A stretch of DNA of 42,457 nt. Source: an uncultured Bacteroidales bacterium (GTDB lineage Bacteria; Bacteroidota; Bacteroidia; Bacteroidales; Muribaculaceae). Each line of letters begins with the position of its first letter. Position 1 is the stretch's first letter. This document shows positions 1-42,457 of this stretch, piece by piece. Below the pieces are notes generated by a model that worked only from the letters and a program-made list of their open reading frames with translations, made no database searches and was not told the DNA's origin. The position numbers were made by a program, and so were the translations under genes. Location: contig CACZVR010000027.1 of NCBI GenBank assembly GCA_902784675.1, forward strand, positions 1 through 42,457. Direction: 5' to 3'.

Positions 1-978
1 AATGCCGGCAGTGTGGAGGAGGTGATTTTCACCCGCGGTACCACCGAGGGAATCAACTTGGTGGCATCCTCCTTCGGTCAGATGCTGGAGACTGGCGACG
101 AAATCATCGTCACGGTGATGGAACATCACAGCAACATCGTGCCTTGGCAACTCATCGGGCAGCGCAAGCGCATTACCCTGCGGGTCGTGCCCATCAGCGA
201 CAGTGGTGAGGTGGATATGCAGGCCTTTGAGGACTTGTTCAGCGACAGCACCCGCTTTGTCGCCTTGGCACATGTCTCTAACGTTTTGGGCACGGTCAAC
301 CCTGTCAAACAGATGATTGCCATTGCTCACCGTCACGGCGTACCTGTGCTCATCGACGGTGCGCAGGCCGCACCCCATGTTGCTGTTGACGTGCAGGACC
401 TGGATTGCGACTTCTATGCCTTCTCCAGCCACAAGATGTATGGACCTGCCGGTGTGGGTATCCTCTACGGCAAGCGTGCATGGTTAGAGAAAATGCCGCC
501 TTATCAGGGTGGGGGAGAGATGATCGGGCAAGTGACCTTCGAGCGCACCACCTTTGCCGAGTTACCCTTCAAGTTCGAGGCCGGAACGCCCGACTTTGTG
601 GACATCGCGGCTTTTGGCGCTGCCATCGATTACATCAAGGGCCTGGGGATTGACAACATCGCAGCCCATGAGCATGAGTTGCTCACGGCAGCCGTTGAGG
701 GCCTCAAGACGATTGACGGCATCAGGTTCTTTGGCACAGCGCCCGGCAAGAGTGGCGTGGTGTCCTTCCTGGTGGGTGACATCAACAGCTATGACATGGG
801 ATTGCTGCTCGACAAACTGGGTGTCGCTGTCCGCACGGGTCACCATTGTGCCCAACCACTCATGGCACGCTATGGCGTGACGGGGATGGTGCGTGCATCC
901 TTCGCTGTCTACAACACCCTCGACGAGGTTGATGCTTTTGTCAACGCTACCCGTCGTGTAGCAGCAATGCTCAGTTGA
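1..978 (+). CDS. sufS: Cysteine desulfurase SufS, 5'-truncated by window edge
   Basis: PLP-dependent cysteine desulfurase that takes sulfur from cysteine as an enzyme persulfide for Fe-S cluster assembly (SUF pathway, cytoplasm). The reading frame is open from base 1, so the start lies outside; about 325 codons are present against roughly 400 for the family. Visible landmarks are TRGTTEGINLVA near the fragment's start, DGAQAAPH (PLP-binding Asp), SSHKMYGP with the Schiff-base lysine at codon 433-435, and RTGHHCAQP with the persulfide cysteine at codon 847-849. The RTGHHC form points to the SufS/CsdA group rather than IscS. The GTG at 13 is an internal valine, not a start. A terminator follows at 1006-1042, so this is probably the last gene of a suf operon lying upstream. 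Assignment to SufS rather than a CsdA-type paralogue rests on general pattern only. Confidence 0.93.
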   Translation, partial: NAGSVEEVIFTRGTTEGINLVASSFGQMLETGDEIIVTVMEHHSNIVPWQLIGQRKRITLRVVPISDSGEVDMQAFEDLFSDSTRFVALAHVSNVLGTVNPVKQMIAIAHRHGVPVLIDGAQAAPHVAVDVQDLDCDFYAFSSHKMYGPAGVGILYGKRAWLEKMPPYQGGGEMIGQVTFERTTFAELPFKFEAGTPDFVDIAAFGAAIDYIKGLGIDNIAAHEHELLTAAVEGLKTIDGIRFFGTAPGKSGVVSFLVGDINSYDMGLLLDKLGVAVRTGHHCAQPLMARYGVTGMVRASFAVYNTLDEVDAFVNATRRVAAMLS

Positions 979-1005
979 GAGAAGCACATTTTTCTAAAAA
1001 TATCT

Positions 1006-1042
1006 AAAATCATGGCGCAAAAACTTGCGCTGTGATTTTTTT
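1006..1042 (+). terminator. Rho-independent terminator of the sufS unit
   Basis: AAAATCA (1006-1012) pairs with TGATTTT (1033-1039) and GCGCAA (1015-1020) with TTGCGC (1025-1030) around an AAAC loop, with a TG/TG internal mismatch. A T run follows to 1042. The 3' arm contains the TTG used as the -33 element of the metK promoter, so the terminator and the next promoter overlap. Confidence 0.8.
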
Positions 1043-1054
1043 GCAGTACCTTTG
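1025..1054 (+). promoter_or_regulatory. metK promoter (-33/-7)
   Basis: TTG at 1025-1027, a 19-bp spacer, and TACCTTTG at 1047-1054 match the Bacteroidetes sigma factor consensus. Transcription should start near 1057-1060, giving a leader of about 135 nt before the metK ATG. Confidence 0.75.
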
Positions 1055-1112
1055 CAGCCACATTTATGAACACAGTGGAATAATTTGGCTGCTTGCAACC
1101 ACTTGAAAAAAT

Positions 1113-1189
1113 GCTAAAACTGCGATAATCAACCATTTCTTTATCGAAATTTTTAGCGTTCATTTTCCACAAAAAAACTATTTTTTTGT
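1113..1189 (+). promoter_or_regulatory. Structured metK 5' leader
   Basis: Two hairpins can be read directly. GCTAAAA (1113-1119) pairs with TTTTAGC (1151-1157), and inside it CGATAA (1123-1128) pairs with TTATCG (1141-1146), giving 13 bp in total. Then ACAAAAAAA (1169-1177) pairs with TTTTTTTGT (1181-1189) around CTA, ending 4 nt before the start codon. A regulatory role is inference; no known riboswitch class was recognised. Confidence 0.4.
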
Positions 1190-1193
1190 AACA

Positions 1194-2468
1194 ATGAACA
1201 GTAAAAATTATTTATTCACGTCCGAGAGCGTGTCCGAAGGACACCCCGACAAGGTCGCTGACCAGATCAGCGATGCGATTCTTGACAAGTTCCTCGCCTT
1301 TGACCCTAAAGCACATGTGGCTTGCGAAACACTCGTGACCACAGGACAGGTCATGATCGCTGGCGAGGTGACGACCGATGTTTATATCGACTTGCAGCGC
1401 ACAGCTCGTGAGATGATTGAAAAAATCGGTTACACCAAGAGTGAATACCAGTTTGATGCCAACTCGTGCGGCATCCTCAACAGTGTGCACGAGCAAAGCG
1501 GCGACATCAAGCAAGGTGTTGACAAAGCCGAAGATAACCAGGCCGACCAAGGTGCTGGCGACCAAGGTATGATGTTCGGCTATGCCTGCAATGAGACACC
1601 CAACCTGATGCCGCTCACCCTCGACCTGGCTCATGCTTTGATGCGTGAACTGGCCGACATCCGCCACAACCATTTGGATCTGATGCCCTACCTGCGCCCC
1701 GACAGCAAGGCGCAGGTGACCGTCGAGTATGACGGAGACACACACCGTCCAGTTCATGTCGACACCATCGTGGTGAGCACCCAGCATGACGAGGATGTGG
1801 ACCGCGACCGCATTGAAAAGGATGTGAAGGAGATTCTCATCCCTCGCACGCTGGAGCATTTCAGTGAGGACATCCGTGCGCTCATCGATAGCAAGACGCG
1901 TTACAAGGTCAATCCGACGGGTAAGTTTGTCATTGGTGGCCCTCACGGCGACACTGGCCTCACGGGACGTAAAATCATAGTTGATACCTATGGTGGGCGT
2001 GGTGCACATGGCGGTGGCGCTTTCAGTGGCAAGGATCCCAGCAAGGTGGACCGCAGCGCTGCCTATGCCTGCCGCCACATCGCCAAGAATGTCGTGGCTG
2101 CCGGCATCGCCGACGAGGTCCTCGTGCAGGTGGCTTATGCCATCGGTGTTGCCGAGCCCATCAGTTTCTATGTCAATACCTATGGCACCAGCCATGTGGA
2201 CAAGTCCGACGCCGAGATTGCTGCTGTCATCAAGGGCATGAAAGATGAGTTCGACATGCGTCCTGCTGCCATCATCAAGCGCCTCAAGCTGCTCAATCCC
2301 ATTTACACCGAGACGGCAGCCTACGGCCACATGGGTCGCAAATGCGAGGTGGTGCACAAGAAATTCGAGTCGCTCTACAACGAGACTGCCGAACTCGATG
2401 TGGAACTCTTCACTTGGGAAAAATTGGACAGGGTCGACGCCCTCCGTGCCGCCTTCAACCTCAAGTGA
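1194..2468 (+). CDS. metK: S-adenosylmethionine synthase MetK
   Basis: Makes S-adenosylmethionine from methionine and ATP, supplying methyl groups for the cell (cytoplasm, normally a tetramer). The 424-residue product is a little longer than the E. coli enzyme. Family motifs are clear: [16 protein letters not shown] near the N-terminus, [12 protein letters not shown] in the middle, and [19 protein letters not shown] with the phosphate-binding residues in the C-terminal half. The ATG at 1194 is the first codon before conserved sequence and follows an AT-rich leader. The gene stands alone: its own promoter is at 1025-1054 and a terminator at 2498-2540 separates it from convergent recA. The long structured leader may regulate it. 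Confidence 0.97.
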
Positions 2469-2497
2469 CACACTGGATTCTCGAGACTTGAGAAAAT

Positions 2498-2540
2498 CAA
2501 CGGGTCGCTCTCATCAAGAGGGCAACCCGTTGTTGTTTTT
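2498..2540 (+). terminator. Terminator between convergent metK and recA
   Basis: CAACGGGT (2498-2505) pairs perfectly with ACCCGTTG (2525-2532), with a partial GCTCT/AGAG inner stem, followed by TTGTTTTT. The T run suits metK. On the opposite strand the tail is weaker (ATTTTC), so it may also serve recA only partly. Confidence 0.75.
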
Positions 2541-2557
2541 AGCAAGTGAAGTGTATC

Positions 2558-3601
2558 TTACTTGGCCTTCATCGCTTCTTTGATCTTGGCTTCGAGCTCT
2601 TCGGCCAGTTCGGGGTTATCGGCCACCATCTGCTTGGCGGCATCACGGCCTTGACCCAGCTTGGTGCCCTCATAGGAGAACCAGGCGCCGCTCTTCTTCA
2701 CGATGCCGAATTCAACACCCAGGTCAATGATCTCGCCCACCTTGCTGATGCCTTCGCCAAAGCGGATTTCAAACTCGGTCTTGCGGAAGGGGGGAGCCAC
2801 CTTGTTCTTCACGACTTTCACACGCGTGAGGCTTCCGGTCACCTGGTCGCCGTCCTTGATCTGGCCGATGCGGCGAATGTCAAGGCGCACGCTGCTGTAG
2901 AACTTCAGCGCGTTACCGCCGGTTGTGGTCTCGGGGTTGCCGAACATCACGCCCAGTTTCTCGCGCAGCTGGTTGATGAAGATGCAGCAGGTGTTGGTGC
3001 GGCTGATGGTGGCGGTGAGTTTCCTCAATGCCTGGCTCATCAGGCGGGCCTGCAAGCCCATCTTGCTCTCACCCATCTCACCCTCAATTTCAGCCTTGGG
3101 GGTCAAAGCTGCGACGCTGTCGATAACGATGATGTCGATGGCGCTGCTGCGGATGAGCTGGTCGGCGATTTCCAGTGCCTGCTCGCCGTTGTCGGGCTGC
3201 GAGATCCACAGGTTGTTCACGTCCACACCCAGTGACTCGGCATAGAAGCGGTCAAAGGCGTGCTCGGCATCGATGATGGCAGCGATACCGCCCATCTTCT
3301 GCGCCTCGGCGATGGCATGAATGGCCAGTGTGGTCTTTCCCGATGACTCGGGACCGTAGATCTCGATGATGCGGCCGCGGGGATAGCCTCCCACGCCCAG
3401 TGCGTTGTCAAGACCTATCGAGCCGGTGGGGATGACCTCGATGTCCTCAACGTGGTCGTCGCCCAGTTTCATGATCGACCCGCTGCCGAAAGTCTTATCG
3501 ATTTTATCCATTGCTACCTGCAGGGCTTTGAGTTTCTCGGGCGAAACCTCTTTGCGCTGCGGCTGGTTTGTTCCTTCTTGGTTCATGATTTCTTCTGCCA
3601 T
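2558..3601 (-). CDS. recA: Recombinase RecA
   Basis: DNA-dependent ATPase for homologous recombination and SOS induction. The 347-residue length is typical. Walker A reads [11 protein letters not shown], followed by the conserved AEHAFD segment, [21 protein letters not shown] as the Walker B region, and the loop around [22 protein letters not shown]. The basic/acidic lysine-rich tail IKEAMKAK closes the protein. The ATG at 3601 lies about 45 nt downstream of a minus-strand -7 box at 3649-3656. No LexA-type operator was recognised in the short leader. It is convergent with metK and divergent from the secreted-protein gene at 3840. Confidence 0.98.
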
Positions 3602-3648
3602 ATTCAGTAGTGTATTATTGCTTGATTTTCAGTTGTCAATCCAACTTG

Positions 3649-3656
3649 CAAAGTTA
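3649..3656 (-). promoter_or_regulatory. recA -7 box
   Basis: On the minus strand this reads TAACTTTG followed by C, matching TAnnTTTG. No good -33 TTG is present at the usual distance. Confidence 0.55.
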
Positions 3657-3772
3657 CGGAAAATTTTTCGGTCATGGGACATCAGTTCTTGGTTTTTTGC
3701 AGCGATGCTAGCAGATTTTTTTTCTTTTAAAAAAATAACTTAAACCATGAGGACGGGGAAGAAAAAAAACAC

Positions 3773-3780
3773 TATCTTTG
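3773..3780 (+). promoter_or_regulatory. -7 box for the secreted-protein gene at 3840
   Basis: TATCTTTG lies 59 bp before the ATG in an AT-rich stretch that also separates the gene from divergent recA. No clear -33 element is visible. Confidence 0.55.
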
Positions 3781-3839
3781 CCCAAATATACAGTGCGTGA
3801 CTCCAAACCATTTTATTAACTGTTAAATAATTCATTGCA

Positions 3840-6353
3840 ATGAGGAAGCTCTTTACTTTTTTAACCATGTGTGTGCTGGCAACAGCTGCTTGGGCTGTTG
3901 AGATCACATTTGATCCTGCTGTCGACAAAGGCACGTTCAGTGGCTCTGCCGGCGCCTTCTCGATTGAGAAGGAAGGTGTCAAGCTCGACATCGAGAACGG
4001 TACGGTGACCGATACCCAGTATCGTTTCTACAAAGGCAAGAACTTGACTGTCTCGTCGCTCAATGGCTCAACAATCTCCAAGATTGTGTTTGAGTGCACT
4101 GCCGAGGGAACTGCCCAGTATGGTCCTGGTTGCTTCACCGTTAACGTTGGTGATTACACCTATGAGGGCAAGATTGGTACTTGGGTCGGTGGCGAAGGTA
4201 ACATTGTCTTCAACGCCGCATCCAATCAGGTGCGTGCTACCAAGGTGACGGTTACTGTTGGTGAGGCTGGTCTTGCATCTCCTTCAATCAAGCCTGCTGC
4301 AGGTACCTATTTTGGCTCGGTTCAAGTGTCCATCACTTGCTCAACCCCGGGCGCTAAGATTTACTACACCATCAATGGTGATGATCCCACGACTAGCTCG
4401 ACCGAGTACACTGGCGCGTTCACTCTGAACAGCAGTGCTACGGTGAAGGCTATCTCAACGCTTGATGGCGAGGTTAGCGGCGTTTCGTCTGCTGCCTATG
4501 AGATTCTCAATCCCGTTGATGTTGCCAACATCGCTGCTTATGCAGGCAAGGAAGACGGAACTGCAGTGAAGTTCACCAACCCCGTTTATGCTATTGCTCA
4601 AAACGGCAGCTACCTCTATGTGAAGGATGACTCAGGCTTCGGTTTGTTCTATGGCAACAATGGCCAGACCTATCAGTTGGGTGACATCATCCCCAAGAAT
4701 TTTGCTGGCGTGAAGACCACCTATGGTGGCGAGCCTGAACTCACAACGCTCAGCGGCTTCAGCGCAGCTTCGGGCAATGTTACCATTAATCCCGAAACCA
4801 TCAATGCCACTCAAGTGAACCACAGCATGTGGGCTCACTATGTGTATCTCGAGAATGCCACTATCGATCCTGAAGCTAAGATCCTCACCGATGCCAATGG
4901 CAACACTGCTCCTGTTTACTTCAGCATGGGCGTGACCGCTTCTCAGGTAACAGCTGGTATTCCTTACAAGGTATGGGCCATTGTGGGCTCTTACAAACCC
5001 AATAATGGTGACGTCGTTTACCAGTTGCTGCCCATCAAGGTACAGCGCAACGATGGTCAGGGTAATGGCATCTACACGATGAACACTGTGGAAGATGGCA
5101 CGACCATGACCATGGACTATGACGCTACCGTGCTCTATCAGTCTGGCTCTTATCTGTATGTCAAGGATCAGACCGGTTGCGGTCTCATCTACGGCTCTGT
5201 AGGCCACACCTATGTGCAGGGTAACATCCTTCCCGCTGGCTACGGCGGCAAGAAGACCACCTACAACGGTGAGCCCGAGCTGGCATCTCCCTTCACTGGT
5301 TTCCAGAATGCTACCCAGACCGTGACGGTCGTACCCGAGGATGGCAATCCCAGTGATGTGAACCATGAGAACTTCGCTCACCTGATGATCTTCAAGCAAG
5401 TGCTGATTCAGCCCACTGATGACCGCAGCGGTACCCTCACCGATGTGAATGGCAATACCTGTAATTATTTCAACAACACCTTCAAGGTGCCCATGCCCAA
5501 GGATCTGACCAAGCGCTATGATGTGACCGGTATCGTTGGCTCCTATGGCGCAACCAACACGGTTTATCAGTTCCTGCCCACCGATTGGGGTATCGTGCCT
5601 GACACTACCGATGTGCGCAACATTTCCGAACTCTATGCGCTGGATGCTGGCGACTTGGGCCGCTTCACCAAGCCCTTGACCGTTCTCTATCAGCACAACA
5701 GTGATATGTATGTGAAGGACTTTGACGGTAACTATGGTTTGGTTTATGGCGCGGTTGGTGCTGAGTTCAACAATGGTGATTTCATCAACAGCCCTGTTGC
5801 ATCCTGGCAGCTCTATAATGGCATCAAGGAAATCATTCCCGTCAAGAACTTCACCAATGACGGTCATGGTGACTTGGTTTATGCCGAGGAGCCTGGTTTG
5901 ATCGAGGATCTCTCGACCGAGATGGTTCACATGTTCGTTCACATGTCTGATGTGTTATTTGAACCCACCGACAATGAATTGAACTTCACCATGAGTGATG
6001 AATCAAGCGAGACGATGACCCTGCGCAACAAGTATGGCCTCACCATTCCCGTGGATGGTAACAATCATGACGTTTGGGGTTTCTTGACGATTTATCAGGA
6101 CCACCTACAGATTTATCCCGTTTCGATTGACGATGTATATCCCAGCGAGCCTGTTAATCCCTTCAAGCCTGGCGACGTGAACGGTGACGACGAGGTGAAC
6201 ATTGGTGATCTCAACATCATCATCGGCATCATTCTGGGCCAACAGTACGAAGAAGGCTTCATGATGCGTGCCGACGTGAATCAGGATGGCGAGACCAACA
6301 TTGGTGACGTGAATACCGAGATTGCCCTCATCCTGGGTGGTGCATCTAAGTGA
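3840..6353 (+). CDS. Large secreted protein with chitobiase-C-like domain, three repeats and C-terminal dockerin-like pair
   Basis: Function unknown. An 837-residue exported protein with a cleavable signal peptide (about 1-19, ending ATAAWA). An uncharacterised beta-rich domain covers about 20-145. Residues about 148-222 resemble the chitobiase/beta-hexosaminidase C-terminal domain (AKIYYTINGDDPTTSS). Three homologous repeats of roughly 170 residues follow, each with a YLYVKD-type strand, a GLxYG motif and a TTYxGEPEL or similar segment; OB-like folds are possible but unproven. The C-terminus (about 777-837) has two calcium-loop motifs, DVNGDDEVNIGD and DVNQDGETNIGD, as in type I dockerin repeats. 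No catalytic motif is evident, so binding or structural roles are likeliest. The gene at 6592 is a clear paralogue with the same layout. Own -7 box at 3773. Confidence 0.85.
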   Translation: MRKLFTFLTMCVLATAAWAVEITFDPAVDKGTFSGSAGAFSIEKEGVKLDIENGTVTDTQYRFYKGKNLTVSSLNGSTISKIVFECTAEGTAQYGPGCFTVNVGDYTYEGKIGTWVGGEGNIVFNAASNQVRATKVTVTVGEAGLASPSIKPAAGTYFGSVQVSITCSTPGAKIYYTINGDDPTTSSTEYTGAFTLNSSATVKAISTLDGEVSGVSSAAYEILNPVDVANIAAYAGKEDGTAVKFTNPVYAIAQNGSYLYVKDDSGFGLFYGNNGQTYQLGDIIPKNFAGVKTTYGGEPELTTLSGFSAASGNVTINPETINATQVNHSMWAHYVYLENATIDPEAKILTDANGNTAPVYFSMGVTASQVTAGIPYKVWAIVGSYKPNNGDVVYQLLPIKVQRNDGQGNGIYTMNTVEDGTTMTMDYDATVLYQSGSYLYVKDQTGCGLIYGSVGHTYVQGNILPAGYGGKKTTYNGEPELASPFTGFQNATQTVTVVPEDGNPSDVNHENFAHLMIFKQVLIQPTDDRSGTLTDVNGNTCNYFNNTFKVPMPKDLTKRYDVTGIVGSYGATNTVYQFLPTDWGIVPDTTDVRNISELYALDAGDLGRFTKPLTVLYQHNSDMYVKDFDGNYGLVYGAVGAEFNNGDFINSPVASWQLYNGIKEIIPVKNFTNDGHGDLVYAEEPGLIEDLSTEMVHMFVHMSDVLFEPTDNELNFTMSDESSETMTLRNKYGLTIPVDGNNHDVWGFLTIYQDHLQIYPVSIDDVYPSEPVNPFKPGDVNGDDEVNIGDLNIIIGIILGQQYEEGFMMRADVNQDGETNIGDVNTEIALILGGASK

Positions 6354-6379
6354 TTTGCCAATGTCTTGACAATCTCAAC

Positions 6380-6490
6380 ATGGATAAGAAGATGATTCGC
6401 GTGCGCTATTACCATTCCGACGGACCCAACCGCGTCAAACGGCAAGGCGCCCTGTGGCTGAGCATGCTCATCACTACCATGTTGCAATGA
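6380..6490 (+). CDS. Possible 36-residue small protein
   Basis: An ATG-to-TGA frame of 36 codons in the gap between the two paralogues. The product begins MDKKMIRVRYYHSDGPN, is strongly basic in its first two thirds and ends in a short hydrophobic stretch (ALWLSMLITTML). The terminator at 6496-6529 starts 5 nt after the stop, as expected for the last gene of a transcript that also contains the 3840 gene. It could equally be chance or a decayed remnant; no family was recognised. Confidence 0.3.
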   Translation: MDKKMIRVRYYHSDGPNRVKRQGALWLSMLITTMLQ

Positions 6491-6495
6491 CTTTT

Positions 6496-6529
6496 CGGGA
6501 CTCACACGAACTGTGGGTCCCGATTTTTT
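6496..6529 (+). terminator. Rho-independent terminator
   Basis: CGGGAC (6496-6501) pairs with GTCCCG (6517-6522), extended by CACA/TGTG inside, followed by A and six T residues. It ends the 3840 transcription unit. Confidence 0.85.
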
Positions 6530-6591
6530 ATCAAATTACAGATAACTCATTTTTTTCTCTCTATTCATCTTAATTCATCTCTCTTTTCACA

Positions 6592-9060
6592 ATGAAGAAA
6601 TTATTGTCGTTATTCATGATGTGTGTGCTGGCGAGCACCGCATGGGCCTTTGACGTCGTCTTTGACGCCACCGTTGATTTTGGAACCGGAAGCACTACTG
6701 CGGGTGAGTTCTCAATCGAGAAAGACTGTGTCACGATTCATGTCGCCCAAGGCTTGGCCAATGGAGTGCATTATCGTTTTTACAAGAATCAGCCGGTGAC
6801 CATCTCCTCGAATTGCGGCCCCATCACTCGCGTCGTGTTTGAATGTGTTGCCGAGGGGACCGATCAATATGGACCCGGCTGCTTCACCGTTAACGTCGGT
6901 GATTATGGCTATGCGGGCAAAATCGGCATTTGGACAGGTCAAAGCGATGTCATCGTGTTCACGCCGTCATTGAATCAGGTGCGTGCTACCAAAATCATTG
7001 TTTCCGTCGGTGAATGCGGCCTCGTTGCCCCCACCATCAAGCCCGCTTCGGGCACCTATTACGCCCCCTTTGAGGTGAGCATCACTTGCCTTACTTCAGG
7101 TGCCCAGATCTACTACACTACCAATGGCAGCAATCCCACTACCAACTCTACACTATACACGGCACCCTTCACTGTGAGCGCAAATACCACGGTGAAAGCC
7201 ATCTCGGCCCTCGATGGCGAGGTGAGCGATGTGGCCATTGCCGAGTATGTGATCGAGACCCCAACGGTGGTTCAGAACATTTGGGAGAGTCTTTTGCTTG
7301 ACAATGGGGTAATAGTGCAATTTGTCAATCCCGTGCAGGTGTTGGCACAACACAATAATTATCTGTATGTCAAGGACGAAACGGGTTTTGCCCTGTTCTA
7401 TGGTAATTGCGAGCAATCCTATGTCATGGGTGATATTATCCCTGCAGGATTTGGGGGTACCATGACTACCTACAACTGCGAGCGTGAGATGTATCGACTT
7501 CACGGGTTCCGGCCTGCCAGTGGCAACTCGCCCGTCACGCCCGAACTCATCACTGCTGCTCAAGTGGGACATGAAACGTTCGCCCACCTGGTTGAGCTGC
7601 GTGGCGTCGTCTTTAACCATGATGGCAATAGTTATACCATCGAAGATGCCAATGGCAATCAAGCAGCAGTTTACTTCAATTCAATGGGCATGACGCCACC
7701 CTCCAACTTGGATGCAGTCTATAATCTTATCGCCATTGTCGGCTCCTACGGGAACCCGAATAACGGTTGCATTTATCAGTTGTTGCCTATCAGTTACTCA
7801 GGCATTTTGCCGCCTGAAACAATATGTGATAGGATAAATTCGGTAGAAGACGGAACAATAATCATGTCAGATCTTGAGACCCAAGTGACCTATCAGTCAG
7901 GTAACTACCTCTATTTCAAACAGGACGGAGGTTGCTTCGGCCTGATTTATGGCAACATCGGGCAGACCTATCAGATGGGAGACATCATTCCCCCGGGATG
8001 GACTGCAAAAAAGACAACCTACAATAGTGAACCCGAGTTGGTAGCTCCTTTCGAAGGCTTCTTGCCGGCAACACGCAACGAGCCTGTAATTCCTGAGGAG
8101 GCCTCGCCGCTTGACGTCAATCATGAGCATTGGGCACATTATGTTGTGATGCGTGACGTGACAGTCACCAAGGCAGATGTCGGCTATAACTATATCATCA
8201 TTACCGATAGTCAGGGCAACTCCTGCATGGGTTACCTTCGTTTCATGCAAGAGGTTCCCGATGGCCACTATGACACAATTTGGGGCATTGTCGGCTCTTA
8301 TAGAACCGAATACGAGTTGTTGGTGACCGACATTGACCCCAAGCCTGTGCCTATCGCACCTGACGTGAATAATCTGGCTGAATTGTATGAATTGAACCCA
8401 GGCGTGGTGGCACAATTTGTCACACCGATGAAAGTCTTGTATCAAAACGGGCCGTACTTGTATGTTCAAGACAATGAAGGCACGAACGGCTTGATCTATG
8501 GCGGCGGTGCAGGTTACTTCATGTCTGGTGACTTGATTGTCGGCAAAGCATCTTGGACCAATGTGCAAGGCATTGTCCGGTTGTCAAATGAGGGAGAATG
8601 GCTTGCTACGGGTCACAGTTGGAAAGTTGATCCTGACTTCATGACCATTGAGGATATCGCGCATGAATCTCATCAATATATTCGTCTTGAGGGATGCACG
8701 ATACAAGATAATGTCATTACGGACAAAACTGGTGAGTTGATGATGGTCAACATCTTTGATGTGCCGCTACCCAAGCCCCGGAAGGTCCTCTTCCCGTGCC
8801 ATTACACTGGAGAAGTTACGGTAGCCGACCTCAACTTCCTCATCGACCTCATTTTCCAAGGCGTCAAGCTGATACCTTGGGATGGCACCTGCGACTTGAT
8901 TGGATTCACTGCTGCTTATCCCGATGAATTAGCTGTGTATCCTACATGGATGGACTGCCATGACGCTGTTATCGACTACAGCCCGGCCGACATTAACGAC
9001 GATGGAGAAATCAATATCGGTGATGTCAATAAGCTGATTGACATTATTTTCAATAATTGA
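6592..9060 (+). CDS. Paralogous secreted protein, chitobiase-C-like domain, three repeats, degenerate plus intact dockerin-like repeat
   Basis: Tandem paralogue (822 residues) of the gene at 3840, with the same order: signal peptide ending ASTAWA, unknown N-terminal domain, chitobiase-C-like domain (AQIYYTTNGSNPTTNS), then three YLYVKD / YLYFKQ / YLYVQD repeats. The C-terminus differs. The first dockerin-like helix (GEVTVADLNFLIDLIFQG) has lost its DxNxDG loop and is followed by about 45 atypical, cysteine-containing residues. The second repeat, DINDDGEINIGDVN, is intact and ends the protein. No promoter of the TAnnTTTG form was found after the upstream terminator, so its expression signal is unclear. 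Function unknown; a surface or extracellular binding role is inferred from export and domain content. Confidence 0.83.
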   Translation: MKKLLSLFMMCVLASTAWAFDVVFDATVDFGTGSTTAGEFSIEKDCVTIHVAQGLANGVHYRFYKNQPVTISSNCGPITRVVFECVAEGTDQYGPGCFTVNVGDYGYAGKIGIWTGQSDVIVFTPSLNQVRATKIIVSVGECGLVAPTIKPASGTYYAPFEVSITCLTSGAQIYYTTNGSNPTTNSTLYTAPFTVSANTTVKAISALDGEVSDVAIAEYVIETPTVVQNIWESLLLDNGVIVQFVNPVQVLAQHNNYLYVKDETGFALFYGNCEQSYVMGDIIPAGFGGTMTTYNCEREMYRLHGFRPASGNSPVTPELITAAQVGHETFAHLVELRGVVFNHDGNSYTIEDANGNQAAVYFNSMGMTPPSNLDAVYNLIAIVGSYGNPNNGCIYQLLPISYSGILPPETICDRINSVEDGTIIMSDLETQVTYQSGNYLYFKQDGGCFGLIYGNIGQTYQMGDIIPPGWTAKKTTYNSEPELVAPFEGFLPATRNEPVIPEEASPLDVNHEHWAHYVVMRDVTVTKADVGYNYIIITDSQGNSCMGYLRFMQEVPDGHYDTIWGIVGSYRTEYELLVTDIDPKPVPIAPDVNNLAELYELNPGVVAQFVTPMKVLYQNGPYLYVQDNEGTNGLIYGGGAGYFMSGDLIVGKASWTNVQGIVRLSNEGEWLATGHSWKVDPDFMTIEDIAHESHQYIRLEGCTIQDNVITDKTGELMMVNIFDVPLPKPRKVLFPCHYTGEVTVADLNFLIDLIFQGVKLIPWDGTCDLIGFTAAYPDELAVYPTWMDCHDAVIDYSPADINDDGEINIGDVNKLIDIIFNN

Positions 9061-9083
9061 CATTGCTCCTGTTTATTCCAAAG

Positions 9084-9120
9084 CAAGGGCGCTCACTCAT
9101 CAGTGGCGCCCTTGATTTTT
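9084..9120 (+). terminator. Rho-independent terminator
   Basis: CAAGGGCGC (9084-9092) pairs perfectly with GCGCCCTTG (9106-9114), with TCACT/AGTG extending the stem, followed by A and five T. It ends the 6592 gene and sits between convergent genes. Confidence 0.85.
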
Positions 9121-9147
9121 ATGGTAGTTGGTTCTTGCGATTGTCTG

Positions 9148-10641
9148 TTACTTGAACAGACGGCCCACAACGGGCAGTTTGGCCAACATCTGGCCCAGGT
9201 GCTCTTTGCGGTAGATGAAACCCACAAACAGCAACAGCAGGAAAGTGCGGTAGGCCAGCGCAATCCACATGTTCTCGATTGCCAGCATCATCGCAGCGAA
9301 CAGGATACCGGCCACGAAAGTGTAGAGGGCGATGTCGCGCAACTGATAGCGGATGGGATAGTACTTCTGCCCCACGAGGTAGCTCAGCACCATGGCGGTA
9401 GCATAGCCCGCAAAACCACCCCAAGCACATGCCATGTAGCCGTACTTGGGCACAAACAGCACGTTCACCAGAATGAGCACGGCACAGCCGATGCCCGAGA
9501 ACCATGCGCCCCAAATGGTCTTGTCGATGAGTTTGTACCAGAACGACAGATTAAAGTAGATGCCCATCATGATCTCGGCGGCCATGACAATGGGCACAAC
9601 CTTGAGTCCCGACCAGTAGTCCGGGGCGATGATGTACTTGAACACATCAATCCATGCCATCACAGCCAAGAAGGCCAGCAGCGTGAAGATGATGAAGTAG
9701 CGCATAGCCTGGGCATAGGTCTCGCGGCTGTCCTTCTCTTTACTTTTGCCGAACACAAACGGCTCGTAGGCATAGCGGAAGGCTTGGGTGATCAGCGCCA
9801 TGATCATGGCAATTTTCACTGCCGCTCCATAGATACCCAACTGCGTCTGCACGTCGGCTTGCTTGTAAATCTTGGGGAAGAACATCTTGTCGAACGTCTG
9901 GTTCAAGATGCCGGCGATACCCAGCACCAGGATGGGCCAGGCATATTTGAGCATGCGCTTCAACAGCGACCAGTCAAACTTGTACTTGATGCCCGTCAGC
10001 TCTTTCCAGAAGAAGAAGGTGATCAATCCGGTACAGAACAGGTTGATAAAGAAGGCATAGCCCACACCCACAGTAGGACTATAGATTTTGCCGATGGCAT
10101 CGGGATAACTCTTGTAGAGGGCGGGCAGGGCAACATAGTACAGCAGATTCAGGCCGATGTTCAAGAAAATGAACAACAACTTGAGGGCAGCGAATTTCCA
10201 CGGCTTGCGTTGGTAGCGCAGATACGCAAACGGAATGCACTGGAAGGCATCCAGGGCAACCACCGTCGCCATCACCCAGATGTACTCGGGATGAGCGCTA
10301 TAGCCCATCCACCCTGATATGCCAGGCAGGAATGCCAACACCAGCAGGACAAACAGCAACGAGGTGGTGCCCACGCTGATGAGCGTCGTGCTATAGACGG
10401 TGGCAGGGTTCTCCTCGCTCTTGTTGGCAAAGCGGAAGAACGTCGTCTCCATGCCGTAGGTGAGGATGACGAGCAGCAATGCCGTGTAGGCATACACGTT
10501 GGTGATGACGCCATAGCCGCCCGAAGCGGCCGACATCTTGGCGGTATATAGTGGCACGAGCAGATAATTCAGGAAACGCCCGATGATGCTGCTCAACCCA
10601 TAGATGGCGGTGTCTTTCGCCAGTGATTTAAGATTAGCCAT
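9148..10641 (-). CDS. Wzx-type polysaccharide flippase
   Basis: Inner-membrane protein of 497 residues with about 12-14 hydrophobic segments spread over its length, resembling the oligosaccharide flippase / polysaccharide biosynthesis (MATE-like, MOP superfamily) group. The N-terminus (LAKDTAIYGLSSIIGRFLNYLLVPLYT) is typical of this group: the first helix carries the conserved small and aromatic residues seen in Wzx-like proteins. It would flip lipid-linked glycans or a similar lipid intermediate; the substrate cannot be told. It starts 20 nt after the ruvB stop on the same strand, so the two are probably co-transcribed. The leader is the repetitive AT-rich run CTAACTTCTAACT-like, read here as TTAGTTAGAAGTTAGGAG. 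Confidence 0.85.
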   Translation of the reverse strand: MANLKSLAKDTAIYGLSSIIGRFLNYLLVPLYTAKMSAASGGYGVITNVYAYTALLLVILTYGMETTFFRFANKSEENPATVYSTTLISVGTTSLLFVLLVLAFLPGISGWMGYSAHPEYIWVMATVVALDAFQCIPFAYLRYQRKPWKFAALKLLFIFLNIGLNLLYYVALPALYKSYPDAIGKIYSPTVGVGYAFFINLFCTGLITFFFWKELTGIKYKFDWSLLKRMLKYAWPILVLGIAGILNQTFDKMFFPKIYKQADVQTQLGIYGAAVKIAMIMALITQAFRYAYEPFVFGKSKEKDSRETYAQAMRYFIIFTLLAFLAVMAWIDVFKYIIAPDYWSGLKVVPIVMAAEIMMGIYFNLSFWYKLIDKTIWGAWFSGIGCAVLILVNVLFVPKYGYMACAWGGFAGYATAMVLSYLVGQKYYPIRYQLRDIALYTFVAGILFAAMMLAIENMWIALAYRTFLLLLFVGFIYRKEHLGQMLAKLPVVGRLFK

Positions 10642-10661
10642 TTCTAACTCCTAACTTCTAA

Positions 10662-11681
10662 CTAAAAAAGTGTTCCCACCTCGCCGGGACGTTCGCGCTT
10701 CAGGTGGTTATAAGCCAGCATAGTCGCTTCACGGCCGCGAGGAGTGCGGTTGATGAAACCTTCCTTGATGAGATAAGGCTCATAGACCTCTTCGATAGTG
10801 CCCGCATCTTCGTTCATCGCTGTGGCAATGGTGTTCAAGCCCACGGGGCCACCGTTGAACTTGTCGATGATGGTGAGCAGAATCTTGTTGTCGATTTCGT
10901 CAAGGCCATACTTGTCGATGTTTAGCGCCTCGAGGGCATAGCGCGCGATTTCCAGGTCGATGCGGCCGCTGCCCTTCACCTGGGCGAAGTCGCGCACGCG
11001 GCGCAGCAGCGAGTTGGCGATACGAGGCGTGCCGCGGCTGCGCAGGGCAATCTCGATGGCAGCCTTGTCGTCGATGGGAACGTCCAGCAACCGTGCCGAG
11101 CGGCGGATGATGCCCTCCAACACCTTGTGGTCATAATATTCCAGATGGCAATTGATACCGAAACGCGCCCTCAGCGGCGAAGTCAACAGGCCGCTGCGGG
11201 TGGTGGCGCCGATGAGGGTGAACGGAGCAAGCGTCAGTTGCACCGAACGAGCCCCGGGCCCCTTGTCGATCATGATGTCGATGCGGTAGTCCTCCATCGC
11301 GCTATACAGGTACTCCTCCACGATGGGACTCAAGCGGTGAATCTCGTCGATGAACAGCACATCGTTCTCGTCGAGCGACGTCAGCAGACCCGCCAAATCA
11401 CCCGGCTTGTCCAGCACGGGACCCGACGTCACCTTGAAACCCACGCCCAGCTCATTGGCGATGATGTTGCTCAACGTCGTCTTGCCCAGGCCCGGAGGGC
11501 CATGGAACAGCACGTGATCCAGCGACTCGCCGCGCAGCTTAGCCGCAGCGACAAACACGCGCAGGTTCTCTATGATCTTGTCCTGTCCCGCAAAGTCCTC
11601 AAACCGCACGGGCCTTAAAGCCCGCTCAAAATCCTGATCGGTCTTCAACGACTCCCGTCTGATATCAAATTCCTCGTCCAT
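10662..11681 (-). CDS. ruvB: Holliday junction branch-migration helicase RuvB
   Basis: AAA+ motor of the RuvABC resolvasome, driving Holliday-junction branch migration. About 339 residues starting [12 protein letters not shown]. Walker A is GPPGLGKTT, Walker B is [10 protein letters not shown], sensor/arginine-finger region [19 protein letters not shown], and the C-terminal winged helix ends in [18 protein letters not shown] longer reading from a TTG at 11693 is possible but that codon overlaps the -7 box, so the ATG at 11681 is chosen. This leaves only about 4-7 nt of leader. It heads a likely two-gene unit with the flippase. Confidence 0.96.
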
Positions 11682-11690
11682 ACCAAACGG

Positions 11691-11698
11691 CAAAGATA
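11691..11698 (-). promoter_or_regulatory. ruvB -7 box
   Basis: Minus strand TATCTTTG ending 9 nt before the ruvB ATG, so the transcript would begin almost at the start codon. No convincing -33 TTG. Confidence 0.6.
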
Positions 11699-11729
11699 CA
11701 AAAAAGTTTCTTAGTATCTACTTTTTCCC

Positions 11730-11737
11730 TAAATTTG
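11730..11737 (+). promoter_or_regulatory. -7 box for the four-helix-bundle gene
   Basis: TAAATTTG on the plus strand, divergent from and about 32 bp away from the ruvB box. The transcript would carry a leader of about 105 nt containing several short CCTTAA-type repeats (11766-11805). Confidence 0.5.
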
Positions 11738-11848
11738 CACCCAAAATGGCTTTTTTGACACTAATGTCCTTAATGACTTTAAAGTCCCTAAGGTCCTTAA
11801 CGGCCTTTCATCACTAAATTATCAATAATTCATTAAAACCCAATCGTT

Positions 11849-12400
11849 ATGGGCGACGAGAAACTCATCCGTCACAGTGGCAATTACCGCAAGTTGCTCT
11901 CTTACCAGAAGGCCGAAGTCATCTACGAGATGACCTATTACTTTTGCCACAACTACCTGGACGCTAAAGACCGCACCATCGACCAGATGGTGCAGGCAGC
12001 CCGTTCAGGCAAGCAGAACATCATCGAGGGCTGTGCTGCGTCGGCAACATCGGCCAAGACCGAGATCAAACTTCTCAATGTCGCCAAGGCTAGTCTGCAG
12101 GAATTGCTCGAGGACTATATGGACTACCTGCGAACCCGTGGACACTGCCAGTGGGAAGAAGGCTCGCCCCAATGGACTGCGATGAGAGCCCTAGGCAAAG
12201 AGCACAACGATGCAGATTATTTCATGCATCTCTGTGCCACACGTCCGCCCGAAACCATTGCCAACATGGCCATCATCCTCATTCATCAGGCCGATTACTT
12301 GTTGTTCAGGCAGCTCGAACGACTGGAGCAGGACTTCCTCAACAACGGAGGCTTTGCCGAGAAAATGAGCCGCTTGAGAAAGGAAAATCGAGGCTTCTGA
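11849..12400 (+). CDS. Four-helix-bundle protein (23S rRNA intervening-sequence family)
   Basis: 183 residues, mostly helical, matching the four-helix-bundle family known from 23S rRNA intervening sequences and free-standing in many Bacteroidetes. The recognisable core is YQKAEVIYEMTYYFCHNY followed by DQMVQAARSGKQNIIEG and EIKLLNVAKASLQELLEDYMDYL. A longer suffix with LIHQADYLLFRQLERLEQDFL continues to the end, as in the suffix-bearing subgroup. There is no signal peptide or catalytic motif. Its molecular role is unknown. It is on the plus strand, isolated between two minus-strand genes, with its own -7 box at 11730. Confidence 0.8.
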   Translation: MGDEKLIRHSGNYRKLLSYQKAEVIYEMTYYFCHNYLDAKDRTIDQMVQAARSGKQNIIEGCAASATSAKTEIKLLNVAKASLQELLEDYMDYLRTRGHCQWEEGSPQWTAMRALGKEHNDADYFMHLCATRPPETIANMAIILIHQADYLLFRQLERLEQDFLNNGGFAEKMSRLRKENRGF

Positions 12401-12533
12401 TCACCTTCCTCACCTTCCACACCTTCTACATTTTCCACCCCGTTCACATGCACGTGGTTTTTCCACCCTGCAGTGAAAAAGTGGAAAAGATACGCATGTG
12501 TGGAATGGGTGAACAGTGTTGAAACAGTGTTTT

Positions 12534-14703
<2,170 letters not shown>

Positions 14704-14708
14704 GCCTG

Positions 14709-14740
14709 CAAAGGTAGTACAAGCCGAGCTGAATGACAAA
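14709..14740 (-). promoter_or_regulatory. uvrA-like promoter, leaderless
   Basis: On the minus strand TTTG (14740-14737), a 20-bp spacer and TACCTTTG (14716-14709) form a near-ideal promoter. The ATG begins only 6 nt after the box, so the mRNA would be leaderless or nearly so. This promoter lies just outside repeat copy 1, on the inserted side. Confidence 0.75.
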
Positions 14741-14847
14741 TAAAATATATAATTGTTTATTAGCTCGTTGTAAGGACCTATCCTTGTTTCCCATAGTAGA
14801 GTTTTGGTGAATTATGCTATAATCTTATTTTTTTTGCTTTATTATTG

Positions 14848-14959
14848 TTGCAACATTTCAGGAATGGTTGTATCTTTGTCGCTAGCAATTTGGCATAAAT
14901 AAGCGTTTTGCTTTTTGCTCTCTTTTTGGAAACTTGAGATATTTTGAAAGCGTTTCCAA
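14848..14959 (+). promoter_or_regulatory. Promoter and hairpin leader of the two-gene unit
   Basis: TTG (14848-14850), 20-bp spacer, TATCTTTG (14871-14878). The roughly 165-nt leader contains the inverted repeat TTGGAAAC (14926-14933) / GTTTCCAA (14952-14959). Otherwise the 14741-15045 gap is AT-rich and holds no other recognisable element. Confidence 0.65.
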
Positions 14960-15045
14960 TAAAGGAGTGGCAATTACAGTCCACGCTTTGTGGTTAATAA
15001 TTGGATGTTCAGGGCTGGGACATCTAAAATAGAAATAGTTATTTC

Positions 15046-15873
15046 ATGATTAACCAAAAATCTTTATTGATTGGAGTTGTTGTTTTACTAATGCTTGCGG
15101 CGTCTTCTTTTTCCGCATCAAGTGCTGAAACCTTCGGAAAGGGTAGTGTTGTCATCAATTTGCAAGGAAATATTGGGTTTATGGATACACCTGATGACAA
15201 TAAACTAGCCTATGGTGGCAGATTGTCTTTTGAATTCGGCCTTGCTGATATCATTGAAGATAAGGGCTCTTTAGGATTAGTTCTTGTCGCAAGTGACTTA
15301 TATGGTGGGACTTATGAGAGCTTAAATGCAGGAAAATACAATTATTCATATACCTCAACTACCTACTATAAAGAACAAGGTGGTGTTTTTGGACAACGAT
15401 CCGTCATATCCAGTAGTACAACAGTTCATAATCGCAAAGGCGATTGTGCTGCAGAGTGTGACGTGACGAGAAATGATGCAACTTTAATGGCAGGAATCTC
15501 ATTCCATTATGAGTTTGCCAATCATCTCGACACTTATATGATGATTGGGGGTGGAGCAACCTATTGCACGAGGAGTTTCTCTAATTATTATAATGAAATC
15601 AATTTATCTGTCGTAGATCATCGCCGAGATAAGCCTAATGTGAATAACTATGACGGACCTGTGATCTCGTATTATTACAATGATTATAATCATGTAAAAT
15701 GGCTTGGGTTTGATCCCAAGTTTTACCCAGCTGCGATGGCCCTGATTGGTGCAAGGTATTTTCTCAGTGACCATTTCGCTTTGGGCTTAGAGGCTGGTCT
15801 TAACACATTCACCATAAAAAAGAACTTAAATGCAATGACAGTTGGGAGCTTGGGTTTGAGTTATAAATTTTAA
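15046..15873 (+). CDS. Outer-membrane beta-barrel protein, hypothetical
   Basis: 275 residues; function unknown. A signal peptide (about 1-27, LLIGVVVLLMLAASSFSASSAE) is followed by alternating amphipathic strands (GSVVINLQGNIGF, YGGRLSFEFGLAD, LMAGISFHYEFANH, YMMIGGGATYC, AAMALIGARYFLSDHFALGLEAG). The chain ends in SLGLSYKF, with the terminal phenylalanine typical of BAM-assembled barrels. It resembles small porin-like barrels but no specific family was recognised. It is clearly more AT-rich than the genes around it. The lipoprotein gene starts 46 bp downstream with no terminator between, so the two are likely one operon. The pair lies between two 40-bp direct repeats, suggesting acquisition as a unit. 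Confidence 0.75.
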   Translation: MINQKSLLIGVVVLLMLAASSFSASSAETFGKGSVVINLQGNIGFMDTPDDNKLAYGGRLSFEFGLADIIEDKGSLGLVLVASDLYGGTYESLNAGKYNYSYTSTTYYKEQGGVFGQRSVISSSTTVHNRKGDCAAECDVTRNDATLMAGISFHYEFANHLDTYMMIGGGATYCTRSFSNYYNEINLSVVDHRRDKPNVNNYDGPVISYYYNDYNHVKWLGFDPKFYPAAMALIGARYFLSDHFALGLEAGLNTFTIKKNLNAMTVGSLGLSYKF

Positions 15874-15919
15874 GGAATCTTTATAAACAGCAATATTAAC
15901 ATTTTAAAAGGTATTAATT

Positions 15920-16927
15920 ATGAAAAAGTTAACCTTGATCATTTCAATCTTTTTGGTGGCAATGACATCTTGTCATTCCGGAAAACAGTTTTTGGATAAT
16001 GCGGCTCCAGAGGAGCGCGCTCTTAACATCATGAAGGTTACTGACGAGGAAAAGACGACAGTGCTCATGCCTGAGGTTAGAAGTGGTTTCCCCAAAAATT
16101 TTGCTACTACTCGTTGGTCCGGCAATAAAAACAATGGTATTCATTGGGGCTGTAATAAACTCTTGAGCGCTTCACCCGATGGTGATGAGATCGCCTATAT
16201 GACTGCTGAGAATAAGCAGACTAACATCATGATTAGACGAACAACAGCTAATGGCTCTGCTACACAGCGTACATTTCGTGATGTGACTGATTTCTCTTGG
16301 GGCGGTGATGGAAAATTGTATTTTTCTGGAGAAGGCATTTCGGTGATTGATGCCCATGTTGGCAGTCTTGTTCGCCAGTTGACCAATAATGAGAGTGATT
16401 GCAATCCGACTGTAACCGATGATGGCAAATTGCTGTTTTTCAGCCGCTTTGACAGGACTGGTCCATCAATTTGGTCTTTGAACCTTGAAAATGGCGCTCT
16501 TACACAATGCGCTGTGGGCTATGAGCCTTGTACAATCGGTAACAACAAAGAAGCGTTTGTGTGTGTGCGAAACAATACTTCAGGGTGCAGCGAGATCTGG
16601 TTAGTGGATTTTGTGAAAGGTCAAGAAACAATCATTTTGAGTGACAAGAATATCAGCTATTCACATCCTTGTGTCTCACCTAATGGTCAATGGCTTGTTT
16701 GCCAGGGCAACTCAAAGTCCTCGATCAACAAAAAGCAAAACACCGATATTTTTGCAATCCGCATGGATGGCACTGGATTGGTGCAGTTGACATTCCATCC
16801 TGCTCAGGATCAATGTCCCGTATTCTCGGCTGACGGCAGGTATGTCTTCTTCCTGTCAGATAGGGCTAACAAGAAAGAACACACCAATATCTGGAGAATG
16901 AACTTAAATAATATGATGGGTTTCTAA
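15920..16927 (+). CDS. TolB-like beta-propeller lipoprotein
   Basis: 335 residues. The signal sequence ends in a lipobox (AMTSC, lipidated Cys18), so it is membrane-anchored. The body contains PD40/TolB-type propeller blades: LLSASPDGDEIAYMTAE, NPTVTDDGKLLFFSR with IWSLNLENG, SHPCVSPNGQWLVCQG with DIFAIRMDGTGLVQLT, and CPVFSADGRYVFFLSDR with NIWRMNLNN. These blades usually mediate protein-protein contacts in the envelope. Together with the barrel gene just upstream it could form an outer-membrane complex (inference). A strong terminator follows 25 bp after the stop. It shares the AT-rich composition of its partner. Confidence 0.82.
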   Translation: MKKLTLIISIFLVAMTSCHSGKQFLDNAAPEERALNIMKVTDEEKTTVLMPEVRSGFPKNFATTRWSGNKNNGIHWGCNKLLSASPDGDEIAYMTAENKQTNIMIRRTTANGSATQRTFRDVTDFSWGGDGKLYFSGEGISVIDAHVGSLVRQLTNNESDCNPTVTDDGKLLFFSRFDRTGPSIWSLNLENGALTQCAVGYEPCTIGNNKEAFVCVRNNTSGCSEIWLVDFVKGQETIILSDKNISYSHPCVSPNGQWLVCQGNSKSSINKKQNTDIFAIRMDGTGLVQLTFHPAQDQCPVFSADGRYVFFLSDRANKKEHTNIWRMNLNNMMGF

Positions 16928-16952
16928 AATTTGTAGAAATAGAAAGGCATGT

Positions 16953-16977
16953 AAAAAGGCGGGAATCCCGCCTTTTT
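16953..16977 (+). terminator. Strong rho-independent terminator
   Basis: AAAAAGGCGGGA (16953-16964) and TCCCGCCTTTTT (16966-16977) form a near-perfect palindrome with flanking A and T runs, so it can act in both directions. It closes the two-gene unit. Confidence 0.9.
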
Positions 16978-17006
16978 CGATTAATAAAGGATTGTCACTT
17001 TCTATA

Positions 17007-17046
17007 CTCTCGCTCCCTTGACAATGATGCAATCGCCTTTCATGCC
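17007..17046. repeat. 40-bp direct repeat, copy 2
   Basis: Exact copy of 14667-14706. On the minus strand it begins 15 nt after the asd stop and encodes the uvrA-like start followed by GTA TAG, giving the dead-end frame MKGDCIIVKGARV. This is the arrangement expected if uvrA once followed asd directly. Confidence 0.95.
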
Positions 17047-17060
17047 GCCCGAATTCTGCT

Positions 17061-18071
17061 TTATTTCTTGCGGTGGGCGATGAGGTATTGACCGATTTGC
17101 ACAGCGTTGAGGGCCGCGCCTTTCTTGATTTGGTCACCGCACAGCCAGAAGGTCAAGCCGTTGTCACTGCTGGTGTCCACGCGGATGCGTCCCACATACA
17201 CGGGATCCTTGCCCGAGCAGTCGATGGGCATGGGATAGCGGTTGCTGCGCGGGTCATCCACGACAACCACGCCAGGAGCAAGCTGCAGGGCAGCACGGGC
17301 CTCCTCGGGGGTGATAGGTTGCTCACACTCGATCCACACGGCCTCGCTGTGGGCACGCATGACAGGCACGCGCACGCAGGTAGCGCTCACGCGGATGTCG
17401 CTGTGCATGATTTTACAGGTTTCTTTCACCATCTTCATCTCCTCGCGGGTGTAGTCATTATCCTGGAAGATGTCGATGTGAGGGATGACATTGTAGGCCA
17501 GTTCGTGTTGGAAATGGCGCACTGTCAGTTCTTCCTTGCCCACGGCAATTTCGCTGGTCTGCAGGGCGAGCTCATACATCGCCTCCATGCCGGCACCGCT
17601 GGCGGCTTGATAGGTAGCCACCTGCACATTCTTGATGTGCGACAGATTGTCGAGCGGTTTCAGCGCCACCACCATGATGATGGTCGAACAGTTGGGGTTG
17701 GCAATAATGTTGCGCGGGGTGTTCAGGGCATCCTCGCCGTTGACTTCGGGCACCACCAGGGGCACATCGTCGTCCATACGGAAGGCGCTGCTGTTGTCAA
17801 TCATGATGCAGCCGTGCTTGGTGATGGTGGGCGCAAACTCACGCGCGGGACCGGCACCCATGGCGACAAAGGCGATATCGATGTCTTTGAAGTCATCATT
17901 GTGCTGCAAGAGCTTGACCACATGGTCCTTGCCACGGAAGGTGAAGATGCGTCCGGCACTGCGTTCCGAGCCGAACAACACGAGTTCACTCACGGGAAAA
18001 TTCTGTTCATCCAGGACACGCATGAATTCCTGTCCCACTGCGCCGCTGGCGCCAACAATCGCAACCTTCAT
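17061..18071 (-). CDS. asd: Aspartate-semialdehyde dehydrogenase
   Basis: NADP-dependent reduction of aspartyl phosphate to the semialdehyde, the branch point to lysine/diaminopimelate, threonine and methionine. 336 residues. The N-terminal Rossmann motif is [18 protein letters not shown], the catalytic cysteine lies in [13 protein letters not shown], and the substrate-binding histidine region is [21 protein letters not shown]. The ATG at 18071 is immediately before the Rossmann strand and is well supported. It follows the argB-like gene by 77 bp on the same strand. Repeat copy 2 lies 14 bp past its stop. Confidence 0.96.
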
Positions 18072-18148
18072 TATTCTTTAAGTCTTTAATTGTGAGTAGT
18101 AAGTTTTTTTAGTCCTATGCTTTATCGGCAAATCCTGTGCCAAGTCGC

Positions 18149-18919
18149 TCATTCCTTGATGTGGGTGCCCTTTTCGGGATCGCCCATTTGCGACGGGCAG
18201 GTGATGATGACCTCTTTCACGCCATGGTCAATGGCCTTGAAGGCGTTATCCACCTTGTTGTCAAACCAGTCCTTGATGATTTCCATGTCGCGCAGGGTCT
18301 TGTATTGCGTGCGCCGCAAGTTGGCAACAGCGCTGTCGGGATCGGTGGGATTGAGCAGGACGCCCTTCTTCTCGAAGCAGTAAATGAGAGTGATGTCGAA
18401 GCGCAAAGCCAGGGCACGGGCAATCTCGGCAGCCATGGCGTCGGTTTCGTTGAACAGCAGGTTGCCGCGCCCGTCGTGCGTGATGGGAGCAAGCACAGGC
18501 ACGATGCCGTTGTCGAGGAGTCGCGCAATAGCCTCGGTATTGACGTGTCGCACCTGTCCTGTGTCGCCCAACTTGCTGTTGGGAATCTTGACGCTGGTGA
18601 TGAGGTTCATGTCGGCACCGGTGACGCCCAGTGCATTCACCTTGTTGCCCTGCAGCAGTGAAACGAACAAACGGCTCACCAGTCCGCCATAGACCATGGT
18701 GAGCAGCTTGAGGGTGCCGGCGTCAACAACTGGACGGTCATTGATGAGCTTGGTCTTGATACCAAGCTTGTTGCCGATCTCCTGCGCCATCATGTTGCCG
18801 CTGAAGAGGAGCATTTTCTTCCCCTTGATGGCGGCGAAGGCTTTAACAAAGGTGCGCAACTCATCGGCTTTCTCGACAATCTTGCCGCTGACCTTGACTA
18901 TCGTGAATTTCTCGTTCAT
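18149..18919 (-). CDS. Divergent acetylglutamate-kinase-like protein (ArgB family)
   Basis: 256-residue amino-acid-kinase-fold protein. The best resemblance is to ArgB, which phosphorylates N-acetylglutamate in arginine synthesis (Bacteroidetes are reported to use N-succinyl intermediates). Supporting segments are TIVKVSGKIVE, VNALGVTGADMNLI, PVLAPITHDGRGNLLFNETDAMAAEIA and TLIYCFEKKGVL. Unusually, the HGGG phosphate/substrate loop after the second strand reads FSGNMM, the first loop is KVSGK instead of the usual double glycine, and the late GGM segment reads DWFDNK. It may be a paralogue with a changed substrate or lost activity; a standard argB may exist elsewhere. It sits between prfB and asd on the same strand. 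Confidence 0.75.
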   Translation of the reverse strand: MNEKFTIVKVSGKIVEKADELRTFVKAFAAIKGKKMLLFSGNMMAQEIGNKLGIKTKLINDRPVVDAGTLKLLTMVYGGLVSRLFVSLLQGNKVNALGVTGADMNLITSVKIPNSKLGDTGQVRHVNTEAIARLLDNGIVPVLAPITHDGRGNLLFNETDAMAAEIARALALRFDITLIYCFEKKGVLLNPTDPDSAVANLRRTQYKTLRDMEIIKDWFDNKVDNAFKAIDHGVKEVIITCPSQMGDPEKGTHIKE

Positions 18920-19017
18920 GTTGATTATGGTTTTTAGTCCCTTGTCCTTAGTTGTAATTACAGAATAATCAAAAAAACTTTGCGCCTTTGCATGCGCCCC
19001 AGGAACGCGGATGCCCC

Positions 19018-19064
19018 CTAAAACCTAACGCCTAAAACCTAACGCCTAACGCCTAAAACCTAAC
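19018..19064. repeat. Short tandem repeat of CTAAAACCTAACGC
   Basis: Two perfect 14-bp units (19018-19031, 19032-19045), a half unit CTAACGC, and a third partial unit to 19064. The end overlaps the prfB stop codon. Similar CCTAA-rich tracts occur at other intergenic sites in this window. Confidence 0.85.
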
Positions 19065-20169
19065 TCTCGGCAAACTCCATCAGGTAGGCCTTGATGAAGT
19101 CGTCCAGGTCTCCGTCCATCACACCGCCCACATCGCTGGTCTGGTGGTTGGTGCGGTGGTCCTTCACGCGGCGATCATCAAAGACGTAGCTGCGAATCTG
19201 GCTGCCCCATTCGATTTTCTTCTTGCTGTCCTCAACCTTGCGCTGTTCTTCTTGGCGGTGCTGCAACTCCTTGTTGTAGAGAATGGAGCGCAGGTTGCGC
19301 AACGCGTTCTCACGGTTCTTGGGCTGGTCGCGGGTCTCAGTGTTCTCAACCAGAATTTCCTCCTCCTCGCCAGTGTAGGGGTCTTTGTACTGGTAGCGCA
19401 CACGCACACCCGATTCCACCTTGTTCACGTTTTGGCCGCCGGCACCGCCGCTGCGGAAGGTGTCCCACGAGATGCGTGCCGGGTCGAGCGTGATTTCGAT
19501 GGTGTCATCGACCAGCGGGGTGACGAATACCGATGCAAACGAGGTCATGCGTTTGCCCTGGGCGTTATAGGGCGAGACGCGCACCAGGCGGTGCACTCCG
19601 TTCTCGCTCTTGAGGTAGCCGTAGGCAAAGTCGCCCTCGATGCTGATGGTCACGCTCTTGATGCCCGCCTCGTCACCGTCAATGAGGTGTTCGATGGCGG
19701 TTTTGTAGCCGTGACGCTCACACCAGCGCAGATACATGCGCATGAGCATCGATGCCCAGTCCTGGCTCTCGGTGCCGCCGGCGCCCGAGTTGATTTTCAA
19801 TATCGCGTCCATTTTGTCCTCGTCATGGCGCAGCATGTTGCGCAGCTCCATCTTCTCGAGCATGGCGAGCGCCTTGCTGTAGAGGGCATCGAGTTCGCTC
19901 TCCTCTACAAGACCTTCCTTGACAAAGTCAAAGCCCGTGGCGACCTCATCAACGGCGAGTTCCACTTCCTCACAGCCGTTGATCCAGTTGCGTAGAGACT
20001 TGATTTTCTTCATTTGCGCCTCGGCGGCCTTCTGGTCCTGCCAGAAGTCGGGCACGTGAGTGCGCAGTTCTTCTTCCTCGACCTCGATTTTCTTGCCGTC
20101 AATGTCAAGATAGCGTTTGAGGTCTTCTTTTCGTTGTTGTAATTCCTTGAGTTGTTCTTGAGTAATCAT
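19060..20169 (-). CDS. prfB: Peptide chain release factor 2, no programmed frameshift
   Basis: Terminates translation at UGA and UAA. 369 residues with the catalytic GGQ in SGGAGGQNVNKVESGVRV and a helical N-terminal domain (FWQDQKAAEAQMKKI). In most bacteria prfB needs a +1 shift at CTT TGA C near codon 25. Here the same place reads CGC TAT CTT GAC ATT, so the frame is continuous and autoregulation by frameshifting is absent. The stop-codon-reading tripeptide, SPF in most RF2 proteins, is SPY (VRVSPYNAQGKRMTSF). It starts 29 bp after the acyl-CoA synthetase gene on the same strand, so an operon is possible. Confidence 0.95.
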   Translation of the reverse strand: MITQEQLKELQQRKEDLKRYLDIDGKKIEVEEEELRTHVPDFWQDQKAAEAQMKKIKSLRNWINGCEEVELAVDEVATGFDFVKEGLVEESELDALYSKALAMLEKMELRNMLRHDEDKMDAILKINSGAGGTESQDWASMLMRMYLRWCERHGYKTAIEHLIDGDEAGIKSVTISIEGDFAYGYLKSENGVHRLVRVSPYNAQGKRMTSFASVFVTPLVDDTIEITLDPARISWDTFRSGGAGGQNVNKVESGVRVRYQYKDPYTGEEEEILVENTETRDQPKNRENALRNLRSILYNKELQHRQEEQRKVEDSKKKIEWGSQIRSYVFDDRRVKDHRTNHQTSDVGGVMDGDLDDFIKAYLMEFAES

Positions 20170-20197
20170 CTATTATGTGTGGTTCTAATCACTAACC

Positions 20198-20217
20198 ATC
20201 AGCCGATTTCGGCTGAT
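20198..20217 (-). other. Hairpin over the acyl-CoA synthetase stop codon
   Basis: ATCAGCCGA (20198-20206) and TCGGCTGAT (20209-20217) form a perfect inverted repeat that includes the last codons and TGA stop. No T run follows on the minus strand, so it is more likely an RNA-stability or coupling structure than a terminator. Confidence 0.45.
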
Positions 20218-22046
20218 TTATTCTTCTTGCGGTAATCGGCGGCATACATGGCGTCAATCAGCGGGCGATAACGCTTGTTGATGACGGCACGCTTGATTTT
20301 CAGCGTGTTGGTCAACTCACCGCTCTCCATGGTGAAAGCCTTGGGCAGCAGCACAAAGCGCTTGATCTGCTCATAGGATGCCAAGTCTTTCTGGTAGTCG
20401 TTGATGCGCGATTCCATCATCTTGTGGATCTCGGGGTTGTTCACCAGATCTTCGATGCTGCGGTGCTCGATGTGCTTCTTGTCGGCATAGGCCTTCAACT
20501 CCTCAAAATCGGGCACGATGAGCGCCGACACATATTTGCGTCCGTCGCCGATGATGGTGACTTGTTCAATGAATTTGTCTTGGCCCAGCAGCGTCTCGAG
20601 CACTTGCGGGGCAATGTATTTGCCGTTGCTGGTCTTGAACAGGTCTTTGAGGCGCTCGGTGAGGATGAGCTCGCCTGTCGGGGCAATCTCGCCGCAGTCG
20701 CCAGTGTGGAACCAACCGTCGGCATCGATGGCCTCGGCAGTTTCTGTCGGCTTGTTATAGTAGCCTTTCATCACCGTGGGACCCTTGACAAGAATCTCGT
20801 TCTTGTCACCGATTTTCACCTGGATGCTCGAGATGGGCATACCGATGGTGCCCAGGGTCCATTCGCCGGGTTTGAAGAAGCTCACCGAGGCGTTCGTCTC
20901 GCTCAGGCCGTAGCCGATGCAGATGTTGATGCCCACGGCGTGCAGGAACTCGGTGATGTTGTCACTGAGCATCGCGCCGGCGGTGGGGAACATCTTGCCG
21001 TCAACAACACCGATGGCGCCACGCAGTTTTTTGAACACCTTCTTCTCGAAATACTGGTATTGGCGCTCGATGACAGCGGGAGCTTTCTTGCCCACGCGGG
21101 CATATTTCATGTTGCGTGTCTTGCCCACGCGGATGGCTTGCTTGACCATCATGCGCACCACTGGCTTGGCATGGGCCAGGTTGTCGTTGATGGCGGTATA
21201 GACTTTCTCCCAGAAACGCGGCACGCTGCACATGTAATTGGGCTGCACCTCCTTGACTGCGCGCTGAATCTCCTTGGGATTGTAATTGATGGCTACACGG
21301 ATGCCAGTGCACAGGCACACCATCGTCCATCCCAGCTCGAAGACGTGACTGAAGGGCAAGAAACTCAGTGAGATGTCGGTTTTGTCATCGATGTAGTCAA
21401 AGCGCTCGATGTGTGCGTCCATGGCGGCGTTCATGTTGCTGTGCATGAGCATCACGCCTTTGGGCACACCGGTGGTTCCTGAGGTGTAGATGAGGTACAT
21501 GATATCCTCGGGGATGCCGGCTTGTTTGCGCTTCTCGATTTGGTCTGTCACCTCTTTGCCCAATTTGTCTCCCGTGGCAAGGAATTCTGCCCAAGTGAGG
21601 GTGGTCTTGTCACCCTTGTCGCGCTTCACGCCTGGATGGAGGGTGACGATGAACTTGAGGGTGGGGCAGTCGTTGATGATTTGACGGGCAATGTCATACT
21701 GGCCCTGATCTCCTGTGAACAGGATTGTGGCGCCCGAATCATTGACAATATAGGCAGCCTCGTCCTTGCTGCTGGTGGCATAAATGGGAACCGGAATTGC
21801 GCGGTTGTAGAACGCGGCGAAGTGGGTGATGAGAATCTCGGGGCAGTTTTGTGTGAACAGGCACACACGGCCTTGCTCCTCCACACCGTTGACAAACAGG
21901 GCGCCAGCGGCACGCTCGATCTGTTCGGCGAAACCGTTCCACGTCAAGGAGGACCACACTTGGGTTTCATAGTCGCGGAAACGCAGTGCCTCCCGCTCGC
22001 CATACTTGGCTCGCTGCTCGGGTATGAGTTTGACAAATCTATTCAT
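20199..22046 (-). CDS. Long-chain acyl-CoA synthetase (AMP-forming)
   Basis: Activates fatty acids to acyl-CoA through an acyl-adenylate. About 615 residues from MNRFVKLIPEQRAKYG. ANL-superfamily motifs are clear: the P-loop YTSGTTGVPKGVM, the YGLSETNAS motif, and WFHTGDCGEIAPTGELILTERLKDLFKTSNGKYI, including the hinge and C-terminal domain entry. The frame is open further upstream to 22202, but the -7 box at 22099-22106 and the alignment of MNRF with family N-termini favour 22046. It resembles FadD15-like bacterial and Bacteroidetes long-chain synthetases. prfB follows downstream on the same strand. Confidence 0.93.
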   Translation of the reverse strand: MNRFVKLIPEQRAKYGEREALRFRDYETQVWSSLTWNGFAEQIERAAGALFVNGVEEQGRVCLFTQNCPEILITHFAAFYNRAIPVPIYATSSKDEAAYIVNDSGATILFTGDQGQYDIARQIINDCPTLKFIVTLHPGVKRDKGDKTTLTWAEFLATGDKLGKEVTDQIEKRKQAGIPEDIMYLIYTSGTTGVPKGVMLMHSNMNAAMDAHIERFDYIDDKTDISLSFLPFSHVFELGWTMVCLCTGIRVAINYNPKEIQRAVKEVQPNYMCSVPRFWEKVYTAINDNLAHAKPVVRMMVKQAIRVGKTRNMKYARVGKKAPAVIERQYQYFEKKVFKKLRGAIGVVDGKMFPTAGAMLSDNITEFLHAVGINICIGYGLSETNASVSFFKPGEWTLGTIGMPISSIQVKIGDKNEILVKGPTVMKGYYNKPTETAEAIDADGWFHTGDCGEIAPTGELILTERLKDLFKTSNGKYIAPQVLETLLGQDKFIEQVTIIGDGRKYVSALIVPDFEELKAYADKKHIEHRSIEDLVNNPEIHKMMESRINDYQKDLASYEQIKRFVLLPKAFTMESGELTNTLKIKRAVINKRYRPLIDAMYAADYRKKNKSAEIG

Positions 22047-22098
22047 AGGCCAATATGTTTTGATTTCGAGTCGTGGGTTTGAAAGGGTTATCAATCTG

Positions 22099-22106
22099 CA
22101 AAGATA
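22099..22106 (-). promoter_or_regulatory. Acyl-CoA synthetase -7 box
   Basis: Minus strand TATCTTTG followed by C, giving a leader of about 45-50 nt to the ATG at 22046. No -33 TTG seen. Confidence 0.55.
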
Positions 22107-22199
22107 ATAAAAAATGAGTACATAATCCATACCCGTCACCGAAAACGTCAATATTTTACCTTGAGACTGGGACAAAATAGACCAAAAAGCACATGAAAA

Positions 22200-22243
22200 C
22201 AAGTTAGATTTTTGTTAGAGGCTTATTTGAATAAACCAATGGT
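22200..22243 (+). promoter_or_regulatory. Candidate sus regulator site upstream of amylase
   Basis: CAAGTTAGATTTT at 22200-22212 is identical to 25963-25975 upstream of susC. Each starts exactly 115 bp before the T of its -7 box. A nearby palindromic ACCAATGGT lies at 22235-22243. Binding by the SusR-like protein is inference. Confidence 0.5.
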
Positions 22244-22314
22244 TTTTAGTGGTTTGTGAGTTAATCATGTTTAGATTTTTGGTTTGAAGCGCAGCGCGAT
22301 GTGTTTTTTATATG

Positions 22315-22322
22315 TACCTTTG
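22315..22322 (+). promoter_or_regulatory. Amylase -7 box
   Basis: TACCTTTG, 34 bp before the chosen ATG at 22357. An earlier in-frame ATG at 22312 overlaps this box and cannot be the start. No good -33, as expected for an activator-dependent promoter. Confidence 0.65.
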
Positions 22323-22356
22323 TGAAAAATCAAACCGAAAAAACGTGATAACCGAA

Positions 22357-24240
22357 ATGAAACGAATTCTGACTATCTCCATTCTGATGATGGTGGCGTT
22401 GTTCTCGACGGCGGCCGTTTATGAGCCCTCGTTGACGAGCGATAGCGAGGTGTGTGTGTTCTTCGAAGCCAACAGTACCGTGACCGATACGCCCAAACTC
22501 TGGGTGTGGGCCGGTAATACCGATGGTGCTAACTATGTGGGCACCTCATGGCCTGGTGCCGCAATGACCTACATGGGTGACTCCCAAAGCGGCAACAAGA
22601 TATTCAAGTGGACCTACACGGGTTCGCTGGCAATGCCCACAGGATTGATTTTCACATGGAACAACGAGGGCGGACGTGTGGATGGCACCTTTACCAACCA
22701 TGGCTACTATGTGATGGGTCAGCTCACCAAGATCATCGGGGCAGGGGAGAGCACCTTTGTTCCCAATCAGCATGTCATCTACGAGCTTGACCTTTATAAC
22801 TTCACGAGCACGGGCAAGTTGAATGCCGCCCGCGATCGTTTGGACTACCTCAAGGACCTGGGCGTTGACATCATCTGGCTCATGCCCATTCATCCCCGTG
22901 GCATCCTGGGGCGCATCGGCTCGCTGGGCAGCCCCTATGCTCCTCGTGACTACTATGCGGTGAACAGCGACTTCGGCACGCTTGCCGACTTGCAGGCGTT
23001 TGTCGCTGCTGCCCATCAGCGCGGCATGCAGGTGTGGCTCGACTGGGTGGCTAACCACACTGCCAAGGATAACGTGTGGATCACCCAGCATCGCGACTAT
23101 TACAATTCCACTCTGATCAGCCCCAACGGCTACAACGATGTCTATCAGCTGGATTACAGCAAGGAGGCGACCCAAGTGGCGATGATCGAGGCGATGGAAT
23201 ACTGGATTGACGCAGCCGATATCGACGGTTTCCGTTGCGACTACATCAGCAGCAACACCATTCCCACTGCATTTTGGACCCGTGCCATCAAGGCTTTGAA
23301 AGAATACAAGCCTGGCAAGACCATCACCATGCTGGGCGAGGGCGACATGGCTAACAGCGTTCCACGCCTGCTCGTGTGCGGTTGGGACTATGACTATGCT
23401 TGGGGCTTCCAGTCGGGGCTGGTAAACAACAAGAATAACCCCGCTGGTGTGCTTTCACAGTGCCGCAACCTGGTGAGTGACTTGCGCTTCATTGACATCA
23501 GCCGCATGGTTTACCTCACCAACCATGACCAGAACTACAACAGTTCAATGTCGACACAGTATGGCAACAACGCCTATGCCTTCACAGTGCTCACGTTCAC
23601 CCTCTACGGCATGCCCATGCTCTACAACGGTCAGGAAACGGGTTACCTGATGAACCGCAAACTGGACTATTTCAACCGCACCCCCATCAACTGGAACACG
23701 GTCGACAGCAAGATGTTGAACACTGTCAAGGCGCTCACAGCGCTCAAGCACAGCTGTGACGCCCTCATCGACAATGGCGACCGCGCCAGCGAGGTGACCT
23801 TCCTCAACACGGGCAACAATAATCTGCTCGCTTTTACCCGCCACCACAACGACCAGACTGCGCTGGTTGTCCTCAACCTGGGTTCGAGTACGGTCAACAC
23901 CGTCGTGACGGGTCTCGAGGCAGGTGAGTGGAAACTGGCCATCGATGTGGATAACATCGCCGCCGGCTTGACCGCAACGCCGGTGAACCTGAACGCCACC
24001 CAGAGTTTCTCGTTGCCCGCCGGAGGATATAAAGTATATTACAAAGGTGAGCCTGCCAGCGACGTTTTGGTTGGCGACGTGAACCGCGATGGCGAGGTCA
24101 ACATCGGCGATGTGACGATGCTCATCAGCATCATTTTGAGCGAGAACGCCGATGCTGATTCAGTGGCCGACGTGAATTGTGACGGCGAGATCAATATCGG
24201 TGATTTGCAGGCGGTAATCAAAATCATATTGAAGAACTAA
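22357..24240 (+). CDS. Secreted GH13 alpha-amylase with starch-binding module and dockerin-like tail
   Basis: Hydrolyses alpha-1,4-glucan outside or in the envelope. 627 residues. The signal peptide (MKRILTISILMMVALFSTAA) has no lipobox. Residues about 30-130 resemble a CBM26-like starch-binding module (LWVWAGNTDGANY, FTWNNEGGRVDGTF). The GH13 barrel follows with all four conserved regions: LDWVANHT (Asp229), DGFRCDYI (nucleophile Asp295), MLGEGD (acid/base Glu328) and TNHDQN (Asp391). The C-terminus carries two dockerin-type loops, DVNRDGEVNIGD and DVNCDGEINIGD. Only 22 bp separate it from the regulator gene, so they should be co-transcribed. It plays the part SusA/SusG play in the B. thetaiotaomicron system, but with a different module set. 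Confidence 0.93.
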   Translation: MKRILTISILMMVALFSTAAVYEPSLTSDSEVCVFFEANSTVTDTPKLWVWAGNTDGANYVGTSWPGAAMTYMGDSQSGNKIFKWTYTGSLAMPTGLIFTWNNEGGRVDGTFTNHGYYVMGQLTKIIGAGESTFVPNQHVIYELDLYNFTSTGKLNAARDRLDYLKDLGVDIIWLMPIHPRGILGRIGSLGSPYAPRDYYAVNSDFGTLADLQAFVAAAHQRGMQVWLDWVANHTAKDNVWITQHRDYYNSTLISPNGYNDVYQLDYSKEATQVAMIEAMEYWIDAADIDGFRCDYISSNTIPTAFWTRAIKALKEYKPGKTITMLGEGDMANSVPRLLVCGWDYDYAWGFQSGLVNNKNNPAGVLSQCRNLVSDLRFIDISRMVYLTNHDQNYNSSMSTQYGNNAYAFTVLTFTLYGMPMLYNGQETGYLMNRKLDYFNRTPINWNTVDSKMLNTVKALTALKHSCDALIDNGDRASEVTFLNTGNNNLLAFTRHHNDQTALVVLNLGSSTVNTVVTGLEAGEWKLAIDVDNIAAGLTATPVNLNATQSFSLPAGGYKVYYKGEPASDVLVGDVNRDGEVNIGDVTMLISIILSENADADSVADVNCDGEINIGDLQAVIKIILKN

Positions 24241-24262
24241 CCGTTTTTTTCGATTTTAGGGC

Positions 24263-25912
24263 ATGAACAGAATCTTTAAAAAATGGCTGATGCTCACAGT
24301 GCTGGCGGTGATGACTGTCGCCACAGCGCTGGCGGTGCCACAGAGCGAATTCCGCCGTTTGGACAGCCTGATTGCTGTTCAAACGCAACTCATCGCCGCC
24401 AAGGAGGCACGCCTCGTCCAGATGAAGGCCGATTTGTCTGATTTGCGCACCTCCATCGAGCGCTATCAGGCGATGAGGCGACTCTATGAGGAGTATTCTG
24501 CCTACCAGTATGATTCGGCCTATGCCTATGTGAGCAACTGCATCCGCTTTGCCGATGAAATGGGCGATGTCGCACTGCAGAACGAGAGCCGCCTCAACCT
24601 GGCGCACATCTTGTCCACTGCCTGTTTGATGGAGCAGGCACGCGAAGTGTTGGGACAGATCGACACCACTCGCTTGACATCGGCCCAACTCATCCAGTTC
24701 CATCGCACCCGTGCCGACTTGCTCATCTACCAGGCCGAGTACATGCAGGGCTCACAGTTTGCCGACACTTTTGTCCAGCAACTCATTGCCCTGCGTCGCC
24801 GCATCATGACCATCGATGTGCCCCGTGACAACCTCAGCTACCAGCTCACCCAGGCCGAGTGTTATGACGACGACCGGCAGCAACAGCAGGCCATTGACTT
24901 GCTGGCCAAGTTGTTGCCCGACTACCATAGCGGTGACCGCATCTACTCGATCATCACCAGCATGATGTCGTTCTACTATTCCAAGATGGGCGACAAGGAA
25001 AACCAGATGCGCTACCTCATCAAGAGCGCCGAGAGCGATCTGGAGGGCTGCATCCGCGAGAACACGTCCTTGAGGACGATTGCCGACCGCTTGTTCGACG
25101 AGGGCGATATCGACCGCGCCTACCGTTACATGAGACTGGCGGTGGACGATGCCAACTTCTACGGGACGCGCCTTCGCAACATCCAGTCATCACGCATCGT
25201 CCCCAAGATTCTGGAAGCCTACCAGACCAAGCAGGACCGCAACCGCCGCAACATGATGTGGTTGCTGGGCATCATCTCGGTCATCGCCTTGATGCTCGTG
25301 TGTGGCGTCATCGCCATCTACCAGCTGCTCAAGCGCTATCGTCGCCTGAATGAGCAGAAGAAGGCCATCAACGAACAGCTTCGCCAGGTCAATGCCCAGT
25401 TGGGCGACACCGTCGGACGCTTGAACGAGAGCAACAGCCTGTTGCAGGAGCGCGAGAAACTCAAGGAGGAGTACATCGCCCGTTTCCTTGCCTTGTCAAG
25501 CCGATTCATCGATCGTGGCGAGGAGCAGCGCAAGGCTTTGTACCGCCTGCATCGCGACCGCAAGACCGAGGAACTGGCGCGTGAGCTCAAGAGTACGCAC
25601 TTCGGCAACGAGAATGCGCAGCTTTTCTACGAGAATTTCGATAACGCCTTCCTCAACATCTACCCCAACTTTGTGGATGAGGTGAACAAACTCCTGCACG
25701 AAGACGGCAAGATAGAGGTCAAGCAGGGCAAACGACTCACCACCGAGTCACGTGTGCTGGCGCTCATCCGCATCGGCATCACCGACAACCAGAGCATCGC
25801 CAACATCCTGCGTGCCAGCCTCACCACCATCTACACCTACCGCTCCAAGCTCAAGGCACGCGCCCTGAACAAGGACGAATTTGAATCTCAGGTCAAATCC
25901 ATCGATTATTGA
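24263..25912 (+). CDS. SusR-like membrane-spanning transcriptional regulator
   Basis: 549 residues. A signal/anchor segment (about 7-25) is followed by a helical periplasmic region with TPR-like repeats (YDSAYAYVSNCIRFADEMGD, QQQAIDLLAKLL), a transmembrane helix MWLLGIISVIALMLVCGVIAIY near residue 335, a coiled coil rich in N, Q and E, and a cytoplasmic domain ending in a LuxR-type helix-turn-helix (LTTESRVLALIRIGITDNQSIA, then TTIYTYRSKLKARA). This fits the DUF6377-type regulators and the architecture reported for SusR. It probably senses maltooligosaccharide in the periplasm and activates the locus. The call as SusR rests on layout and position, not on a database match. Confidence 0.75.
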   Translation: MNRIFKKWLMLTVLAVMTVATALAVPQSEFRRLDSLIAVQTQLIAAKEARLVQMKADLSDLRTSIERYQAMRRLYEEYSAYQYDSAYAYVSNCIRFADEMGDVALQNESRLNLAHILSTACLMEQAREVLGQIDTTRLTSAQLIQFHRTRADLLIYQAEYMQGSQFADTFVQQLIALRRRIMTIDVPRDNLSYQLTQAECYDDDRQQQQAIDLLAKLLPDYHSGDRIYSIITSMMSFYYSKMGDKENQMRYLIKSAESDLEGCIRENTSLRTIADRLFDEGDIDRAYRYMRLAVDDANFYGTRLRNIQSSRIVPKILEAYQTKQDRNRRNMMWLLGIISVIALMLVCGVIAIYQLLKRYRRLNEQKKAINEQLRQVNAQLGDTVGRLNESNSLLQEREKLKEEYIARFLALSSRFIDRGEEQRKALYRLHRDRKTEELARELKSTHFGNENAQLFYENFDNAFLNIYPNFVDEVNKLLHEDGKIEVKQGKRLTTESRVLALIRIGITDNQSIANILRASLTTIYTYRSKLKARALNKDEFESQVKSIDY

Positions 25913-25962
25913 CCCGGTTGGCGCCTTTGTCGGCTCATTTGGGCCCCGTTTCAGTTTTATAT

Positions 25963-26021
25963 CAAGTTAGATTTTACTGCACTGGTTTTCAGCTTTACTG
26001 TCTGATTACCAGTGCATTGGT
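25963..26021 (+). promoter_or_regulatory. Candidate regulator sites upstream of susC
   Basis: CAAGTTAGATTTT (25963-25975), shared with the amylase promoter at the same 115-bp offset, is followed by a perfect inverted repeat TGCACTGGT (25978-25986) / ACCAGTGCA (26008-26016), arm centres 30 bp apart. The right arm is part of a near-palindrome ACCAGTGCATTGGT (26008-26021). Position well upstream of the -7 box suits an activator. Confidence 0.5.
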
Positions 26022-26077
26022 TTTTGTTCAAATTTTGATTTGTGTTTGATGCTATTTTCTGGGCGGTTATTGCATGT

Positions 26078-26085
26078 TAATTTTG
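26078..26085 (+). promoter_or_regulatory. susC -7 box
   Basis: TAATTTTG followed by C, about 85 bp before the susC ATG. No TTG at the -33 distance. The remaining leader has no other clear element. Confidence 0.5.
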
Positions 26086-26169
26086 CAAAGTCCGATTGTT
26101 GTTACCCTGTATCGCAATGTGATTAAAAACATATTACCACATATATTTATTTACTAAATTTTATTGACA

Positions 26170-29127
26170 ATGAAGAAATGTAGAACAGGATTGCTGCAAC
26201 GCACGCTCATGTTGTGCGCTGCGCTGATGTTTGCCCTGGGCATTTCGGCACAGACCATGACCGTCACCGGACACATCGTGGATGAGAACGGCGAGGACTT
26301 GATCGGTGCCAGTGTTGCTGTCAAGGGCACTACGAACGGTAGCGTTACCGATTTTGATGGAAGATTCACCATCGAGAACGCTCCCAGTAACGGAACCCTG
26401 GTGATCTCTTACATTGGTTTTGAGACCCAGGAAGTGGCAATAAACGGCCAGAGTCATCACGAGATCACCCTCAACGAGGAGCGTTCGCAGCTCAACGAGG
26501 TTGTGGTCGTGGGTTACGGCTCGTTGGCCAAGAAGGAAATCTCTAGCTCGGTTGTGCAAATCGACAAGAAGCAGTTCAACCAGGGTGTTGCCAGCGACCC
26601 CCTCGCCCTCGTGGCAGGCAAGGTGGCTGGTCTGAATGTCAGCACTGCTGCTGCCGCCAACCCCAACTCGATGACTGACTTCCAGATTCGTGGTGCCGGC
26701 TCACTCACCGCCTCCAATGGCCCGCTCATCGTCATCGACGGCATCGCCGGTGGTGACCTGCGCAACATCGCCACTCAGGACGTGGAGAGCATCACAGTGC
26801 TCAAGGATGCCGGTTCGGCCGCCATCTATGGTACGCGTGGTGCCAATGGTGTCATCCTCGTGACTACCAAGAAGGGCGCTGGCGCTCCTGGCGTGACCAC
26901 GGTGACCTATGATAGCTACATCGCTGCCAACTTCGCCAAGCCCAAGCCCCGCATCCTCACGACCGAGGAGTTCCGCCGTTCACGCCGCGGCCAGGACTAT
27001 GGCGGCGACACCAACTGGTGGGATGAGATCACACGCCCCATGAGCTACAACCTCAACCAGTACCTCTCGATCGACAGCTCCACCAAGAACGGCTACTTCG
27101 GAGCCTCGGTGAACTACAAGCGTGGCAATGGTCTCGACATCGTGTCGGGCCGCGAGGAGTATGGCGCACGTTTCGTGGGCGAACAGCGTGTGCTGGACAA
27201 TTTCTTGCAGTTCAACGCTTCGCTCTCGGGACGCAAGGTGCACGAGAAATGGGGCAACGACGGTCTGTTCGACACCGCGTTGACCATGAACCCCACCATC
27301 CCCGTGTTCAACGAGGACGGCACCTACTATCAGCCCAACAGCCCCACCGACATTCACAACCCGGTGAACGACTTGAAGAACAACGTGAGCAACGGTGACC
27401 GCATCTATCTGCTGGGTAACGGTGACGTGAAGGTCAACCTCATCCAGAACGATCATCACTACTTGAACACCTCATTGAGCTATGCGTTGCAATACAACGA
27501 CTTGAAATCCAACTTCTACACTCCCAGCACCTCGAGCGAGAGCTACTGGAACGGCTATGCAGGTCGTGCCAACATCAACTACCAGAAGTGGTGGACCAAC
27601 CGCTTGGAATGGCTGGGCAACTACACGCTCACCCTCGATGACCATCAACTCAAGGCCGTTGTGGGCTACTCATGGGAGCGCACCCGCTGGGAGCAGAGTG
27701 GCAACGAGAACATGGGCTTCGTGTATGACAGCATGAACTACCATGGCATCGGCAACGGTATCTATCTGCGCGACGGTAAGGCCAACATGTGGGCTGGCTC
27801 CTCCGAGTCTACCCTCATCGGTTTTTTCGGCCGTTTGAACTATAACTACAGGGATATGCTGTTCGCCTCGGCGTCGATGCGCCGCGAGGGCAGCACCAAG
27901 TTCGGTGCCAACAAGAAGTGGGGTAACTTCCCCTCGGTGTCACTGGCTTGGGAAATCACCCGCACTCCGTTTGCCGAGGGTCTCTCGAACACCTTCCAGA
28001 GCTTGAAGCCCCGCATCTCCTACGGTGTGACTGGCCGCAGCGATTTCAATGCCTATCAGTCGCTCTCGACCTATAGCGGCTATGGTGCCTACTATATCGA
28101 TGGCGAGTGGGTTAACGGTTATGCCCCCTCGGTGAACGCCAACCCCGACCTGGCATGGGAGAAGTCAACCGCCTTTAACGTGGGTGTGGACTTCGTCGCA
28201 TTTGCCAGCCGTCTGCGTGGTAGCGTCGAGTACTATGACCGCCGTTCGCAAGATCTGCTTTACAACTACACCGCTCCGCAACCCCCGTTCATCTACAACT
28301 CGATTCTCGTGAACGTGGGTACTACCAAGAACACCGGTGTCGAGGTCGTGCTCGACTACGACGTACTGACCAACACCGCTGTCAAGTGGACCACCGGCAT
28401 CAACTGGAGCACCGGCAAGACCAAGCTCACCAAGCTTTCGAGCGATGTTTACCAGATGAGCTATCTGGACCTCTACCGCAAGCCCGGTGTGGGTACCAGC
28501 GAGTACTTCTTCCGCGTGGCCGAGGGCGGCCTCATCGGCCAGTACTACGGCTTTGAGCACGCCGGCCTCGACGAGAACGGCCTGTTCATGGTCTATGACA
28601 ACGACGGCAACGCTGTTCCCGCTGCTCAGGCCGATCCCGCCTGGAAGCGCAACATCGGCAATGGCGCTCCCAAGCACTTCCTCTCATGGACCAACACCTT
28701 CACTTGGAACAACTGGGACTTGAGCATGCTCATGCGTGGTGCCTTTGGTTACAAGATCTTCAACATGCGTCGCTATGGCATGGGTCTCAAGGGCTGCGGC
28801 ACCGACAACGTGCTGGCCAGTGCCTATACCGACTATGCCGACGTCAATGCTGGCGGTAGCATCATCTCGAGCTACTTCCTCGAGAAGGGCGACCATTTCA
28901 AGCTCGACAACGTCACCCTGGGCTACACCTTCATGCCCAAGAAGCGCAACCTGCTCGAGAGCATGCGCGTCTATCTGTCGGCCAAGAACCTGTTCACCCT
29001 CACGGGCTACAAGGGCAACGATCCCTCGATCGTTACCTCGACCGGCATCACTCCCGGTATTGACTCCAACAGCGCCTATCCCCAGGCCTTCCAGTTCACA
29101 CTGGGTGTAACCGTGCGTTTCCACTAA
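26170..29127 (+). CDS. susC: SusC-family TonB-dependent outer-membrane transporter
   Basis: Imports oligosaccharides across the outer membrane with TonB energy and works under its SusD lid. 985 residues. Signal peptide MKKCRTGLLQRTLMLCAALMFALGISAQ is followed by the carboxypeptidase-regulatory-like domain (VTGHIVDENGEDLIGASVAVKGT), a TonB-box-like LNEVVVVGYG, the SusC-signature plug (DIKNIATQD-like DLRNIATQDVESITVLKDAGSA then IYGTRGANGVILVTTKKG) and a large beta-barrel ending in FQFTLGVTVRFH. An in-frame TTG two codons upstream exists, but the ATG at 26170 is preferred. susD follows after 22 bp. Starch or maltooligosaccharide as substrate is inferred from the surrounding genes. Confidence 0.96.
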   Translation: MKKCRTGLLQRTLMLCAALMFALGISAQTMTVTGHIVDENGEDLIGASVAVKGTTNGSVTDFDGRFTIENAPSNGTLVISYIGFETQEVAINGQSHHEITLNEERSQLNEVVVVGYGSLAKKEISSSVVQIDKKQFNQGVASDPLALVAGKVAGLNVSTAAAANPNSMTDFQIRGAGSLTASNGPLIVIDGIAGGDLRNIATQDVESITVLKDAGSAAIYGTRGANGVILVTTKKGAGAPGVTTVTYDSYIAANFAKPKPRILTTEEFRRSRRGQDYGGDTNWWDEITRPMSYNLNQYLSIDSSTKNGYFGASVNYKRGNGLDIVSGREEYGARFVGEQRVLDNFLQFNASLSGRKVHEKWGNDGLFDTALTMNPTIPVFNEDGTYYQPNSPTDIHNPVNDLKNNVSNGDRIYLLGNGDVKVNLIQNDHHYLNTSLSYALQYNDLKSNFYTPSTSSESYWNGYAGRANINYQKWWTNRLEWLGNYTLTLDDHQLKAVVGYSWERTRWEQSGNENMGFVYDSMNYHGIGNGIYLRDGKANMWAGSSESTLIGFFGRLNYNYRDMLFASASMRREGSTKFGANKKWGNFPSVSLAWEITRTPFAEGLSNTFQSLKPRISYGVTGRSDFNAYQSLSTYSGYGAYYIDGEWVNGYAPSVNANPDLAWEKSTAFNVGVDFVAFASRLRGSVEYYDRRSQDLLYNYTAPQPPFIYNSILVNVGTTKNTGVEVVLDYDVLTNTAVKWTTGINWSTGKTKLTKLSSDVYQMSYLDLYRKPGVGTSEYFFRVAEGGLIGQYYGFEHAGLDENGLFMVYDNDGNAVPAAQADPAWKRNIGNGAPKHFLSWTNTFTWNNWDLSMLMRGAFGYKIFNMRRYGMGLKGCGTDNVLASAYTDYADVNAGGSIISSYFLEKGDHFKLDNVTLGYTFMPKKRNLLESMRVYLSAKNLFTLTGYKGNDPSIVTSTGITPGIDSNSAYPQAFQFTLGVTVRFH

Positions 29128-29149
29128 TCCATCAAAGAGATCAAAGATT

Positions 29150-30973
29150 ATGAAAAAGTATATTTATATCATCATAGCGATTGCAGTGAGCGTGATGGGT
29201 CTGTCCTCTTGCACTGACCTTGACGAGAAGGTGAACGACCGAATCGATGCCACTGTCTATTATCAGAACGAAGCCAGTGTCAAGGGTGCCGTTGCCGCTA
29301 TCTACAACCAGACGTCATCGACCCTTGCCGGCGAGAACTTCTTCCACTTGAGCGAGTATCCCGCCGACCAGCTCACCTGGCGCGTGTGGAACGGTGGCCA
29401 GTGGGGCTGGGACGAGGCCATGAAGACGGTGCTCTCTTGGCACAACTGGAACAGTGAGTCCACCATCATCCAAAATGCCTGGTCGGGCGCTTGGACCGCC
29501 GTGGGCCTGGCCAATCTGCTGCTCAACGACTTGGAGGCGCTGAATGCCGACGACTTGGGCATGACACAGGAGAAACTCAACCAGTATGTCGCCGAGGTGC
29601 GCACCATCCGCGCATGGAACTACTACTGCCTGTTCGAATTGTGGGGCGGCGCGCTGCCCTTGAACGTGAAGGCTGGCAGCGAGGTGCCCGGCACCGCCGA
29701 TCCCGACTGGGACACCTCGTGCAAGAAGATTTTTGACTTCATCGCTCAGGAACTTGACGAGACCGTGGACCAGCTCGCTGCCGAGGATGGCACCCGCGCC
29801 ACCGTCAACCGTGCCAACAAGGCGATGAACCGTCTGCTCAAGGCCCGCCTGCTGCTCAATGCCGAGGTCTTCATCGGTGAAGCCCGCTATGACGAGTGCG
29901 AGGCCCTCTCCAAGCAGATCATCAACGGTGACTTTGGCCGCTACGCCCTGGCCGACAATTACCGTGACATCTACAGCATCGACAATGTGAAGTGCCCCGA
30001 GGTAATCTTCGCGCTTGCTGCCGAGGACGGACAGGGTGCCGCCAATGCCATCAGCAACGTGCGCACCATGGTGGGCATGTGGTATGGCTATGCCGACTAT
30101 TTCGGACAGTCCTATGACGGCATCGGTGCTTGGAACTGCGTTTGCCTGGTGCCCAGCTATGACAACGCCGGCACCGTGCTGCCCACCGGTGGCAGCGAGG
30201 GCGCTAACTGCTTCCTGGATGCCCCCTACAACGACAAGCTGGGAGCCCCCTACGAGCGCTTTGACGATCGCGACATCCGCAAGCAGAACTATGTGTATAA
30301 TGTGACGACCAAGACCCATGGTCCCGGTATGTTCCTCAAGGGCGTGATGCGTGCCAACTTTGGCACGGGCGACGTGCTCAAGGCCGATGCCGACCGCGAC
30401 GGCCAGGATCTGGTCTATGTGGATCAGGTGGGCACCTTCTTGAATCAGGGCCGCACCCTCGAGACCGTGATGAGTCCGCGTTGGGGCGAGACCAACTCGG
30501 GTGTTCGTCTGGTGAAATATCCCTTGTATCCCACCGATGATGCCGGCGGCTTCAAGTCGATCGACGACGTGCAGTTCCGTCTGGCCGAGGCCTACTACAA
30601 CGTGGCCGAGTGCGAGATGCGCAAGGGCAACAGTGGCGAGGCCAAGAACTATGTGGACGCTGTTCGTCAGCGTTATTTCACCGCTGCCAACCGTGCTTCG
30701 GCACTCGCAGTGGCTGGTCCTGGCTTCACAGCCTTTGACATGGACTGGATGCTCAGCGAGTGGGGTAAGGAATACTTGGGCGAGGGCAACCGTCGCCGCA
30801 CCGACCTGCGCCGTTTCAACAAGTTCACGCAGGGCACCTGGTGGTTCTGGGGCCGTGCTACCGAGCCCGGCATCGACCTGCCCGCACAGCGCAGCACCAA
30901 GTATGAGTGGTACCCGCTGCCGCAGTCCGCTCTGTCGGTTAACCCTGGTTTGATCCAGAATCCCAATTATTAA
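29150..30973 (+). CDS. susD: SusD/RagB-family starch-binding lipoprotein
   Basis: Surface glycan-binding lid for SusC. 607 residues. The signal peptide ends in LSSC with lipidated Cys21. The SusD fold is shown by VRTIRAWNYYCLFELWGGALPL (TPR helix with the conserved RAxxYYxL pattern), RATVNRANKAMNRLLKARLLLNAEV, YYNVAECEMRKGNSGEAKNYVDAVRQRY, and the C-terminal GEGNRRRTDLRRFNKF and YPLPQSALSVNPGLIQNPNY signatures. It lies in operon between susC and the binding-protein gene, spaced 22 and 27 bp. The exact glycan cannot be read from sequence, but tryptophan-rich segments and the neighbouring amylase and GH97 point to starch. Confidence 0.96.
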   Translation: MKKYIYIIIAIAVSVMGLSSCTDLDEKVNDRIDATVYYQNEASVKGAVAAIYNQTSSTLAGENFFHLSEYPADQLTWRVWNGGQWGWDEAMKTVLSWHNWNSESTIIQNAWSGAWTAVGLANLLLNDLEALNADDLGMTQEKLNQYVAEVRTIRAWNYYCLFELWGGALPLNVKAGSEVPGTADPDWDTSCKKIFDFIAQELDETVDQLAAEDGTRATVNRANKAMNRLLKARLLLNAEVFIGEARYDECEALSKQIINGDFGRYALADNYRDIYSIDNVKCPEVIFALAAEDGQGAANAISNVRTMVGMWYGYADYFGQSYDGIGAWNCVCLVPSYDNAGTVLPTGGSEGANCFLDAPYNDKLGAPYERFDDRDIRKQNYVYNVTTKTHGPGMFLKGVMRANFGTGDVLKADADRDGQDLVYVDQVGTFLNQGRTLETVMSPRWGETNSGVRLVKYPLYPTDDAGGFKSIDDVQFRLAEAYYNVAECEMRKGNSGEAKNYVDAVRQRYFTAANRASALAVAGPGFTAFDMDWMLSEWGKEYLGEGNRRRTDLRRFNKFTQGTWWFWGRATEPGIDLPAQRSTKYEWYPLPQSALSVNPGLIQNPNY

Positions 30974-31000
30974 TCCAAAATCCAAATAAAAGACAACGAT

Positions 31001-32410
31001 ATGAAAACAAGAAATATATACAGTCTGATGGTGGTGCTGCTGGCGGCCTTGAGCGTGATGACCAGCTGCTCCAAGGATGAGGATATCATCTTTGACCACG
31101 AGCGTCAGCAGTTCGAGACGCGTGCCGACCGCATCCTGCTTGAGTTCATCGCTCCCTTCGGCACCTCGGTCGATGAGGAAATCTACATCATGGGTGCCTT
31201 TAACGGCGACAGCGCCTCGATGGGCAAGGAAGAGTGGAAGCTCATGAAGGCTCCTGGCAGCGACATCAAGTGGGGCATCTATCTCGATCCCGCGACCTTT
31301 GTTAACGGCAAGACCCTTGCCGACGGATTCCGTTTCTACAGTGCCACCCAGGGCACCGAGTTCACCGTCAAGGGTGAGATGGCCAACCACACCGATAACC
31401 CCGGCCTGGGCACCTTCACCAACGTGTGGGGTGAGCGCTGGGAGAGCTATTACTGGAGTGGCGACGGCCCCGAGATTGAGCATGACGGCTATGTGGTCTA
31501 TGTGCTCGACGAGACGGGCTGGGCTAACCTCTACCTCTACATGTGGGGTGATGTGAACGACCTGAACGGTGGCTGGCCCGGCATGGCCCCGACAGGCAAG
31601 CAGAAGATTGGCGGTACCGAGTACACCTACTTCGACATGGGCGCTGCCAACGAGAAGTTGAACGAGAACCTCATCTTCAACAACGGAGAGGGCACACAGC
31701 TGGCCGACTTCGCTTACACCATCGACCATGATGTCTATCTGCGTGTCACCACCAGCGGTGTCGAGGAGATGAGCGAGCCGGTTACCGTGGAGCACGACGG
31801 TTATGCGCTGTTCGTACTCAATGAGTCGAGCCAGACCGACCTTGCCCTCTATGCTTGGGGTGACGCTGAAGCATTCGGTGGATGGCCGGGAATGCTTCCC
31901 ACGGGCACACAGACCATCAACGGACTGGAGTACACCTACTTCGATTTGGGTGAGACTAACACTGGTCTCAATCTCCACCTGATTCCGAACAACAATAACA
32001 ATGGGGTGCAATGGGAAGGAGACGACCTGTTCTTCACCATCGACCACGACATCTACGTCCGCATCTTCGACGGTGGCTACGAAGTCATCAGCAAGGACTA
32101 TCAGGGCGGTGATTCCACGCCTAGCGAGACGCACTACATCTTCATCGAGGACAAGACCGGTTGGGACGCCATCACCCTGTATGCCTGGGGTGACAAGGAA
32201 TTCTTCGGCGGTTGGCCCGGAGTAGCGCCCACGGGCACTTCGACGGTCGACGGCTTGACCTACACCTACTGGGAGTTCACCAGCGCCGGCGAGTCCGAGC
32301 ACCTCATCTTCAACAACAATGGCGGTGGCGAACAGGCTCCCGACTTTGACGTGGTGCTGAACAAGGACTACTACCTCATTGTCACGGCCGACGGCGTTAC
32401 ACTCAAGTAA
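31001..32410 (+). CDS. SusE/SusF-like outer-membrane starch-binding lipoprotein with three repeat modules
   Basis: 469 residues. Lipobox MTSC (Cys23) anchors it in the outer membrane. An N-terminal SusE-like domain spans about 35-155 (FIAPFGTSVDEEIYIMGAFN). Three homologous binding modules follow at about 160-260, 264-365 and 375-469, each with the core aromatic pattern LYxWGD...GGWPGMxPTG and YTYFD/YTYWEF. Repeated W and Y residues on one face are typical of starch-binding modules (CBM26-like). It would hold starch at the surface for SusD and the amylase. It is the last gene of the susC operon, ended by the terminator at 32482-32515. It appears to replace the separate SusE and SusF of B. thetaiotaomicron. 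Confidence 0.9.
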   Translation: MKTRNIYSLMVVLLAALSVMTSCSKDEDIIFDHERQQFETRADRILLEFIAPFGTSVDEEIYIMGAFNGDSASMGKEEWKLMKAPGSDIKWGIYLDPATFVNGKTLADGFRFYSATQGTEFTVKGEMANHTDNPGLGTFTNVWGERWESYYWSGDGPEIEHDGYVVYVLDETGWANLYLYMWGDVNDLNGGWPGMAPTGKQKIGGTEYTYFDMGAANEKLNENLIFNNGEGTQLADFAYTIDHDVYLRVTTSGVEEMSEPVTVEHDGYALFVLNESSQTDLALYAWGDAEAFGGWPGMLPTGTQTINGLEYTYFDLGETNTGLNLHLIPNNNNNGVQWEGDDLFFTIDHDIYVRIFDGGYEVISKDYQGGDSTPSETHYIFIEDKTGWDAITLYAWGDKEFFGGWPGVAPTGTSTVDGLTYTYWEFTSAGESEHLIFNNNGGGEQAPDFDVVLNKDYYLIVTADGVTLK

Positions 32411-32428
32411 AAAGCCTATTCTTGATGC

Positions 32429-32472
32429 ATCAGGGCAGAACGCTTCACCTGCTTCTTCTGTTCTGCCCTGAT
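32429..32472 (+). other. Long perfect inverted repeat after the susE/F-like gene
   Basis: ATCAGGGCAGAAC (32429-32441) pairs perfectly with GTTCTGCCCTGAT (32460-32472), 13 bp around an 18-nt loop. There is no T run after it. It precedes the true terminator by 10 bp and could stabilise the 3' end of the mRNA. Confidence 0.7.
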
Positions 32473-32481
32473 TGATAAGCG

Positions 32482-32515
32482 AGGGAGGCATGGAACCAAA
32501 GTGCCTCCCTTTTTT
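32482..32515 (+). terminator. Terminator of the susCDE operon
   Basis: AGGGAGGCA (32482-32490) pairs with TGCCTCCCT (32502-32510), followed by a T run to 32515. It separates the operon from the GH97 gene, which has its own promoter. Confidence 0.85.
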
Positions 32516-32570
32516 CAAAGCAATCTCAAAGTTTTTAGATGCAGATGTGCCGGCTTTCCCAAAAATTGCG

Positions 32571-32578
32571 TATATTTG
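32571..32578 (+). promoter_or_regulatory. GH97 gene -7 box
   Basis: TATATTTG followed by C, 43 bp before the ATG. The 13-bp element found upstream of the amylase and susC is not present at the matching distance. Confidence 0.6.
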
Positions 32579-32620
32579 CATTTGTAAACTTGACAATTAA
32601 CAAATGAAATCAATAGAGTC

Positions 32621-34534
32621 ATGAAGAGATTATTGTTTTTTGCCTTGATGTGCCTCATGGTGAGCACGATAGCGTTTGCCAAGGATGTGAAGCTCACATC
32701 GCCCGACGGGTCCTTGACTGTGACCGTCGGCGTGAACGGCGGCAAGGCGTGGTATCAGGTCAACCGTGGCAGTGAGATCGTCATCGGCCGCTCGGCATTG
32801 GGCTTTGTGCTCAAGGACGGCGACTTCAAGGACAACTTCAAGCAGGGCAAGGTGACCCGTGCGAGCCTCGACGAGACGTGGAGTCAGCCTTGGGGCGAGG
32901 ACGCCCAGGTGCGCAACCGTTACAACGAGCTGCGGGTGCGTCTGCAGGAGCGCAGCGGTGCCAAGCGTGTGCTGGACGTGGTGTTCCGCGCCTTCGACGA
33001 CGGTGTGGCTTTCCGCTATGAGTTCCCCGAGCAGCCCAGCCTCAAGCAGTTCGTCATCATGGACGAGGTGACGCAGTTCGCTCTGCCCACCGACGCCCAG
33101 GCATGGTCAATTCCCGCCTTGACAGCCTACTACGAGGGCATCTACACCCGCGAGCCGCTCAGCCAGAAAGGCAAGATGTCGGGTCCTGTAGCCCTCGAGG
33201 TGAACGACTCGCTGTTCATGGCCATCATGGACGCTAACCTCACCGACTATTCCACGATGAATTTCGCCCCCAGCGGCACCACGCTCACCGTTGACCTGGT
33301 GCCCTGGCAGAACGGCGACAAGGTGCGCATGGAGAACATCCGTGTCACCCCGTGGCGCGCCGTCATCATCGGTCGCACCGCTGCCGACATCCTGCTCTCG
33401 CGCATGGCGCTGAACCTGAACGAGCCGTGCAAGATTGCCGACACTTCGTGGCTCAAGCCCAGCAAGTATGTGGGCATCTGGTGGGCGTTGCAAAAACAGC
33501 AGTGGACCTGGTCGCAGGGTGACCGCCATGGCGCCACCACGGCCAACACCAAGCGTTACATCGACTTCGCTGCCCGTCACGGACTGGGCGGTGTGCTGGT
33601 CGAGGGCTGGAACTACGGCTGGGACACCGACTGGACCAAGCACGGTGACGGCTTCTCGTTCACCAAGGCCTATCCCGACTATGACCTCGAGGGCCTGTGC
33701 CGCTATGCCGCCGAGCGCGGTGTGCGCATCATCGCCCACAACGAGACTGGTGGCGCTGCTCAGAACTACGAGAACCAGCTCGAGGATGCCTTCACGCTCT
33801 ATGAGTCGCTGGGCATCAACACCGTCAAGACGGGCTATGTCAACTCCCACTTCTATAACGGTGAGTTGCAGCATTCACAGTGGGGCATACGCCACTTCCG
33901 CAAGGTCATCGAGACGGCGGCCCGCCACCACCTGATGATCGTCAACCACGAGGGCGCCATGCCCAGTGGCATCCAGCGCACGTGGCCCAACCTCATCGCC
34001 ACCGAGAGCATGCGCGGCCAGGAGTACAACGCCTTTGACCGCAGGGGTGGCAACCCGCCCTATCACGAGTGCATCCTGCCGTTCACGCGCGGCCTGGGCG
34101 GTCCCATGGACTTCACCCCCGGCATCTTCGAGTACCGCAACGATGCGGTGCCCGGCACGCATCCGCAGAACACCCACGAGCATCAGCCCGCCTTCAAGTT
34201 CATCGAGGACGTGCCCACCAACTGGGAGCGCACCCTCGTGCCCCACGCCGCAATGGGCAAGTATGTGACCTATGCACGCCAGGAGCGCGGCACCGACAAC
34301 TGGTATGTCGGCAGCGTGACCGACGGTCAGGCACGCGATCTGGAACTGTCGCTCGACTTCCTCGCCGACGGTGTCCGCTACACGGCCATCATCTATGAGG
34401 ACGGCCCCGACGCCGACTATCGCGACAATCCCTATCCCATGACCATCCGTCGCCTCGACGTGGACCGCAGCACCGTGTTGCACCTCCACCTCGCCCCCGG
34501 CGGTGGCGCCGCCATCCAACTCCTCGCCCCCTAA
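32621..34534 (+). CDS. susB: GH97 alpha-glucosidase (SusB-like)
   Basis: Releases glucose from the non-reducing end of maltooligosaccharides in the periplasm. 637 residues against about 738 for SusB of B. thetaiotaomicron. Signal peptide MKRLLFFALMCLMVSTIAFA has no lipobox. GH97 landmarks are the N-terminal beta-sandwich (LTSPDGSLTVTVGV), KYVGIWWAL, LVEGWNYGWDTDW and the C-terminal PFTRGLGGPMDFTPGIFE. Glutamates at 375 (HNETGG), 444 (NHEGA) and 468 (ESMRGQE) have the same spacing, 69 and 24, as the catalytic E439, E508 and E532 of SusB, pointing to the inverting subgroup. It has its own promoter and follows the sus terminator. Confidence 0.93.
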   Translation: MKRLLFFALMCLMVSTIAFAKDVKLTSPDGSLTVTVGVNGGKAWYQVNRGSEIVIGRSALGFVLKDGDFKDNFKQGKVTRASLDETWSQPWGEDAQVRNRYNELRVRLQERSGAKRVLDVVFRAFDDGVAFRYEFPEQPSLKQFVIMDEVTQFALPTDAQAWSIPALTAYYEGIYTREPLSQKGKMSGPVALEVNDSLFMAIMDANLTDYSTMNFAPSGTTLTVDLVPWQNGDKVRMENIRVTPWRAVIIGRTAADILLSRMALNLNEPCKIADTSWLKPSKYVGIWWALQKQQWTWSQGDRHGATTANTKRYIDFAARHGLGGVLVEGWNYGWDTDWTKHGDGFSFTKAYPDYDLEGLCRYAAERGVRIIAHNETGGAAQNYENQLEDAFTLYESLGINTVKTGYVNSHFYNGELQHSQWGIRHFRKVIETAARHHLMIVNHEGAMPSGIQRTWPNLIATESMRGQEYNAFDRRGGNPPYHECILPFTRGLGGPMDFTPGIFEYRNDAVPGTHPQNTHEHQPAFKFIEDVPTNWERTLVPHAAMGKYVTYARQERGTDNWYVGSVTDGQARDLELSLDFLADGVRYTAIIYEDGPDADYRDNPYPMTIRRLDVDRSTVLHLHLAPGGGAAIQLLAP

Positions 34535-34603
34535 CGCCCCCTTTGCTCAAACAACAGAATAATCTGATTGTTCTGATAGCATCCGCGTTCAATTTCTGAA
34601 AAC

Positions 34604-34637
34604 GGCGAATTAAACGGATTTCACGAATAGCATCCGC
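34604..34637 (+). repeat. REP-like 34-bp element, copy R1
   Basis: Starts GGCGAATTAAACGG and ends GAATAGCATCCGC. Almost identical to R2; forward orientation. Confidence 0.75.
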
Positions 34638-34750
34638 CCCGCAGGATTAACTTGTGGGGCGGATTTCTGCTTTCATCAGACAACCAGCACAACTCACACA
34701 CAACACTTACAACTTGCCTTTTCGGTGGCATCCGCATCCTATTTGAAAAC

Positions 34751-34784
34751 GGCGAATTAAGCGGATTTTACGAATAGCATCCGC
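34751..34784 (+). repeat. REP-like 34-bp element, copy R2
   Basis: Starts GGCGAATTAAGCGG and ends GAATAGCATCCGC. With R3 it forms an inverted pair separated by 39 nt that could fold as a large hairpin. Confidence 0.75.
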
Positions 34785-34823
34785 ATTCAGTTTTTGACGT
34801 CTCGGCCCCCCCTCACCAAGGGC

Positions 34824-34857
34824 GCAGATGCCATCCGAATAATCCGTATAATTCGCC
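34824..34857 (-). repeat. REP-like element, copy R3 (inverted)
   Basis: Reads GCAGATGCCATCCGAA and ends ATAATTCGCC on the plus strand, the approximate reverse complement of R1/R2. Confidence 0.65.
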
Positions 34858-34949
34858 GACAACAATTGAAAGCGGAAGCCAATCAGATAATTCAGTTGTT
34901 TTTTTAAGGGAGGTTGCTTTTTGACATGGTGCGGTGGGTGAGGTTGATT

Positions 34950-34957
34950 TACCTTTG
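34950..34957 (+). promoter_or_regulatory. Orphan -7-like box
   Basis: TACCTTTG followed by C with no ORF of note downstream; a hairpin TTAACG/CGTTAA lies about 25 bp later. May be chance, or may start a short untranslated RNA. Confidence 0.25.
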
Positions 34958-35122
34958 CAGCGGAGGAAGACGGTTTTGCTTTTAACGTTTCGTTAACATT
35001 CCCGCCCCACCTACAGCAATATAACGACAACGGAAATGAATGTTGAAAATCAATGAGTTAAACAAAATCGGAGGAAAAACGACCCATTGCTTTTTGACGT
35101 CTCGGCATCCCTCTTAAAGAGG

Positions 35123-35156
35123 GCGGAAGCCATCCAAAAAAACCGCATAATTCGCC
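35123..35156 (-). repeat. REP-like element, copy R4 (inverted)
   Basis: Reads GCGGAAGCCATCC and ends GCATAATTCGCC; diverged in the middle by an A run. It overlaps the start of the first tandem copy. Confidence 0.6.
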
Positions 35157-35454
35157 GACAAAAAAAAAACTGAATGAGCGCTGATGCTAAAGTAAAATAC
35201 TTTGCGTCTTAGCGTCTTAGCGTGAGGCCAGAGTGTGCGGATGCCATCAGACCCATCAGACCATTCAGTTGTTTGATTAAAAGTGTGCGGATGCTATTCG
35301 AAAATTCGCATAATTCGCCGACAAAAAAACTGAATGAGCGCTGATGCTAAAGTAAAATACTTTGCGTCTTAGCGTCTTAGCGTGAGGCCAGTGTGTGCGG
35401 ATGCCATCAGATCCATCAGACCATTCAGTTGTTTGATTAAAAGTGTGCGGATGC
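35145..35454. repeat. Two tandem copies of a ~150-bp sequence
   Basis: Copy 1 is 35145-35294 and copy 2 is 35308-35454. Both run from GCATAATTCGCCGACA through TGAATGAGCGCTGATGCT and TTTGCGTCTTAGCGTCTTAG to AAGTGTGCGGATGC. They differ only in A-run length and two single bases (GAGTGTG/GTGTGTG, ACCCATC/ATCCATC). Recent duplication is likely. Confidence 0.95.
35287..35319 (-). repeat. REP-like element, copy R5 (inverted)
   Basis: Reads GCGGATGCTATTCGAAAA and ends GCATAATTCGCC, a close reverse complement of R2. It bridges the two tandem copies. Confidence 0.7.
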
Positions 35455-35473
35455 CCACACTCCGAGGCTCCTG

Positions 35474-37411
35474 TCAGGGCGTGAGGGGCATGATGCTGGC
35501 GGCCTTGACGGTGAAGAAGTTGTCGCTGTTGGACTTCAGGAGGTTGTACTCGCTGTGGTTGCTCCATGGAGCGGGTTTGTCCTCGATGGCGGTGTCCTCG
35601 CCGGTGTCGTTGTTGACATAGGGGGCGATGCGGTTGTGCCAGGCACGGATGCGCGCCTGGGCGGCCTTGCGGTCCATCATGGCGTTGCCCTGGGTGACGA
35701 GGAACTTGAGGTGGTTGATGTAGATGGCCTTGAAGTCGCCGAACTTGAGGATGCGGGCGATGAGGCGGTTGCCGTCGTTGCCCCAGTAGAGCGGATTCTG
35801 GCGTCCTGCATCGTCCTGGTTGCCGCAACGCAGACTGGTGCCCAGCGTGTTGTCGTAGTCGTAGGGAATGAAGAAGAACTGGTAGTCGTGCAGGTGCTTG
35901 CTGTTGAAGTAGAGGTAGTAGTTGTTGGCGTTGTTCCAGTAGTCGTCCCACATGCCCACGGCGACGTTGACGGCATAGGTCTTGAGCAGCAGGTCCACAT
36001 CGGTGGCCCGCTGAATCCAGGTGCGGAAATCGGCGTCGTTGAGGTTGTTGATCTTGTTCATGAGGTCGCGCAGCTGCACACGGGCGCTGTCAAACTCCTC
36101 GGTCTGCGTCTCGAGGGTGTAGGCGTGGCGGTCGTCGGTGTCGTCGTCATACCAGATGTCGCCGTTGGGGTTGTTGAGGCCTGCGGCGCCGTTGCGGCAT
36201 TTCCACAGGTAGCCGTTGCTGCTGCCGAACTGGTCTTTGCGGTCCTTGACGTAGCGCTTGTCGATGGGCTCAAGCAGCTCGTACACACCGTAGTAGGCCT
36301 CGTGGCTGTCGCCCTCGACGTGCAGCCACAGACGGCAGTATTGGTCGCGGGGAGCGGTCCACACGCCTGCACGGCGGAAGAGCTCGAAGCAGAACAGCTC
36401 GCGCACACAGGCGGGGTCGTCCTTGAACCACTTGAGGTGCAGCTTGCGCACGCCCTGGATGGTGTGGGCGTCGTCGTCGACATATTTGCGCAGGTTGACG
36501 CCGAAGTGGGCGTGGTGCCAGTCGGTGTTGTCGCGGTGGTGCATCTCGCCGTACCAGCCCTCGGGGCGGCGGCGCGAGGTGTTGCCCTTGATGCGGATGC
36601 CCACGCTGTCGATGACGGTGGTCTCGCCGTCGCGCACAAAGGAGAGGCTGCCCATGACGTACTGGGTGGTGTAGGCGTTGGCGTCATAGAGCTGCAGCAG
36701 GCGGTTCCACTCACTGAGGCTCACGTCGATGTGGACCTCGGGGATGACGTTGTTGTCCCACACATAGTCGTAGCCCTCGCGCACCGGCTCGTGCACCTCG
36801 CCGCCCAGCAGGATGTCGATGATGCCGTTGATGTCGGCGATGTTGAGCTCGCCGTCATAGTTGACGTCGCTGCGCTGCCTCACGTCGTAGTTGGCGAAGC
36901 CGCCCAGCAGGATGTTGATGAGGCCGTTGATGTCGGCGATGTTGATCTCGCCGTCGCCGTTCACGTCACCCACGCTGAGGCTGAACGGGTCGGGCTCGGG
37001 TGTCTCGACATAAGCCTCAATCTTGAAGGTGAGGTTGTTGAGGTCGAAGGTGATGATGAAGTCTTGATCGCCAGTGCCATTGAACTTGTAGGCATGGTTG
37101 TTGTTGGCCTTCTGCGTCGTGTAGGTCACGTTGGTTTGTACCTCCTGGCTGCCGTTGCCGTTGGGCCCGTAGCGGTGGTTGGCATTGAAGTCGGTCCAGT
37201 CGCTGGTGAGCTTGTCGGCAAAGACGAACCACACCGTCTCGTGGATGCCGATTGTGAGGGAGTATGTGCCGTTGCCCTGGTCGGTCATCTCGATGCCGTG
37301 AGCGGGGTCCCAGTTGCCGAAGGGGCCGCTGCCGACGATATAGATGGCAGCCTGTGCCGGCATTGTCGCCAGCACAAGCGCCATGATGGTCATGAGGAGA
37401 TACTTCTTCAT
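35474..37411 (-). CDS. Secreted CotH-kinase-family protein with internal dockerin-like pair
   Basis: 645 residues. Signal peptide MKKYLLMTIMALVLATMPAQA. An N-terminal domain (about 22-135) resembles the starch-binding domains of SusE/F (IYIVGSGPFGNWDP, GNGTYSLTI). Residues about 146-206 hold two dockerin-type loops, DVNGDGEINIAD and DVNYDGELNIAD, here internal instead of C-terminal. The rest resembles CotH kinase proteins: GIRIKGNTSRRRPE, KLHLKWFKDDPACVRELFCFELFRRAG, YGVYELLEPIDKRYVKDR, YYLYFNSKHLHDYQFFFIPYDYDNTLG. CotH phosphorylates spore-coat proteins in Bacillus; the target of secreted Bacteroidales forms is unknown. It is downstream of the gamma-carbonic-anhydrase-like gene on the same strand. 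Confidence 0.87.
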   Translation of the reverse strand: MKKYLLMTIMALVLATMPAQAAIYIVGSGPFGNWDPAHGIEMTDQGNGTYSLTIGIHETVWFVFADKLTSDWTDFNANHRYGPNGNGSQEVQTNVTYTTQKANNNHAYKFNGTGDQDFIITFDLNNLTFKIEAYVETPEPDPFSLSVGDVNGDGEINIADINGLINILLGGFANYDVRQRSDVNYDGELNIADINGIIDILLGGEVHEPVREGYDYVWDNNVIPEVHIDVSLSEWNRLLQLYDANAYTTQYVMGSLSFVRDGETTVIDSVGIRIKGNTSRRRPEGWYGEMHHRDNTDWHHAHFGVNLRKYVDDDAHTIQGVRKLHLKWFKDDPACVRELFCFELFRRAGVWTAPRDQYCRLWLHVEGDSHEAYYGVYELLEPIDKRYVKDRKDQFGSSNGYLWKCRNGAAGLNNPNGDIWYDDDTDDRHAYTLETQTEEFDSARVQLRDLMNKINNLNDADFRTWIQRATDVDLLLKTYAVNVAVGMWDDYWNNANNYYLYFNSKHLHDYQFFFIPYDYDNTLGTSLRCGNQDDAGRQNPLYWGNDGNRLIARILKFGDFKAIYINHLKFLVTQGNAMMDRKAAQARIRAWHNRIAPYVNNDTGEDTAIEDKPAPWSNHSEYNLLKSNSDNFFTVKAASIMPLTP

Positions 37412-37437
37412 CTTGAATTTTGGCTTTTTTTGCTTTG

Positions 37438-37469
37438 TTAGGCTTTAGGTGTTAGGCTTTAGGCTTTAG
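37438..37469. repeat. Short TTAGGCTTTAGG repeat tract
   Basis: Repeated TTAGGCTTTAGG(TG) units just upstream of the CotH ATG, read as CTAAAGCC/CTAACACC in the transcript. Related to the tract at 19018-19064. Confidence 0.75.
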
Positions 37470-37495
37470 TAAAAAAACTCCTAACTCCTGACGGA

Positions 37496-38014
37496 TTAAT
37501 CCTTATCGTACCAGGTGGAATACATCAGGTAGTTCTTGGCGATTTTCACGTTAATCTCGCTGGCCTGACTGGGGTCAACCATCTTCTTGAACTTCGCCGG
37601 CGAACCTGCCCACAGCTCATGGGGACCCACCTTGGTGCCACCCAGCACGACGCTGCCGGCAGCGATGATGGCTCCCTCGCCGATTTCGGCATGGTCGAGG
37701 ATGATGCTGCCCATGCCGATGAGGGCCATGTCGCCGATTTTGGCGCCGTGCACGACCACGTTGTGGCCGATGGACACGTCGTTGCCGATCTCGGTGACCG
37801 ATTTCTCGTACAGTGTGTGTATCACGCTGTTGTCCTGGATGTTGACGCGGTTGCCGATGGTGATGGTGTTCACATCGCCGCGCAGCACGGCGTTGAACCA
37901 GATGCTGCAGTCGTTGCCCATGGTCACGTCGCCCACGACGACGGCGCTGTCGGCCAGGAAACAGTTCTCTCCGATTTTGGGCTCAAAGCCCCTGACATTC
38001 TTGATGATAGCCAT
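37496..38014 (-). CDS. Gamma-carbonic-anhydrase-like hexapeptide-repeat protein
   Basis: 172 residues forming a left-handed beta-helix of the gamma-carbonic anhydrase / PaaY / YrdA group; cytoplasmic, probably a trimer. Hexapeptide runs are visible from ENCFLADSAVVVGDVTMGNDCSIWFNAVLRGDV onward. The likely metal-binding histidines are in NSVIHTLY and IGHNVVVHGA. Whether it has carbonic anhydrase or acyltransferase activity cannot be told. It starts 30 bp after the aminopeptidase stop, with a CTAAAGACTAAGGACTAAA-type leader, and is probably in the same transcript. Confidence 0.9.
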   Translation of the reverse strand: MAIIKNVRGFEPKIGENCFLADSAVVVGDVTMGNDCSIWFNAVLRGDVNTITIGNRVNIQDNSVIHTLYEKSVTEIGNDVSIGHNVVVHGAKIGDMALIGMGSIILDHAEIGEGAIIAAGSVVLGGTKVGPHELWAGSPAKFKKMVDPSQASEINVKIAKNYLMYSTWYDKD

Positions 38015-38044
38015 TTTAGTCCTTAGTCTTTAGTTTTTGGTTGT

Positions 38045-39826
38045 TTAGAGTTGTTGGGTTTTGGCGGCGAGCCAGGCGGCCTCGTCGGCGTTGAGCAGCG
38101 GGGTGATGCGCTCGCGCACCATGCGGTGGTAGTCATTGATCTGGGCGACCTCCTCGGGGGTGAGCATCGCGCGGTCGATGAGCTGCAGGTCATAGGGGAA
38201 GAGCGTCAGCGGCTCGAAGGCGAGGAAGTCACCGAAGTCCTCGGTCTTGTCGGCCTCGACGACGAGCAGCAGATTCTCGGTGCGGATGCCATACTGGCCC
38301 GTCTTGTAAAGACCGGGCTCGTTGCTCAATATCATGCCTGGCACGAGCTTGACGTCCACCAGGTTGGTGCGGATGCTCTGCGGTCCCTCGTGGCAGCCCA
38401 GGAAGTGTCCCACGCCGTGGCCAGTGCCGTGGCCGTAGGTCATCGCCTCTTGCCACAACGGCAGGCGAGCCAACACGTCGAGCTGGCAGCCGGTGGTGCC
38501 CACGGGGAACTTGGCGCGTTGCAGTGCCAGATGTCCCTTGAGCACGAGGGTGAAGTCGTGCTTCTCCTGGGCGGTGGGGTTGCCCAGGGTGATGGTGCGG
38601 GTGATGTCGGTGGTGCCGTCCAGGAATTGCGCGCCGCTGTCAACGAGCAGGATGCCCTCGCCGTGCAGGGTCGAGGCGCTCTCGTCGGTGGCCTCGTAGT
38701 GGACGATGGCGCCGTGCTCCTTGTAGCCGCAAATCATCGCGAAGCTGTCCTCGCAGTAGAGGTCTTGCTGGCTGCGGAACTCCATGCCCTTGTTCCACAC
38801 GTCCACCTCGTTGATGGTGCCCGTGGGAGCCGTCTCCTCAATCCACTTGAACAGGCGCACCAGGGCGGCGCCGTCGCGCTCCATGGCATGGCGGAAACCG
38901 CTGATCTGCACCTCGTTCTTCATGCACTTGAGGTCGGTGATGGGCGAACGGAAGTAGACCTTCTGGCAGGGCAGGGCGTTGGCCAGGGTGTCGCTCACGC
39001 GGTTGGGGTCGATGAGCACGACCTCGTGTTCGCTCACGCGCTCCAGGAAGTGGACGATGTCGTCATAGTTGCGCACGCGCACGCCGCAGTTCTTGAGGTG
39101 CTGGCGCACCTCGTCGGTGACCTTGTTGTCGTCGATGAACAGGTCCCTGTTGTTCTCGCCGATGTAGGCAAAGGCGATGGCGACGGGGGTGAAGGCCACA
39201 TCGTTGCCACGCAGGTTGAGCAGCCAGGCGATATCGTCGAGGGCGGTGACCAGCATGGCGGTCGCCTCGTTGTCCTCGAGGACCTTGAGCAGGCGCTCGA
39301 TCTTGGCATTGGCATCCTCGCCGGCATACTGCACGTCATGGACGAAGGCGGGCTCGCTGGGACGCGCGGGGCGGTCGGGCCAAATCTTGTCGGCAGGATA
39401 AAACTCGGTGGCGAGCATGAAGCCGTTCTCGCCGCAGAAGCGCTCCAGACGGTTGGCGTCCTGGGCGCTGTAGAGGCGTCCGTCGATGGCGATGACCGAG
39501 TCCTCCTCGAGCACTTGCAGCAGCCACTCGTGGATGGTGGGGTCATTGCCCATGTTCTCTTTCATCATCACGAAACCGCTGTCCTCGAGCTCAATCTCGG
39601 CCTGCAGGAAATAGCGGGAGTCGGTCCACAAGGCGGCCTGGTCGAGGGTCACCACTGCGGTGCCGTTGCTGCCGGTGAAGCCGCACAGCCAGTCGCGGAA
39701 CTTCCAGTGGTCACAGATGTATTCACTCTGGTGCGGGTCGGTGCCGGGGATGATGACAGCATCGACATTCACGCGGCGCATTTCCTCGCGCAGCGCCTCA
39801 AGGTGCGAAAAAGTCTCTCTACTCAT
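38045..39826 (-). CDS. pepP: Xaa-Pro aminopeptidase (M24 family)
   Basis: Removes N-terminal residues preceding proline. 593 residues, in the long three-domain form similar to eukaryotic cytosolic aminopeptidase P. There are two creatinase-like N-terminal domains (VDAVIIPGTDPHQSEYICDHW; DDIAWLLNLRGNDVAFTPV) and a pita-bread catalytic domain. Metal ligands are seen in LVDSGAQFLDGTTDITRT (two Asp), GHGTGHGVGHFLGCHEGP (His), NEPGLYKTGQYGIRTEN (two Glu). The cytoplasmic location follows from the lack of a signal peptide. It lies 52 bp after the yhcG-like gene and 30 bp before the hexapeptide protein on the same strand. Confidence 0.95.
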   Translation of the reverse strand: MSRETFSHLEALREEMRRVNVDAVIIPGTDPHQSEYICDHWKFRDWLCGFTGSNGTAVVTLDQAALWTDSRYFLQAEIELEDSGFVMMKENMGNDPTIHEWLLQVLEEDSVIAIDGRLYSAQDANRLERFCGENGFMLATEFYPADKIWPDRPARPSEPAFVHDVQYAGEDANAKIERLLKVLEDNEATAMLVTALDDIAWLLNLRGNDVAFTPVAIAFAYIGENNRDLFIDDNKVTDEVRQHLKNCGVRVRNYDDIVHFLERVSEHEVVLIDPNRVSDTLANALPCQKVYFRSPITDLKCMKNEVQISGFRHAMERDGAALVRLFKWIEETAPTGTINEVDVWNKGMEFRSQQDLYCEDSFAMICGYKEHGAIVHYEATDESASTLHGEGILLVDSGAQFLDGTTDITRTITLGNPTAQEKHDFTLVLKGHLALQRAKFPVGTTGCQLDVLARLPLWQEAMTYGHGTGHGVGHFLGCHEGPQSIRTNLVDVKLVPGMILSNEPGLYKTGQYGIRTENLLLVVEADKTEDFGDFLAFEPLTLFPYDLQLIDRAMLTPEEVAQINDYHRMVRERITPLLNADEAAWLAAKTQQL

Positions 39827-39878
39827 TTGTCTTTTATTTTTTGTTATGTTGTTTTATTTAGTTTTGACCGATATTAAG

Positions 39879-40940
39879 TTATTGAAGCTCTTTATCTTTT
39901 TTATAGTGCTCTTTTGCTATTGCAATAGCTTTCTTTAGCTTCTGTGCCAACAATTTTTTATCAGGTAATTGAGTATAGTATTGTGCTATTTTAATGGGAC
40001 TGCTCTCGTCCAGCATCAGATACTCAATATGTTCGGTATTGCCTTCAGAACAAAGGATCAGACCGATGGGTGACTCTTCCCATTCTTTGCGCTCGTTCTG
40101 GTTAAGGTAGCGCAAATAGAGCAACATCTGACCTTCGTGCTCGGGCTTGAACTTTCCAAGTTTCAAATCTATGGCGACTAATCGCCTTAGTCCACGATGG
40201 AAGAAAAGCAAATCAATATAATAGTCTGTTGCGTCCACCGTTATGCGCTTTTGTCGCGCGACGAAGGTGAAATCCGAGCCAAGTTCTTGAATGAAATCCT
40301 CAATTTGGGTGATGATGGCACTTTCCAGGTCTTTTTCAGTGAAAATGTCGGGTAGTCCCAGCATGTCGAGAAAGTAGCTGCTTCGAAATACAATGTCGGG
40401 CAATAAGTTGTTTTTGGCTTTTACCTCGTCCAGCTCCTGCTTAATGATTTCTTCGGGTCGACGACTGATGGCAGCCCGTTGATAAAGCTGCTGGTCGATT
40501 TTTTCGTCCAATGTTCTTGTGTCCCAATGCTCGATGCCACACATCTGGGCATAGAATTGACGCTCGAGCGGATCTTTGATGTAAATCAAGCTTTTAATGT
40601 GAGTCCAAGTTAATTGTCTCTGCGATGCGGAGACAATATCGTTTTCGTCAAAAGTCTCCGCAGCGCGGAGACAATGTCTCAATTTCTTCTCGCTCCATCC
40701 ATTGCCATATCTTTCGGTCAACCTGATGGACAGTTTTTTCACGATTTGTTGTCCATATTCTGCCCGCTGGTTAAAGAGCACATCCTCCTTGATGCGTTTT
40801 CCCACATACCAGTTTGTCATGCAGACTTCTGTATTCAGATATGTGGCTATTCTGTTCCTGGCCCCATCGATGATTTGGCACACGTCACCGAACAGCGTTT
40901 CTTCTGCCTGTAGGTTATTGTTCTTTAACTCATTGTTCAT
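39879..40940 (-). CDS. YhcG/DUF1016 family PDDEXK nuclease-like protein
   Basis: 353 residues. The N-terminal DUF1016 helical region (NWYVGKRIKEDVLFNQRAEYGQQIVKKLSIRLTERYG, RQLTWTHIKSLI, QFYAQMCGIEHWDTRTLDEKI) is followed by a PDDEXK nuclease-fold domain with IDLLFFHRGLRRLVAIDLKLGKFKPE, in which Asp and the DLK lysine fit the D-(E/D)xK signature. YhcG family proteins are linked to restriction systems or to recombination and DNA processing; no restriction partner is nearby. The AT-rich C-terminus is lysine-rich. Its -7 box ends 8 nt before the ATG, so the mRNA has almost no leader. Two palindromes of GTCTC/GAGAC type lie inside the coding sequence. Confidence 0.88.
   Translation of the reverse strand: MNNELKNNNLQAEETLFGDVCQIIDGARNRIATYLNTEVCMTNWYVGKRIKEDVLFNQRAEYGQQIVKKLSIRLTERYGNGWSEKKLRHCLRAAETFDENDIVSASQRQLTWTHIKSLIYIKDPLERQFYAQMCGIEHWDTRTLDEKIDQQLYQRAAISRRPEEIIKQELDEVKAKNNLLPDIVFRSSYFLDMLGLPDIFTEKDLESAIITQIEDFIQELGSDFTFVARQKRITVDATDYYIDLLFFHRGLRRLVAIDLKLGKFKPEHEGQMLLYLRYLNQNERKEWEESPIGLILCSEGNTEHIEYLMLDESSPIKIAQYYTQLPDKKLLAQKLKKAIAIAKEHYKKDKELQ
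40613..40680. repeat. Twin palindromes within the yhcG-like gene
   Basis: ATTGTCTC (40613-40620) / GAGACAAT (40630-40637) and GTCTCCGC (40654-40661) / GCGGAGAC (40665-40672) are perfect inverted repeats of related sequence, followed by GTCTC at 40676-40680. Confidence 0.8.
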
Positions 40941-40948
40941 ATCACCCG

Positions 40949-40956
40949 CAAAGTTA
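40949..40956 (-). promoter_or_regulatory. yhcG-like gene -7 box
   Basis: Minus strand TAACTTTG followed by C, 8 nt before the ATG at 40940. No -33 TTG at the usual distance. Confidence 0.6.
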
Positions 40957-40969
40957 GTATTTTCTCATT

Positions 40970-41016
40970 AAAGAAAATCACACTGGCCGTGATTTTCTTT
41001 TTGGGCCAGTGTGATT
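40970..41016 (-). terminator. Terminator of the phosphatase gene with alternative hairpin
   Basis: On the minus strand a 13-bp stem, AATCACACTGGCC paired with GGCCAGTGTGATT (plus positions 41004-41016 and 40976-40988), is followed by TTTCTTT. An alternative 12-bp stem, AAAGAAAATCAC with GTGATTTTCTTT (40989-41000 and 40970-40981), uses the same bases and would exclude it. Confidence 0.75.
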
Positions 41017-41038
41017 GATGGTATTATGAGGTTGTTGT

Positions 41039-42457
41039 TTACTCAAAGATGGGGGTGCCGATGGCGCCGTTGGGTGCCTGGATGTGGAGCATGGCGCACA
41101 CGGTGGCGGCGATGTCGGTCATGTGGGTGAGACGCGAGGTCTCGCCGGGTGTGACGTGCCAACCCATGAAGATGAGGGGGATGTGCGAGTCACTCTGGCT
41201 CCAGGAGCCGTGGTTGGAACCGGCCCACTCGGTCTTGCCGGCATACACGCCCGTGCGGGGCACGACGTAGATCTCGCCGCTGCGCTCGGGGAAGTACCCG
41301 AGCTTGATGCGCTCCTTGAGGATGGTGGGAATGGGGTAGGAGTCGATGCGGGCGACGTCGATGGCCCACTGGATCTCCTCGGGTTGCTCGAGGGCTTGGC
41401 AAGCGGCTTTCATCACCACGTCATAGTCCAGGCGGGCGCTGTCGATGGCCTCGTGGTTGAGGTAGAAGGTGTATTCCATCTCTTCCTTGAGCAACCGTTT
41501 CACGCCGAACTGCTGCTCGAGCAGGGCATTGGCGGCGATGAGGGCGTCGGGGTTGTGCCAGCAGCCGCTGGGCAAGCCGTGAGCCGTCATGCGGGGATAG
41601 CTGTGTGTGCCGCCGTGGTCGGCGCTCAGGAACAGCAGATAGTTGCCGCGCCCGATGCGTTGATCCAGCACCTGGATGAAGTGGGCAATCTCGCGGTCCA
41701 GCTGCCAGTAGATGGAGTCCACCTTGGGCGAGTGGGTGCCGTAGTAGTGGCTGCACATGTCGGTGTTGGACACGCTGATGGCGAGCAGGTCGGTCGCCTC
41801 GCCTTGTCCCAGATTCTCGTTGATGAGGGCCTGCTCGGCCATGGCAAAGGTCAATGTCGTGCCGATGGGCAGGTTGTTGAGGTCCTGGGTGAGTTCGTCG
41901 TGGTGGCGCTTGTTGAAGTCGCTGACCCAGCGGGGTAGTTTGTTCATGTAGTAGGTGCTGGTGACGAACGAAGCGCTGCCCTTGTCATACCAGTAGGCGC
42001 CCACGGGGTGATGTCCGGCGGGCAGGATGGCGGCGCGGTCTTTCAGGGCGATGCCCACGGCACGGCTCTTGAAGTTGGTGGCCAGCTGCAGCTGATCGGC
42101 GATGGTGGTGGTGATGAGGTTGCGGGGTGACTTGCCGCTGGTTTCAGCATTGCCGCCCACGCCGCGCTCGTTATAGTCCCTCACGCTGGTGACGTTTTTG
42201 CCGTTAATCATGAAATTGTTGCCCGCGATGCCGTGGAAGGCGGGTGTGGTGCCCGTGTAGATGCTGGCATGGCCCGCAGCGGTGACGGTGGGCACATAGT
42301 CGATGATGGTGTTGTTGCACAGGTAGCCGTCCTGGAGCAGGGTCTTGAAACCGCCCTCGCCCCACTGGTAGTTATAGAGGTAGTCCCAGCGCATCTGGTC
42401 CACAACGAGTCCCACAACCAGCTTGGGCCTCTCCACTTGAGCCATGGCACTCAAGGC
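41039..42457 (-). CDS. Alkaline phosphatase superfamily protein (PafA / nucleotide pyrophosphatase-like), 5'-truncated
   Basis: The frame is open to the window end; the visible N-terminus (LSAMAQVERPK) looks like the end of a signal peptide, so only the first part of it is missing. About 473 residues are seen. Superfamily metal and nucleophile sites are visible: GLVVDQMRWDYL (Asp), PTVTAAGHASIYTGTTPAFHGI with the likely Thr nucleophile, SVSNTDMCSHYYG (Asp, His), LLFLSADHGGTHSYP (Asp, His) and the late GSNHGSWSQSDSHIPLIFMG. This matches periplasmic phosphomonoesterases such as PafA, common in Bacteroidetes, but phosphodiesterase activity is possible. It ends 23 bp before the terminator. A TTG at 42454 is inside the signal peptide and is not the start. 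Confidence 0.9.
   Translation of the reverse strand, partial: ALSAMAQVERPKLVVGLVVDQMRWDYLYNYQWGEGGFKTLLQDGYLCNNTIIDYVPTVTAAGHASIYTGTTPAFHGIAGNNFMINGKNVTSVRDYNERGVGGNAETSGKSPRNLITTTIADQLQLATNFKSRAVGIALKDRAAILPAGHHPVGAYWYDKGSASFVTSTYYMNKLPRWVSDFNKRHHDELTQDLNNLPIGTTLTFAMAEQALINENLGQGEATDLLAISVSNTDMCSHYYGTHSPKVDSIYWQLDREIAHFIQVLDQRIGRGNYLLFLSADHGGTHSYPRMTAHGLPSGCWHNPDALIAANALLEQQFGVKRLLKEEMEYTFYLNHEAIDSARLDYDVVMKAACQALEQPEEIQWAIDVARIDSYPIPTILKERIKLGYFPERSGEIYVVPRTGVYAGKTEWAGSNHGSWSQSDSHIPLIFMGWHVTPGETSRLTHMTDIAATVCAMLHIQAPNGAIGTPIFE

Follow-up and report, generated by a model that had tools for sequence, protein, structure and literature searches.

The starch locus of an uncultured Muribaculaceae bacterium carries the same 13-bp sequence, CAAGTTAGATTTT, upstream of two of its promoters. 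The question that this raises is which protein reads the sequence, and how binding there could switch on the genes downstream. The locus lies within the window, the whole 42,457-nucleotide stretch of DNA that was analysed. A GH13 gene and a regulator gene follow the first promoter (P1), and a set of sus-type genes follows the second (P2). The relevant features are:

22200..22212, + strand: distal SusR-type half-site of P1 (core TTAGATTTT at 22204-22212), found in 33 of 35 orthologous loci including the window
22232..22256, no strand: central palindrome of P1, TAAACCAATGGTTTTTAGTGGTTTG, degenerate; predicted site of a DNA-bending protein
22271..22279, + strand: proximal half-site core of P1, TTAGATTTT, exactly 67 bp after the distal core
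22315..22322, + strand: -7 box of P1, TACCTTTG, without TTTG at the usual -33 spacing
22357..24240, + strand: GH13 alpha-amylase, with CBM26-like (below cut-off) and dockerin type I matches
24263..25912, + strand: SusR-like regulator of 549 aa with DUF6377, starting 22 bp past the GH13 stop
25963..25975, + strand: distal SusR-type half-site of P2 (core at 25967-25975)
25995..26019, no strand: central palindrome of P2, TTACTGTCTGATTACCAGTGCATTG; predicted site of a DNA-bending protein
26034..26042, + strand: proximal half-site core of P2, TTTGATTTG, exactly 67 bp after the distal core
26078..26085, + strand: -7 box of P2, TAATTTTG
26170..29127, + strand: SusC-like TonB-dependent transporter, from ATG 26170
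29150..30973, + strand: SusD-like protein
31001..32410, + strand: SusE/F-like protein (by position) with two CBM26 stretches
32621..34534, + strand: GH97 (SusB-like) glucosidase

A search of the whole 2.7-Mb assembly, which is about 86% complete, found CAAGTTAGATTTT at these two places only, both on the + strand (22200-22212 and 25963-25975), where a second-order Markov model predicts 0.047 copies. At each of two further matches with one mismatch, C16 and C51, a 900-base stretch was inspected by eye; the former lies in coding-like sequence, the latter upstream of a gene in the opposite orientation. The first-pass annotation had reported an identical 13-mer at an identical 115-bp offset from two TAnnTTTG boxes, and both points were confirmed, the boxes starting at 22315 and 26078. 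The many scattered copies that it named as grounds for abandoning the idea did not appear. It was also right that neither promoter has a good -33 element: TTTG is absent at the canonical 19–21 bp from the -7 box in both, and among the orthologous loci and the window it occurs at this distance in 0 of 33 P1 and 3 of 16 susC (P2) promoters. Its statement that the two upstream regions otherwise differ was mistaken. When each promoter is compared with itself, a second half-site is seen 67 bp downstream of the first, and both promoters share this half-site and a palindrome.

The operator is therefore composed of three conserved parts: a palindrome flanked by two half-sites whose spacing is 67 bp. 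CAAGTTAGATTTT is its distal half. In both promoters the palindrome is centred 36 bp after the centre of the distal core and 31 bp before that of the proximal core; from the latter it is another 40 bp to the start of the -7 box. The palindrome of P1 is weak. At P1, the mechanical open reading frame of the GH13 gene starts at 22312, which would place the -7 box within the gene; the ATG at 22357 is followed by a signal-peptide-like stretch, as read by eye. The regulator gene begins 22 bp after the GH13 stop and so is likely to belong to the same operon.

The protein encoded at 24263 passes the gathering cut-off for DUF6377 (PF19904; 265.9 bits against 36.7). It aligns with positions 3–515 of the 515 in the NCBIfam SusR equivalog profile NF058541 (E 1.5e-134) at 450 bits, below the cut-off of 480, and for this reason is named SusR-like rather than a SusR equivalog. 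Close homologues (P0015, P0021) bear names of Muribaculaceae MAG proteins, and the same genome encodes two further DUF6377 proteins above the cut-off. The predicted fold comprises a TPR solenoid at about residues 41–329, long helices and helix-turn-helix (HTH) helices at 494–533; a hydrophobic stretch in the helix at 303–379, read by eye, is a candidate membrane-spanning helix. As predicted, this layout agrees with the family's plan of a periplasmic sensor, a membrane helix and an HTH at the C-terminus. The C-terminus was poorly predicted with close homologues only and improved with a deeper alignment. The matches listed by Foldseek and VIA-align for this model fall on the TPR part, and neither sequence nor structure searches resolved a family for the HTH. 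A GerE match to it (0.0017) lies below the cut-off, while HTH_29 was matched in 18 of 21 family members. LuxR-type chains appeared in the structure search at E 0.07–1 and were not counted as evidence.

Conservation of the operator was followed in 35 orthologous loci, made up of the window and 34 loci of the same genus (L039-L072; 72–79% identity), with one relative (G018), whose regulator is split over contig ends, left out. P1 is present in 33 of the 35 and P2 in 16, the window included in each count. P2 occurs in 15 of the 16 loci (again including the window) in which susC follows the regulator, and in none of the 17 in which GH97 follows; judged from these sequences, the presence of P2 is dependent on gene order. 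One locus, L043, has susC downstream and lacks P2. L041 and L049 end before the gene after the regulator can be named, and L041 has a P2-like site. L044 lacks P1, and L051 lacks the upstream stretch.

A strict pattern (half-site, N59, half-site, N34–38, TAnnTTTG) was then scanned in 101 genomes of the same genus, giving 75 sites against none for the reversed pattern. Of the 73 genomes in which a SusR-like protein was matched at E 0.001 or better, 48 contain sites; the 28 genomes lacking such a match contain none (Fisher 1.3e-10, a value that overstates the case because the species are related). The downstream gene was read for 31 sites, namely the 30 of the 75 that came with loci and a third site in the window's own genome, at C39. 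Twelve precede GH13, one SusC and one an unknown exported protein, while the other 17 precede a protein with a short match (91–106 aa, 25–52%) to the window's CBM26-bearing protein. The C39 site itself stands before a 1297-aa protein whose match covers 94 aa at 52%, and in which Pfam finds DUF4886 only. Beyond the closest relatives the operator was found in only 10 of 20 loci of the group at 38–49% identity, and a GATTTT-type search found it in 3 of 20 order-level loci.

These comparisons bear on the remaining proposals of the first-pass annotation. They support its view of the 13-mer as an activator site, which was incomplete in that the operator is a tandem one and the 13-mer makes up no more than its distal half. 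The suggested link to the 24263 regulator is supported by the distribution of sites (48 of 73 genomes against 0 of 28). Autoregulation gains support from the operator upstream in 33 of 35 orthologous loci, the same figure that answers its concern that the site might not be conserved in relatives.

Half-sites fall into several types: TTWGATTTT; a type resembling CTACTTTT; and CTTATATTT, found in B. finegoldii and relatives. In the loci read, a recognition helix with YTYR (T525) pairs with TTWGATTTT and one with YNYR pairs with the other types, with one exception. The exception is the C39 paralogue, whose recognition helix has N although a GATTTT operator stands about 2 kb away; that operator is taken as a putative target of the 24263 regulator. 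Two loci with T in the helix, L186 and L268, gave no convincing operator. The palindrome is alike beside all half-site types.

Could the repeated element be a coincidence, or the trace of a recent duplication of one promoter? The genome holds just two exact 13-mers, as either would allow, but the same offset recurs in 33 of 35 orthologous loci, the reversed pattern has no matches, and P1 and P2 show little likeness outside the three elements and the -7 box. Given this conservation and the 0.047 copies expected, chance and promoter duplication are rejected, and the probability left to them is negligible. A regulator other than the SusR-like 24263 protein might instead bind the element, since the genome encodes two further DUF6377 proteins, one of them about 2 kb from a GATTTT operator. 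Against this, none of the 28 genomes of the genus that lack a SusR-like match holds a site; half-site type follows the recognition helix of the regulator, with the exception described, and the C70 paralogue of the same genome adjoins half-sites of the other type (CCACTTTT, of the CTACTTTT-like type). A different regulator is accordingly considered very improbable.

Direct repeats of this form have been predicted before. SusR-like regulators of Bacteroides were assigned a direct repeat whose site centres lie 67 or 77 bp apart (Ravcheev et al. 2013, PMC3878776), placed before operons that adjoin SusR-like genes, for starch and other glycans (PMC3878776). Among the papers searched, SusR and a direct repeat came up together in this one and in a starch review. 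The account of the motif given there, from 11 Bacteroides genomes, describes the spacer as long and non-conserved and names no third element (PMC3878776). P1 and P2 each carry a 67-bp direct repeat upstream of glycan genes, which makes them members of this predicted SusR-type kind. Their spacer departs from that account. In 55 distinct sites, gathered with a pattern that ignores the spacer, its columns are strongly conserved as TAA-N4-CTG-N5-CAG-N4-TTR, and the palindrome columns are near-invariant: counting from the A of AGTTAGATTTT as 0, T38 is conserved in 98%, A46 in 91% and T53 in 100%. A palindrome within the spacer of a SusR-type operator seems to be undescribed.

The two spacing classes of the prediction were also seen outside the genus. 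A scan of 20 order-level and 6 paralogue loci, with its anchor at about -46 relative to the -7 box, gave 16 register hits at each of 67 and 77 bp and at most 4 at any other spacing. Among selected operators, the palindrome is centred at -70 or -71 from the box in all eight of 66/67 bp and at -81 in all six of 77 bp; two of the 16 selected, L183 (65 bp) and L173 (76 bp), do not fit. Both classes keep a distance of 36 bp between distal half-site and palindrome. In the 77-bp class the palindrome shifts together with the distal half-site, which places an extra helical turn between palindrome and proximal site. A one-turn shift in which distal half-site and palindrome move as one unit fits a phase-locked folded complex, as far as spacing can indicate.

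A wider set, drawn from beyond the training genus, comprised 98 loci: 18 of the 20 order-level loci, two duplicates having been dropped, and 80 named GTDB loci. The latter are the best 80 of at least 590 and include Bacteroides, Phocaeicola, Dysgonomonas, Pedobacter and Sphingobacterium, with B. thetaiotaomicron not named among them; they were picked by a TIYNYR pattern, and for that reason cannot bear on the T/N rule. In 96 of the 98 loci there were 364 promoter-like boxes, most of them without a half-site pair at 67 or 77 bp. Self-matching half-site pairs peaked at 67 (16 pairs) and 77 (10). A palindrome stood where the distal half-site predicts it in 17 of the 26 pairs against 7 of 81 at 34 other spacings (Fisher 2.3e-8, again overstated by the relatedness of the species); the other 9 of the 26 have no palindrome above threshold. 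A spacing of 74 bp also had 10 pairs, none with a palindrome, and 65 bp had 7, one with a palindrome. When the half-site threshold was made stricter, 67 and 77 bp led by a small margin in the 80 named loci, with 6 and 4 against 3 each for 74 and 79 bp. Four of the named loci are Muribaculaceae of unknown genus, and none of these is among the 26 pairs.

What might bind the palindrome? Each half reads W-W-T-C-A-R-N4-T-T-R. The consensus of integration host factor (IHF) is given as WATCARNNNNTTR (WATCAR-N4-TTR), with kinks 9 bp apart, in one description (PMC8421141) and as WATCAANNNNTTR in another (PMC5963220), and the protein is described as bending DNA by about 160 degrees over some 35 bp (PMC8421141, PMC9519438). 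The two A-R steps of the palindrome are likewise 9 bp apart, a spacing that would fit a homodimeric HU/IHF-type protein. The window's own genome encodes three HU/IHF-family (PF00216) matches, among them a 94-aa HU at C5. A literature search for BHFa, a Bacteroides host factor, gave nothing, and one for SusR joined with integration host factor found no paper in the literature searched. Per strand, the palindromes match the IHF consensus at 7 of 9 positions in P1 and 8 of 9 in P2; 77% of shuffled spacers reach 7 of 9 or better (anywhere in the spacer, on either strand), so that single IHF-like sites prove nothing and only the fixed place and two-fold symmetry count.

The palindrome is not confined to SusR-type operators. 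In 440 kb of the same genome it has 17 intergenic hits, within 42.9 kb of intergenic DNA, where 24 other spacings average 2.9; hits in coding sequence are high as well, at 35, the other spacings averaging 13.6 there and reaching 40 at most. Across 60 genomes of the order it occurs at 176 places against 34 for an equally palindromic reversal, with 36 genomes above and 10 below. In the 49 of these without a listed SusR-like match the figures are 135 and 24 (30 genomes above, 8 below), with 53 of the 135 places held by three genomes, one of which has a repeated element. Some copies of the palindrome are hairpin-like. Enrichment away from SusR indicates that the palindrome is most likely bound not by SusR but by some other, common protein.

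This weighs upon the idea that SusR itself occupies all three elements, one dimer on the palindrome and neighbouring subunits on the half-sites. The nearly invariant spacing among the three would suit such an arrangement; the palindrome, however, remains constant where half-site and recognition helix differ, and its enrichment persists (135 against 24) in the 49 genomes that lack a SusR-like match, so that this arrangement is improbable. A more serious alternative, possible though still unlikely, leaves the half-sites as a SusR-type operator and gives the palindrome to an ordinary global transcription factor of Bacteroidota, which would supply a second input such as carbon status. Its wide occurrence and intergenic enrichment would be expected of such a factor. 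In 7 of 20 own-genome loci read, moreover, the palindrome is centred 69–92 bp before a -7 box, for example before rpsL, ribonucleotide reductases and glycogen synthase (genes read by eye). On the other side, the form of the palindrome matches the IHF consensus including the N4 gap, its place within the operator is rigid, and it differs from the Cur/BT4338 motif. The site of Cur/BT4338, a Crp-like protein, was considered as the identity of the palindrome and rejected because its sequence differs (wwwTATGTTnTAnAACATAwww).

The reading preferred here is that the SusR-type 24263 regulator probably binds the three-part operator while a predicted HU/IHF-type bender on the palindrome would fold the half-sites together. 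Maltooligosaccharide reaching the periplasmic sensor would cause a membrane-anchored SusR dimer to bind both half-sites, spanning a sharp bend with the palindrome at its centre. Both half-site cores start beyond a wrapped segment of 35 bp, 27–32 bp away from the middle of the palindrome, and a U-turn would therefore set them on neighbouring arms, at 36 and 31 (or 41) bp, where a SusR dimer could bridge them. The dimer would recruit RNA polymerase to a promoter that mostly lacks a -33 element. Since susR lies behind P1, positive feedback on the switch is predicted; the same switch would also turn on susC, susD, the CBM26 protein and GH97.

A broader proposal, for which the chances are judged to be even, is that SusR-type activators across Bacteroidota act as folded nucleoprotein switches. 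The distance from a palindromic site for a homodimeric HU/IHF-type protein would be 36 bp to the distal half-site and either 31 or 41 bp to the proximal one, and a U-turn would join the direct half-sites for a membrane-anchored dimer. The same palindrome would serve as a general element of promoter architecture in the order, also far from glycan genes.

The fixed palindrome offers a concrete and testable answer, a bend and a bridge, to how a membrane protein reaches both sites. It also supplies a ready definition of a SusR operator for genome annotation, and points to a general Bacteroidales promoter element, of which no description was found in the literature searched.

The palindrome resembles IHF sites in enterobacterial promoters in its WATCARNNNNTTR-like half and in a 9-bp spacing like that of their kinks; it differs from them in that both of its halves follow the consensus, as a homodimer would read it. 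Cur/BT4338 sites are also palindromes in sugar-utilisation promoters of Bacteroides. Compared with the motif of Ravcheev et al. as set out in their account, the spacer here holds a conserved palindrome, the likeness being drawn from spacing and placement. The regulator gene here also lies behind an operator, in a genus outside their 11 Bacteroides genomes. The direct repeat form was thus already predicted, and what is likely to be new is the fixed palindrome, the one-turn shift that it shares with the distal site, and the part that it probably plays in bending the DNA. The starch loci of B. thetaiotaomicron and B. ovatus likewise have a SusR-family regulator, and SusR is described there as sensing periplasmic maltose and raising sus transcription (PMC11633381, PMC3878776). 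Its transcript levels are reported to be comparable between conditions in both species (PMC11633381), and SusR-like regulators are characterised as typically constitutive (PMC6874557). Set against these descriptions, susR here lies in an operator-bearing operon for which autoinduction is predicted, and such positive feedback would separate this gut clade from the Bacteroides model.

Residue 525 of the SusR-like regulator of the window (the 24263 protein) lies in the recognition helix, at a position that in SusR-like proteins is T or N, giving the motifs YTYR and YNYR respectively; the window protein has T. Among the loci read from L073–L098 and L169–L188, YTYR pairs with GATTTT-type half-sites and YNYR with CTACTTTT-type half-sites, with one exception. 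It is possible that SusR-like proteins use a one-residue specificity code. In the window's own genome, the DUF6377 paralogue on contig C70 is adjoined by an operator of the other half-site type:

G000:C70 (locus L073), -7 box at 9393 of the locus, minus strand: other-type operator, CCACTTTTT repeated at 77 bp, palindrome present.

Across related species, two arrangements are found 3' of susR in the same-genus orthologous loci (L039–L072): the next gene is either susC, preceded by an operator of its own, or GH97, which lacks one. Within the window itself, type I dockerin domains occur in two proteins, the GH13 amylase (22312–24240) and a CotH-kinase protein (35474–37411).

Two adjacent HU/IHF-family matches lie on contig C3 of the same genome (G000:C3, 11.7–12.3 kb; L190 and L191), one of them within a 432-aa protein with an HU-like domain at its N-terminus and a hydrophobic stretch. 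The palindrome, TAA-N4-CTG-N5-CAG-N4-TTR, also occurs outside the starch promoters, 69–92 bp upstream of a -7 box in 7 of the 20 own-genome loci read (L129–L148; on C1, C40, C111 and other contigs). The genes behind these seven promoters, assigned by eye, include putative rpsL, ribonucleotide reductases and glycogen synthase. The palindrome is possibly a general promoter element.
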